NCBI GenBank assembly: GCA_025923455.1 | Contig: JAICFW010000011.1 | Coordinates: forward strand, 1-36,341 | DNA: 36,341 nucleotides | From: Nitrososphaeraceae archaeon | GTDB taxonomy: Archaea > Thermoproteota > Nitrososphaeria > Nitrososphaerales > Nitrososphaeraceae | Reading direction: 5' to 3' | Position numbers and translations under genes: made by a program | Shown: one piece after another, positions 1 to 36,341 of the stretch | Layout of the letters: each line of letters starts with the position of its first letter | How positions within the stretch are numbered: the stretch's first letter is position 1 | Notes under the pieces: generated by a model | What the model saw: the letters and a program-made list of their open reading frames with translations, nothing else | Databases searched by the model: none | Told to the model about the DNA's origin: nothing

Positions 1-582
1 TGTTAGTACTTACACAAGTAACGAAAGGAATGCTATCAAGACTACATTCGAAGCGATAAATTTTTGAACCAACATTGTCTGTTCCTGAAAATGCAAAGGT
101 CATCGAATTGGATCTGGTATTACTATTGTTTGCTACTATCATGTCGTCGCCATCAGATGCAGAATCTATCTGAGTGTTTGATGTTTCCGTATTAGCCGTC
201 CATGTATATGAAGCGGGAGTTGAATCCTTATTTCCAGCGTTATCTTCGGATCGTACACTGAATGTATGTGTTCCATCGATAACATTAACCGTGTTAGTAC
301 TTACACAAGTAACGAAAGGAATGCTATCAAGACTACATTCGAAGCGATAAATTTTTGAACCAACATTGTCTGTTCCTGAAAATGCAAAGGTCATCGAATT
401 GGATCTGGTAATACTATTGTTTGCTACTATCATGTCGTCGCCATCAGATGCAGAATCTATCTGCGTGTTTGATGTTTCCGAATTAGCCGTCCATGTATAT
501 GAAGCGGGAGTTGAATCCCTATTTCCAGCGTTATCTTCGGATCGTACACTAAATGTATGTGTTCCATCAATAACATTAACCG
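1..582. repeat. 291-bp tandem repeat, two near-identical copies
   Basis: Positions 1-291 and 292-582 are direct copies with a period of exactly 291 bp (97 codons). They differ at about six sites by eye. A third, diverged copy starts at 583. The array sits inside the surface-protein gene and probably continues beyond the window. Because the period is a multiple of three, gain or loss of copies keeps the frame. Confidence 0.93.
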
Positions 583-937
583 TATTAGTACTTACACAAG
601 TAACGAAAGGTTTACCATCAACACTACATTCGAATTGATTCAATGTTTTGCCTTCATTGTCTGTTCCTGAAAATGAAAATTTCATAGAGTTGGATGTTGT
701 GCTACCATTATTGACAATTGCATTGTTATCTCCATCTATAGCAGTGTTTATTGTGGTGTTAGGGCTATTTTCATTGTTAGTCTCATTGTCATTGTTGTCA
801 ATTTGTCCAAAAGCTACATTAGCCATGATTCCAATGTTAATTCCTGAAAATGAAGTAAAAGTACCTAAAAAATAAATAATTATAGTAAAAATAACGATTA
901 AGTATAACATTGAATGTGATTTACCAGAAAATCTCAT
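1..937 (-). CDS. Secreted Ig-like tandem-repeat protein (C-terminus cut by window edge)
   Basis: An open frame runs leftward from ATG at 937 to the window edge with no stop, giving at least 312 codons. The N-terminus (about residues 1-45) is one hydrophobic segment fitting a signal peptide or membrane anchor. A linker rich in Asn, Asp and Thr follows. Then come repeats of 97 residues, each with FSGTDN, F-E-C-S-x-D, a second Cys eight or nine residues later, and GTHTFSVRSEDNAGN followed by ASYTW. This is the pattern of bacterial/archaeal Ig-like surface repeats, where the two Cys probably pair. The first repeat is diverged and the next two are nearly identical. It is probably a cell-surface or S-layer-associated protein, with ligand unknown. 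The full length cannot be seen. Confidence 0.85.
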   Translation of the reverse strand, partial: MRFSGKSHSMLYLIVIFTIIIYFLGTFTSFSGINIGIMANVAFGQIDNNDNETNNENSPNTTINTAIDGDNNAIVNNGSTTSNSMKFSFSGTDNEGKTLNQFECSVDGKPFVTCVSTNTVNVIDGTHTFSVRSEDNAGNRDSTPASYTWTANSETSNTQIDSASDGDDMIVANNSITRSNSMTFAFSGTDNVGSKIYRFECSLDSIPFVTCVSTNTVNVIDGTHTFSVRSEDNAGNKDSTPASYTWTANTETSNTQIDSASDGDDMIVANNSNTRSNSMTFAFSGTDNVGSKIYRFECSLDSIPFVTCVSTN

Positions 938-1196
938 TACCTATTTGTATCTTGAGCGTGAAGTATATTAACGTAAACATAAAGAATTATTCTAAAAAAT
1001 TCTAAAAGACTCCAATACTTGGATAATATTGCAATCATTATTGTTTATGGAACTGTAATTATCATTAAATTGAAAAAAACCTAGGATTTTCAACCGGATC
1101 CAAGCTTTATCAAGAGGCTCATTTCCCATTGATTCAGGATTGAAAAAACCGTAATCATAGATTCCCTTCTTTGATGGAGATAAGAAAACTCAACTG

Positions 1197-1205
1197 TATA
1201 TATAT
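1197..1205 (+). promoter_or_regulatory. TATA box of the small secreted protein gene
   Basis: An alternating TA tract is centred about 27 nt before ATG 1228. That is the spacing expected for a leaderless archaeal transcript, and it decides the start of the downstream gene. Confidence 0.55.
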
Positions 1206-1227
1206 GGTCTATAATGATAGCAAATCC

Positions 1228-1458
1228 ATGAAATTGGTATGTATGAATATCGCTAGAATTTTCATGATTGGAGTTGCACTTGCTGTCCCATTTGTTTTCG
1301 CAAGCTCAGTAAATGCCCAAAATCAAAATATGACCCCCAGTATGGTTATTAATATGAGCGATCTATCAATAAAAGTTGGAAATACAACTAGTAATGAAAC
1401 AATTACTTTTTCCAACAATACCGGCGCGGAAATTGAAAATTCTACTGATTCAAATTAG
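1228..1458 (+). CDS. Small secreted protein of unknown function
   Basis: This is a 76-aa protein. The frame is open from 1171, but a TATA-like tract about 27 nt before ATG 1228 favours the inner start. The first 30 or so residues form a signal peptide (MNIARIF, a hydrophobic core, then a V-N-A-Q cleavage-like site). The mature part is about 45 residues, rich in Asn, Thr and Ser, with several N-x-S/T sequons (NMS, NTT, NET, NNT, NST), so it may be N-glycosylated. It stands alone between two leftward genes. No family is recognised, and a short surface or cell-wall peptide is all that can be inferred. Confidence 0.6.
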   Translation: MKLVCMNIARIFMIGVALAVPFVFASSVNAQNQNMTPSMVINMSDLSIKVGNTTSNETITFSNNTGAEIENSTDSN

Positions 1459-1514
1459 AAAGTAAATCTTGCAGTTTTGTAAGAATTTGGAATGCTAATG
1501 ACTGAATGCTGTAC

Positions 1515-1799
1515 TCATGCAATTCTTTTTATTATGTGATAGCCGAATTCTGTTTTTACAGGTTCTGAAATCTGGTTTTTTTCAAGGTTAAATGACGCTG
1601 CCTCGAAGGGGTTTACCATAACTCCCCTTCCAAAAAAGCCAAGGTCGCCACCTCGTTTACCGCTTCCCCTATCTATTGAGAATTCTTTTGCCAACTTATC
1701 AAAGCTTTCACCTTTTTTTAATCTTTCAAGTATTGAAAGTGCTTCACTTTGCTTCTTTACAAGAATATGCGAACACTTAATCTTGTCTGCCAATTTCAT
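1515..1799 (-). CDS. Parvulin-type peptidyl-prolyl cis-trans isomerase
   Basis: The protein has 94 aa and is a single parvulin domain, cytosolic with no signal peptide. It catalyses cis-trans isomerisation of Xaa-Pro bonds. Typical segments are KCSHILVKK near the start, SGKRGGDLGFFGRG in the middle, NPFEAASF, and FGYHIIKR at the end. It closely resembles the stand-alone parvulins described from thaumarchaeotes (the NmPin/CsPinA type), which are about this length. The frame is open to 1844, but ATG 1799 starts exactly where those proteins start and has a TATA-like AATATATT about 23-26 nt upstream. Gly, Phe, Met and His residues expected in the parvulin active site are present. Confidence 0.92.
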   Translation of the reverse strand: MKLADKIKCSHILVKKQSEALSILERLKKGESFDKLAKEFSIDRGSGKRGGDLGFFGRGVMVNPFEAASFNLEKNQISEPVKTEFGYHIIKRIA

Positions 1800-1951
1800 A
1801 ATTTGTAATGATATGGAATATATTGTTTTCCAAGATAATTTCAATCCATGATATCTCTGTATTGAGCATATACTTGATCACACTAACTTTACCTAAGACT
1901 GGTAAGTTTCTAAACTATAATTTCAATAGATAATGGCCAGGCTTTGTCAAT

Positions 1952-4525
1952 CTATACTGCTAATTCGACCTGTGATTTTTCACTTTCTTTGACTACCCTA
2001 AATATTGTTTCTACAAATCCTTCCAATTCTTTCTCATGAGAGACTACTATTACCTGAGCTGCACTGAGCTCTTCTAAAACATACTTTATTTGAACAAGTT
2101 GTTCCTTACTAAAGCCATCGGTAGGCTCATCAAGAATCAATAGATTGTCTTCAATCATAACCATTCTCCTTATAATTTCATTAAGTGCTAATCTATACGC
2201 AAGTGCGATTGAGGATTTCTCTCCTCCACTTAAACTATCAACTTCCAAGTGATATCCACTTTGATTCACAATAGGCGTAAAGAATTCATCAATTTCTACA
2301 TCTATATCACCAACTTCAATCAGTAAGTAAAACCACTTTTGGAATAATCTATTGAATTCTTCCTTCACGCTGATTAAAACTTGAGATTCTATCTGATCTA
2401 ATGACGGAATAAAATGTTGATTCAGCCATGTGCCTATCTGATCTGTGAAGATAATCTTATCAACTCTTTCCTCCAATTCGCCTATTTTCTTGTTAAGCAA
2501 TTCAATTTGCTTCAGATTGTTATCATGTTCTGTTTTTCTCATGGCAAGGTTCTCCTTCATTTTCATTAATTCATTCTCAAGTAATTCTTTATCTGAATCC
2601 AAGCTGTTTATATTATTTTCAACCTCTTGTCTATCCCGAAATATTACCTTTACTTCATCCAGTTTCTTGGAGAGCATTAAAACTTCATTGTCTAGCTCCA
2701 GTAACGACTTTTCCTTAATTTTTTTTTCTTCAATCTTACGTTGCTTTGATTTTATCAAATTAGAATGTTCCACAAATGTACTATCAAGATTTGTCTTTTG
2801 ATAATCATTTACTATTTTACTCAACGAGTCATAACTCTCCTTATACGAATAAATCTTATTTAATTTGTCATCCAATTCATCCAGTTCTTTTAACTTTTCG
2901 GCAAAATAACTACCTTGTAATTTGGTCTCTATCAATTTCTTGTTTTTTGCTTTTTCGATTATCTTAGATTTTATTTGTTGTTTGTTATTCAGAACGACAT
3001 TTAATCTTGCGATCTTAATTTGAATTTTTTGTAATTCTAATTTCTTAGTTTCTACTTGCTTTATCCCTTTTAGTAACTCATCTTTCTTAATTTGATTTGT
3101 TTCTAGATCCTTTTCAAACTTGTCAAGTTTATTTTTCAGGAAATCCTTACTTTGTAAAAATTTCGTTTCCATTTCCAATATATGTTGTTCATTTAACTTT
3201 TGTTTACAGTATGGACACACTGCATTTTGCCTTAACTGTAACACTGAATCGAGTTCAGATTTTTGTTTTGATATTTCATTAGTGATAGAGATCATCTCTG
3301 ACCTTATATTAGAAAGAATGTCGGAGACATAGTCCAATTCCGTTTGGAAATCAGTTGAATCATTAATGTTATTTTTTAGTAGGGTTTCTTCTTTTTTCAA
3401 ATAATTCAAGTTCTCTATGTCATCCTCAATTCTTTGTAGATCCAAATCAAGCTCTTCTATTTCCGAATCTAGCGTTTTGATATTAGACCTGAATATTTCT
3501 CGCTCGCTGTTGATACTACTTTCTAATTTTACTTTTTCAAGTAACAGTTTATCATATTGTGAAGCATGCCCCGTAACATTTACTAGAGCGTCTCTTTTTT
3601 GAATATAATCTTGATACTTTGGACTAAGATCAGTAACTATTTTTTCACTTCGGTGGATATCGTTTAATTCATTACTTATCTTACCAAGCTCCAAGTTCGT
3701 ATCTTCTTTAAGCTTCAAGTTCTTATCCAATGTAGATTGCAGATGGAAAATGGAAGATTCTGCAAGTATTATTCTTTCTTTCATTTGTCGTGCCTCCAGC
3801 ATTTTCTTCAATATTAATTGAATTTTATCATTAAGATTAACTGTACTATCCTTAATGTAGTCAATTTCATCTTTCAATGATGCTGTAATATTCTGTATGT
3901 TTTGTAATTCCTTCTTGTAGTTACCAAGATCATTCGTCATAGACCTCTTTATCTTAGTAACGGTTCGTATCCATGCAGAAAATTTCTCTGCGTTTTTCTT
4001 TGCTATACTATATTCTTCTAAACCAAACGCCCTTCTCAGAATTTCAACTCTTCTTTCGTTATTGGATGTCAATACATTTTTCATCATCTCTTGAGGAGTG
4101 TAAATTGCAAAGCGATAGATCGTTGAAGTTGTTTTTGTCTGGCTTCTTTCGTTGATTCCAATTATATTTAGGATTTTAGACTTTAATTCACTAACTGAAT
4201 ATGAATTCCTAACCCCATTGTCATAAAGAAAACCTTCCTCCTGAAAAATTTTATTGCCTCTTCTTAGCAGAGATCTAAAAACATTATAGATTTTACCACC
4301 ACTTTCAAATTCTAGAAGTACGGAGCCCTTACTCTCCCCAATTCGGAGTAAATGATTTGCATCAATATCACCCAGTCCAAAAAGGGCAAACTCAATAGCC
4401 GAAAGGATGGTTGATTTTCCTGAACCAATATCACCTTGAAATAATATCCTTCCCATGGGAAGTTCAATAGTCGTTTTTTCCTTATAGCTTCTAATATTGG
4501 TAATTTCTATTTTTTTAATTATCAT
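1952..4525 (-). CDS. rad50: DNA double-strand break repair ATPase Rad50
   Basis: An 857-aa SMC-like ATPase that with Mre11 forms the complex tethering and processing DNA ends. Walker A (GDIGSGKST, residues 31-39) is near the N-terminus. Two long coiled-coil arms flank a zinc hook CPYC at residues 437-440, almost exactly mid-protein. The C-terminal lobe has the signature SLSGGEKSS, Walker B LLILDEPTDG (from about 795) and the H-loop VVSHEKE. The length is usual for archaeal Rad50. The ATG start leaves the beta strand before Walker A intact. Unlike many archaea, mre11 is not adjacent: it lies about 2.3 kb upstream on the same strand, separated by small unrelated genes on both strands. Confidence 0.97.
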   Translation of the reverse strand: MIIKKIEITNIRSYKEKTTIELPMGRILFQGDIGSGKSTILSAIEFALFGLGDIDANHLLRIGESKGSVLLEFESGGKIYNVFRSLLRRGNKIFQEEGFLYDNGVRNSYSVSELKSKILNIIGINERSQTKTTSTIYRFAIYTPQEMMKNVLTSNNERRVEILRRAFGLEEYSIAKKNAEKFSAWIRTVTKIKRSMTNDLGNYKKELQNIQNITASLKDEIDYIKDSTVNLNDKIQLILKKMLEARQMKERIILAESSIFHLQSTLDKNLKLKEDTNLELGKISNELNDIHRSEKIVTDLSPKYQDYIQKRDALVNVTGHASQYDKLLLEKVKLESSINSEREIFRSNIKTLDSEIEELDLDLQRIEDDIENLNYLKKEETLLKNNINDSTDFQTELDYVSDILSNIRSEMISITNEISKQKSELDSVLQLRQNAVCPYCKQKLNEQHILEMETKFLQSKDFLKNKLDKFEKDLETNQIKKDELLKGIKQVETKKLELQKIQIKIARLNVVLNNKQQIKSKIIEKAKNKKLIETKLQGSYFAEKLKELDELDDKLNKIYSYKESYDSLSKIVNDYQKTNLDSTFVEHSNLIKSKQRKIEEKKIKEKSLLELDNEVLMLSKKLDEVKVIFRDRQEVENNINSLDSDKELLENELMKMKENLAMRKTEHDNNLKQIELLNKKIGELEERVDKIIFTDQIGTWLNQHFIPSLDQIESQVLISVKEEFNRLFQKWFYLLIEVGDIDVEIDEFFTPIVNQSGYHLEVDSLSGGEKSSIALAYRLALNEIIRRMVMIEDNLLILDEPTDGFSKEQLVQIKYVLEELSAAQVIVVSHEKELEGFVETIFRVVKESEKSQVELAV

Positions 4526-4781
4526 AAAATTATCTTTATAGAGGTATTAGGAATATGGAAGAAATAAAAGATTATTGATCGTTTTCATAACACAGGTCAG
4601 AATTCGACTATTTCGTCTGAATCATTAAAGCTAGAAGAGTTTTAACAATATTGTATATCGGTAAATTAATTGCCATCTCCTTTGATAACATGTTATGAGG
4701 TAATTATAACCATGAAAGAGTTTACGAAATAGCAAAAGATATATCATAATTCATGCAATTGAAACTCTTTACATTAACCAT

Positions 4782-4788
4782 TATAAGT
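4782..4788 (+). promoter_or_regulatory. TATA box of the acidic secreted protein gene
   Basis: TATAAGT lies about 28 nt before ATG 4812, consistent with a leaderless transcript. The 4526-4811 spacer separates divergent genes and I see nothing else coding in it. Confidence 0.45.
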
Positions 4789-4811
4789 TTTAAAGTCCTA
4801 AATGATTTTTA

Positions 4812-5270
4812 ATGAATATACTAGTTATTATTTTGGTAGGAACAATTGCTCTTTCATTGGGAATTTCATATCCAATGATGAGTCTAGCGCAGCAATCACA
4901 ATCTGAACAACTTCCAGATCAAATAGATGTTCCGATGAATATGACCCTAAAACTCAAGGAAGGCGGAAATGAAGAAGTAAATGCAACAGAAGCAAAAGAC
5001 GTGACTGTAAACCTAAAGGTACAAACCGGTCAGGATGGAAGCCCTACTGAGATACCAATAGCAGCAAAAGTATCAAATGATACCACTGTTCAGGACCTTG
5101 AATTGTGTGCAATAGTGCAAGAAGGAAATGAAATGTGCAATTCGTTAGAAGATTTAGTGAAAGCAACAGAAGAAAATCAATCAAATGGAACATCATCTGA
5201 TGAATCATCTGACGAGTCGTCAAGTTCTGGCAACTCAACTGAAAACAATAACGAAGACGAAGATAACTAG
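4812..5270 (+). CDS. Secreted acidic protein with Ser/Asp/Asn-rich tail
   Basis: A 152-aa protein. Residues 1-27 form a signal peptide (hydrophobic core, then an S-L-A-Q cleavage-like site). The middle (about 30-115) alternates hydrophobic and polar residues like a small beta domain and has two Cys (in ELCAIV and EMCNSL) that could form a disulfide. From about residue 118 the chain is low-complexity: Ser, Asp, Glu and Asn repeats with N-G-T and N-S-T sequons, ending in an acidic run. No family is recognised. An envelope-exposed, possibly glycosylated protein is the likely location. A poly-T stretch follows the stop codon. Confidence 0.7.
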   Translation: MNILVIILVGTIALSLGISYPMMSLAQQSQSEQLPDQIDVPMNMTLKLKEGGNEEVNATEAKDVTVNLKVQTGQDGSPTEIPIAAKVSNDTTVQDLELCAIVQEGNEMCNSLEDLVKATEENQSNGTSSDESSDESSSSGNSTENNNEDEDN

Positions 5271-5289
5271 GAATTATCCTAGTCTATCC

Positions 5290-5296
5290 TTTTTTT
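5290..5296 (+). terminator. Poly-T transcription terminator
   Basis: Seven consecutive T lie about 20 nt after the stop of the secreted acidic protein. Archaeal RNA polymerase terminates at such runs without a hairpin. Confidence 0.4.
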
Positions 5297-5445
5297 ATAA
5301 CCGTCATCAAAATTTTGAATATTTAAATTTAATAACTCATTTGATATCGAAGACAAAGAATTGATAGCAGACGGCAGTGATTACTTTCAAAGTGTAGATT
5401 GTCTGCCATGTCTGTAGCAAGTTTTGATTTAGTTGGAAATTTGAT

Positions 5446-5645
5446 CTACTTTAGATCTCTCATGTTTTTGTACCGCTCTGATGAGTCGGCAGGATCCGAA
5501 GGTATTCCAGTCATTCTTTCTTTGACAATTCTTAACCTGTCTGCCGATGAACCAGATTGAAAACTTTCTGACGGTTCTTCGCCGTAAAGGAATCTATCAT
5601 GAATTTCATCTTCGTTATTACTTAACCAAATATTTTCACTGTCAT
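5446..5645 (-). pseudogene. Frameshifted small gene (or -1 frameshift gene), unknown function
   Basis: On the minus strand ATG 5645 opens MTVKIFG and then hits TAA. The -1 frame is open from just upstream of this point to TAG at 5446. It encodes about 60 very protein-like residues, rich in Glu, Asp, Ser and Arg, including DEIHDRFLYGEEPSE, ADRLRIVKERMTG and SERYKNMRDLK. That frame has no ATG, GTG or TTG before its internal Met. A TATA-like element (5661-5674) lies about 24 nt before ATG 5645, and GAGG precedes the ATG. Moving -1 near the AAAATATTT tract would join the parts into a protein of about 66 aa. It may be a disrupted gene, a sequencing error or programmed frameshifting. No family is recognised. 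Confidence 0.45.
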
Positions 5646-5942
5646 AAGTCCCTCTTCAATGTATTAACTATACCTTGGGAACAGGTGATACATAAGCATG
5701 TGAGAACATCAGATAATGTTGATGTTGGTAATGTAGATAAGGTTGGAAACGAATTTATAGTCATAAGGGATGGAGTTGCAAACATCCATCTGTATTATGT
5801 TCCAAAGCCCTACATTACAAATTATGATGGCAGTTCGCTATGGATAGACGTACTCAGCGGACTTGTTGATCCTAAATTCGAACGTCAAGAGGAACCCACG
5901 CAAGAAGAAATCGATATGTTGATGAATGAAGTACCGTACTAA
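5547..5942 (+). CDS. PRC-barrel-like small protein, start uncertain
   Basis: The open frame gives 131 aa. From about residue 43 the pattern PWEQVIHKHVRTSDNVDVG, then NVDKV, EFIVIRDG, HLYYVPKPYI and YDGSSLWIDV, resembles the small PRC-barrel proteins common in thaumarchaeotes (inferred from pattern, not from a search). An acidic tail follows. Residues 1-40 are odd (many Tyr, His and Leu) and lie antisense to the protein-like minus frame at 5446-5645, and no TATA box sits at -26 of ATG 5547. GTG codons at 5685 and 5700 are alternative starts, but both would remove part of the conserved-looking stretch. The role is unknown; PRC barrels usually mediate protein or RNA binding. Confidence 0.6.
   Translation: MNQIENFLTVLRRKGIYHEFHLRYYLTKYFHCHKSLFNVLTIPWEQVIHKHVRTSDNVDVGNVDKVGNEFIVIRDGVANIHLYYVPKPYITNYDGSSLWIDVLSGLVDPKFERQEEPTQEEIDMLMNEVPY
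5661..5674 (-). promoter_or_regulatory. TATA-like promoter between the two opposed frames
   Basis: The minus-strand reading GGTATAGTTAATAC is centred about 24 nt before ATG 5645. It fits a leaderless promoter for the leftward mini-gene. It could also help transcribe the rightward PRC-like frame from an inner start. Confidence 0.35.
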
Positions 5943-5986
5943 AAAGTTCAATTTTATAGTTTGCTTGAACATCGGAATTTGTAAAA

Positions 5987-6106
5987 TTAAGGTAGGCTGA
6001 CACTATGAATTTCGTTATCACAAACTGCGCACATAAACCTTTTACAGCTTTCACACCACTCTACCTTATTGGTTGTATTACAAGAATCGCATGTATGCAA
6101 TTTCAT
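5987..6106 (-). CDS. 39-aa B-box-like zinc-finger microprotein
   Basis: The minus-strand frame from ATG 6106 to TAA encodes 39 aa with six Cys and two His in 39 positions. The spacing is C6-x2-C9-x8-C18-x2-C21-x4-C26-x2-C29-x4-H34. That fits the ligand spacing of the B-box zinc finger (two zinc sites), with W17 and F24 as plausible core residues. A TATA-like TTATAAAAT lies 21-29 nt before the ATG, with GGAG in between. It is shorter than the usual gene-calling cutoff, so it is easily missed. It is probably a cytosolic metal-binding protein-interaction module. The function is unknown, and B-box is assigned from spacing alone. Confidence 0.7.
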   Translation of the reverse strand: MKLHTCDSCNTTNKVEWCESCKRFMCAVCDNEIHSVSLP

Positions 6107-6281
6107 TTCGCTCCGATCAAGTCGTATTTTATAATCCTATTAGACATGATACTTTAAAGAACATTATTACTTTTAAGGATCTGTTGATCTTCGATCCTAT
6201 TGTTCATATTAGGCAGAAAACTAGTACAATTGGATATGAACTTTTATAATACTTACAAGTTTTTCTAGCTATATATTTTTC

Positions 6282-6527
6282 TTAAGATTTGTGCTTGAAA
6301 CAAGTATCTGATTTGAATAGATCTGATGACTCGGCCTTCTTACAATCTTCTTGACTTGAAAAACAAACCGGTCTTTCTTCTGGGAATGCCGATATGTAGC
6401 ACCAATCGGTCCAAAAGCTTGAATCATTTGAATCAGCAGCCAATACGTAATATGAAGTTAGAAAATTATCACCAATAATCGGCGTTAATAATAAACTAAT
6501 TATCACATAAATCCCTTTGCGATTCAC
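6282..6527 (-). CDS. Small secreted four-cysteine protein (family member 1)
   Basis: An 81-aa protein starting at GTG. Residues 1-31 form a signal peptide ending in an L-A-A-D cleavage-like site. The mature part of about 50 residues has exactly four Cys spaced C-x11-C-x6-C-x13-C, with W-C at the first. The same framework (C-x9-C-x6-C-x13-C followed by an aromatic and Lys) occurs in the protein at 34345-34551, so the two are probably paralogues. The Cys probably form two disulfides outside the cell. It lies downstream of mre11 on the same strand, separated by a 259-nt AT-rich spacer in which I see nothing else. Function unknown. Confidence 0.72.
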   Translation of the reverse strand: MNRKGIYVIISLLLTPIIGDNFLTSYYVLAADSNDSSFWTDWCYISAFPEERPVCFSSQEDCKKAESSDLFKSDTCFKHKS

Positions 6528-6786
6528 TAATTTATCTTGTCATAAATAATAATTAAGTCTTCAGGGAAAAATAATACATAAATTAATTCAGAATGTGATA
6601 CTACTATTTGGTTACGTATGATTTGTCTCCTTGTGTTACCAAGAATAAGAGCACATTTGTTCCAGAAATTTAATTGGACAAACCCTATATATGACCCCCG
6701 CACTATACGAATTAGTAGGTTAATAAAACTACTACAATCTTTGTCTTTCTAGGACGCACAACCTGCTATACGAATGGAGATATTTC

Positions 6787-8076
6787 CTAAATATCATAAA
6801 AATATCCTTCTTCGTCAAATACTGACTTTGCAGAGGAAATTATTCTATCTTCATACGTACTTGTATTTTCATTTTCCAGTTTATCATTTCGAAGAATTTC
6901 TAAGAGAGACAGGGAGATGCTTTCTCCGCCATTGCCTATTAACTTTGAATTTATTTGTTTTTTTAATTTATCGGAAAGCATAGATTCTGATTGGAAATTC
7001 TTGATGTTTTCATGAAATATTTCTCTTTCTATATCTAACTTGTTGTCACTTTGTACTGCAATGGTCTTTAATTCATCGGTTGACAGACTATTAGTATTAA
7101 TGAATGACAATAAAGCGCCTTTGTTTGAAATGTCCAAGCTAAATTTTCCAAAATCAATATCTGAGCGTTTTCCAATTAATTTCCCTTTTACTTTTAATAA
7201 GACTATCTTATTCTTGACCTGTAATTCGGATATATTTCTTGTAATTTCATTTTCTAATTTTTCCGTGCTCCACTTTGATGCTACTATTTCGTTATAGAGT
7301 ATCTCAGCTCCACTAATCTCAATAAACCTACAATCCAATATTTCCTTATCAAATGAAATTATGTAGAATCCCCGTTTCTCTCCTTTTGCAGTCTCTTCTA
7401 GATCCTGAAAAGTAGAACCAAAAAGAGGTCCAGGATAGACTATCACGCCATTATCAATTTTCTTTTCGAGCCTCTTGTGAATGTGTCCGCCACCGTAATA
7501 ATCAAACCCTTTTGGGAGAAAAGATATAGGTAGTGAATCCTTAAAATTCCTGTCCAAAGGAAGAATTTCTTGTATTCCTTTATGTAGAAGAAATATCTTG
7601 AATCCATCTTCCATTTCTAGGTTTTTTCTATCAAGTTTTTCATAGATCTCCTTATCTAATCCAACCTTTCTTCCTGAAATACCTGTTATTTTTGCCCCCG
7701 TTTTTTTGTCAATAAAGAATTTTAATACCACTGAATTAGAATCTGTTTGAAATTCAGTCGGTTTGATAAATAGTTCCGCTGAATGTAGAATATCTATCAT
7801 GGAAATGGTGGCGGTATTAAAATCATGTGAACCATAAATCATGTAAACAGGTATTCCCGAATCTCTTGCTTGCTTTAATATTTCAACGGCTCGCTTAACT
7901 GGTCCGAGCTGAGGAATATTTACATCAAAAAAATCACCGGTAATTATGATGAAATCAACTTGTTCTTCTATAGAGATTGATATAGATTTTTCAAATGCTT
8001 GTAAATTAAGATCCCTGAGCTTGGGATTTCTCCATGAGCCTATATGGCAGTCAGTTATATGAGCAAATTTGTACAA
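6787..8076 (-). CDS. mre11: DNA double-strand break repair nuclease Mre11
   Basis: A 429-aa metallophosphoesterase, partner of Rad50, with Mn-dependent 3'-5' exonuclease and endonuclease activity. Metal-binding motifs appear in order: D9-x-H11 (HITDCHIGS), GD48FFD, GSHD at 82-85, LHKG, and GGGHIHKR. The third motif is normally GNHD. The Asn that helps bind the second metal is replaced by Ser83, while the catalytic-type His84 is kept. The C-terminal 200 residues form the capping and Rad50-binding region. The start is TTG, with a TATA-like ATTAAAATAC about 29 nt upstream. It is not joined to rad50, which lies further downstream on the same strand. Confidence 0.93.
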   Translation of the reverse strand: MYKFAHITDCHIGSWRNPKLRDLNLQAFEKSISISIEEQVDFIIITGDFFDVNIPQLGPVKRAVEILKQARDSGIPVYMIYGSHDFNTATISMIDILHSAELFIKPTEFQTDSNSVVLKFFIDKKTGAKITGISGRKVGLDKEIYEKLDRKNLEMEDGFKIFLLHKGIQEILPLDRNFKDSLPISFLPKGFDYYGGGHIHKRLEKKIDNGVIVYPGPLFGSTFQDLEETAKGEKRGFYIISFDKEILDCRFIEISGAEILYNEIVASKWSTEKLENEITRNISELQVKNKIVLLKVKGKLIGKRSDIDFGKFSLDISNKGALLSFINTNSLSTDELKTIAVQSDNKLDIEREIFHENIKNFQSESMLSDKLKKQINSKLIGNGGESISLSLLEILRNDKLENENTSTYEDRIISSAKSVFDEEGYFYDI

Positions 8077-8190
8077 TCCTGTGTATTTAATTCCAATTGT
8101 ATTTTAATATTCATTTTTTATAAAAGATCACATGTCCAAGAACTACTGTACTTTATTGTAGTTATTTGACAGAGCATGATTTTATAATGA

Positions 8191-9597
8191 TCACTTAAGT
8201 TTTCCAAGCATAAAAGCCTCGTGCAATGATCTTACTGCTTTTTCACAGTCAGTATTATCAACGACAAAGGCCAAATTAAGTTCAGAAGATCCCTGCGCAA
8301 TCATGATTACATTGATATTATCTTTTGAAACAGATGAAAAAACTCTAGCAGCAATTCCCTTAATACCCCGCATACCAGAGCCTACTACTGCAATTACTGC
8401 CACATCTTCGTTCACTCGAACATTTTTAATGACTTTGTCAAGTAGCGTCAGGTCCAGTGTAGTTGTGGCAGTATCTAAATCGTCTTTTTTTACTACCATT
8501 GAGATACTTGATTCTGAAGGGCTCTGAGAGATCATCATGATATTTACGCTTTTTCTAGCTAATGCGTCAAAGATTTTCGCTGCTGTTCCAGGCGCGCCAA
8601 CCATCCCTCCTCCGCTAACATCAATCAATGCAGTATTGCGGATAGCTATTATTGACTTTACTATATTTTGTGAAGACTTGTTTGGATTTTTTGAGATTAC
8701 TGTTCCTTCATTTGATAAATTAAATGCATTTCTTATTCTAATGGGAATCTTTGTATCCATAACAGGTTCAAGTGCCCTCGGATGCATATACTTCGCACCA
8801 AAAAGCGATAATTCAATTGCTTCTGCAAATGATACTTCTTTGAGGACTCTCGCTTCTTTTACAATATGTGGATCTGCGGTCATAAGACCGTTTACATCGG
8901 TCCATAACCAAACCTCATCAGCATCGACACAAACAGCAATAATTGTGGCAGTGTAATCCGATCCACTCCTTCCCAGTGTGGTTATGTTTCCATTTTGATC
9001 TCCCCCGATAAATCCGGTAATAACTGGAATCTTATTTTCTTTTAGAAGAGGATCGATGTGATACTTTACTCGTATTTTAGTAGTATCTAAAAGTGGTCGC
9101 GCATGACCAAATTTTGAATCAGTCAAAATTCCTGCTTCCTGTCCGGTCAGGTATACGGAATCAAGTCCCTTATCTAACAGAGAATAAGAAATTATTGGAG
9201 TAAGAAGTCGTTCTCCAAAAGAAAGAAGGTAATCCATTGCTTTTTCGGTTACTTCTGAGAGCATTACGATGCCATTCAAAATATTCTCCATCTCTTTTAG
9301 AAGAGCTTCAACTACTTGGATTGCTTTGGATTTGTAACTCTTATTTTTGATACAGTCTTGAATAATATTAACATGTATTTCTCTAGTCTTGTTGATAAAA
9401 TCCTTGATCTTTCTTTTATCACGTTTCAAGACATATCTTGAAACATTCAAGATCTCATCGGTCATCCCCGTTACTGCTGAAAAAACTCCAATTATTTCGT
9501 TACCTTTATCATGATAAGACTTGACCAGATTAGTGATATGGACAATTTTTTTTCCAGAATCTACGGCAGTGCCCCCAAACTTCATTACCAGGCGCAT
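8191..9597 (-). CDS. lysC: Aspartate kinase
   Basis: A 468-aa cytosolic enzyme that phosphorylates aspartate, the first step toward threonine, methionine and lysine. The N-terminal amino-acid kinase domain starts with MKFGGTAVDSG (the KFGGT phosphate-binding motif). It has GFIGGDQNGNITTLGRSGSDYTA and VWLWTDVNGLMTADP in the second half of the catalytic domain. Two ACT domains follow (about 310-468), including VSGGGMVGAPGTAAKIF and VVGSGMRGIKGIAARVF, so feedback inhibition by an end-product amino acid is likely. The length is usual for the family. It is a single gene with no linked pathway genes here. An alternative start four codons inside (MKFGG) is possible. Confidence 0.95.
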   Translation of the reverse strand: MRLVMKFGGTAVDSGKKIVHITNLVKSYHDKGNEIIGVFSAVTGMTDEILNVSRYVLKRDKRKIKDFINKTREIHVNIIQDCIKNKSYKSKAIQVVEALLKEMENILNGIVMLSEVTEKAMDYLLSFGERLLTPIISYSLLDKGLDSVYLTGQEAGILTDSKFGHARPLLDTTKIRVKYHIDPLLKENKIPVITGFIGGDQNGNITTLGRSGSDYTATIIAVCVDADEVWLWTDVNGLMTADPHIVKEARVLKEVSFAEAIELSLFGAKYMHPRALEPVMDTKIPIRIRNAFNLSNEGTVISKNPNKSSQNIVKSIIAIRNTALIDVSGGGMVGAPGTAAKIFDALARKSVNIMMISQSPSESSISMVVKKDDLDTATTTLDLTLLDKVIKNVRVNEDVAVIAVVGSGMRGIKGIAARVFSSVSKDNINVIMIAQGSSELNLAFVVDNTDCEKAVRSLHEAFMLGKLK

Positions 9598-9714
9598 TTA
9601 AGACAATCTATAGTGATATTACAGATTAATACATGTATTGTTACTCTTCGAGAGCATTTAGGAGGATCCTCAAAATAAGAGAGATTTTTATTTGGTTGCT
9701 TCCGATATAGTTGC

Positions 9715-9969
9715 GTGTCTAATTTTTCAAACGATGAAAAACTACTGCTGATACAACACTGCATATATAAATATGATTCAGAAGAAATTCTTAAGGAAAA
9801 ATTGAAGGGATATTTCTCTCATAAAGACATTGAGTCTGCAATAGATACACTGATAGCTACACAAAGGATTCGCAGAATTGGGCAAGATGCGCTTCAGAAT
9901 AATGAGAGCCATACAGGCACAATACCGGAAATTCCAGAAAATTTACGATCGATAGTTGATAGCTTGTGA
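9715..9969 (+). CDS. Small conserved-looking protein of unknown function
   Basis: An 84-aa cytosolic protein with no signal peptide. The start is GTG, with an AT-rich TATA-like tract (TTTTTATTT, about 9685-9693) some 25 nt upstream. The sequence is predicted mostly helical: a helix DEKLLLIQHCIYKYD, a second EEILKEKLKGYFS, then HKDIESAIDTLIATQRIRRIG. This resembles a small winged-helix-like or helical-bundle fold. The last 20 residues (IPEIPENLRSIVDSL) look like a tail motif. It lies divergent from aspartate kinase. No family is recognised; a DNA- or protein-binding role is only a guess from the helix pattern. Confidence 0.65.
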   Translation: MSNFSNDEKLLLIQHCIYKYDSEEILKEKLKGYFSHKDIESAIDTLIATQRIRRIGQDALQNNESHTGTIPEIPENLRSIVDSL

Positions 9970-10042
9970 TTAATGTTGCTCAAAAATCTAAAAAATAAGT
10001 AATTTAAGAAAAATTTGACTGGTCGCAACTGCGGCAAGGGTT

Positions 10043-10834
10043 TTACTTATTTCCCATAATTCCGCCGAATATGTTCTTTAGTGCATCCAAAACTGGATTG
10101 CCGGTCTGATTACTTGCGGTTTCAGTAGCATTAGCTGTTTCATTTGCAACAGTACTAATAGCAGTTTCTGTTTCATCTATTGCGGTTTCAGTAGTATTTG
10201 CCACACTAGACGAGGCATTTGATGCCGCAATTATTAGCTCATTTGCTTCCTCATTCACAGCTATTCCTGTTTCGTTGGTCGTATTTGATGGACTTTCAGA
10301 TACATTGCTGCTTACATTAGATAGCATATTCATTGTGTTGTTCATTGCTGTCTGAGTGGCATTTGACGCAGCATCTGAGGCCAAGCTAAGTACATTATCT
10401 GCCTTATCCATCAATTCACCAGTAGCGTTAGCAGTAGCATTAGCAGCTGTACCGAGAATATCTTGTGCTTCGGTCATTACTCCACTTGTTGCGTTAGCAG
10501 TTGCATTAGCAGCTGTACCGAGAATATCTTGTGCTTCGGTCATTACTCCACTTGTTGCACTTGTTGCATTAGCTGTAGCATTTGAGAGAGTGTCCATTGC
10601 TTGGCCTGTTGCGTTAGCAGTTGCATTAGCAGCTGTACCGAGAATATCCTGTGCTCCGGTCATTGCTTGGCCTGTTGCGTTAACCGTTGAATTCATTGCT
10701 TCGCCTGTTGCGTTAATTGTGTCTGATGTAATTGTAGGTGTTGACGGAACAGTTTGAGCATTGATATTCAAATTTGAAATCACAACAATAGTGGTCACCA
10801 TGAGTAGTACTGACAAATATCCCTTACCAATCAT
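10043..10834 (-). CDS. Secreted sequon-rich repeat protein (Ala/Asn/Thr)
   Basis: A 263-aa protein with a signal peptide (residues 1-27, ending I-N-A-Q). The rest is low-complexity: Ala, Asn and Thr with dozens of N-A-T or N-x-S/T sequons. A 22-residue unit (GTAANATANAT, then SGVMTEAQDIL) is repeated two to three times almost exactly, and variants such as TGQAMT-AQDIL fill the remainder. The helical amphipathic character plus sequon density suggests a heavily N-glycosylated surface or envelope protein. The C-terminal segment NPVLDALKNIFGGIMGNK is hydrophobic and amphipathic and could touch a membrane. The strand is clear because the opposite frame has no signal or start context. Function unknown. 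Confidence 0.8.
   Translation of the reverse strand: MIGKGYLSVLLMVTTIVVISNLNINAQTVPSTPTITSDTINATGEAMNSTVNATGQAMTGAQDILGTAANATANATGQAMDTLSNATANATSATSGVMTEAQDILGTAANATANATSGVMTEAQDILGTAANATANATGELMDKADNVLSLASDAASNATQTAMNNTMNMLSNVSSNVSESPSNTTNETGIAVNEEANELIIAASNASSSVANTTETAIDETETAISTVANETANATETASNQTGNPVLDALKNIFGGIMGNK
10439..10660. repeat. 66-bp direct repeats within the sequon-rich gene
   Basis: The block containing AGCAGCTGTACCGAGAATAT recurs exactly 66 bp apart (22 codons) at about 10443 and 10509. It recurs again 120 bp further at about 10629 with a few changes. The repeats lie in frame with the secreted protein gene. Confidence 0.85.
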
Positions 10835-10995
10835 GTCCTTGTAAAAGAAATACTGTCTTTTAATGGTTTGCAGAAATTTAAATTAGTCGGCTTTCAAATG
10901 AAATATTTATCTTATTTATTAAATTGTTAATAAAATATGTATCAAAAAGAAAAAAGGTTTGATTATCGATACAATAGTACAATTTTGATTAGACT

Positions 10996-11670
10996 TTAGT
11001 TATTACTCAATAGTATAGTCTTGGCGCGATCAAAGACTTTTATCCACATAGGCCATGTTAACCTTTTTGTATTTGTATTTTGTCGGCTGGGATGATATGA
11101 TGCAATCAAATAATTGTCGTTCACTTTGTAGTTAGCCAAATGATAAAATTGAAGTTTTTTTAGATTGTTGATTCTACAATATGTCTGGAATGCAATTAAT
11201 CCTAAGCAAATCACAACTCTTACATTTCTCAATAATACAAGTTCCTTTATTAGATAGTTTGAACAATTCAGTAATTCTGAAGTGAGTGGCTTATTGGAAG
11301 GGGGAGCGCATCTTATACATGAGGTAATGAATACATTCTTCAGAATCAATCCATCATTTTCAGAAATACTACTTGGACTATTTGAGAAACCAGTTTCATA
11401 CAGTGCTTTCATTAGCCATTGTCCAGAATGATCTCCTGTGAACAGTCTGCCAGTTCTATTTGCACCATGGGCTCCTGGAGCCAAGCCAATAATCAGAAGT
11501 TTCCCTTCAATGTCTCCAAGACCAGTAACCGGTTGTGCCCAGTAAATTTCATTTAAATAACGTCTAACCTTGTACTTACCAACCTGGAGTCTATAAGTTA
11601 CTAACCTTTCACATAGTGAGCAATTGACTATTTCCCCGTTTATACTATCTACGGTAACTAAACTTTTCAT
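10996..11670 (-). CDS. Uracil-DNA glycosylase, family 5 (UDGb type)
   Basis: A 224-aa base-excision repair enzyme that removes uracil (and often other deaminated bases) from DNA. The active-site motif GLAPGAHGANRTGR (from residue 62) followed by FTGDHSG is typical of family 5 and lacks the polar catalytic residue of family 1. The C-terminal motif HPSRQNT is the DNA-intercalation motif of this family. Cys17, Cys20, Cys121 and Cys136 are well placed for the 4Fe-4S cluster of families 4 and 5. The length fits. It is followed on the same strand by other single genes and looks monocistronic. Confidence 0.93.
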   Translation of the reverse strand: MKSLVTVDSINGEIVNCSLCERLVTYRLQVGKYKVRRYLNEIYWAQPVTGLGDIEGKLLIIGLAPGAHGANRTGRLFTGDHSGQWLMKALYETGFSNSPSSISENDGLILKNVFITSCIRCAPPSNKPLTSELLNCSNYLIKELVLLRNVRVVICLGLIAFQTYCRINNLKKLQFYHLANYKVNDNYLIASYHPSRQNTNTKRLTWPMWIKVFDRAKTILLSNN

Positions 11671-11725
11671 CTAAGCATAATAATAATTTACAACATTGTT
11701 AGAAGTCAGTTTAGTAATCAATAGA

Positions 11726-11872
11726 CTATTCTGGTACTGAATCAGAGACCAATTTTCCATTTTCTATTTTGATGAATAAATATCGATTATCTTTGAAGAT
11801 TAATGTGAGTTCGTCATTTTGTACTTCTACATCCAACAACTCTTGTCCCTTGATACCATCAAACTTTGCCAT
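11726..11872 (-). CDS. 48-aa microprotein of unknown function
   Basis: The minus-strand frame from ATG 11872 to TAG gives 48 aa, beginning MAKFDGIKGQELLDVEVQND and continuing with ELTLIFKDNRYLFIKIENGK. The alternation of hydrophobic and charged residues suggests a small all-beta fold of four strands. TATAAATATA (11894-11903) lies about 26 nt before the ATG, the spacing of a leaderless archaeal promoter seen repeatedly in this window. No upstream in-frame start exists before a stop. It falls between the UDG gene and a hypothetical gene, both on the same strand. No family is recognised. Confidence 0.62.
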   Translation of the reverse strand: MAKFDGIKGQELLDVEVQNDELTLIFKDNRYLFIKIENGKLVSDSVPE

Positions 11873-11893
11873 TAGTCCTATTTCAAATTCAAC

Positions 11894-11903
11894 TATATTT
11901 ATA
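11894..11903 (-). promoter_or_regulatory. TATA box of the 48-aa microprotein
   Basis: TATAAATATA on the minus strand lies 22-31 nt before ATG 11872, matching the TATA-to-start spacing of leaderless genes here. Confidence 0.5.
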
Positions 11904-11939
11904 GTAAGATGAATGAATCAGTCAGGGAAAGTTGATTTC

Positions 11940-12449
11940 CTAAATTTTAACAACTTTAATAGTTTCAGTCTGTCCATGCAACTCTATTGGCTCTGTATAA
12001 AGATGCTTTCCCCATGAGACTGCAATGTCTACATGAATCTCATTTTCTCCCTTTTGTAAGTTATTGCTTTGAAGTTCTATAGTTTTAGTTACATCAAACA
12101 ACAGCGATTTAGCTTCCTCAATAGTCAATGGATAGTATGGAGTTTCATCCTTTATTATGGAAATCCAGACTCTATACGATAATTTAGGATTCCTCGTCCA
12201 GAATAACACTGCTTTTCTTACGAATTTTATCTTTTCAATTGACTTTCCACCTGCCCGCACATCTAGAGAAACACTAAGTCGAAAAGCGTTATCATGTTTG
12301 TCATATGCCCTCTCCCAATTTTTTTGCGAAAAAATTTCTCTTATCAGGCCATCTATATTAAAACCCATGTCCAAGGTTAAAATCGTATTTGATCCTATGC
12401 TCTTATGAGACGTACCAAGTTTGATGTCTGAAATAAGGCTTTTCTGCAA
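11940..12449 (-). CDS. Conserved-looking hypothetical protein, mostly beta
   Basis: A 169-aa cytosolic protein with no signal peptide or membrane segment. The start is TTG at 12449, about 23 nt from a TATA element shared with the divergent rpo11 promoter. An inner ATG at 12368 (MGFNIDGL) is an alternative. The body alternates strands (FRLSVSLDVRAGG, LSYRVWISIIKDE, EIHVDIAVSWGKH) and ends ETIKVVKI, like a beta-sandwich. The position, divergent from rpo11-tfs, may reflect an information-processing neighbourhood, but no family is recognised and no function is claimed. Confidence 0.65.
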   Translation of the reverse strand: MQKSLISDIKLGTSHKSIGSNTILTLDMGFNIDGLIREIFSQKNWERAYDKHDNAFRLSVSLDVRAGGKSIEKIKFVRKAVLFWTRNPKLSYRVWISIIKDETPYYPLTIEEAKSLLFDVTKTIELQSNNLQKGENEIHVDIAVSWGKHLYTEPIELHGQTETIKVVKI

Positions 12450-12465
12450 GGGGCTTCGCAGATGG

Positions 12466-12477
12466 TATAATTTATAT
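12466..12477. promoter_or_regulatory. Shared bidirectional TATA element
   Basis: TATAATTTATAT is nearly palindromic. It lies about 17-28 nt from the leftward TTG start at 12449 and 25-36 nt from the rightward rpo11 ATG at 12502. Only 52 nt separate the two starts, so one TATA element may serve both directions. Confidence 0.5.
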
Positions 12478-12501
12478 CTTCAATAAGTAGTTGTCTGTAT
12501 C

Positions 12502-12795
12502 ATGCAGGCAGAGTTAGAAAATTACAAATCAAATGAAGTCAATCTAAATGTCAGTGAAGATATTTCAATTTTATACATTGTGCAACACGAACTCTTGAAT
12601 CAAAAGGAAGTAGAATTTGCGGGTGTTGTACTCAAACACCAATTAAAGGAAGATTTTAGTTTTAGAATTGTAACCAAGAAGTCAAAGCCACTTGATGTTT
12701 TGCATAAGGCTTTACAATCTTCATCGGATAATGCCGCAAAAGTTAAGGAAATGATCGAAACGGAAATAAATAAAGAGAGTGCTGGTTCTGCTTGA
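12502..12795 (+). CDS. rpo11: DNA-directed RNA polymerase subunit Rpo11 (RpoL)
   Basis: A 97-aa archaeal homologue of eukaryotic Rpb11 and part of the alpha-like assembly platform (with Rpo3, Rpo10 and Rpo12). The pattern fits the family: an N-terminal strand with LNVSEDISILYIVQHELL, then VEFAGVVLKHQLKEDFSFRI, then P-x-x-V-L-H-K-A-L-Q in the long C-terminal helix. The length is normal. It is followed with a 4-nt overlap (TTGA) by the TFS gene, indicating co-transcription and translational coupling. The promoter is shared with a divergent gene. Confidence 0.9.
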   Translation: MQAELENYKSNEVNLNVSEDISILYIVQHELLNQKEVEFAGVVLKHQLKEDFSFRIVTKKSKPLDVLHKALQSSSDNAAKVKEMIETEINKESAGSA

Positions 12796-13109
12796 AGTTT
12801 TGTCCGAATTGTGAAAGCAGAATGAAGCCAAGAATTGAGGAGAATATTTTGATTTGTCCAAAATGTGGTTTCACAGAAGCAAAGAATGAAATCAAGTCAG
12901 TTCCCATGATAGATCAAAGTGGAGCCAGTCTTAAAATAGTTGAATCTGAGAAGGGCCCTAGTGCTCTACCAACTACAGGTATTGATTGTCCCAAATGTGG
13001 AAACAATTTGGCATTCTGGTGGATGTTACAAACTAGATCTGCTGATGAAGCTACAACCCAATTTTATAGATGCACTCAATGTAGCCACACATGGCGAAAT
13101 TATGCCTGA
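12792..13109 (+). CDS. tfs: Transcription elongation factor TFS
   Basis: A 105-aa archaeal homologue of TFIIS/Rpb9 that rescues stalled RNA polymerase by stimulating transcript cleavage. The N-terminal zinc ribbon has CPNC and CPKCGF. The C-terminal ribbon has CPKCGNN and CTQCSHTW. The acidic tip RSADEATTQFYRC carries the Asp-Glu pair needed for cleavage. The start is TTG overlapping the rpo11 stop by four bases. The rpo11-tfs-pcn neighbourhood is common in archaeal genomes. The length and all eight zinc-ligand Cys are intact. Confidence 0.95.
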   Translation: MKFCPNCESRMKPRIEENILICPKCGFTEAKNEIKSVPMIDQSGASLKIVESEKGPSALPTTGIDCPKCGNNLAFWWMLQTRSADEATTQFYRCTQCSHTWRNYA

Positions 13110-13208
13110 AAAGTGATATTATTGTGCCAGTACTGGTGCTATAAAATAATTATATAAATTATTACAATAAATCGCAAAATTTATAATTCTATTTTACCGC
13201 ATATTTGT

Positions 13209-13242
13209 TAGAGTCTCGACTCTATATCATTTTACGTAAAAT
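13209..13242. promoter_or_regulatory. Double palindrome upstream of PCNA
   Basis: Two perfect inverted repeats sit 4 nt apart: TAGAGTC-TC-GACTCTA (13209-13224) and ATTTTACGTAAAAT (13229-13242). They lie just upstream of a TATA-like TTTAAAAT (about 13250-13257) and 45-78 nt before the PCNA TTG start, which is where an archaeal activator or repressor would bind. No protein is known to bind here; operator function is inferred from symmetry and place. Confidence 0.5.
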
Positions 13243-13286
13243 AGGAATGTTTAAAATGTTTTGAATCTGCCACTTGATTGATATAG

Positions 13287-14039
13287 TTGGTATTTTTAGC
13301 GAAGACAAAATCACCCGACGAATGGAAGGCAGTTACTTCTGCAATATCTACTTTAGTTGACGAGGCAACGTTCGAGGCTACTGTTGAAGGTTTATCGTTT
13401 AGAGGCATGGATCCTTCGCACGTAGCATTAATTGATATTAGTTGGCCAAACTCTGCGTTTGACGGATATGAATGTGATTCAGCGCTAAAATTTGGTGTTA
13501 GGATAGATGAGTTTTCAAAATTAATGAAAAGAGCCGAGAAAAAGGATGCAGTAGAAGTTTCTGTGGAAGAGAACAGCTTGCTTCACATCAAGATTCTAAA
13601 TGGTTACAAGAGAGAATATAAAATGCGGTTAATAGAAAGTACAGGAGGATCCACTCCCTTACCAAAATTAAATTTCAATTCCAAGATAATATTGACTCCA
13701 GCATCTTTTGACAAGATCCTGTCTGATATTGAAGTAGTCTCAGAATATATAACAATAGAATCTGATGAAAAGAAAATTACCTTTTCTGGTAAAAGCGATT
13801 CTGGTGAAGCTGATATTGTCATTGAATCAGGCAGTGAAGGTCTGGAGGAATTACAGGTGAAAGACACAAGCAAAGCTACCTATAGTTTGGACTACTTATC
13901 AAAAATCACAAAAGCCATAAGCGCCTCTGGAGGTTCACTGGTACTTGAATATTCTACAAAAATGCCACTTAGATTAGAATTTAGAGTAGCCAATGTAGGA
14001 AGAATTCATTTCTATTTAGCTCCAAGGGTACAGGACTAG
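13287..14039 (+). CDS. pcn: DNA polymerase sliding clamp PCNA
   Basis: A 250-aa subunit of the ring clamp that tethers polymerases, ligase, FEN1 and other PIP-box proteins to DNA. Family landmarks are present: FRGMDPSHVALIDISWP, FGVRIDEFSKLMKRA, the interdomain linker around YKREYKMRLIES, YSLDYLSKITKAI, and the C-terminal MPLRLEFRV followed by IHFYLAPRV. The start is TTG about 30-35 nt after a TATA-like TTTAAAAT, with two palindromes immediately upstream suggesting regulation. It is transcribed in the same direction as rpo11-tfs but 177 nt away with its own promoter. Confidence 0.95.
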   Translation: MVFLAKTKSPDEWKAVTSAISTLVDEATFEATVEGLSFRGMDPSHVALIDISWPNSAFDGYECDSALKFGVRIDEFSKLMKRAEKKDAVEVSVEENSLLHIKILNGYKREYKMRLIESTGGSTPLPKLNFNSKIILTPASFDKILSDIEVVSEYITIESDEKKITFSGKSDSGEADIVIESGSEGLEELQVKDTSKATYSLDYLSKITKAISASGGSLVLEYSTKMPLRLEFRVANVGRIHFYLAPRVQD

Positions 14040-14152
14040 AATCTTTACTTGTTACCCAATACGCATAGATACGCAGAAATTGTGATGGTTTACTGACAGT
14101 TATTAATTTGCAATAATAAAAAACATCAAGATCTATTCAATATGCAATAGTT

Positions 14153-14488
14153 CTATAATCGCACATATATTTCACCATTTTTTTCAGATACTTGAAAGAG
14201 TAACAAATTATCAGATTTTGTCCAATTCGGATTTTGATCCTTCCATTTGTTTGGAACATGGAGCAATTTGCCGTTATTTAGATCATATTCAAAATCATGC
14301 ATATAGCATATTATTTTTGTTCCCTTTATATCACTCTTTGAGAGAGATGCACCCCTGTGAGGGCAACAATTATCGAAAGCAAACAGATGTTCATTAGATC
14401 TACATACAAGTATATCAGAACCCCGGACATTTACTACCTTCATTGAATTATTTGGCAGTTCATCACTATTGCACACTTTATAGTCCAT
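14153..14488 (-). CDS. Rieske [2Fe-2S] ferredoxin-like protein
   Basis: A 111-aa soluble single-domain Rieske protein. Cluster ligands are C42-x-H44 (CPHRGASL) and C61-x2-H64 (CYMHDFEYD), with the 16-residue spacing of the family. There is no membrane anchor or signal peptide, so it is a cytosolic electron carrier, probably a ferredoxin for an oxygenase or reductase that is not in this window. The pattern resembles the NirD/biphenyl-dioxygenase-ferredoxin class. A TATA-like TTTATAGA lies about 27 nt before the ATG, supporting this start. It is divergent from asnS. Confidence 0.92.
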   Translation of the reverse strand: MDYKVCNSDELPNNSMKVVNVRGSDILVCRSNEHLFAFDNCCPHRGASLSKSDIKGTKIICYMHDFEYDLNNGKLLHVPNKWKDQNPNWTKSDNLLLFQVSEKNGEIYVRL

Positions 14489-14583
14489 TATTGAATACTA
14501 GACTATTTCCATTCTATAAATTCATTTTTAATATGTGGTTGATTTGAATTTATTTTTTCCTATAAATACGGAGTACAATATCG

Positions 14584-14590
14584 TTATAAA
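14584..14590 (+). promoter_or_regulatory. TATA box deciding the asnS start
   Basis: TTATAAA lies about 28 nt before TTG 14616. It sits inside the longer open frame, so it argues for the inner start and a leaderless mRNA. Confidence 0.5.
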
Positions 14591-14615
14591 GATCGTTTGC
14601 GTCGTAAATACACAA

Positions 14616-15923
14616 TTGAAATATTATAGGGTAGGTGAAATTAAGAAAGATGAATTTCTAGGAAAGGATATCAAAATTAGGGGTTGGGTATATAGAATAC
14701 GCAAACAGAAGGATAAAGCATTCATAATAATTAGAGATGATCGCGGCGGAATAATTCAATGTGTATTGCCAAGTACAACTGTTCCGGATATAACGATAGA
14801 ATCCTCCCTTGAGATTCAGGGTACCTTGTTCAAAGATGAAAGAGCAAAGGATGGTGGATATGAAATTAGAGGAAATGACATCAAGATTCATAGTATAGCT
14901 AGCAATGATTTTCCAATTGGAGAATATCAAAGTACTGAATTATTACTGGATTTCAGACATCTGACTTTGCGAACAAGAAAAATGATCGCCGTAGCAAAAA
15001 TACGGGCAACTATTCTTGAAAAAGTACGTAATTGGTTTATTGAAAATGATTGGATCGAAGTTAACGTTCCCACTTTAGTCAAGAGTGCGGTTGAAGGTGG
15101 ATCTACTCTCTTTCCGGTAAAATATTTCAAGGAAGAAGCATTTTTGTCTCAGAGTGCCCAGTTATATTTAGAAGCCTTAATTTTTTCATTGGGTCCAGTT
15201 TGGACGGTAAGTCCCTCATTTAGGGCTGAAAAATCAAGAACTCTCAGACATCTTGCAGAATACTTGCATTTGGAAGCAGAAGCTCCTTGGATATCTCTTG
15301 ATGATCTTTTTTCAATTCAGGAAAGATTACTCGTCAATTTAATTGGACATGTCATAAAAGAGAGAAAGGAGGAGCTTGAATACTTGAAAAGAGATATTCC
15401 ATCTTTGACAGAAATCAAAGAACCATTTGACAAGTTGAGCTATACTGAGGCCATCAAAACTCTCTCTTCTATGGACATACAGATTCAAGATGATGAAGGA
15501 ACTAGGAAAATAAAATGGGGGGATGATTTGAATATAGATTCTGAAAAAGCCCTTACAAAGGATCGTATTAACCCAGTTTTTGTGTATGGTTATCCTCTAG
15601 AGGTTAAACCATTCTATGTAAAAGAGGATCCAGAAACTCCTGGACTTGCTCTAACTACCGACTTACTTTTGCCAAATGGATTTGGTGAGGTTAGCAGTGG
15701 CGGTATGAGGGAAGATAATATCACCTTACTGAAATCCAGGATTGAAAAAGAAGGCTTGAAAATGAATTCATATTCATGGTATTTGGACCTTAGAAAATAT
15801 GGATCAGTGCCCCATGGTGGATTTGGTATAGGTATTGAGAGATTGGTAAGGTGGATAACTAATCTGGAGGACATCAAGGAATGTGTACTCTTTCCAAGAA
15901 CAATGGCAAGACTTGATCCCTGA
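14616..15923 (+). CDS. asnS: Asparaginyl-tRNA synthetase
   Basis: A 435-aa class IIb synthetase that charges tRNA-Asn. The N-terminal OB anticodon-binding domain has IRGWVYRIRKQKD. Motif 2 is FRAEKSRTLRHLAEY with LHLEAEAPW, and motif 3 is GFGIGIERLVRW, ending LFPRTMARLDP. FRAEKSRT and VEGGSTLFPVKYF followed by LSQSAQLYLEA point to AsnRS of the archaeal Pyrococcus type rather than AspRS, which has FRAEEHNT-like residues. The frame is open back to GTG 14535, but TTG 14616 has a TATA box 28 nt upstream and gives a length like Pyrococcus AsnRS. Confidence 0.9.
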   Translation: MKYYRVGEIKKDEFLGKDIKIRGWVYRIRKQKDKAFIIIRDDRGGIIQCVLPSTTVPDITIESSLEIQGTLFKDERAKDGGYEIRGNDIKIHSIASNDFPIGEYQSTELLLDFRHLTLRTRKMIAVAKIRATILEKVRNWFIENDWIEVNVPTLVKSAVEGGSTLFPVKYFKEEAFLSQSAQLYLEALIFSLGPVWTVSPSFRAEKSRTLRHLAEYLHLEAEAPWISLDDLFSIQERLLVNLIGHVIKERKEELEYLKRDIPSLTEIKEPFDKLSYTEAIKTLSSMDIQIQDDEGTRKIKWGDDLNIDSEKALTKDRINPVFVYGYPLEVKPFYVKEDPETPGLALTTDLLLPNGFGEVSSGGMREDNITLLKSRIEKEGLKMNSYSWYLDLRKYGSVPHGGFGIGIERLVRWITNLEDIKECVLFPRTMARLDP

Positions 15924-16028
15924 CGTTTTATTGATACACTATCCGCCCGAGATTTTACTGAAAGAAAGTTGCAAAATTAGAATAATCTAGTTTCGCACTA
16001 ATTAATGATCGGCAGTTTGCTGCATCAT

Positions 16029-16036
16029 CTTTTTAT
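16029..16036 (+). promoter_or_regulatory. TATA box of the RAM-domain gene
   Basis: TTTTATAT lies about 27 nt before ATG 16060, supporting the start and leaderless transcription. Confidence 0.45.
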
Positions 16037-16059
16037 ATCTCATTCACATCCTTCTTGTT

Positions 16060-16290
16060 ATGCCAAAGGCATTTGTCCTAATGAATGCTGAATTAGGTAG
16101 CGAAGATTCGATTGTAAGTGAGCTTAAGAGCATCGATGGTGTGAAAGAAATTTACCAAGTTTATGGAGTTTATGATATAGTAGCCCAAGTTGAATCAGAA
16201 ACTATGGAAAAAGTCAAAGAAACAATTACATGGAAACTACGAAAATTAAATGGGGTGAAGTCTACCCTAACCATGATTGTGATGGAATGA
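16060..16290 (+). CDS. Stand-alone Lrp/AsnC ligand-binding (RAM) domain protein
   Basis: A 76-aa protein consisting only of the alpha/beta effector domain of Lrp/AsnC regulators, without the helix-turn-helix. The beta-alpha-beta-beta-alpha-beta pattern is visible: KAFVLMNAE, SIVSELKSIDGVKEIYQVYG, YDIVAQVESE, METVKE-like helix, VKSTLTMIVME. Such stand-alone RAM proteins oligomerise, bind amino acids, and may modulate full-length regulators or enzymes. The position between asnS and gatD may be relevant to amino-acid sensing, but that is inference. A T7 tract follows the stop. Confidence 0.9.
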   Translation: MPKAFVLMNAELGSEDSIVSELKSIDGVKEIYQVYGVYDIVAQVESETMEKVKETITWKLRKLNGVKSTLTMIVME

Positions 16291-16301
16291 CAAAACATCC
16301 A

Positions 16302-16308
16302 TTTTTTT
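16302..16308 (+). terminator. Poly-T terminator after the RAM-domain gene
   Basis: Seven T residues start 12 nt after the stop codon, typical of intrinsic archaeal termination. Confidence 0.45.
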
Positions 16309-16570
16309 ATTCAAATTTGCAACTCTAGAATTTATGATTTTTTAGTAAATTACCATTCTATTTTCTGTTAATGTAATCAATACCAAATTTAAGATGCAAC
16401 ATTGAAAAAACCTGTTACCTGAAATAATATTTCATGTAAAAAAAGGTAAGGAATACTAAATTATTAATTAATATAGCATACCATTAGTAGTATTGTTACC
16501 AGATGACTAATTTAATAACAATAAACTCTGTTTTAGCAAAAAAACGGTAAATGAACTCACAATCAATTAA

Positions 16571-16576
16571 TATATA
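16571..16576 (+). promoter_or_regulatory. TATA box deciding the gatD start
   Basis: TATATA lies about 27 nt before TTG 16600 and only a few nt before TTG 16579, favouring the inner start. Confidence 0.45.
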
Positions 16577-16599
16577 CTTTGCACAAAATAATAGAAATA

Positions 16600-17955
16600 T
16601 TGACCAGCGATGAAAATCGGAACAAGTTAAAAGAATTGTTCAAAAAGTTTAATGTAAAATTAGGAGATTCAGTGATTATTGAAACAAAAAATGCTAAACA
16701 TGTGGGTGTCTTGATTCCAAGATACGAATACGCTGATGTCAGTCATCTAGTTTTGAAATTGAAGAATGGATACAATATTGGTATCAATTTAGAAAAAATT
16801 AATAGTATAAAAAAAACTCCTGTAGAATCAGATCCAACAAAATCCGACACTCATAACAGTTTGACTGAAAGTGACAATATAAGAGATTCTCCTGATTCCC
16901 AGCTCCCAAATCTATCATTGTTAAGTACAGGAGGTACCATTTCAAGTAAAATTGATTATAGAACAGGTGGAGTAATGCCAGCACTCACAGCAAAGGAACT
17001 TAATGATTCAATTCCAGAGCTTAAGAAATTAGCTAACATTAATCCAGAAGTTGTACTGAGTGAATATAGTGAAAATATTAGGCCTGAGCATTGGACACTC
17101 ATGGCAAGAAAAATTGCAGATAATGTTTTATCAGGAAAATATGATGGGATTGTCGTATCGCATGGTACTGATACCATGCACTACACATCTGCGGCGCTAA
17201 GTTTTGCACTTCAGGCTCTGCCAATCCCAGTAGTATTGGTTGGAGCTCAAAGATCATCAGACAGACCTTCATCAGATGCATCAACTAATTTGATAGGAGC
17301 CTGCACATTTGCGACCAGATCCAAATTCTCAGGCGTCTTTGTTGCCATGCATCATACGATTTCAGATGATGTAATAGCATGTCATATAGGTACTAGGGTA
17401 AGAAAAAATCATACAAGTAGACGGGATGCATTTCATTCTATTGACATCTCACCATTTTCACTTATTAAAAAAGATCAAATAGAGATATGTGAACAATATA
17501 CGGACCTGAAATTTCATGAAAGAAACAAGCGTCTTGAAAACTTGGTTGTAAGATCAAAGTTTAACGACAAAGTTATGTTATTAAAATTCTATCCTGGTTT
17601 TGATTGCAAAGTTATAGATTACTGTGTTGAAAAGGGAAACAAAGCAATTATCTTCGAAGGCACGGGCCTGGGTCATATAAATAAAGAATGCTTTCATCAG
17701 ATAAAGAATGCAGTGAAGAAAGGAATTCTTGTATTTATGACATCACAATGCATCTGGGGTAAAACTTCGCTAACTGTCTATGATACTGGAAGAGATCTTT
17801 TGGAGATAGGAGTAATCCCTCTTTATAACACAACCTCAGAAACCGCATTAGTCAAGGCAATGTGGTGTTTGGGAAACTTTGAAGACAAAGACGTCACAAG
17901 GATGATGACAAGCAATATTGCGAATGAGTTCACAAATCGGATCATTTTAGACTAG
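16600..17955 (+). CDS. gatD: Glutamyl-tRNA(Gln) amidotransferase subunit D
   Basis: An asparaginase-like subunit of the archaeal GatDE complex, which releases ammonia from glutamine or asparagine to convert Glu-tRNA-Gln to Gln-tRNA-Gln. An N-terminal GatD-specific beta domain (about residues 15-75 of the open frame) is followed by a Ser/Asp-rich linker. The asparaginase domain then has LSTGGTISS, VVSHGTDTMHYT and VLVGAQRSSDRPSSDAS, so both catalytic Thr, the Asp and the Lys region are intact. The frame extends back to TTG 16579, but TATATA about 27 nt before TTG 16600 favours the latter. The partner gene gatE is not in the window. Confidence 0.92.
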   Translation: MTSDENRNKLKELFKKFNVKLGDSVIIETKNAKHVGVLIPRYEYADVSHLVLKLKNGYNIGINLEKINSIKKTPVESDPTKSDTHNSLTESDNIRDSPDSQLPNLSLLSTGGTISSKIDYRTGGVMPALTAKELNDSIPELKKLANINPEVVLSEYSENIRPEHWTLMARKIADNVLSGKYDGIVVSHGTDTMHYTSAALSFALQALPIPVVLVGAQRSSDRPSSDASTNLIGACTFATRSKFSGVFVAMHHTISDDVIACHIGTRVRKNHTSRRDAFHSIDISPFSLIKKDQIEICEQYTDLKFHERNKRLENLVVRSKFNDKVMLLKFYPGFDCKVIDYCVEKGNKAIIFEGTGLGHINKECFHQIKNAVKKGILVFMTSQCIWGKTSLTVYDTGRDLLEIGVIPLYNTTSETALVKAMWCLGNFEDKDVTRMMTSNIANEFTNRIILD

Positions 17956-18148
17956 TTGCAGACAAGACATGGAATTCTGCCACCGTAATGAAATTTGCGC
18001 AAGAATTGCACGACCGACACGTCCATGGTTCCGTGGTTCCTATGCGATAATTCCAGAAAACAGTTGTTGGTTAGAAATAGGCCCTACTGCATTTTGGATA
18101 AACAAGCAGTTATCACAAAATATTCAAAGGTCAATTCAAGTACAAATC

Positions 18149-18481
18149 TCATTGAGTTACGTTAGTAGGTCCAAGTTCATAGATCCTATGTCCGCTGTAC
18201 CCACCAATTGGTCTTAGTACACCTTTTGATTCAAGTGAACGAAGAAATGAATTTGCTATTGAAATTTTTACGCCCATTGACCTAGCTAATGATTGGGACG
18301 TAATTGGTTTCATGTTTTTTATGGTCTTCAATCCTTGCGATTCTTCTATAGCTATCAGTGTTTTTTGTTTTTGTTTGATCGGTCCTTTCTTTTCTCCCTT
18401 TTTAGTCTTATCATCGGCAGCTGGAGTGTCCTTGGTTGTTTTTTCTTGATTTCCTATTGATTTTTTCTTAGCTCCGCCCAT
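18149..18481 (-). CDS. rps25e: 30S ribosomal protein S25e
   Basis: A 110-aa ribosomal protein of archaeal and eukaryotic type on the small-subunit head. The N-terminus (MGGAKKKSIG) is a Lys-rich tail of about 45 residues. The C-terminus is a winged helix: KNMKPITSQSLARSMGVKISIANSFLRSLESKG, then VLRPIGGYSGHRIYE. The frame is open to 18520, but ATG 18481 gives the characteristic MGGAKKK start and has ATTATAAAAT about 25 nt upstream, so the mRNA is probably leaderless. It is divergent from the DNA ligase gene. Confidence 0.9.
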   Translation of the reverse strand: MGGAKKKSIGNQEKTTKDTPAADDKTKKGEKKGPIKQKQKTLIAIEESQGLKTIKNMKPITSQSLARSMGVKISIANSFLRSLESKGVLRPIGGYSGHRIYELGPTNVTQ

Positions 18482-18500
18482 AGTAACACCACAGTTATTC

Positions 18501-18510
18501 CATTTTATAA
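18501..18510 (-). promoter_or_regulatory. TATA box of rps25e
   Basis: TTATAAAATG on the minus strand is centred about 25 nt before ATG 18481 and fixes the ribosomal-protein start. Confidence 0.5.
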
Positions 18511-18624
18511 TCCTATGCAAAATGCGCGGTCACTTCACCTGCACTGCCCCTTTTTTGAAACAAATCCGGATTTTCGCATTGCAGGTCTGAAATATTTTAA
18601 AATACCCCCCTGTAACAAATAACG

Positions 18625-20379
18625 TTGGATTTTTCCATCATTGTGAATATCATGGAGCAAATGGAACAAACCACAAGCAGGTTGGAACTTACAAATCATC
18701 TGGTCGCTCTTTTCAAAAATACCTCGCCGGATCTCATTGACAAAATAATCTATCTCATTCAGGGAAAAATTAGACCTGATTACGAAGGAATTGAAATGGG
18801 AATTGCCGAAAAAACCATAATACGAATTGTATCCCAAATATCAAATATTTCAACAGATAAGGTTTATCATAAGTATCGTGAGATAGGCGATCTGGGAAGT
18901 GTGGCCGAATCAATTTTGAAGAATAAGGTTCAGACTACGCTTTTTACTGAAAAGGTTACTATAGAAAGGATTTATTTGATTTTTGACAGGATAGCGAAAA
19001 CTATCGGAAAGGGATCACAGGAAATAAAATTAAAGTTGTTAGGGAGTCTTTTCAATGATTCATCTCCTCAAGAGTGTAAATACATTATCAGATTTGCATT
19101 GGGGACACTTAGACTTGGAATTGCTGATAGCACAATAATGGACGCCCTGGCCCTAGCATATACTTCCGATAAAAAAAATAGAAAACCTTTAGAAGGTGCC
19201 TACAACGTCTCTAGCGATTTAGGAAGAGTTTCTAGGATATTGGCAACTGATGGATTAAAAGCTGTTTCTGAAATTAAGATTGAATTGTTTATTCCCATAA
19301 GACCAATGTTGGCCGAAAGAGTCCAAACAAGTAAGGAAGCACTTGATAAAGTGTCAGGTAAGGGTGCAGCAGAATTCAAACTAGATGGTGAGAGAGTGCA
19401 AATTCACAGGAAAGGCAAGAAGATTGAAATATTTTCAAGAAGTCTAGAAAACATAACACATTACTATCCGGATGTAGCTGAAGTCTCAAAAACCATTAAG
19501 CTAAAAAATTTTATTATTGAGGCTGAAGTCGTTGCTACAAACAAGTATACAGAAGAATTCCTCCCATTTCAAGAACTAATGCACAGGCGCAGGAAATATG
19601 ATATAGCCCGAAATGTGGAGAACTATCCTGTTTCTGTAAATGTTTTTGATATCCTCTGGGCATCGGGCAGAGATAAGACGAAACTACCATATTTCAAACG
19701 GAGGGAGTTATTGAAAGATATTATTACTAATTTGGAGGATCGCAAATTGACGTTAATACATCAAAAGATCGTAACTAGTGTAGAGGAACTTGAAAAATTC
19801 ATGGCGAAATCAATTGAATTTGGCTGTGAAGGGCTAGTCGTTAAGCAAACTGATAGTCCATATCGGGCAGGAGCTAGAGGATTTGCTTGGACAAAAATAA
19901 AAAGAGAATACAGGAGTGAATTAGTGGATAGTTTGGATCTAGTAGTTATTGGTGGATCTCATGGGAGAGGAAGACGAGTAGGCAAATACGGTGCCCTGTT
20001 ACTTGCCATCTTTGACAAGAATGAAAATGTTTTCAAAAGCGTGTGTAAAGTAGGAAGTGGATTTACAGATGAAGTCTTAGAAGAACTGTTTGAAGAATTA
20101 GGAAAATACAAGATTCCAAAGAAACATACCCGAGTTTACTCGAAACTAGAAATGGATACTTGGTTTACACCCACAATAGTAATTGAAATTATTGCATCTG
20201 AGATAACGCTGAGTCCTGAGTATGATGCGGGAATGGATTCTATCAGAAAAGGTTTTGGATTGTCATTGCGATTTCCAAAATTTACCAAGAAAATACGCCG
20301 TGACAAAAATCCACAAGATATAACGGATGAATCTGAACTTATTCAAATGTATAGAAAACAAAGGAATATAAAATTGTAA
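18625..20379 (+). CDS. lig: ATP-dependent DNA ligase
   Basis: A 584-aa archaeal replicative ligase that seals nicks via an enzyme-AMP intermediate. An N-terminal helical DNA-binding domain (about 1-225) contains FALGTLRLGIADSTIMDAL. The adenylylation domain has the motif I Lys at residue 252 (EFKLDGERVQIHR), FSRSLENIT, FIIEAEVVA and EGLVVKQTDSPY. The C-terminal OB domain contains AWTKIKREY and SLRFPKFTKKIRRDK. The length is normal. The start is TTG with ATTTTAAAAT about 25 nt upstream. It is divergent from rps25e and convergent with tfb, from which it is separated by about 35 nt. Confidence 0.96.
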   Translation: MDFSIIVNIMEQMEQTTSRLELTNHLVALFKNTSPDLIDKIIYLIQGKIRPDYEGIEMGIAEKTIIRIVSQISNISTDKVYHKYREIGDLGSVAESILKNKVQTTLFTEKVTIERIYLIFDRIAKTIGKGSQEIKLKLLGSLFNDSSPQECKYIIRFALGTLRLGIADSTIMDALALAYTSDKKNRKPLEGAYNVSSDLGRVSRILATDGLKAVSEIKIELFIPIRPMLAERVQTSKEALDKVSGKGAAEFKLDGERVQIHRKGKKIEIFSRSLENITHYYPDVAEVSKTIKLKNFIIEAEVVATNKYTEEFLPFQELMHRRRKYDIARNVENYPVSVNVFDILWASGRDKTKLPYFKRRELLKDIITNLEDRKLTLIHQKIVTSVEELEKFMAKSIEFGCEGLVVKQTDSPYRAGARGFAWTKIKREYRSELVDSLDLVVIGGSHGRGRRVGKYGALLLAIFDKNENVFKSVCKVGSGFTDEVLEELFEELGKYKIPKKHTRVYSKLEMDTWFTPTIVIEIIASEITLSPEYDAGMDSIRKGFGLSLRFPKFTKKIRRDKNPQDITDESELIQMYRKQRNIKL

Positions 20380-20413
20380 TCTGCAGTAGTTCTATTCAGT
20401 GAGTTTTACGTTA

Positions 20414-21481
20414 TTAGCTTGCTGGTTTTGCAGTTACAACAAGTTTGAAATTATTCAATATATCTTTACATCTGTTTCTAATTGTTACTTCAGTAACGCC
20501 AGCAAAATTGGAAACGTCTATCTGAAGAAGATTTACTCCTAGAAGTACTGATGCAAGATAGATATATGCAGCAGCTAGTCCATTGGGTGCTTTACCGTCT
20601 GAAAAGAAATTATTGTTTGTTTTCTGAGCAATTTCAAGAGCCAACCTTTCAATTTTTGTATCTATTTTTGCTATATTAGCAAGTTTGGAAATATAATTAT
20701 CAATTGCAAATATTGATGGAGCAGTCGAGCTCTGAGAATAAGAAGATGCATTGTTGATTGATTTAGGATCAGCACATGAGATCTGCGGTTCTGAATCGTC
20801 AATGATAAAAGAGATATCTGTTTTATTTTTGAACTCCTCTATTTTGTTCATTTCCATTACCATCGATCTATAATATCTGGATGCTAGTTTTACACTTGAT
20901 TTGTCGAATTCTGATATACCTGCGGCTTGGACTATTTCTTCTATCGATCTAACGACGCCGCATCTTTTACAAGCCAAATAAATGGTGGCAGAAGCAATAC
21001 ATGTAATAGACTTTCCCTTAGCCTTACTATTATTCTCAAAATTCCGATAAATCATTGAGGCAGTTTCAGTTATGGTTTTTCGGAGACAGAGTACAGAACA
21101 TACTTCATTAATTTTTGAAAGAACATTCGATAGTCTTCTTTCTTTTGAAGAATTAACTCTGAGTCTGCTATGCCATTTGCGGGACCTATTCATGAGTTCA
21201 ACATTTTGATAATCTATAGTTCGGCCACTATAATCTCTTGAACTGTTTCCTATTTCAGTTCTCAACCCAAAATCATGGAGTGACAAGCTTGTCGCGCCAC
21301 TTGCCCTTGTATTCTTATTTCTTTCTTCAAAATCAGTTGAGTTGCTTTCAGGTCCGTAGTAGTCGACCTGCTCCATAACTACACATCCACACTTATGACA
21401 CACATATTCACCCTTACCGTAGTCAAGAATTATCTTGGACTGGCATTCTGGGCATTGTGAACAGTATTCTACAGACGTCAT
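20414..21481 (-). CDS. tfb: Transcription initiation factor TFB
   Basis: A 355-aa archaeal TFIIB homologue that bridges TBP-TATA and RNA polymerase. The N-terminal zinc ribbon has C10-x2-C13 and C28-x2-C31, followed by a B-reader-like stretch around RASGATSLSLHDFGLRTEIG. Two cyclin-like repeats follow (about 115-212 and 258-350), including GKSITCIASATIYLACKR and PNGLAAAYIYLASVLLG. Between the repeats is an unusually long Ser/Asn/Asp-rich linker (about 217-257), longer than the short linker of typical TFBs of about 300 aa. The start overlaps the gar1 stop by 4 nt, so the two are probably co-transcribed. Confidence 0.95.
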   Translation of the reverse strand: MTSVEYCSQCPECQSKIILDYGKGEYVCHKCGCVVMEQVDYYGPESNSTDFEERNKNTRASGATSLSLHDFGLRTEIGNSSRDYSGRTIDYQNVELMNRSRKWHSRLRVNSSKERRLSNVLSKINEVCSVLCLRKTITETASMIYRNFENNSKAKGKSITCIASATIYLACKRCGVVRSIEEIVQAAGISEFDKSSVKLASRYYRSMVMEMNKIEEFKNKTDISFIIDDSEPQISCADPKSINNASSYSQSSTAPSIFAIDNYISKLANIAKIDTKIERLALEIAQKTNNNFFSDGKAPNGLAAAYIYLASVLLGVNLLQIDVSNFAGVTEVTIRNRCKDILNNFKLVVTAKPAS

Positions 21482-21771
21482 GCCATTTTTCTCCTTTTAG
21501 TTCTGTTTCTTTTTCTTGACGAGTTAAATTGATGATTGAGATTAGGTGCTCTGTACACTTTTCCACCCACAGTATACTTTGAATTTAATGTTGGCATCAC
21601 CGACGCATATGGCGATTTGACTGAACCAATTAATTCAATAATCTTACCAATCCTTGAACCATTATTATCAATTAGGGCCTGGCCAATCAAGTTGTGATTA
21701 GTATTCTCTTCAACTTTGACGATAAGTCTTCCACTCTTGGCCATGTGGATAATTTCACCTATCATTTCCAT
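21478..21771 (-). CDS. gar1: H/ACA RNP protein Gar1
   Basis: A 97-aa archaeal Gar1-like protein that joins Cbf5, Nop10 and L7Ae in H/ACA particles guiding pseudouridylation of RNA. The small beta-barrel shows LIVKVEENTNHNLIGQALID, GSRIGKIIELIGSVKSPYASV and VGGKVYRAP, followed by a basic tail (SSRKRNRTKRRK) likely to bind RNA. Start and length fit the family. It overlaps tfb by four bases (ATGA), an arrangement shared by many archaea. Confidence 0.88.
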   Translation of the reverse strand: MEMIGEIIHMAKSGRLIVKVEENTNHNLIGQALIDNNGSRIGKIIELIGSVKSPYASVMPTLNSKYTVGGKVYRAPNLNHQFNSSRKRNRTKRRKMA

Positions 21772-21902
21772 AATGTATTAACACCTTTCACACACTCATT
21801 ATCATTTTAATCTGTCAATAAAAGTTAGTTTGAAGATAAATAAAATCTATCGTTATTCAAACTAGACTTGCCTTTAGGGACGCAATGACTCATAGAACAT
21901 TG

Positions 21903-22214
21903 TTAATGCTTTTGTTGTCTTGTCTCAAACATCTTTTTTGCAATTTGATTAACAACGGTTGTTTTTTTCTCCTTTTTTGAGATCATGATATACCCTGACT
22001 TCACAAAGGCCCTTCTTGGATACCTCGCTTGATTATTAGTATCTTCTTCCGAAAAATCTAATTCTAAAGTTTCTGATGCACCAATTAGCTCTTGCATTGT
22101 AGGATCATAGACCGAAATATTTTTACTTACTTTTCGTCCTTTCTTTCTTGACAAGTTCTTGTTAAAGTAGTCTAACCACACTATCTGATGGTCGTAATCC
22201 TTCATTATCGACAT
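21903..22214 (-). CDS. srp19: Signal recognition particle protein SRP19
   Basis: A 103-aa SRP assembly protein that binds helices 6 and 8 of SRP RNA and helps recruit SRP54. Family features are IVWLDYFNKNLSRKKGRKVSK near the N-terminus, PTMQELIGASETLEL, and RYPRRAFVKSGYIMIS, followed by a basic end. It is divergent from the tRNA-Tyr gene. SRP RNA itself is not in this window. Confidence 0.9.
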   Translation of the reverse strand: MSIMKDYDHQIVWLDYFNKNLSRKKGRKVSKNISVYDPTMQELIGASETLELDFSEEDTNNQARYPRRAFVKSGYIMISKKEKKTTVVNQIAKKMFETRQQKH

Positions 22215-22327
22215 TATGTTTCTTCGTATAATTAATTATTTTGAATCTGTAATGAGATAAACTTGCAGTATACGCTGAAAATTATCATCACTTTCATCAG
22301 TGAGGCCAGGAGCCCAAATTTCAATCA

Positions 22328-22337
22328 TTTTATATAA
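22328..22337 (+). promoter_or_regulatory. TATA box of tRNA-Tyr
   Basis: TTTTATATAA is centred about 27 nt before the first tRNA base, so transcription probably starts at or a few nt before the mature 5' end. Confidence 0.6.
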
Positions 22338-22398
22338 CCAGAATTCATTACCAAAAATGTCCCGCGGTAGCTCAGCCTGGTAGAGCTTTCGGCTGTAG

Positions 22399-22455
22399 TA
22401 GTCGGCAGAAATTGCTAACCTCGTGAAACAGCCTATCAGGCTAACATTTGCAGCG
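22399..22455 (+). other. tRNA intron 1 (57 nt, position 37/38)
   Basis: This is a canonical position one base after the anticodon. A bulge-helix-bulge can be drawn: 3-nt bulge A-G-T on the 5' side, central helix CTGT/GCAG and 3-nt bulge C-G-A on the 3' side. Cleavage after the second bulge base gives exactly this intron. Splicing would need the archaeal tRNA endonuclease. Confidence 0.85.
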
Positions 22456-22476
22456 ACCGAAGAGTCGCAGGCTCAA

Positions 22477-22507
22477 ACAGATTTGATTTCATGGTCTTCT
22501 GGAGTAA
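22477..22507 (+). other. tRNA intron 2 (31 nt, in the T-loop)
   Basis: It interrupts the T-loop. CTC/GAG next to the T-stem plus CAGA/TCTG inside, with a 3-nt AAA bulge between them, forms a relaxed bulge-helix-bulge. The exact ends are ambiguous by up to three bases (22475-22505 to 22478-22508). Removal restores a 7-nt T-loop and the GCAGG/CCTGC stem. Confidence 0.8.
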
Positions 22508-22636
22508 ATCCTGCCCGCGGGATACACTTCTAACATTCATTGAAAACATGCTTGATTCTAATTTTATTGAATCTTCTATAGCTTTGAAGACTTTTTCTCT
22601 GTTATTGTTAAATTACCCGTCTGTGAAATACCTGTA

Positions 22637-23365
22637 TTGACCATCTCCGGACATGTTGAACCGCACATCAAAGAATCCAATCATATTCGAGATTTTGTAT
22701 TTGGGTTTGGTGATGGAATAAATACATCATTGGGAATAGTGGCAGGGGTCGGAGGAGCAAACAGCTCTCCTGATTTTATAATATTAGCCGCACTTGTAGG
22801 AATGTTTACAGGTGCAAAAGCAATGGCAGTTCAAAATTATTTAGCCGTAAAGTCACAAAGAGAAATTCTAGAATCTGAGATAAAAAGAGAAGAATATGAA
22901 ATAGAAACATATCCTGAAGAAGAACGGTTAGAAATTGAAGAAATTTATCGTGCCAAGGAATTTGACGAGGATCTGATAAAGCGTGTCTCAGATAAGATCA
23001 CATCCAATAAGAAAGTGTGGCTTAAGACAATGTTAATTGAAGAATTGGGATTGAATTTGGATATTGTGGGTAATCCTATCAAAGGCGCTCTTATAATGTT
23101 TGCATCATTTCTTATTGGTGGAATTTTGCCCATATTGCCATACCTGCTGTCTAAGACAGGCTTTGTACCACTTCAATTTTCGTTATGGATAGCTATTGCG
23201 ATTAGTATCACTTCTTCGTTCATAATTGGTGCTAAGAAAGCAAAGCTGGCAAAGAAAAACTGGGTAAAAGGAGGAATAGAAATGTCAGGTCTAGGAACTG
23301 GAATAGCCCTATTAGGATATGGTATTGGTGCAGAACTGGATAGTGCAAATATGTTAAACTTTTAA
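22637..23365 (+). CDS. VIT1/CCC1-family iron or manganese transporter
   Basis: A 242-aa membrane protein with about five transmembrane segments. The first helix region carries the VIT signature FVFGFGDGINTSLGIVAG, and GMFTGAKAMAVQNYLAVKSQ follows. A long cytosolic Glu-rich loop (about residues 78-125, with EIKREEYEIE and YPEEERLEIEEIY) corresponds to the metal-binding domain of VIT proteins. Two further hydrophobic hairpins end the protein, including ISGLG-like GGIEMSGLGTGIALLGYGIGA. It probably exports or stores Fe2+ or Mn2+. The start is TTG with TTAAATTA about 26 nt upstream. It lies 13 nt before aroD and may be co-transcribed with it. Confidence 0.9.
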   Translation: MTISGHVEPHIKESNHIRDFVFGFGDGINTSLGIVAGVGGANSSPDFIILAALVGMFTGAKAMAVQNYLAVKSQREILESEIKREEYEIETYPEEERLEIEEIYRAKEFDEDLIKRVSDKITSNKKVWLKTMLIEELGLNLDIVGNPIKGALIMFASFLIGGILPILPYLLSKTGFVPLQFSLWIAIAISITSSFIIGAKKAKLAKKNWVKGGIEMSGLGTGIALLGYGIGAELDSANMLNF

Positions 23366-23378
23366 AAAGCTGATCGTA

Positions 23379-24083
23379 TTGTTTTCAAATAAATTCAAAG
23401 TTTGTGTCTCTCTAGCAACAGATTCGGTTGACAAGCTGGCAGCATTGATTTCTAGCGCCATTCAGAAAAGGGCAGATTTTGTGGAAATTAGATTTGATCA
23501 TACCATATACAAGGAAATAGATCATGCCCTGGACGTAACTCGTAAGATAAAAAATACAGCAATCTTTACCTTAAGATCGAAACAAGAAGGTGGATCATTT
23601 GAGGGAAGTGAAAGAGAACGTATTTCACTATTAGAGAAAATGGCTATGACTAGACCCATGTTGCTTGATATAGAGATCTCCACTTTAAAAAATGATAAAA
23701 GGTTTATGAAATTTCTATCGGAAAATAGAATCCCAATACTGGTATCATTCCATGATTTTAGAAAAACATCAGGTATTTCTACACTCTTAAAAAAATTTGA
23801 AGATATGAGAAAGTACAGCAACTATGTTAAAATGGTTACCACAGCAAGATCTTTAGAGGATAATTTCAAATTGCTTTCACTTTACGACAACAATGATAGT
23901 ACAAAATTGATTGCATTTGCCATGGGAGAACATGGAATATTGTCGAGATTATTATGTAATCTATACGGAGATTCACCGTTTACCTATGCTTCACTGGATA
24001 AGCCATTGGCACCGGGCCAACTTGACATTGTATTAATGAAAAAAATATACGATAGAATTGTAAATAATCTGAAAAGTAAATGA
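23379..24083 (+). CDS. aroD: 3-dehydroquinate dehydratase, type I
   Basis: A 234-aa class I enzyme forming 3-dehydroshikimate via a Schiff base. Key residues are EIR (36-38), VSFHDF with H125 as general base, and the Schiff-base Lys K151 in NYVKMVTTARS. IAFAMGEHGILSRLL and FTYASLDKPLAPGQL complete the site. The start is TTG. Its stop overlaps the aroE start by four bases. It is the first shikimate enzyme of this run; upstream enzymes for the archaeal ADH/DHQ route are not in the window. Confidence 0.95.
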   Translation: MFSNKFKVCVSLATDSVDKLAALISSAIQKRADFVEIRFDHTIYKEIDHALDVTRKIKNTAIFTLRSKQEGGSFEGSERERISLLEKMAMTRPMLLDIEISTLKNDKRFMKFLSENRIPILVSFHDFRKTSGISTLLKKFEDMRKYSNYVKMVTTARSLEDNFKLLSLYDNNDSTKLIAFAMGEHGILSRLLCNLYGDSPFTYASLDKPLAPGQLDIVLMKKIYDRIVNNLKSK

Positions 24084-24925
24084 GTACTGAGTTTAAGACT
24101 TTTTGCATTATTGGGGATCCTATCGACCATTCATTATCGCCCGCAATTCACAACGCTGCGTTTACTACTCTAGGGTTAAATTGCAGCTATATTGCATTCA
24201 GGGTTCAAGAAGGTCAATTGAAAAATTCAATGGATTCTTTGCGGGCTATAAACATTGGGGGGTTTAATGTAACTATGCCCCACAAGGTTGCAGTTCTAAA
24301 TTATGTTGATAAATCCGACAAGATAGTTCAGATGGTCGGAGCTGCAAATACAGTAAACAACGAAGATGGAAAGTTTTATGCTTATAATACCGATGTTGCC
24401 GGCTTCATTGAACCTTTACATCAACGAAAGATCGATCTTAATGGCTACGAAGTTCTTATTTTGGGAGCTGGTGGGGCAGCTAGAGCAGTGGTAGTTGCAC
24501 TCTCGCAAGAAAAAGGAATTTCCAAGATCAATATTGTCAATAGGAATATTGATCGATCTACAAACTTGGCAAATATCATCAACAAATTAGGATTAAGGGC
24601 AAACATCATTTCCCATGATGATATTCAGAAAATTGCATTTAGATCCAATCTCATCGTAAACACCACTCCACTTGGCATGAAAAATGAAGAAAGTTTGATA
24701 AAGTCATCCAGTATAAGTAAGGAATCAATTGTGTATGATATCGTGTACAAGCCTGTAGAAACTAAATTATTAGAAAATGCTAAAACAGTCGGTGCTCAGG
24801 TAGTCTATGGATATGAAATGTTACTAGAGCAGGCGATTGCTTCATTTAAGATATGGTTCAGGTTGGATCCCCCAAGAGAGTCCATGAAGAAGGTTTTATT
24901 CGGAATGTTTGGTGAACCTATATGA
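24080..24925 (+). CDS. aroE: Shikimate dehydrogenase
   Basis: A 281-aa NADP-dependent reductase of 3-dehydroshikimate. The N-terminal substrate domain has GDPIDHSLSPAIHNAAF and GFNVTMPHKV with the catalytic Lys at 69. ANTVNNEDGKFYAYNTD contributes the catalytic Asp. The Rossmann domain has GAGGAARAVV and a following NRN that suits NADP. The protein ends in YGYEMLLEQAIASFKIW. Overlaps of 4 nt with aroD and with aroK show tight operon organisation. Confidence 0.96.
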   Translation: MSTEFKTFCIIGDPIDHSLSPAIHNAAFTTLGLNCSYIAFRVQEGQLKNSMDSLRAINIGGFNVTMPHKVAVLNYVDKSDKIVQMVGAANTVNNEDGKFYAYNTDVAGFIEPLHQRKIDLNGYEVLILGAGGAARAVVVALSQEKGISKINIVNRNIDRSTNLANIINKLGLRANIISHDDIQKIAFRSNLIVNTTPLGMKNEESLIKSSSISKESIVYDIVYKPVETKLLENAKTVGAQVVYGYEMLLEQAIASFKIWFRLDPPRESMKKVLFGMFGEPI

Positions 24926-25776
24926 CTATAAAGGTAACATCAGTAGTTCATGGCGCCATTTCCATAGTGAACGCTGTTGCCACAGGATTTGGTTCTGCCG
25001 TAGGTATTTCTCTAGAGGTGAAAGTGGAAATTGTGTCAAGGAAGGGTTCAGGAATAATCTTTCAAAAGGGCCGAGGAAGTCCAATGATAAAAAAGATAAT
25101 TCATGACATGCTAACATCAAAGTATCTCAACAACAATCAATTATTGATTAATATCAACTCCGAGATACCATCAGGTATGGGTTTGAAAAGTTCTAGTGCA
25201 GTATCAAATGCAGTAGCCCTCGCGTGTAATTCACTAGTGAATGAAGTTATTAATGATGAAATTATATTAAATAGTGCTATAGATGCATCGTTATACGCAA
25301 AGACGACTATTACCGGTGCATTTGATGATTCGGCTGCATGTTATTATGGAGGATTTGTTACCACTGACAACTATAAGAGGAAAATAATGAAAAGAGAGTC
25401 TACGCCTACGGATATAAGTGCTGTAATATTTTTGCCAAATAATAAAAAAAGGGGAGATATTTCTAAACTAAAATTGCTATCAGAAATTTATCTTGAAGCC
25501 TTTCAATTGGCCCATTCGGGACAATATTGGAAAGCAATGACATTAAACGGAGTTTTGACTTCCTCATTACTATCAAACAGTTACACCATCACTAGGATGT
25601 GTCTAGAAAATGGAGCACTGGCAGCCAGTATATCTGGTAACGGTCCAGCAATAGCTGCCGTAGCGGGTGAAAGAGAGATACAAAAAATAAAGTCGATATT
25701 GTCCAATTTAGATGGAAGGGTGATTGTTTCGAAAACAAATAATCAAAAGGCATCTGCTGTGAGAGAAATTGAGTAA
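24922..25776 (+). CDS. aroK: Shikimate kinase, archaeal GHMP type
   Basis: A 284-aa shikimate kinase of the GHMP superfamily, unrelated to bacterial AroK/AroL. The ATP-binding motif is PSGMGLKSSSAVSNA. The N-terminus has GAISIVNAVATGFGSAVGI, ITGAFDDSAACYYGGFV follows, and the C-terminal GHMP motif is ISGNGPAIAAV. The identity follows from the motif pattern plus the position between aroE and aroA. It overlaps aroE by 4 nt and aroA by 8 nt. Confidence 0.94.
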   Translation: MTIKVTSVVHGAISIVNAVATGFGSAVGISLEVKVEIVSRKGSGIIFQKGRGSPMIKKIIHDMLTSKYLNNNQLLININSEIPSGMGLKSSSAVSNAVALACNSLVNEVINDEIILNSAIDASLYAKTTITGAFDDSAACYYGGFVTTDNYKRKIMKRESTPTDISAVIFLPNNKKRGDISKLKLLSEIYLEAFQLAHSGQYWKAMTLNGVLTSSLLSNSYTITRMCLENGALAASISGNGPAIAAVAGEREIQKIKSILSNLDGRVIVSKTNNQKASAVREIE

Positions 25777-27052
25777 GATAAAAGTATCAAAGTCGGTGTT
25801 AAAGGGTAATGTAATATGTCCGCCCAGTAAGAGCTATACACACCGTGCTATTTTCATTTCTTCCTTGGCGAATGGAGATTCACATATAATTAATCCCCTC
25901 TTGTCACGGGATACAATTGCAACAATCGATGCATGCAAAGCATTTGGTGTAAAAATAATAAGAACTGATCAGGGGTTATTTGTTTCTGGAAATCCTACTT
26001 TAAAAATACCGGATGATGTTATTAATGTAGAGAACTCTGGAACAACTATGCGTTTTGTTACTGCAATCTCGGCGTTACTAAAAAACGGTCATGTAATAAT
26101 TACGGGTGATGATAGCATAAGGAAAAGGCCGATGGGACCATTATTATCAGCTTTAAAGCAACTTGGAGTGCATAGCTACTCAGCTACAGATAACGATAAA
26201 GCTCCAATTATAGTACAGGGAGGTGGCATCAAGGGTAATCATATTTCTATCGATGGTTCTATTTCAAGCCAATTTATTTCAGGTATTCTAATCGCAGGAG
26301 CTTGTACAGAATCAGGAATATCTTTAAACGTTACTGGAAAACAAGTTTCAAGGTCATACATCGAATCCACTCTTAATGTTATGAACAAATTTGGTGCCAG
26401 AGTAAGGAAATCAAGTGACTATAGAAATTATAAAATCTTTTACAATAGATACATTCCAACTACTTTTGCCATACCAGGCGATTTTTCTACAGCGGCACTG
26501 TTGCTATCTGCAGGCACACTTGCTGGGGGCGAGATCACCGTTACTAATTTGGACTTTTCGTTACCACAAGGGGATTCAAAGATTCTTGATATCCTGAAAA
26601 AAATTGGTGCGGTAATTAGTATAAACAAGAAGAATGGGACTGTGAAAACTATAGGAACTAGAGATCTGAATGGGGGCGAATTTGACCTGTCCGACACACC
26701 AGATTTGTTTCCTGTTGTGGCTATTCTATCATTAAAATCAATTAATCCTGTTAGGATATATGGAGTTTCTCACACGCGATACAAAGAAACGGATAGATTA
26801 AAAATAATTGCATCTGAGTTTAGAAAATTTGGAGTTAAAACAAAGATACTTCCCGACGAAATTACCATTGTTTCACCAAAAAAACTAAAGAACGCACATA
26901 TTAATTCACACGGGGATCATAGACTTTTCATGAGCTTTGTAATAGCGTCAATGATGACTGAAAAATCTATTGTAGATGGTGTAGAATCAGTTGATGTTTC
27001 TTACCCTTCTTTTATCCAAGACATGAAAAAGATTGGTGCAAAATTCAGTTAG
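25769..27052 (+). CDS. aroA: 3-phosphoshikimate 1-carboxyvinyltransferase (EPSP synthase)
   Basis: A 427-aa enzyme joining PEP to shikimate-3-phosphate. Typical motifs are PPSKSYTHRAIFISSLA (substrate Lys), NVENSGTTMRFVTAI, DDSIRKRPMGPLLSAL, ISSQFISGILIAGA, GDFSTAALLLSAG, and SHTRYKETDRLKIIASEFRKFG. The length is normal with two inside-out alpha/beta domains. The start is TTG, overlapping aroK by 8 nt. It is followed by a 96-nt gap before aroC with its own TATA-like tract, so transcription may restart there. Confidence 0.96.
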   Translation: MSKIKVSKSVLKGNVICPPSKSYTHRAIFISSLANGDSHIINPLLSRDTIATIDACKAFGVKIIRTDQGLFVSGNPTLKIPDDVINVENSGTTMRFVTAISALLKNGHVIITGDDSIRKRPMGPLLSALKQLGVHSYSATDNDKAPIIVQGGGIKGNHISIDGSISSQFISGILIAGACTESGISLNVTGKQVSRSYIESTLNVMNKFGARVRKSSDYRNYKIFYNRYIPTTFAIPGDFSTAALLLSAGTLAGGEITVTNLDFSLPQGDSKILDILKKIGAVISINKKNGTVKTIGTRDLNGGEFDLSDTPDLFPVVAILSLKSINPVRIYGVSHTRYKETDRLKIIASEFRKFGVKTKILPDEITIVSPKKLKNAHINSHGDHRLFMSFVIASMMTEKSIVDGVESVDVSYPSFIQDMKKIGAKFS

Positions 27053-27109
27053 TCTTGATTGTATTACATATGATTCCTAAAACCTTGGTACTATGAACTA
27101 ACATAAAGG

Positions 27110-27118
27110 CAATATATA
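27110..27118 (+). promoter_or_regulatory. TATA-like tract before aroC
   Basis: An alternating AT tract about 30-38 nt before ATG 27149 could be an internal promoter splitting the aroD-aroA run from aroC-tyrA. Confidence 0.35.
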
Positions 27119-27148
27119 TGACATACAAGGGGTATCAATATCCATAAA

Positions 27149-28261
27149 ATGACTGGCAATATCTTGGGCGAGCAACTAACATTAACCAGTTTCGGTGAAA
27201 GCCACGGAAGATGCATTGGAATGGTTTTGGACGGATGCCCTGCTGGGCTTCCTCTATCTGAATCAGACCTACAGATCGAATTAGACAAGCGAAAACCAGG
27301 ACAATCGATAATCACAACTCAGAGAAAGGAAGAAGACAGAGTAGAAATATTGTCAGGAGTTTTTAATGGATTTACAACTTCAGCTCCAATATGTGCAATA
27401 ATATGGAACAAAGACTCAGATTCTAGACCCTATGATGTGTTAAAGAACAGTCCAAGACCAGGACATGCTGATTATCCATCTTTCATAAAATACGGAGGTT
27501 ATGCCGACTATAGAGGAAGTGGGAGGTTTTCTGGCAGATTAACGGCAACAATGGTTATGGGCGGTGCTGTAGCACAAAAGCTTTTGAAATATACGTTGGG
27601 GATAGAGACAATTGCATACACTATTCAAATAGGTAAAATTAGCTACAAATCTTCATCGTTTAAAGAATCAAAACAAAATAGATATGCAAATGATGTCCGC
27701 TGTCCTGATCCTGAAATTGCTGAAAAAATGAAATCTGCCATAGTAGATGCAAAGAAAGATGGTGATTCACTTGGGGGTATTGTAGAGTCTATATCTGTGG
27801 GATTACCAGTGGGACTAGGAGCACCGATATTCTCTTCATTGGAATCTGATCTAAGTAAAGCGTTATTTAGCATCCCCTCTGTAAAGGCAATAGAATTTGG
27901 TTCTGGTTTTTCAGGAACAAAACTAAAAGGTTCCGAAAATAACGACGAGTATGTAATATCTGAGGATCATAAAATAGCAACTAAGACAAACAATTCTGGT
28001 GGTATTTTAGGTGGCCTGACTAACGGAATGCCAATAGTAATAAGAATCGGCTTCAAACCAGCATCTTCCATAGCGAAGAAGCAAAAAACAATAGACTTGG
28101 CTTCCAATTCTGAGTGCGACATCGTTGTTCCTGGGAGGCATGATCCATGCGTTGTTCCTCGAGCTATACCGGTAGTTGAATCATTAGTTTCATTGGTTTT
28201 GGCAGATCATGCGGTTCGATGGAATCTAATACCACCTGTTCTGAGTGAAGGGAAAAAATGA
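27149..28261 (+). CDS. aroC: Chorismate synthase
   Basis: A 370-aa FMN-dependent enzyme producing chorismate from EPSP. Signatures are TSFGESHGRCIGMVLDGCPAG, TTQRKEEDRVEILSGVF, SRPGHAD-like SPRPGHADYPSFIKYG, YRGSGRFSGRLTATMVMGGAV and GRHDPCVVPRAIPVVES. The length is usual. Its stop overlaps the start of the chorismate mutase-aminotransferase gene by 4 nt, so synthesis of chorismate and its first use are coupled. Confidence 0.97.
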   Translation: MTGNILGEQLTLTSFGESHGRCIGMVLDGCPAGLPLSESDLQIELDKRKPGQSIITTQRKEEDRVEILSGVFNGFTTSAPICAIIWNKDSDSRPYDVLKNSPRPGHADYPSFIKYGGYADYRGSGRFSGRLTATMVMGGAVAQKLLKYTLGIETIAYTIQIGKISYKSSSFKESKQNRYANDVRCPDPEIAEKMKSAIVDAKKDGDSLGGIVESISVGLPVGLGAPIFSSLESDLSKALFSIPSVKAIEFGSGFSGTKLKGSENNDEYVISEDHKIATKTNNSGGILGGLTNGMPIVIRIGFKPASSIAKKQKTIDLASNSECDIVVPGRHDPCVVPRAIPVVESLVSLVLADHAVRWNLIPPVLSEGKK

Positions 28262-29634
28262 GCGAAGAAAAAGAACAAAAATTAGAAAGACTCCGCAAAG
28301 ACATGCGACTTGTAACTGTTGATATTATAAAACTCATTCAGAAAAGAATGAAGATAGCAAGTCAAATCGGAAACATTAAGAAAAATCTCATGATGAACAT
28401 CGAGGATATTTCCGTCGAACAAGACATGGCGAGATATGTTCATGAAATGGGAACACAAATAGGATTGAATAATGAATTCATAGGCAGATTATTGAATTTA
28501 CTATTTTTAGAATCAATAAAAATACAAAAGGAAAAGACCTCCGAGAAAGAAACAAAGCTAGATCACATGGCAATGTTTTTAAAAGCAAAACAACTCGAAT
28601 CTGAAGGTAAAAAGATAATTCATTTGGAGGTAGGTGAACCCGATTACATGCCTCCCGCTAGTGTCAAACGCGAACTATCGAAAACATTCGATAAAAGGCA
28701 CGTTCACTATACGCAAACGACTGGAATTCCGGTACTGAGAAAGTCAATTGCCCGGGAAAGATCTGTAAGGGAGGAAAATGTGATAGTTACCCCCGGGGCA
28801 AGATTTGCAGTATTTAGTGCCATGGTTTCAACACTGTCAATCGGTGATGAAATTATCATTTTTGAACCTGCGTGGCCTGCTTACAGAGATTGTGCAAATT
28901 TTATTGGAGTAAAAGTCAAAGCTATTAAGACAACAGTAGAACAAAAATGGGATCTGGATTTGAAAGAGGTGGAAAAAATGATAACACCAAATACCAAGAT
29001 GATAGTTCTAAACTCGCCTAATAACCCTACAGGAAAAGTAATTCAGCAAAAACAAATTGATGCTATCTTGGAGATTTCCAGTAAAAATAAATTAATTGTT
29101 CTCAGTGATGAGGTGTACTCCATGTATTCCTATGTTCCATACAAGAGCATTCTAGAATTTGAATATGACAAGAGTATCATGATTTCCTCATTCTCAAAAA
29201 GCCATGCAATGACTGGATTTAGAATTGGATATGCAATATCCTCAGAAGATATCTTGGATAAAATTTCAAAAATTCAAGCTATGGCAATAACCAGTGTGGC
29301 CGAACCAATGCAATATGCCGCCACTGCAGCTCTGAAGAGTGATGTTACTAACAATGCGAAATTAATGAAGAAACGCCTTGATTTTATACGAAGTGAATTA
29401 GATGGTATTCCTTGCGATTTTGTCAATCCAGATGGGGGCATGTACTATTTCATTAGATTCAAAAATATCAGTGCTAATAAGATACTAAACGATCTCTTAA
29501 ATGATGGAGTCGCAGTAGCCCCGGGTAATGGCTTTGGAGAGTCATATGTTGATTTTATTAGAATTTCGGCATGTCAACCAATTAAATTGCTAAAAGATGG
29601 ATTAAAAATACTTAGAAAAGTAACGAATGTGTGA
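28258..29634 (+). CDS. Chorismate mutase (AroQ)-aminotransferase fusion
   Basis: A 458-aa fusion. Residues 1-92 form an AroQ-type helical chorismate mutase domain with R13, R30, K41, D50, E54, S86 and Q90 at the expected sites, but Val53 where Escherichia coli has Arg51. From about residue 103 it is a class I PLP aminotransferase: EVGEPDYMPP, PGARFAVFSAM, NSPNNPTGKV, LSDEVYSMY, and the PLP Lys K314 in SSFSKSHAMTGFRIGY. It probably makes prephenate and transaminates prephenate or the keto acids of Phe/Tyr. It overlaps aroC by 4 nt and tyrA by up to 8 nt. Mutase activity depends on tolerance of Val53. Confidence 0.92.
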   Translation: MSEEKEQKLERLRKDMRLVTVDIIKLIQKRMKIASQIGNIKKNLMMNIEDISVEQDMARYVHEMGTQIGLNNEFIGRLLNLLFLESIKIQKEKTSEKETKLDHMAMFLKAKQLESEGKKIIHLEVGEPDYMPPASVKRELSKTFDKRHVHYTQTTGIPVLRKSIARERSVREENVIVTPGARFAVFSAMVSTLSIGDEIIIFEPAWPAYRDCANFIGVKVKAIKTTVEQKWDLDLKEVEKMITPNTKMIVLNSPNNPTGKVIQQKQIDAILEISSKNKLIVLSDEVYSMYSYVPYKSILEFEYDKSIMISSFSKSHAMTGFRIGYAISSEDILDKISKIQAMAITSVAEPMQYAATAALKSDVTNNAKLMKKRLDFIRSELDGIPCDFVNPDGGMYYFIRFKNISANKILNDLLNDGVAVAPGNGFGESYVDFIRISACQPIKLLKDGLKILRKVTNV

Positions 29635-30511
29635 TACAATGGTCAGAACAGTTGCAATTCTAGGTGTTGGAAAAATGGGATTGTGGTTCTGCAATTATTT
29701 TTCAAAAAAGCATAATTATAAGGTATTTTTGTATGATAGGAGAAAGATCAAAATAGATTCAATCAATAACCCTAAAAATGTGACCGTTTGCAAATCATTT
29801 CAAACATGTGTCAGTAAAGCTGATATCGTAATTGTGTGCGTGCCTATCAGATTAGCGGTACCTGTAATTAACAAATGTATCTCAATAATGAAAAATGGTG
29901 CATGCCTGTTAGAAATATCATCACTCAAATCGGATATCTTTAAATCTTTGTTAAAAATTCCTGAACATATAACTCCACTCTCAATTCATCCAATGTTCGG
30001 TCCTGGTGCAAAGAACCTGAGCGACGCAAAAATATTGATTATACCAATTAGGAATACAAATAGAGAACAGAATTTGATAAAATCATTATTTATTGAAGCA
30101 AGAACAATTGTAATTAAAGACCCGCAATCTCATGATTCAATTATGGCGATGATATTAGGAATGATCTACTACACTAACTTATTACTGGCTAGCACTTTGA
30201 GTAAGGAAAACATAACGTTACTAAAGAGGGTTTCTGGAACTACTTTTTATTTACAAACACTTCTCTTTGAAAGTATACTAACGGACAATTCCTCACTTAT
30301 AGCGTCACTTCTCGCAGATAACAAACAATTAGTAAAATATCTAAAAAAATACAATGAAGAATCAGCAAGAATATTCGATATAATAACCAAAAACAAAAAT
30401 ATGCTTGAAACAAGAATAAATCGTATTAAGAAAGATTATTCTAACAAGAAAGAAATTGGATCTTCATATCGAAAAATGTATTCAATAATTTCGAAAATGA
30501 ACAACGAATGA
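29627..30511 (+). CDS. tyrA: Prephenate (or arogenate) dehydrogenase
   Basis: A 294-aa NAD(P)-dependent enzyme of the tyrosine branch. The N-terminal Rossmann motif is ILGVGKMGLWF. The sequence then reads ADIVIVCVPIRLAVPVI and LEISSLKSDI, with SIHPMFGPGAK in the substrate-binding region. The C-terminal half is helical. It starts inside the preceding gene (ATG 29627, or ATG 29639 without overlap). Whether it uses prephenate or arogenate cannot be told; the adjacent aminotransferase fusion makes either possible. The following methyltransferase is 44 nt away. Confidence 0.9.
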   Translation: MCDTMVRTVAILGVGKMGLWFCNYFSKKHNYKVFLYDRRKIKIDSINNPKNVTVCKSFQTCVSKADIVIVCVPIRLAVPVINKCISIMKNGACLLEISSLKSDIFKSLLKIPEHITPLSIHPMFGPGAKNLSDAKILIIPIRNTNREQNLIKSLFIEARTIVIKDPQSHDSIMAMILGMIYYTNLLLASTLSKENITLLKRVSGTTFYLQTLLFESILTDNSSLIASLLADNKQLVKYLKKYNEESARIFDIITKNKNMLETRINRIKKDYSNKKEIGSSYRKMYSIISKMNNE

Positions 30512-30555
30512 ACAAGTATTCTTACTCAATCATGTAGATTTAAGAGCATTAGGGC

Positions 30556-31497
30556 ATGATAAAAAAAATTATTTCTAATTTACGCTGTGTGAATAATCCA
30601 TGTAATAAGAATGGGTTGACGTTGGAATCACTTCGAGAAGAAGGAGATGAATGCATCGAAGGATTTCTTAAATGCAATATTTGCAATTCACAATTTCCAA
30701 TAATTCAAGGTGTTCCAATTGTATTACAAAATTTTCATGAATATGCTCGTCGAAGGATTATAACATATGGCAAGTGGATAGTAAACTCTAAATCATCTAA
30801 ACTCAGAGATTTCCTCAGATCACTAGGTATGGAAATTCGTTATCCAACATCTAATGATCTTTATGAAGAGAACAGTCTATTATATAGAGCTTACTCGTAT
30901 AATTATCACAATTACCATTTTGATGATCGTCTATTATCACTTCTGAAAAAGAAAATAGAACCAGATAATATCTATAGAATGCTACGGAAGAAAAATCTAG
31001 ACTTGAGTGGAATCGGTTTGGACATTGGTTGTTCTTTTGGCTCAAGCACATTTGAATTAGCAAAAAGGCTACCATTTGTTTTTGGAGTAGACTTATCATT
31101 CTCATTCATACTTGAAGCAAGAAAAATAATACATGATAAAATGCTTAAGAATGTAGAGTTTATCGTCTCGGATGCGATAGATCTACCCTTTGAATCAAAA
31201 TTCTTTCAATCTGTAATTGCTTTGAATCTTGTTGACAGAGTCGATCCGCTCAAACTATTAAATTCTATAAATAGTTGTATCAAAGATAATGGAAAACTTA
31301 TTTTGATTGATCCTTATCATTTTATGAATGATAATAACAATGATCAATTTGATTCAATCAAAATAAGAAAGATTGTAGAAAGACATGGATATTTAATAAA
31401 TAGTAACGAATCATATATTCCATGGATAGTAAAAATGAATGAAAGGTCTTATCTTTTCTACTTTGTTGATTTCATTGTAGCAAATAGAATTCCTTAA
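30556..31497 (+). CDS. SAM-dependent methyltransferase with N-terminal zinc-ribbon (Trm112-like) domain
   Basis: A 313-aa cytosolic protein. Residues 1-58 resemble a Trm112/UPF0434-type zinc domain: C11, C16, C40 and C43 plus FPIIQGVPIVL. The class I methyltransferase fold begins at about 150: motif I GLDIGCSFGSST (from 154), acidic D179 in FGVDLSFSF, then VSDAIDLPFESKFFQSVIAL and a GKLILIDPYH strand. The substrate is unknown. A small-molecule or ubiquinone/menaquinone-like target is usual for this architecture, but a link with the aromatic pathway is only positional. It is the last gene of the rightward run. Confidence 0.82.
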   Translation: MIKKIISNLRCVNNPCNKNGLTLESLREEGDECIEGFLKCNICNSQFPIIQGVPIVLQNFHEYARRRIITYGKWIVNSKSSKLRDFLRSLGMEIRYPTSNDLYEENSLLYRAYSYNYHNYHFDDRLLSLLKKKIEPDNIYRMLRKKNLDLSGIGLDIGCSFGSSTFELAKRLPFVFGVDLSFSFILEARKIIHDKMLKNVEFIVSDAIDLPFESKFFQSVIALNLVDRVDPLKLLNSINSCIKDNGKLILIDPYHFMNDNNNDQFDSIKIRKIVERHGYLINSNESYIPWIVKMNERSYLFYFVDFIVANRIP

Positions 31498-31572
31498 GAC
31501 CTTTTGAATGATCAACACAAGAATATTTTCATAGTTTTGTTAAAACGACCAATAAAATTTCAATTTGAAATG

Positions 31573-32949
31573 CTATACTTTCTTATTTTGCTTTCTTAGC
31601 GGATTTGTAATCGCGTCTAACGAATTTCCGATCAAGAAGAACGCTAATCCTGTTAATGCGATCATCAGTCCAGGAGGAATAATCCACCACCATATACCCC
31701 GTGATGCCGCATCCGCTGTATTTGCATCATGGAGCATTTGTCCCCAAGTTGGCAAAGTTGGATCACCCAGACCTATAAAACTGAGAGCAGCTTCAGCCAA
31801 TATGGCACCTGGCACAGAAATTGCCACGCTTGCAAATGTTAGTGGAAGCAGTTGTGGTATAATGTGTTTAAAAATTACCTTCACATCTGACTGCCCCATT
31901 AATTTGGCAGCTTCAACATACTGAAAATTGCGCATTTGTAATGCGATACTTCTAATCACTTTTGCAGTTCCCATCCAACCAAAAGTCATCAAGATTAGAA
32001 TGATCAAAAAAATGCTACGTCCAAAAGTAATCGATACTAGAATTAGGAGGATCAAGGTTGGGAAGGCATAAAAAATGTCATTGATACGCATCATCCCTTC
32101 ATCAATTTTCTTTCCTTTGTAACCTGATACCACCCCATAGATAAGTCCGATAGATATTGAAAATATAGATACGGTTAAGCCTATGAATAAAGCTATTGGG
32201 ATTCCCCATATGATTCCAACAAACAGGTCTCTTCTCAGATCGTCAGTTCCCATAATGCCGAATACTTTACCGCCAAGAATAACACCAACATTTTCTATAC
32301 TACTGGAATTATCAAACAGGAAGAATTTTTGGGATATATGATATGCTCCATGCAGAACTTGAAGCTTACTAGTATCAGAGAACAGCAGAACTTGTGGTTC
32401 AATACCAGATACTGGAAAATTAAAGAAACTTTGATACGGATTTAGTGATTCCTTAATGTTATTGTTTGTAGAAAAGATTCTGTCTGTGAAAGTGTTATTT
32501 GCACTACTTGTGGTAGGTAAGGATGAATAATAAACGGTAAAGGTATTGTTATCAGGTCTGGTAATATCAATTTGCAATACTGGAGGTATTTCATCATAAT
32601 GGACTGAGTGGAGGAACATAAAGTCATCAGGAAAATCATCTGCCCCAATATTGATTTCGAATCTAAAGTTGTCTACTCTTATCCCTTCTGATATTTCGGA
32701 TGTTCTTATCGCATTGTTTTTATCTAATGAGACATGTTCAAAATCCTTGGAACCAAAATAACTAGTCCAAAAGGGGGCCCCAGTTTTTGGATTATTAATC
32801 CAATAGTCAGGGTCATTCCATAGCCTATAAGAATCAAAGGGTATGACTAGTACTGCTACCGCGGTTAATGACAACAAGAAACCAAGAATTGATACTCCAA
32901 TTATTCCACGGCGAGATTTTACTAGTCCTATGAATAATTTCTTTTGCAA
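31573..32949 (-). CDS. ABC transporter permease, DppC-like, with large external insertion
   Basis: A 458-aa inner permease of a peptide/nickel-type importer. TM1 is near residues 15-37. It is followed by about 190 residues without hydrophobic helices (about 45-235), predicted outside the cell and carrying N-x-T/S sequons, before IMGTDDLRRDLFVGIIWG, which matches the conserved GTD-x-x-GRD segment. Five TM helices then surround the EAA loop EAAKLMGQSDVKVIFKHIIP. It ends in SLDAITNPLRK. Family members usually have only 40-60 residues in this first loop. The start is TTG, 5 nt from the DppB-like stop, so they are one operon. The ATPase genes are not in the window. Confidence 0.9.
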   Translation of the reverse strand: MQKKLFIGLVKSRRGIIGVSILGFLLSLTAVAVLVIPFDSYRLWNDPDYWINNPKTGAPFWTSYFGSKDFEHVSLDKNNAIRTSEISEGIRVDNFRFEINIGADDFPDDFMFLHSVHYDEIPPVLQIDITRPDNNTFTVYYSSLPTTSSANNTFTDRIFSTNNNIKESLNPYQSFFNFPVSGIEPQVLLFSDTSKLQVLHGAYHISQKFFLFDNSSSIENVGVILGGKVFGIMGTDDLRRDLFVGIIWGIPIALFIGLTVSIFSISIGLIYGVVSGYKGKKIDEGMMRINDIFYAFPTLILLILVSITFGRSIFLIILILMTFGWMGTAKVIRSIALQMRNFQYVEAAKLMGQSDVKVIFKHIIPQLLPLTFASVAISVPGAILAEAALSFIGLGDPTLPTWGQMLHDANTADAASRGIWWWIIPPGLMIALTGLAFFLIGNSLDAITNPLRKQNKKV

Positions 32950-32953
32950 TGGA

Positions 32954-33997
32954 TTAGCTACCTTTTACTCTAGGGTCCAACAGAGTGTAAGCAATATCGG
33001 TTATGAATATAGTTACTAAAAAGATCAACGTGCCAATATAAGTAAGTCCAATTATGATAGGAATATCGAGCAGTCCTATAGCATCATAGAACAGTTTTCC
33101 CATGCCGGGCCAATCAAATACAGCTTCTGTAATGATAGATCCTCCAAATGAACTTGCTAAACCCAAGCCTACAGAAGTTGCAATAGGAGGTCCTGCGTTT
33201 CTTAGTGCATGAGAATATAGAATTTTTCGTCGGGAAATACCCATAGTTTTTTTTGCATAAATAAAGTCTTCATTCAAGATATTTATCAAAAAGTATCGCA
33301 CAATATAGGCCCATGAACCAAAAGTAACAAGGACCAGTGTGATGAGTGGAAGGGTCATGTGATAAAGTAGATCAAAAACATAATTAGCATCAGAGGGCGA
33401 AGAAAGAGGGGTGGCCCTTGCAGGAAATATGTGCAAGGTAAACGCAAATACAAGGATCATGATCATTGCTACCCACCATGTTGGGAAGCTGTTACTAAAT
33501 ATTGCATTGATCGAATTTAATTTATCCAACCAGGAGCCTTCCTTACCTGCAACATATGTACCAAGAAAAATACCAATAATAGTAACCAATATTGTAGCAG
33601 TTGTAAATAGCAGCAAAGTCTTTGGAACTTTTTCCACTATAATATCTCGAACATTGGATGAACCATAATCAGAGGTAAAGAAATGAGATTTTCCCAAATC
33701 TAAGGTCATTACGCTAACAACCCGATAAACTACTTTTTGAGGATTAAAGGAATCCTGGTCCAAACCAAGCGTCTTAGATTTGAACTGAATTTGATTATTT
33801 ATATAAGCTGATCTTTCATCTGGATTTTGAAATTTCAGTGTCCCTTGATTTACTTCATCTATAACTTGGTTACGTATCGCATCTACAAGTAGTTTATCAA
33901 GCGTCGGACCAAGTAGTATGACAGTAATTAAAATGGTCGAAAACAGGACCAAAAACATGTTAATAGAACGAAATAGTAAGGTTCTTCCTAGTCCCAA
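32954..33997 (-). CDS. ABC transporter permease, DppB-like
   Basis: A 347-aa permease with six TM helices, partner of the DppC-like protein. The N-terminal TM is followed by a long external loop (about 35-105) with a DLGKSHF motif, as in DppB proteins. The EAA loop is AKKTMGISRRKILYSHALRNAGPP. The C-terminal part has GSIITEAVFDWPGMGKLFYDAI and ends LLDPRVKGS, a family signature. The start is TTG with GGAG a few nt upstream. It is the first of two tightly spaced permease genes. Confidence 0.94.
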   Translation of the reverse strand: MGLGRTLLFRSINMFLVLFSTILITVILLGPTLDKLLVDAIRNQVIDEVNQGTLKFQNPDERSAYINNQIQFKSKTLGLDQDSFNPQKVVYRVVSVMTLDLGKSHFFTSDYGSSNVRDIIVEKVPKTLLLFTTATILVTIIGIFLGTYVAGKEGSWLDKLNSINAIFSNSFPTWWVAMIMILVFAFTLHIFPARATPLSSPSDANYVFDLLYHMTLPLITLVLVTFGSWAYIVRYFLINILNEDFIYAKKTMGISRRKILYSHALRNAGPPIATSVGLGLASSFGGSIITEAVFDWPGMGKLFYDAIGLLDIPIIIGLTYIGTLIFLVTIFITDIAYTLLDPRVKGS

Positions 33998-34062
33998 TTG
34001 CTCCTAGTTAATTATGTTATCAATATAATTTAATAGATACGATTTAGATGGTCTTTAATACT

Positions 34063-34100
34063 TAGTTCTCATATTTAGCCAGATCAAAACATGAGAACTA
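34063..34100. promoter_or_regulatory. Inverted repeat upstream of the DppB-like gene
   Basis: TAGTTCTCAT (34063-34072) and its exact complement ATGAGAACTA (34091-34100) are separated by 18 nt. They lie 66-103 nt before the permease start and upstream of its AT-rich promoter region, where a dimeric regulator could bind. Confidence 0.4.
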
Positions 34101-34252
34101 TAGTTTTTGATATTGGTTTCATATCATCCGATATTTTGTAGGAAATTAACTTTTTACTTGCAAATCAATTATGAAAAGTAATAAACAGTTAGACGGGTTT
34201 TTAAATAAATATTGTATGAAATGTATCTATGCATCTCACCACCTGAAAATAT

Positions 34253-34285
34253 GGTTGGTGCTTTGCTTTACCGAAGGCACCAATC
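34253..34285 (+). ncRNA. Stable intergenic hairpin, possible small RNA element
   Basis: GGTTGGTGC (34253-34261) pairs with GCACCAATC (34277-34285) over nine pairs, one a wobble. A further inner TTT/AAG extension gives about 12 pairs and a 9-nt loop. It is not followed by a T-run, so it does not look like a terminator. A TATA-like tract about 50 nt upstream could drive a plus-strand transcript. Both RNA identity and strand are uncertain. Confidence 0.3.
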
Positions 34286-34344
34286 AATTTTGATCATAAA
34301 AAAACTTGGATAGTGGTATTAGAATTTTACTAGAAAGAATCTTC

Positions 34345-34551
34345 CTAGTCTATGGCCTTATAACATTTACTTTCTGCCATTAGGTCATTTTTTCGTTCTT
34401 TTTCGCATGTATTTTTGTTTTCATAACAAAGGGAATCTTCCAGATCATGATCGAAACAATAATCGTCAGATATATTAGCAGAAACAGTTGCAGTTGGCAT
34501 GTTCGAAAAGATAAACGCAGATGTAATCAATAAGACAATCAGAAGTCTCAT
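34345..34551 (-). CDS. Small secreted four-cysteine protein (family member 2)
   Basis: A 68-aa protein. ATG 34551 is chosen over the open frame to 34614 because it begins a signal peptide (MRLLIVLLITSAFIF) and has ATATTATACA about 26 nt upstream. The mature part of about 44 residues has four Cys spaced C-x9-C-x6-C-x13-C and ends with C-Y-K. The protein at 6282-6527 has C-x11-C-x6-C-x13-C ending C-F-K, so both belong to one family. It sits inside the oligopeptide transporter locus on the same strand, between the binding protein and the permeases. Function unknown. Confidence 0.72.
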   Translation of the reverse strand: MRLLIVLLITSAFIFSNMPTATVSANISDDYCFDHDLEDSLCYENKNTCEKERKNDLMAESKCYKAID

Positions 34552-34718
34552 TACTGGAGTTAGTACAACTTGTATAATATATGTGTTAGAAATTCTAATT
34601 TGATACAAGATCATATAGATGATTTGTATAATTTAATATGCATCAACTTATCTCAAACTAGTTGGCGATGAAATAACCAGTGCCTGATAACACGTTGATT
34701 TATGCTAAAGTTCAATGA

Positions 34719-36341
34719 CTAGTTATTGATCATGGTGTTTGGGACAGTAATTAGAACACCGCTGTGTATATCAGGTCTAAGCGCATAATTGCTCTTGACG
34801 AATAATTCAAACGCGTTTGGACCAATAGACATTGCTTTAGTAGCATTGCCGTTAATCGTAATCATGAAATTTCCTTTATTATCAATCCATTCTCCTTCCC
34901 CCTGAATCACAAGACGGTTATTCTTGTCAGAAATAAAATAGGTCAATGAGGCATTGCTATCATAGTTACCCCCAATGGTGATATTCCCCGTTATAGTTAA
35001 TGGTAAACCGCTTGTTACGACTTTTGGTTGTTGAACTTTTTCAAATTTCGCAAGTTTTGGCGTTTCGAAGTTAGACCAGTATCCTTTGGCAAATGGATAA
35101 GTACTGTCTCTAAATGCAGTTAGGGTTATTACTTTACCTGTTGGATTATAATTCTTGATTTTGTATGGCCCGTTACCAATAATAGCATGGTTATGTTCGG
35201 CTATCCAGTTTATACTTGCGTCATATCGCTTTATGGCATCGTCAACAATAACAGAATCCTTTAGTGCAGCAGGTACGAAACGCTCTGATTTCATTTTTTC
35301 TAATTCTAGTTTTATTGCCTGGGCATGACTTGGTATTATTAATGATAACCATTCAATGTTTTTGACTGTTGCCTCTGATCTGGTATATGCAAAATTTCCA
35401 TTTTTTACTAATCTTTCAATTGCTGCGTTAACTTCCCAAGGCGAGGTTGCCCAAAGTGTCGCGAAATCTGCTATTTCTTTGCTATCAAAATGCCAGTAAT
35501 CAACAAATGAAATTGCATTGCTATCGTCTAGAAATTTAGTACCGCGAAGATATTGTAAGGCAATTATGGCCCGAGCAGCATACTCTGGATCGAATGTAAC
35601 ATCAGTTGAATTAGTTTTAGATGACCACTCATAAAGAAAGTAAAGAGGATAGAGTAGGTCCGCTTTGTCCATTGGCTGACCATTATGCCAGTTTGAATAT
35701 ATCATATGATAGGTAACCTTACTCTTGGAAGTATTCTCTCCAATCTTTTCCCAGATTTGATTTCTTGGATTCCATTTTAAGGCATCACTGTCTACGGCGA
35801 GTCTTTTTTCCGGTCCCATGGTAGTAACATTAGTCCATTGAGTTCTCAATGGAACCACTTCTCCAGTATATGGATTTCTAGATGCAGATGGATCTGTTAC
35901 TAATGAATTGATATTCGTGCAATAAATGTCATTACAACCTCCCACGCTGTTCCATGCTCCTTGATATATCTGTTTTACACCGATATTAATCGTGGTAGCA
36001 TTCTTATCTGATCTTGCGTTTATGAGAGATTTGCTTGTTGAGATACCCGCGCCAAAGTCATTAATCAGCCCCTTAATTGAAGAGGAGGCTACGTATGGAT
36101 CTATATTTTGAGCTGCAAAAATTCTTACGGATTCCTGAATTCCAGAACTCACTGCCTGTCTCAATAATTCATTGCGTTCCTCCCGGGTAGTAAAATTTGA
36201 ATACTCAATACTTTGTGTTATTTTATCAAGTGTAGAATTTTGATAGTTCCAAAATGACGGGTTGGCCCATCCGGGCATTTTACCAAAATAAGGAGAGTAC
36301 ATTTGTGCCGCAACAACAGGATTGTATCTAACAAAGGCTGA
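34719..36341 (-). CDS. ABC transporter extracellular solute-binding protein (5' end cut by window)
   Basis: The frame is open to the window edge, giving at least 540 residues with the start outside. It is a family 5 (peptide/nickel type) binding protein, recognised from WHNGQPMDKADLLYPLYFLYEW, the NGPYKIKNY segment typical of this family, and its position upstream of DppB/DppC-like permeases on the same strand. After about residue 460 a C-terminal beta region (SGLPLTITGNITIGGNYDSN and following) looks like an appended Ig-like domain of about 85 residues, which is unusual. The ligand is unknown; thaumarchaeal members may take up peptides or metals. Confidence 0.85.
   Translation of the reverse strand, partial: SAFVRYNPVVAAQMYSPYFGKMPGWANPSFWNYQNSTLDKITQSIEYSNFTTREERNELLRQAVSSGIQESVRIFAAQNIDPYVASSSIKGLINDFGAGISTSKSLINARSDKNATTINIGVKQIYQGAWNSVGGCNDIYCTNINSLVTDPSASRNPYTGEVVPLRTQWTNVTTMGPEKRLAVDSDALKWNPRNQIWEKIGENTSKSKVTYHMIYSNWHNGQPMDKADLLYPLYFLYEWSSKTNSTDVTFDPEYAARAIIALQYLRGTKFLDDSNAISFVDYWHFDSKEIADFATLWATSPWEVNAAIERLVKNGNFAYTRSEATVKNIEWLSLIIPSHAQAIKLELEKMKSERFVPAALKDSVIVDDAIKRYDASINWIAEHNHAIIGNGPYKIKNYNPTGKVITLTAFRDSTYPFAKGYWSNFETPKLAKFEKVQQPKVVTSGLPLTITGNITIGGNYDSNASLTYFISDKNNRLVIQGEGEWIDNKGNFMITINGNATKAMSIGPNAFELFVKSNYALRPDIHSGVLITVPNTMINN

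Follow-up and report, generated by a model that had tools for sequence, protein, structure and literature searches.

We report that the 37/38 intron of a tRNA-Tyr(GUA) gene from a Nitrososphaeraceae soil archaeon carries a conserved element that pairs with the D-loop of its own tRNA and is followed by an ACA trinucleotide. The gene lies in a stretch of 36,341 nucleotides, referred to here as the window; the parts of the gene described below are all on the + strand. The intron/D-loop pairing is well supported by compensatory changes between aligned sequences, and a long-range helix conserved phylum-wide needs explaining even if a guide function fails. We consider the chances evenly balanced that this intron, prior to splicing, guides the formation of pseudouridine 35 in cis in an H/ACA-like manner, a modification whose presence we infer. 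The D-loop-pairing and ACA element is the more unusual part of the gene and was absent from a preliminary description of this DNA, which had dealt with the exons, the splice junctions, and the T-loop.

The unspliced gene (22361..22522) consists of three exons (22361-22398, 22456-22476, and 22508-22522). As the preliminary description had proposed, a complete 74-nt tRNA-Tyr is obtained only upon removal of a 57-nt segment at 37/38 and a 31-nt segment from the T-loop: the spliced exons are called as tRNA-Tyr(gta) by ARAGORN, while the unspliced gene gave no call in an ARAGORN scan of the raw window and no Rfam match (no Rfam model matched anywhere in the window at gathering scores). Also borne out were a bulge-helix-bulge (BHB) at both junctions, the second being relaxed (3-bp central helix, with bulges of 3 nt and 5 nt), and a mature T-loop of CTCAAAT with C54, which the cloverleaf yields in every register near the repeat. 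The 37/38 intron (intron 1; 57 nt, 22399..22455) has a BHB central helix formed by CTGT (22393-22396) and GCAG (22450-22453), and an RYAG partner of CTGT is retained near the 3' end of the intron in relatives.

Aligned 37/38 introns share an order of parts: a hairpin, followed by CAGCC, URYYRRGC, one or two bases, and ACA. In the present gene, these parts correspond to a hairpin at 22401..22419 (GTCGGC/GCTAAC, imperfect here and forming a stem of differing sequence in most relatives), CAGCC at 22429..22433, TATCAGGCT at 22434..22442, and ACA at 22444..22446. The complement of URYYRRGC is found at bases 15-21 of the D-loop, within AGCCUGGUA. Here, the complementarity between TATCAGGCT and the D-loop sequence AGCCTGGTA (tRNA positions 14-21; 22374..22382) amounts to 9 bp, and this helix is contained in the RNAfold minimum-energy fold of the pre-tRNA. 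A phylum-wide search was carried out with a preset pattern (YYRRGC and a spacing of 15, with the partner of base 20 left free and G or A allowed opposite base 17), which matched in 76 of 250 genomes; a reversed control pattern matched in none. Part of the element was thereby selected in advance.

Across 115 genes, D-loop bases 15 to 20 are paired in all and base 21 in 98%. Where the D-loop changes, the intron changes with it: at base 17, C is accompanied by G and U by A in the intron, and at base 20, U is accompanied by A or G, C by G only, and A by U only. For 47 distinct rows, the covariation score was 0.233, compared to 0.170 ± 0.006 in shuffled alignments (reached in 0 of 500), and 20 cells had changed on both sides, compared to 4.2 in shuffles, with neither figure corrected for relatedness. 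Intron and D-loop cells were paired in 99.0% of instances, a value that fell to 48.8% or less when the alignment was slid by 1 to 3 columns. The same pairing was observed in 76 genes found without the element pattern, mostly by the 5' half of the tRNA. Additional genes not selected by the element display a U17-A pair (L288-L290) or an A15-U pair (L279), and D-loop/intron changes recur within individual families (f22, f25, f34, and f4).

Other causes of conservation were considered and rejected. An intron 1 hairpin, AGCC/GGCU, would account for part of the same sequence; its fourth pair breaks (C·A) in genes with U17, where the D-loop pairing is kept. Inspection for a box C/D guide within intron 1 revealed CUGA in some members of the family only, and a C box was not seen. 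Complementarity of this kind was also sought in the tRNA-Trp and tRNA-His 37/38 introns of the same genome, and none was seen. The element is not universal in tRNA-Tyr: one genome (G079; L157/L278) has a 37/38 intron without it, with the D-loop AACCTGGAA, and a member of family f42 (L300) has a short intron that likewise lacks it.

The CAGCC segment is complementary to GGCTG (tRNA positions 30-34), which is followed by U35, the proposed target (22391..22396, with U35 at 22396). This pairing, which ends beside U35, is formed in 85 to 100% of genes per position. In one gene (L256), base 31 is A and the intron reads UAGUC, which restores an A31-U pair. In other orders (L211-L227 and L288-L294), tRNA-Tyr contains an extra intron in the anticodon stem near 30/31, and the GGCUG pairing partner is therefore itself split in those genes.

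Archaeal H/ACA RNAs place their box 14 to 16 nt from the pair that closes the pocket and have a lower stem of 7 to 9 bp (PMC4652768). The ACA of intron 1 is retained in the family and lies 14 to 15 nt from the base opposite U35 (15 nt in the present gene), which is within the range for an ANA box. This spacing holds across 1-nt insertions (L056, L139, and L291-L294); it was fixed at 15 by the phylum-wide pattern, and the other searches yielding the element set no such spacing. In compact introns, ACAG doubles as the BHB strand pairing with CUGU, and in families f1 and f2, where the BHB strand is located further downstream behind variable sequence, ACA is retained. The helix made with the tRNA's own D-loop is 8 to 9 bp long, as for a lower stem, and CAGCC pairs with positions 30-34 directly 5' of the target, as would a 3' guide strand. 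No 5' guide pairing 3' of U35 was seen, the stretch after U35 leading straight into the intron hairpin. That hairpin, the proposed upper stem, lies approximately 18 to 24 nt from ACA rather than the canonical 14 to 16 nt, and inspection of the intron hairpins for a K-turn or K-loop for L7Ae gave no conserved GA/AG pairs.

Regarding the machinery, a Cbf5 gene is present in the genome, as is a gene for the stand-alone enzyme TruD/aPus7, whose family motif, KDxxAxTxQ, is intact to the extent that the contig end permits. Because a TruD/aPus7 enzyme is present, a guide is not strictly needed. Absence of aPus7 was also considered as support for a guide and was set aside, TruD (aPus7) being widespread (56 of 61 genomes of the class). 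Given that no K-turn or 5' guide was seen, the distance of the hairpin, and the presence of TruD, we do not class intron 1 as an H/ACA RNA, though its sequence suggests that it functions in the manner of one.

In the mechanism that we propose, the precursor would first fold with both its D-loop and its anticodon arm paired to intron 1. The URYYRRGC/D-loop helix would serve as the lower stem and CAGCC/30-34 as the guide pairing, with ACA 15 nt away, such that U35 would sit where the H/ACA enzyme (Cbf5) could convert it to pseudouridine in cis. The anticodon CUG would then switch to the RYAG strand, the BHB would form, and the intron would be cut out; the use of the element by Cbf5 and this order of events are likewise our deduction. 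The computed energies are −46.0 kcal/mol for the alternative fold and −43.6 kcal/mol for the cloverleaf with BHB. In the unconstrained RNAfold minimum-energy fold of the precursor, the D-loop/intron helix is present, but CAGCC pairs with positions 23-27 and not with 30-34. It also counts against a guide that the pairing opens the D-arm and the anticodon arm. For the present gene, we slightly favor the explanation as a whole, namely, a single-copy tRNA spliced in its T-loop from a BHB at 58/59, with intron 1 guiding modification of U35. The broader proposal, that the tRNA-Tyr 37/38 intron in much of the phylum is a cis guide that uses the D-loop as lower stem, positions U35, and then refolds for splicing, is put somewhat short of an even chance.

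The main rival is a purely structural or regulatory role in splicing, in which the intron, docked on the D-loop and the anticodon arm, would keep the precursor in an alternative fold pending the action of splicing or folding factors, with no guide function. We regard this as rather unlikely, though it has the most in its favor among the alternatives: the two folds given above are close in energy, the CUG of the anticodon loop serves both of them, and ACAG is itself the BHB strand in compact introns. A structural contact does not predict, however, that ACA should stay in place when the BHB strand sits further downstream (f1 and f2), nor that a fixed spacing of 14 to 15 nt should survive insertions. 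A less probable reading is that the excised, possibly circular, intron guides modification of other tRNA-Tyr molecules in trans. The complementarities described above would work equally in that case, and there is precedent for an excised tRNA intron acting in this manner (PMC11408192), but another tRNA would have to be available with its D-arm open, while in cis the partner is always at hand.

Several known systems bear on a cis guide for U35. Sulfolobus uses an H/ACA sRNP to form pseudouridine 35 in pre-tRNA-Tyr (Muller 2009, as cited by PMC7991803 and PMC6313347). The proposed target and machinery are the same as those considered here, and in the papers citing that work the Sulfolobus RNA is described as a guide RNA and not as a tRNA intron. 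The modification guides that the literature searched describes as encoded in archaeal tRNA introns are those of the box C/D type in tRNA-Trp (PMC11408192). In Haloferax and other archaea, such a guide resides in the pre-tRNA-Trp intron, likewise a 37/38 intron carrying a guide for its own tRNA, and action in trans has been proposed for the Haloferax intron (PMC11408192); the element described here differs in being H/ACA-like, in residing on tRNA-Tyr, and in having no C or D box that we could see. The H/ACA-like motifs of Pyrobaculum, which lack a lower stem (PMC4652768), share an ACA at 14 to 16 nt and a reduced architecture. They keep a K-turn hairpin, whereas here the lower stem would use the D-loop of the substrate itself. 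The literature searched, which does not cover most subscription journals, gave no account of a tRNA intron with an H/ACA-like element, though an earlier description may exist. If true, the proposed guide would be to H/ACA RNAs what the guide in the tRNA-Trp intron is to box C/D RNAs; it would also explain the long retention of one archaeal tRNA intron and link intron retention to modification.

The second intron (31 nt) is located in the T-loop. Cuts at 56/57, 57/58, and 59/60 give mixed T-loops across the 31 distinct introns of the family. At 58/59 alone does a cut yield CTCAAAT in each of the 31, and the intron was therefore assigned to 22477..22507. In the precursor, C54-U55-C56 (22472..22474) forms the 3-bp central helix CTC/GAG of a relaxed BHB with GAG at 22502-22504, accompanied by a 5' bulge of AAA, an inner helix of CAGA/TCTG, and a 5-nt 3' bulge of TAAAT. 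C-G pairing in the central helix is present in 31/31 distinct introns, the partner of C54-U55-C56 being GAG in 25 and GGG in 6. Across the family, the bulges read AAA or AAU (5') and YANAU (3'), and the inner helix covaries (CAGA/TCTG, TAGC/GCTA, and CAAA/TTTG), with 87 to 100% pairing over its four positions. The tRNA-Trp(CCA) gene of the same genome (L301; G000:C61:19800-20100) has a comparable arrangement, with one intron at 37/38 and another, of 26 nt, in the T-loop; the latter lies at 58/59 and has the same architecture, with a UUC/GAA central helix and a U54-A pair. In addition, a tRNA-Gly(TCC) gene (L135; G000:C48:2580-2820) apparently contains an anticodon-loop intron and a second intron near 53/54.

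The T-loop segment is thus likely an ordinary BHB splicing intron common to the whole family, predicted to be removed at 58/59 from the relaxed BHB in which C54-U55-C56 would pair with GAG. The genome encodes two tRNA_int_endo genes, an alpha subunit with the catalytic Tyr/His/Lys and a beta subunit without the His. One subunit with the triad and one without the His fit the α2-β2 type of splicing endonuclease found in Thaumarchaeota (PMC4090602). Noncanonical archaeal tRNA introns have been described at sites including 53/54, 56/57, and 59/60 (PMC4090602), and 107 such introns have been counted in Thaumarchaeota (PMC8450103). With the noncanonical BHB introns of Crenarchaeota and Thaumarchaeota (PMC4090602, PMC8450103), the present case shares a T-loop site, a relaxed BHB, an α2-β2 enzyme, and more than one intron per gene; it differs in the 58/59 position, in being fixed in one family, and in having C54 within the splicing helix. 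In Thermofilum pendens, a permuted gene for tRNA-Tyr(GUA) with its join at 59/60 (PMC3218864) has a T-loop break adjoining this site and a canonical intron as well, but its halves are permuted, while here they are in normal order.

The preliminary description had singled out the T-loop position together with C54 as notable, a point that has lost most of its weight: T-loop introns are an already described class, and C54 also occurs in intron-free T-loops, namely, CTCAAGT (tRNA-Met, L005) and CTCAAAT (L026) of the same genome and a tRNA-Tyr of another family without a T-loop intron (L162). C54 is not a requirement of the T-loop intron, as the same intron is found with U54 in tRNA-Trp and C54 is found without the intron. 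Rather, base 54 follows its intron partner, C with G in tRNA-Tyr and U with A in tRNA-Trp; position 54 lies within the splicing helix and pairs with the intron. A distant family (f38; L227) again has C54 in tRNA-Tyr with a CUC/GAG helix, and in the T-loop introns of other tRNA-Tyr genes the helix is UUC/GAA (L211 and L214) or UUC/GAG (L237 and L239). C54 is likely the splicing-helix partner of G and would be retained in the mature tRNA; the T-loop case indicates that base 54 can be dictated by splicing needs. Editing of C54 to U in the mature tRNA, which would give a normal T-loop and leave C54 a feature of the precursor only, is quite improbable. Methanopyrus is known to edit base 8 of tRNA from C to U (PMC3695527), but C54 is apparently tolerated, as it occurs in the intron-free T-loops listed above.

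Other T-loops of the same genome also depart from the usual bases. In four loci (L006, L007, L018, and L019), comprising tRNA-Thr(TGT), tRNA-Thr(GGT), and tRNA-Lys(CTT), base 55 is C, within T-loops of TCCAAAT or TCCGAAT, and the usual pseudouridine 55 is therefore impossible in these tRNAs. Three more (L020, L129, and L132), corresponding to tRNA-Arg(TCG), tRNA-Arg(TCT), and a third tRNA, have the T-loop ATCGAAG with A54.

The assembly comprises 162 contigs, is 95% complete, and gave 38 tRNA matches. An intact second tRNA-Tyr, which the preliminary description had named as grounds for doubt, was sought in this genome with ARAGORN and with a pattern for the 5' half of tRNA-Tyr, and none was found. 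The pattern gave one full match, and the other gene that ARAGORN names as tRNA-Tyr (L027; G000:C95:6873-6974) is in fact a tRNA-His, with GTG as its anticodon and an intron at 37/38; tRNA-Tyr is therefore single copy in the assembly. The closest named relatives are Nitrososphaeraceae and Nitrososphaerales MAGs. The comparison with related genomes that had been suggested for the T-loop intron and C54 gave a uniform result, with both introns and C54 present in 35/35 genomes of the same family whose tRNA-Tyr gene was read. In families f2 and f9, which belong to the same order, the 37/38 intron occurs as well, but the T-loop intron is missing and base 54 is U. Taken from sequence comparison, the gene appears to be a functional, single-copy tRNA-Tyr whose precursor would be cut twice by the α2-β2 splicing endonuclease. 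A pseudogene or assembly artifact, which might be suspected from the raw window going uncalled by ARAGORN and Rfam, is extremely improbable for the sole tRNA-Tyr found in the genome, given that 35 genomes of the family carry the gene with identical or near-identical exons and with introns that covary. Downstream of the tRNA, the window contains a run of shikimate-pathway-like genes (23379-30511).
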